DNA of 6,160 nucleotides from Candidatus Poribacteria bacterium (GTDB lineage Bacteria > Poribacteria > DTPJ01 > WJIO01), in NCBI GenBank assembly GCA_014730235.1, contig WJIO01000410.1, forward strand, positions 1-6,160. The letters are read 5' to 3'. Of this stretch, positions 1-6,160 are shown in pieces; the stretch's first letter is position 1; every line of letters begins with the position of its first letter. A program made the translations under genes and the position numbers. Below the pieces are notes generated by a model. It saw only the letters and a list, made by a program, of their open reading frames with translations. It did no database searches and was not told the origin of the DNA.

Positions 1-2
1 AT

Positions 3-878
3 CTGGATGTCTACGACTTTAAAAGCGCATTAAAGCTGGTAAATAAAAGTCTTAAATTTAAAAAAGCATACTACGCAGATAATATGATTAGAAATACTGG
101 CTCTCTAAACCAAAAAGGACAAGTATATATATTTGCAGGTAAGTTTGAAGAAGCCGAAGAAGCGCTTCTGGAATCCCTGAGAATATCTGAATCAAATAAA
201 GAAGGAGGAAGAAAAGAGACCAACAGGGCCAAAAACTACCTGAGTCTTCTCTACACCAGATGGGCAAAACATAGTAAATCAATGGAAAAATACACAATAG
301 CTCAGGACTACCTCTTTGATACATTGAAAGATAATCTTATATCAAATTTTGACCGGCTTTTCTGTTTTCTTCGCGCATCCGAGCTTTACTACTCCTGGGG
401 ATGTGATATTAATGACGGCAGTAAATTTGCTGAAGCCATTCAGTATGCGCAAGATGGTATAGATGTATATGACAATATATCTACTGAGATATGCATTGAA
501 GGGATAGACATATATCCCAAAGGTGTAATGCTTAGATACAAAGGCGCTTCTCTTAGAGAAACACGCCAATATGATCAGGCTGATAAATATCTAAAAGAAA
601 GTTGTGAGTTCCTTGAAAACCTTAAAAGTCAAAACATAAACATAATCGCCGCCGCCGCCCGGTTAGAACTGACAAAGCTATATCTTGAAAAAGATGAAAG
701 AAAAAAGGCAGGCAAAGAAATCGAGAAAACCATATCCCTAATAGAAGCCTTTAACATAGAGTCAGCCAGACGCTACTTTTCCGATTCTGTTTCAGCTTTG
801 AAAGAAGCAATAACTATTCCTGGAAATAAAGAAGTCTTTGAGCTAATACAAAAAGTTATCTACAAGATACCTTATTAA
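3..878 (+). CDS. TPR-repeat protein, 5'-truncated by window edge
   Basis: The frame is open from base 3 to the TAA at 876-878, giving 291 visible residues. An ATG at 84 exists, but the 27 codons before it are open in frame and look like the second helix of a preceding TPR unit, so the true start is probably upstream. The protein is helical and rich in Lys, Glu, Ala and Tyr. TPR-like units are visible where small residues and the YDQA/FEEA pattern recur: around GQVYIFAGKFEEAEEALLES, around GASLRETRQYDQADKYLKES, and a degenerate unit near LELTKLYLEKDERKKAGKEI. No signal peptide, membrane segment or catalytic motif is seen in this part. TPR arrays are protein-protein interaction scaffolds, and here they could be the C-terminal part of a larger regulator or signalling protein whose N-terminal domain is out of view. 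It is separated from the cas operon by 642 bases and a promoter, so a functional link is not shown. The TPR class is fairly sure; the role is unknown. Confidence 0.8.
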   Translation: MDVYDFKSALKLVNKSLKFKKAYYADNMIRNTGSLNQKGQVYIFAGKFEEAEEALLESLRISESNKEGGRKETNRAKNYLSLLYTRWAKHSKSMEKYTIAQDYLFDTLKDNLISNFDRLFCFLRASELYYSWGCDINDGSKFAEAIQYAQDGIDVYDNISTEICIEGIDIYPKGVMLRYKGASLRETRQYDQADKYLKESCEFLENLKSQNINIIAAAARLELTKLYLEKDERKKAGKEIEKTISLIEAFNIESARRYFSDSVSALKEAITIPGNKEVFELIQKVIYKIPY

Positions 879-919
879 AGAACACCTCATTTTTTTTTGA
901 TGCCTCAATGGAAAAACTC

Positions 920-948
920 TTGACATGCATATAAAAAACAGTTAAAAT
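920..948 (+). promoter_or_regulatory. Sigma70-type promoter ahead of repeat copy 1
   Basis: A perfect -35 box TTGACA (920-925), a 17-base spacer and a -10 box TAAAAT (943-948, five of six consensus) lie 41 bases after the TPR gene stop. Transcription would start near 955, about 11 bases before the first flanking repeat and about 565 bases before the start codon of the large operon gene. It therefore drives either a stand-alone RNA across the repeat or a very long 5' leader for the operon. This is the best promoter match in the window. Confidence 0.6.
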
Positions 949-992
949 ACAATAGGGCAAATGTAAATGGCAAACAATTATAAAGAAACGCC

Positions 993-1012
993 ATGTCATA
1001 TTGTCATGACAT
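993..1012. repeat. Palindromic site at left part of repeat copy 1
   Basis: ATGTCAT (993-999) and its inverse ATGACAT (1006-1012) form a 7-base inverted repeat with a 6-base centre. Overlapping it, TGTCATGACA at 1002-1011 is a perfect 10-base palindrome. The same arrangement occurs in copy 2 at 6012-6030. The symmetry and conservation suggest a dimeric protein-binding site or a small hairpin; no known operator is recognised. Confidence 0.55.
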
Positions 1013-1107
1013 CACCTGTAAAGTCAATTACAGCAATGTTTTTAACTATGACAAAAATAATTTATCCTGAAATGTTATGTGTTATTTTGACACCTGCACA
1101 AATAGTC

Positions 1108-1155
1108 AGGGCGCAGATCGATCCAACCTGGAAAAACAGGGGGGATCCGCGCCCT
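1108..1155 (+). other. Conserved stem-loop in repeat copy 1
   Basis: A nested hairpin can be drawn by eye. The outer 7-bp stem is AGGGCGC (1108-1114) with GCGCCCT (1149-1155). An asymmetric internal loop follows, then a 5-bp stem GATCC (1120-1124) with GGATC (1143-1147), and an inner 4-bp stem CCTG (1127-1130) with CAGG (1137-1140) closing an A-rich loop. The outer and middle stems are fully kept in copy 2; the difference in G-run length falls between stems. No U-tract follows, so it does not look like an intrinsic terminator. It may be an RNA structure or a DNA hairpin recognised by a protein. Confidence 0.6.
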
Positions 1156-1184
1156 AAAATGGAGATCGGGAAAAAACTCTATAA

Positions 1185-1205
1185 AACCCTATGAATAAAA
1201 GGGTT
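1185..1205 (+). other. Small hairpin AACCCT/AGGGTT
   Basis: AACCCT (1185-1190) and its inverse AGGGTT (1200-1205) form a perfect 6-bp stem around a 9-base A-rich loop. It lies 30 bases after the conserved stem-loop. A short run of A's before it and no T-run after it mean it is not a + strand terminator. Function unknown; could be part of a folded leader RNA. Confidence 0.35.
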
Positions 1206-1315
1206 AAGGCCAACTTGAAAGGTTTGACGTGTCCGCAAAAACGATAGAAAAACAACTTTTTGACGCCCCGAAATCTTCGATCTGCGCCAGCCCTGATCTG
1301 GGCTTAATGATAATG

Positions 1316-1339
1316 CGGGTTTACAGAGACGGGGTTACA
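1316..1339. repeat. Imperfect tandem direct repeat, 14-base period
   Basis: CGGGTTTACA (1316-1325) and CGGGGTTACA (1330-1339) differ at one position and are spaced 14 bases apart. Two such units on about one and a half helical turns could be a paired binding site, but the repeat is short and chance is not excluded. Confidence 0.3.
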
Positions 1340-1445
1340 ATACATGCCCTGATTAAAATGGGATTGATACAAATTCGTTTTATCCTACTCATATCTTCCA
1401 CATTCTGCAAAATACAAATAATTCACAAATTTAAATAAAACTGAA

Positions 1446-1460
1446 AAATCTGAGAGATTT
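1446..1460. promoter_or_regulatory. Inverted repeat beside the operon promoter
   Basis: AAATCT (1446-1451) and AGATTT (1455-1460) form a perfect 6-base inverted repeat with a 3-base centre. It touches the proposed -35 box (1459-1464), the position expected for an operator or activator site. No regulator gene in the window can be matched to it. Confidence 0.35.
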
Positions 1461-1486
1461 CACTGATTTATTCGTTCTATTATACT
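1459..1486 (+). promoter_or_regulatory. Probable promoter of the RT-primase/cas1/cas2 operon
   Basis: TTCACT (1459-1464, four of six -35 consensus) lies 16 bases from TATACT (1481-1486, five of six -10 consensus). Transcription would begin near 1493, leaving a 5' leader of about 28 bases before the ATG at 1521. It is weaker than the promoter at 920-948 but better placed for the operon. Both may be used. Confidence 0.4.
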
Positions 1487-1508
1487 GAAGCGAATTATTA
1501 ACGCCGTC

Positions 1509-1512
1509 GAGG
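1509..1512 (+). promoter_or_regulatory. Ribosome binding site for the large operon gene
   Basis: GAGG ends 8 bases before the ATG at 1521. This supports translation beginning at the N-terminal membrane region rather than at an internal Met nearer the RT domain, and so supports the fusion being real. Confidence 0.55.
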
Positions 1513-1520
1513 TTAGAATT

Positions 1521-4500
1521 ATGATTAACAGTTTCAGTAATAATAGACAGTGGAATTCTGCAACCTGGTCTGTTATAGCTCCAGGCCTGGGACAATGGGC
1601 AAACGGCCAGTATCGCATGGCGGCCGTATTCCTGTGCATACACTCATGCGCCACCGTATGGCTTTGGATTCCATTGATGGTTTCCGAAACCATGTCAAAA
1701 AACCAATGGCTTTTAGGATTTGGCGCACTGGCTTTATGGGCTTTAAGTGTTTTTGAAGCGCACATACGCAGCAATAACGCCTCCCCTCTGGCTCTTAGAC
1801 ATATATGGCTGGAAATCCCTTTTGTAGCCTTATTGTCAGTTATTGCAGCTCTGAATGTCAGAATTCCTGATCCAGTGATCAATGGTCAGGGAATCCAACC
1901 ATTGATCTATTCCATACCCATGGCCGCATCTGTTATCCTTGACCCCATAACAGGCAGTTTCATTGGTATTACGGCATCTGTCCTCCAATTCTTTCTTAAA
2001 TGGCAGCCACTTCCCATAACCATAGTGCGCTGCATGACAATACCAACAGCTTGTGGATTGGCATCCTTAGCAGGAATGAGGATTCCCGCCATTGCAGGTA
2101 TATCCCTGATTTTGCCCAGCATTGCGGAAATCCTTATCCTGGATGTCCAGATCAAGAAAGCTATGGCTTTTACTGAGCGTTTGGCAATATTCTGGGTATC
2201 CGCCTGGTTGATATCATTGCTGTTTGCAGAATTCAGAAGGCAGTTTAACAAGATTTCTCAATATGAAAGCCCTATATCCCAACGTCTTCATAATCCTCTT
2301 AACAAACTACCATCCCAGACAGAATCTTTATATAATCCCCAAAGACAAATTCAACAACAACCTGTAAAGCTAACCAGCAATCAGCGCCAGCGTTCCAATG
2401 ATATATGGGGCAGATTAGTTGATGAAAATAATCTCGTAATGGCCTGGGAGAAGGTGCAGGCCAATAATGGAGCGCCCGGAGTTGATGGGGTAAAGATAAG
2501 CGATTTTGCCACAAACGCGCATGAAAATATATCAACGTTGAGAACAATCATTGAAAACGGGCAATACCAGTCATCAATCCTTAAAAAATTTAGTATACCC
2601 AAAAGTTCCGGTTCTCTTCGATATTTGAGCATTCCTACTGTACGAGACAGGATTGTTCAACAAGCCCTCATGCAGGTTTTGGTGCCTGTTTTTGATCCCT
2701 TATTTCTGGAGTGCAGTTTTGCATATCGTCCCAGACGTTCAGCTCATCATGCTCTAAAGCGAGTAGATCAACATCTGAAAGAGGGATATGGCTGGATACT
2801 GGATGGAGATATTCAGTCATTCTTCGATACGGTCAGTCATGATGTGCTTTTATGCCTCATTCAGAAAAGAATTACAGATATGAGGATACTCAGTCTGATC
2901 AAAGAAACTTTGTCAGTCACGGAGCAGTCGGGTATAGGGATTCCCCAGGGAGCCGCTACATCAACTCTCTATTCCAATATCTACCTGCATGTTTTCGATA
3001 AATCCATGATGGATTCTGAGCAACTACTTACGCGATATGCTGATGATTTTGTGGCAGTATGCAAAACTCCTGAAGCGACGCAAGACGCTCTTAATACGGC
3101 CAGCCAGACTTTAACCAATCCTCTACGCTTAAACTTGAATAAGGAAAAGACCAGGATTTGCAGCATAGAGGATGGTTTTGTGTTTCTGGGCTATCAATTC
3201 GATAAATCCGGGCGTCGTCCTTCCGAAAGAGCAATTGGATCTCTCACGACTAAAGTCAGAGATAAGATGGATGAATCAAAGCAGCTTGGTGAATCAAGTG
3301 CCAGTGCCATGGAGCGTCTTCGCTCCAGTGTCCGCGGTTGGTGCAACTATTTTGAAGTAGATATTGATCACATATTGGGAAATAATGATGGCGTCCTTCC
3401 ATCTAAAGAAATCTCAGAACCTATCTTTAATAATCAGAGCATATCAGAACAGTTTTCCCATGAGCATCTGAATAAATTCATGGAGCTTTTCCAGGGCAAA
3501 CAAGGTGTATATGCCCATCAATGGGTAAATCAAACGGGAAAAAACGGTTACGTGCCTATGAAGCAACCGTTAACTCCAGATGCAGTCAACGCGCATCTGG
3601 CAGGCCAGGAGACTATCGCTTTATACTTAATGCGACAAGACAACACTGTTTATTTCTCGGTTATAGATATAGATACCAAAGACTCTGGAGCTGGCGGTAT
3701 TGAAGAAACGCATAAAGTCGCTCTGCGCATAAAAGAATTGGGATCTCGTAATGGTCTTTCTATATATATTGAGGACAGTGGTCGTAAAGGCCGTCATTGC
3801 TGGATGTTCTTCAGCGATCCTGTTACTGCAAGCAAATCCAGACAATTAGGTAAGTTATTAGTAGCAAAATCCAGCCCTATAGAAAAAGGAATTGCATGTG
3901 AAATATTCCCAAAACAAGAGCGTATTCATGGTAATGCACTGGGTTCTTTGATAAAATTGCCCTTGGGCATCCATCAGCAAACCCAACGGCGCTGTCTTTT
4001 CCTCAAAGATGACGGAAATCCGTTTTCAGATCAGGAAAACTACTTATTTCAGATAAGACGTATGTCTCCACAATCTGTCGAAGCTTCCATAAACAGCTTA
4101 TCCGGTAGAGAATCTAATAAATCAGATATCAATCCCAATGGAGATAATTGTGTCCAGAAGGCACTTCAGGGATGCAGCGTATTGAGATTTCTGGTAGGAA
4201 GAGCCCAGGAATTAAAGCACCTTAATCATAGCGAACGATTGGTTCTCCTTTATACTCTTGGCAAACTGGGTGAGGAAGGAAAGGAATACATTCACCAGGT
4301 TATGGGCTACTGCGATAACTACAATTCAAAGATAACCCAAAAGTGGATCAACCGTCTGGATCCGGAACACAATCCCATAAGCTGTGCGCGTATCAAAGAC
4401 TGGTTATTTGATATAATTCCTGCTGTTGGTTGCTCATGTACTGGAAATCTTTATGGTGGAAAATATCCATCACCAGTATTCTATGCCCAGGAAAGTATGG

Positions 4501-4664
4501 AAATATCCCATCAGCCTAATCTTCAATCGTCTGAAGATCAGTATCCGGATACTATTCCTGAAGATCCATCAGAAATTCAGGAGATGCCATGCCTGGACGA
4601 CATTTGGCGTGAGTTGGAGGACGATATCTTTTCCGTAGAAGAAGATACAATTGATGGAGGATAA
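1521..4664 (+). CDS. Membrane - reverse transcriptase - AEP primase fusion protein (CRISPR adaptation)
   Basis: One uninterrupted 1047-residue frame. Residues ~15-237 are hydrophobic with about seven or eight membrane segments; the start PGLGQWANGQ resembles TM2-type membrane proteins, and the basic FRRQFNK after the last segment predicts a cytoplasmic C-terminal part. Residues ~240-290 are a Gln/Asn/Pro-rich linker. Residues ~292-611 are a group II intron-like RT: LDGDIQSFFD (catalytic Asp430), GIPQG (473-477), YADD (506-509), FLGY (555-558) and a maturase-like RGWCNYF (605-611). Residues ~645-860 are an AEP primase-polymerase domain: DID (Asp716, Asp718), SGRKGRHCW (His759), EIFPKQ (Glu794), then IKLPLGIH. 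Residues ~876-975 look like a PriL-type Cys-containing helical domain, followed by an acidic tail. It is the first gene of an operon with cas1 and cas2. By family, RTs and CRISPR-associated primase-polymerases (CAPPs) beside cas1 act in spacer acquisition. The likely role is to synthesise or fill in prespacers, possibly from RNA, at the membrane (inference). All catalytic residues appear intact. Confidence 0.9.
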   Translation: MINSFSNNRQWNSATWSVIAPGLGQWANGQYRMAAVFLCIHSCATVWLWIPLMVSETMSKNQWLLGFGALALWALSVFEAHIRSNNASPLALRHIWLEIPFVALLSVIAALNVRIPDPVINGQGIQPLIYSIPMAASVILDPITGSFIGITASVLQFFLKWQPLPITIVRCMTIPTACGLASLAGMRIPAIAGISLILPSIAEILILDVQIKKAMAFTERLAIFWVSAWLISLLFAEFRRQFNKISQYESPISQRLHNPLNKLPSQTESLYNPQRQIQQQPVKLTSNQRQRSNDIWGRLVDENNLVMAWEKVQANNGAPGVDGVKISDFATNAHENISTLRTIIENGQYQSSILKKFSIPKSSGSLRYLSIPTVRDRIVQQALMQVLVPVFDPLFLECSFAYRPRRSAHHALKRVDQHLKEGYGWILDGDIQSFFDTVSHDVLLCLIQKRITDMRILSLIKETLSVTEQSGIGIPQGAATSTLYSNIYLHVFDKSMMDSEQLLTRYADDFVAVCKTPEATQDALNTASQTLTNPLRLNLNKEKTRICSIEDGFVFLGYQFDKSGRRPSERAIGSLTTKVRDKMDESKQLGESSASAMERLRSSVRGWCNYFEVDIDHILGNNDGVLPSKEISEPIFNNQSISEQFSHEHLNKFMELFQGKQGVYAHQWVNQTGKNGYVPMKQPLTPDAVNAHLAGQETIALYLMRQDNTVYFSVIDIDTKDSGAGGIEETHKVALRIKELGSRNGLSIYIEDSGRKGRHCWMFFSDPVTASKSRQLGKLLVAKSSPIEKGIACEIFPKQERIHGNALGSLIKLPLGIHQQTQRRCLFLKDDGNPFSDQENYLFQIRRMSPQSVEASINSLSGRESNKSDINPNGDNCVQKALQGCSVLRFLVGRAQELKHLNHSERLVLLYTLGKLGEEGKEYIHQVMGYCDNYNSKITQKWINRLDPEHNPISCARIKDWLFDIIPAVGCSCTGNLYGGKYPSPVFYAQESMEISHQPNLQSSEDQYPDTIPEDPSEIQEMPCLDDIWRELEDDIFSVEEDTIDGG
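4656..4660 (+). promoter_or_regulatory. Ribosome binding site of cas1, inside the upstream gene's end
   Basis: GGAGG lies within the last codons of the RT-primase gene and ends 7 bases before the cas1 ATG. Two stop codons in a row (TAATAA, 4662-4667) directly abut the ATG. The arrangement indicates translational coupling and co-expression of the two proteins. Confidence 0.75.
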
Positions 4665-4667
4665 TAA

Positions 4668-5663
4668 ATGTCTGTGGTATATGTAACTGAACAAGGAGCA
4701 TCTGTCCGCAAAACCAGCAAAAGAATTTTGATTATGAAGGATGGAAAACCCCTTCAGGTCATAAGACTGCACGAACTGGAAAAGCTTGTTTTGTTTGGCA
4801 ATATCCAGTTAACCACTCAAGCCATGACTGCCCTCTTAAACGAAGGCATCGAGGTAAGCTTTTTATCCTCAAAAGGTAAGTTTAGGGGAAGACTATCCCC
4901 CTTGGAATCAAAGAATATACCCCTGAGAATCTCTCAATATAAGCGATATAACGATATGAATTTCAGGCTATCAATAGCTCATCGCATTGTGGAGAGAAAG
5001 ATTAGAAATGGGCGTTCTCTTATCATGAGGTACAAACGTACACATTCTGAGGTTAATCTTGATACTGAAATTCAGCACCTTGATTCTATGATGGGTAAAG
5101 TCTCAGACCAGAATACCATACCGTCACTTATGGGAGTTGAAGGTGAGTCGGCAGCCACGTATTTCCGGGCTTATGGTCGAATGTTTCTGAAAGATTTACA
5201 GTTTTCATCCCGCTCGCGTCGTCCTCCAGGAGATCCAGCCAATGCTTTACTCAGTCTGGGGTATGCCCTTTTGACGAATGAAGCTCTCGGCATTCTGGCA
5301 GCTCAGGGTTTGGATATCCATATTGGATTCCTTCATGAGATACACTACGGCAGGCCTTCCCTTGCTTTGGACATGGTAGAAGAATTCAGGCAGCCTGTGG
5401 TAGACAGATTTGTTCTAAGCTTAGCCAATAGGTTAGTATTTACCGTAGAGAATTTCGATGATAATGGTGATAAAGGAGTTCTCTTAAACAAGGATTCATT
5501 TAAACGCTATCTGGCCCTTTATGATCGAATGATGAATGTAAGTTTTAAGGACAAAGAGTCAGACCGGAATGTGAGTTTTCGGTCTCTATTAAGTCGTCAA
5601 GCCCAGCGTATTGCGAAGTGTATACTGGAAGAAGAAGAATATAAACCTTTTATTATGAGGTAA
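4668..5663 (+). CDS. cas1: Cas1, CRISPR adaptation integrase
   Basis: The 331-residue product has the usual Cas1 length and layout: a small beta-rich N-terminal domain (1 to ~80) and a helical catalytic domain. The metal-binding residues are visible in their family motifs: Glu158 in LMGVEGESAATYF, His223 in GFLHEIHYGRPSLALD, and Asp235 with Glu238/Glu239 in ALDMVEEFR. The conserved RSRRPPGDPANALLSLGYA stretch (182-200) is present. Cas1 forms the integrase complex with Cas2 that inserts prespacers at the leader-proximal CRISPR repeat. The start is fixed by a strong GGAGG 7 bases upstream. Unlike RT-Cas1 fusions, this Cas1 is a separate polypeptide: the RT is carried by the preceding protein, 3 bases upstream. 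The long Lys/Arg-rich helical stretch (90-125) is typical. No missing key residue was noticed. The sequence style fits Cas1 of type III- or I-linked modules, but a subtype cannot be assigned without an array or effector. Confidence 0.97.
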   Translation: MSVVYVTEQGASVRKTSKRILIMKDGKPLQVIRLHELEKLVLFGNIQLTTQAMTALLNEGIEVSFLSSKGKFRGRLSPLESKNIPLRISQYKRYNDMNFRLSIAHRIVERKIRNGRSLIMRYKRTHSEVNLDTEIQHLDSMMGKVSDQNTIPSLMGVEGESAATYFRAYGRMFLKDLQFSSRSRRPPGDPANALLSLGYALLTNEALGILAAQGLDIHIGFLHEIHYGRPSLALDMVEEFRQPVVDRFVLSLANRLVFTVENFDDNGDKGVLLNKDSFKRYLALYDRMMNVSFKDKESDRNVSFRSLLSRQAQRIAKCILEEEEYKPFIMR

Positions 5664-5673
5664 GAGAATTCTC

Positions 5674-5952
5674 ATGCAATATGTAATCTGTTATGATATA
5701 ACCGATGATAAGCGAAGGAATAACGTTGCCAAAATCTTGTTGGATTATGGTCACCGCGTCCAATACAGCGTATTTGAATGTGAAATCACAAAAAAAGTTC
5801 TTGACACGCTGATCCAAAGCATTGTAGAATGCATTGACTTCGATAAAGATAGTGTAGTTGTCTATTCTTTATGTTCTAGATGTGTGGACTTGGTCAGAAC
5901 TTTAGGGTTCCAACGACTTAAAAAATCACTATCTGCTGCATTGGTTGTGTAA
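5674..5952 (+). CDS. cas2: Cas2, CRISPR adaptation protein
   Basis: The 92-residue product matches Cas2 along its whole length: a ferredoxin-like first strand YVICYDITDDKRR with the conserved Asp8, the VAKILLDYGHRVQYSVFEC helix-strand stretch (18-36), and VVVYSLCSRC (61-70), equivalent to the IYPLC..C strand of the family. Cas2 dimers bridge two Cas1 dimers and measure prespacer length; nuclease activity is not needed for that. The ATG at 5674 lies 10 bases after the cas1 stop. GAGG (5657-5660) or the closer AAGAG (5662-5666) may serve as ribosome site. No fused DEDDh nuclease or other extra domain is present. It is the last operon gene seen; no clear intrinsic terminator follows, and the gap to repeat copy 2 is 32 bases. 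Confidence 0.96.
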   Translation: MQYVICYDITDDKRRNNVAKILLDYGHRVQYSVFECEITKKVLDTLIQSIVECIDFDKDSVVVYSLCSRCVDLVRTLGFQRLKKSLSAALVV

Positions 5953-5978
5953 AAGTGTGCAGGCTAACAATAATTTAC

Positions 5979-5984
5979 TATAAT
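5979..5984 (+). promoter_or_regulatory. Possible -10 box ahead of repeat copy 2
   Basis: A perfect TATAAT lies directly before the second flanking repeat. The hexamer 17 bases upstream (TGTGCA, 5956-5961) matches the -35 consensus at only three positions. If used, it would drive a transcript through repeat copy 2, as the promoter at 920-948 does for copy 1. Such a placement is usual for a CRISPR leader downstream of cas2. Confidence 0.3.
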
Positions 5985-6011
5985 AATGATAAACAATGAA
6001 TGTAAGCTACT

Positions 6012-6030
6012 ATGTCATACTGTCATGACA
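6012..6030. repeat. Palindromic site in repeat copy 2
   Basis: ATGTCAT (6012-6018) is followed by the perfect 10-base palindrome TGTCATGACA (6021-6030), matching the site at 993-1012 with one base changed in the centre (attg to actg) and the outermost base of the right arm lost. Conservation here, while the following ~50 bases have drifted, suggests the site is functional. Confidence 0.5.
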
Positions 6031-6105
6031 ACATCCATGGAGCCAGTAATTTCAAGGATTTTAGCTATGACACTGCGCGTTATGCTGACATTTGCGCAAA
6101 TAGTC

Positions 6106-6157
6106 AGGGCGCAGATCGATCCAACCTTGAAAAACAGGGGGGGGGGATCCGCGCCCT
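6106..6157 (+). other. Conserved stem-loop in repeat copy 2
   Basis: The same nested fold as at 1108-1155: outer stem AGGGCGC (6106-6112) with GCGCCCT (6151-6157), middle stem GATCC (6118-6122) with GGATC (6145-6149), and an inner hairpin CCTTG/CAGGG that closes with a G-T wobble. The one base change in the inner stem (G to T) shifts the pairing but still permits a stem. The four extra G's sit in an unpaired segment. Confidence 0.6.
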
Positions 6158-6160
6158 AAA

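What the first reader, a model, noticed from the sequence alone, without database searches (positions are those of the whole stretch)
1521..2240. Polytopic membrane region fused to the N-terminus of an RT-primase in a cas1-cas2 operon
About 240 residues with seven or eight hydrophobic segments precede the RT in one unbroken frame, starting at an ATG with a well-placed GAGG. RTs and primase-polymerases of CRISPR adaptation modules are normally treated as soluble proteins. A membrane anchor would place spacer acquisition at the inner membrane, where phage nucleic acid enters, or could make the protein a sensor. The basic residues after the last segment predict that the enzymatic part is cytoplasmic. 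I do not recall a described RT-CAPP protein with such a region.
Basis: partly seen in the sequence, partly recalled or inferred. Interest (0 to 1): 0.9.

Follow-up and report, generated by a model that had tools for sequence, protein, structure and literature searches.

The report
Membrane-anchored CRISPR reverse transcriptase-primase
A bacterial enzyme thought to copy invader RNA or DNA into CRISPR memory carries, in one unbroken gene, a multi-pass membrane domain that none of the sixteen full-length relatives examined has, suggesting that in this bacterium immune memory is made at the cell membrane.

Summary
ORF 1521-4664 (1047 aa) runs from ATG 1521 (GAGG at 1509-1512) through a hydrophobic N-terminus (seven segments in residues 1-240; shuffles average 0.6), a disordered linker, a group-II-like RT and a CRISPR-associated primase-polymerase (CAPP), followed by cas1 and cas2. 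No in-frame ATG/GTG/TTG lies between residues 234 and 306, so the RT-CAPP cannot be translated alone; two separate genes are excluded unless the assembly is wrong. The polymerases are an ordinary RT-CAPP (CART-CAPP). The membrane part is not: none of 16 full-length RT-CAPPs with a complete N-terminus has one, including the only other one among 84 genomes of the phylum. The same protein lacks the ~170-residue, TPR-containing spacer between RT and CAPP that all 13 aligned homologues have. The membrane domain is a singleton; only its first ~70 residues weakly resemble a common membrane motif (DUF5683-like). The likeliest mechanism is a tether that places prespacer synthesis at the inner membrane, with the sensor idea less likely; neither is shown. 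The cytoplasmic-side prediction from basic residues is weak. The cassette is flanked by copies of a CRISPR leader with a solo repeat, linking it by sequence to a type III-C system. New variant of a known kind.

The parts
981..1332 (+). CRISPR leader (copy 1), upstream of the fusion gene
   Evidence: 96% identical over 391 bp to the leader that precedes a real repeat-spacer-repeat on contig C388 of the same genome
1333..1371 (+). Solo degenerate CRISPR repeat in sense orientation, 149 bp before the fusion ATG
   Evidence: 34 of 39 positions match the C388 repeat GGTTACAACATATGCCCTGATGGAAATGGGATTGAAACA; a possible decayed second repeat follows at about 1410-1448 (22/39, 1 of 1000 shuffles as good)
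1509..1512 (+). GAGG Shine-Dalgarno-like site, 8 nt before the ATG
   Evidence: read directly from the sequence
1521..2240 (+). Polytopic membrane domain, residues 1-240, 7-8 hydrophobic segments
   Evidence: hydropathy against shuffles, codon signal, helical but low-confidence models
2241..2384 (+). Gln/Asn-rich linker, residues 241-288, probably disordered, without any in-frame start codon
2385..3365 (+). Group-II-intron-type RT domain (residues 289-615) with motif A D430 and YADD D508/D509
   Evidence: TIGR04416 307 bits, RVT_1 E 2.9e-31; model matches 6ar1 (E 1.9e-24); catalytic residues invariant in 14 aligned sequences
3459..4520 (+). CAPP (AEP primase-polymerase plus PriCT-like C-terminal region with conserved Cys), residues 647-1000; DxD D716/D718 and H759
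   Evidence: NF040561 315 bits against a cut-off of 200; model matches MpCAPP 7nqd (TMt 0.92); residues invariant
4668..5663 (+). cas1
   Evidence: PF01867 E 1.2e-92, TIGR00287 286 bits
5674..5952 (+). cas2
   Evidence: PF09827 E 1.2e-24
6012..6160 (+). CRISPR leader (copy 2), cut by the contig end
   Evidence: 88-91% identical to copy 1 over its 3' half, with deletions

Best explanation
This is a CART-CAPP adaptation polymerase of a type III-C CRISPR system in which an N-terminal multi-pass membrane domain has been fused to the RT and the TPR-containing spacer between RT and CAPP has been lost. The membrane domain most likely acts as a tether: it holds the RT-primase, and through it the Cas1-Cas2 made from the same operon, at the cytoplasmic face of the inner membrane. 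There the RT primes DNA on invader RNA or single-stranded DNA and hands the product to Cas1-Cas2 for integration. Shown here: the single frame, the obligate fusion, intact RT and primase motifs, the operon, the absence of the membrane domain in homologues, and the loss of the spacer. Inferred: membrane insertion, topology, physical coupling to Cas1-Cas2, and the place of acquisition.
For: Single 1047-aa frame with no internal start codon between residues 234 and 306. Seven hydrophobic segments against 0.6 in shuffles, and codon choice like the neighbouring genes. RT and CAPP catalytic residues invariant and folds recovered with pLDDT about 90, so the enzyme part is under selection. cas1 starts 3 bp after the fusion and cas2 10 bp after cas1. 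Published CART-CAPP RTs prime DNA on RNA and DNA templates (PMC10415136). TPR-spacer loss coincides with gain of the membrane domain: 36 residues against 135-224 in 13 homologues. The linker is disordered, as a tether would be. C357, C388 and C220 share the leader, so the cassette belongs to this genome and to its III-C system.
Against: Only one sequence has the fusion, so conservation of the membrane part cannot be tested. Charge bias does not fix the topology. The model of the membrane part is poor (pLDDT 46). No read data exclude a chimeric contig. The domain could be neutral, recently acquired or regulatory. Contig linkage to cas10c is by leader identity, not by a joined sequence.
Confidence: 0.5

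Rival explanations
1. The membrane domain is a sensor or switch: it detects phage entry, membrane damage or a ligand and gates RT-primase activity, as N-terminal membrane domains do in many signalling enzymes.
For: Polytopic N-terminal domain joined by a linker to a cytoplasmic enzyme, the usual shape of a membrane receptor. Type III loci often carry membrane signalling proteins, and one RT-CAPP locus has a TM-SAVED gene just upstream (L060).
Against: No ligand-binding or signalling family matches: no CARF, SAVED or sensor domain. The linker is disordered rather than a coiled coil or HAMP-like transmitter. No GGDD motif was found in the linked Cas10c, so cyclic oligoadenylate signalling is not expected in this system.
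Confidence: 0.17
2. The membrane domain replaces the lost TPR spacer as an oligomerisation or docking platform; membrane location is a by-product.
For: The TPR-containing spacer, present in all aligned homologues, is missing exactly in the protein with the membrane domain; MpCAPP self-associates and its authors note that TPR domains often promote this (PMC8211822).
Against: The characterised CaCART-CAPP places its Prim-Pol domain directly after the RT (PMC10415136), so a compact RT-CAPP needs no substitute. Coincidence in a single sequence is weak evidence.
Confidence: 0.13
3. Artefact: a chimeric contig or local misassembly joined a membrane gene to an RT-CAPP gene in frame.
For: Singleton; fragmented assembly of 451 contigs; no close relative held; no reads available.
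Against: No repeat at the junction that would mislead an assembler. The frame is kept. There is no stop, ribosome site or start for a separate RT-CAPP. Composition changes little (GC 45.8% then 43.7%). The flanking leaders belong to the same genome.
Confidence: 0.1
4. A recent, functionally inert fusion: an upstream membrane gene lost its stop and was joined to the RT-CAPP gene without consequence.
For: No homologue, no conservation data. One RT-CAPP locus has a small separate 2-TM gene between its array and the RT-CAPP gene (L053 874-1248), showing that membrane genes can sit exactly there.
Against: The RT-CAPP start codon is gone, so the cell depends on the fusion for any RT-CAPP. The membrane frame shows the codon choice of a settled gene.
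Confidence: 0.1

Closest known systems
CART-CAPP / CAPP_A RT type (e.g. Caloramator australicus CCJ33120; PMC8211822, PMC10415136)
   Same: RT of group-II type fused to CAPP with PriCT-like end, next to cas1 and cas2, type III association
   Different: 240-residue polytopic membrane domain and a ~48-residue linker before the RT; the homologues examined and the published enzymes begin at or near the RT
TPR-containing RT-CAPPs (L051, L043/L052, L055 and others)
   Same: 37-47% identical RT and CAPP, same operon
   Different: Window protein lacks the ~170-residue TPR-containing spacer and the conserved C-terminal coiled-coil tail
DUF5683-like (PGLGQxxNGQ) membrane modules
   Same: Residues 12-71 carry the motif SVIAPGLGQWANGQYRMAAVF; a similar stretch precedes a signal-peptidase-like protein (L092) and occurs in L004
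   Different: Match is below Pfam's cut-off (E 0.011) and covers only the first hairpin; the rest has no relative
Membrane proteins linked to CRISPR adaptation modules (FLSHclust survey, PMC10910872)
   Same: Membrane proteins near cas1-cas2
   Different: Reported there as linked proteins; the passages read name no fusion to the RT-primase
TM-CARF / TM-SAVED effectors of type III systems
   Same: Membrane protein in a type III CRISPR context
   Different: No CARF or SAVED domain; polymerase instead of nucleotide sensor

Membership tests
CART-CAPP (RT-CAPP) | RT domain of CRISPR/group-II type with intact YADD and motif A aspartate | tested here: met
   TIGR04416 and RVT_1 hits; D430, D508, D509 invariant
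CART-CAPP (RT-CAPP) | CAPP Prim-Pol domain over the family cut-off, with DxD and conserved His | tested here: met
   NF040561 315.5 bits, cut-off 200; D716, D718, H759 invariant; MpCAPP fold
CART-CAPP (RT-CAPP) | adjacent cas1 and cas2 | tested here: met
CART-CAPP (RT-CAPP) | RT at the N-terminus of the protein | tested here: not met
   294 residues precede the RT block, against 3-74 in 13 aligned homologues; so it is a variant architecture rather than a standard member
CART-CAPP (RT-CAPP) | DNA priming activity on RNA and DNA templates | not testable with these tools
   needs purified protein
Type III-C CRISPR-Cas | Cas10c plus Cmr-type subunits in the genome | tested here: met
   Cas10c E 5.7e-135, Cmr1, Cmr6, Cmr3, Cmr4, Cmr5 and Cas6 on contigs C220 and C388
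Type III-C CRISPR-Cas | physical linkage of the window's cassette to these genes | tested here: inconclusive
   shared leader and contig ends inside it, but no contig joins them
DUF5683 (PF18935) | match above the gathering score | tested here: not met
   16.2 bits against 26.7, residues 12-47 only
ECF transporter S component (PF07155) | match above the gathering score | tested here: not met
   11.5 bits against 26.7, E 0.31
TM-CARF / TM-SAVED effectors | CARF or SAVED domain | tested here: not met
   none among Pfam and NCBIfam hits or the 25 best PADLOC hits of the full protein; no PADLOC hit at all for residues 1-250
Integral membrane protein | several hydrophobic spans beyond chance | tested here: met
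   7 spans against mean 0.6, maximum 3 of 1000 shuffles
Integral membrane protein | location in the membrane, C-terminus inside | not testable with these tools
   charge bias ambiguous; needs fractionation and reporters

The most novel reading that the evidence does not exclude
A CRISPR adaptation polymerase that is an integral membrane protein: the RT-primase, and with it Cas1-Cas2, is anchored at the inner membrane so that prespacers are copied from phage nucleic acid where it enters, making spacer acquisition a membrane-located process.
Probability: 0.4. Interest if true: 0.82.

Novelty: new variant of a known kind. Interest (0 to 1): 0.62.

Why it matters
Where in the cell new CRISPR spacers are made is an open question. 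Adaptation enzymes are studied as soluble proteins. A natural fusion that cannot be translated without its membrane domain makes the question directly testable: cut the domain off, or move it, and see whether acquisition or the source of spacers changes. It would also give a natural precedent for tethering a spacer-acquisition polymerase.

Tried and rejected
Two separate genes joined by misreading: rejected, no in-frame start between residues 234 and 306. Chance hydrophobicity of a random frame: rejected. Known membrane family for residues 1-240: Pfam, NCBIfam, PHROGs, PADLOC, PDB sequences, phages, plasmids and viral contigs gave nothing above cut-off. Own genome and up to 386 other genomes gave only chance-level matches, apart from a recurrent PGLGQ hairpin. 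ECF S component and DUF5683: below cut-off. Other RT-CAPPs with a membrane N-terminus: none in 31 loci from the genome collection or in two whole-genome surveys of 386 genomes each. Fold of the membrane part: single-sequence model too poor to compare, so it was not searched. First reading of the 400-bp repeated element as a mobile element: rejected, it is a CRISPR leader with a repeat. Spacer match in viral contigs: none.

Full report
What is in the sequence. The window is a whole contig (G000:C357, 6160 bases) of a 5.5-Mb, 451-contig genome. On the + strand it holds the end of a TPR protein (3-878), an unannotated stretch, then a tight operon: 1521-4664 (1047 aa), cas1 4668-5663, cas2 5674-5952. 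The 1047-aa protein has an RT (Pfam RVT_1, residues 359-560; TIGR04416, 303-613) and a CRISPR-associated primase-polymerase (NF040561, 631-997, 315 bits against a cut-off of 200; AEP-TOTE 649-854). The model built with 13 homologues gives pLDDT around 90 for most of both domains. Its best solved matches are the GsI-IIC group II RT (6ar1) and the CAPP Prim-Pol domain of Marinitoga (7nqd, TM-score 0.92 by target length). Catalytic residues D430, D508, D509, D716, D718 and H759 are invariant in the alignment.

The membrane region is real in the sequence. Residues 1-240 hold seven hydrophobic 19-mers above 1.4 on the Kyte-Doolittle scale, against a mean of 0.6 and a maximum of 3 in 1000 shuffles; only 23 of 240 residues are charged. 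The frame is open over 240 codons where about 15 stops are expected, and its codon choice fits the downstream genes better than all 1000 synonymous recodings. The start is ATG 1521 with GAGG at 1509-1512. Both structure models are helical there but of low confidence. The exact number of spans, 7 or 8, and the topology are not settled. A cytoplasmic RT and primase are expected because dNTPs, RNA and Cas1-Cas2 are there; that is inference.

The fusion is obligate. Between TTG at residue 233 and ATG at residue 307, which is already inside the conserved RT, there is no in-frame ATG, GTG or TTG. An RT-CAPP of normal length could not be started there. The linker, residues 241-292, is rich in Gln, Asn, Pro and Ser and has pLDDT near 30. 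No repeat at the junction suggests a misassembly and base composition changes little, but without reads a chimera cannot be excluded.

Homologues lack it. A scan of one genome per species for conserved CAPP motifs gave 31 loci. Whole-genome searches gave two further loci read in full (G016, G242; G169 is the same contig as L052). The tables list 16 different RT-CAPP proteins with a complete N-terminus, besides reading frames broken inside the RT and one with the reverse order. All of the 16 begin 0 to about 70 residues before the RT, most within 10, and none has a hydrophobic N-terminus. In the 13 aligned, 3-74 residues precede the RT block, against 294 in the window. In the window's own phylum (84 genomes) only one other genome has a CAPP over the cut-off (G016), and it has no membrane part. 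The nearest relative is L051 (47% identical over RT plus CAPP); the deeper placement of the window is unresolved. The scan patterns were strict, so distant RT-CAPPs will have been missed.

A second difference came out of the alignment. All 13 aligned homologues have 135-224 residues between RT and CAPP, in at least one case clearly TPR repeats by eye; the window protein has 36. It also lacks the conserved C-terminal coiled-coil tail. So the protein has gained a membrane domain and lost its TPR-containing spacer. The characterised Caloramator enzyme also has its Prim-Pol directly after the RT (PMC10415136), so a short spacer alone is not unusual.

Origin of the membrane domain. No library, genome, phage or plasmid search found a relative above cut-off. 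The only recurring weak signal is the first hairpin, SVIAPGLGQWANGQYRMAAVF. It matches DUF5683 below its cut-off (E 0.011) and resembles N-terminal membrane modules such as the one before a signal-peptidase-like protein in L092 (30% over residues 9-71, E 0.002). This fits a domain recruited from a common stock of membrane modules, but it is not a family assignment.

Surroundings. The window's 981-1371 is a CRISPR leader plus one degenerate repeat: contig C388 of the same genome has cmr4-cmr5-cmr3-cas6, then the same leader (96%), then repeat-spacer-repeat at the contig end. A second leader copy begins after cas2 and runs off the contig. Contig C220 starts inside the same leader, has one degenerate repeat, and continues with cmr1-cmr6-cas10c. 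The simplest order is leader-repeat-fusion-cas1-cas2-leader-repeat-cmr1-cmr6-cas10c-...-cas6-leader-array, a type III-C system. The joins are inferred from shared leaders. The Cas10c frame has an HD motif and no GGDD motif, so cyclic nucleotide signalling is not expected.

How it most likely works. Published work shows that CART-CAPP RT domains prime and extend DNA on RNA and DNA templates, and that Cas1-Cas2 integrates such products in the Marinomonas system (PMC10415136); CAPPs are implicated in adaptation (PMC8211822). With the same enzymatic parts intact and the same operon, the added domain most simply tethers prespacer synthesis to the inner membrane. I give this 0.5. A sensor role (0.17), an oligomerisation role replacing the TPR (0.13), an artefact (0.10) and an inert fusion (0.10) remain. 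A hint that membrane proteins can belong with RT-CAPP comes from L053, where a separate 124-aa two-helix protein gene lies between the array and the RT-CAPP gene, and from L060, where a TM-SAVED gene lies just upstream of RT-CAPP. These are different proteins and may be unrelated effectors.

Novelty. The enzymatic part is a new member of a known kind. The membrane-RT-CAPP architecture was not found in the papers read (PMC8211822, PMC10415136, PMC5541045, PMC5513706, PMC12669027, PMC10910872); the last reports membrane proteins linked to adaptation modules, and the passages read name no fusion of this kind. I file it as a new variant of a known kind. Interest is held at 0.62 because it is a single sequence without proof of membrane location or of conservation.

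Noticed in passing
window 981-1371 and 6012-6160; L082 1-154; L083 1-460: Three copies of one ~350-bp CRISPR leader in the genome; two are followed by a single degenerate repeat (sense orientation) and then a cas operon, one by a real array. The RT-CAPP-cas1-cas2 cassette is thus flanked by direct leader repeats, which could serve as promoters or allow excision by recombination.
   Followed up: partly
window 1333-1371; L053 1293-1329; L056 1394-1430; L082 116-154: Solo degenerate CRISPR repeats in sense orientation about 0.1-0.2 kb upstream of the RT-CAPP gene in three unrelated loci with different repeats, and before cmr1. They may be array remnants, or a Cas6-cleavable or CreR-like element in the 5' region of cas operons.
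   Followed up: partly
window 3365-3459 (residues 615-647 of the fusion): The TPR-containing spacer between RT and CAPP, present in all 13 aligned homologues, is missing, as is the conserved C-terminal coiled-coil tail.
   Followed up: yes
L053 874-1248: A 124-aa two-helix membrane protein gene between the CRISPR array and the RT-CAPP gene; no Pfam match.
   Followed up: partly
L060 2352-3482: A TM-SAVED gene directly upstream of RT-CAPP in Candidatus Acididesulfobacter diazotrophicus.
   Followed up: no
L076 1890-7034: A 1714-aa frame with the order reversed (CAPP-like primase first, RT at about 416-662) plus later hydrophobic segments; possibly a UG10-type defence RT.
   Followed up: no
L089, L090, L091 6001-6561: CAPP-like primase stretches in three IMG/VR viral contigs (32% identical).
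   Followed up: no
L054 3594-4334 and 4436-6439: In a Methanophagales archaeon the RT-CAPP reading frame is split into two frames inside the RT.
   Followed up: no
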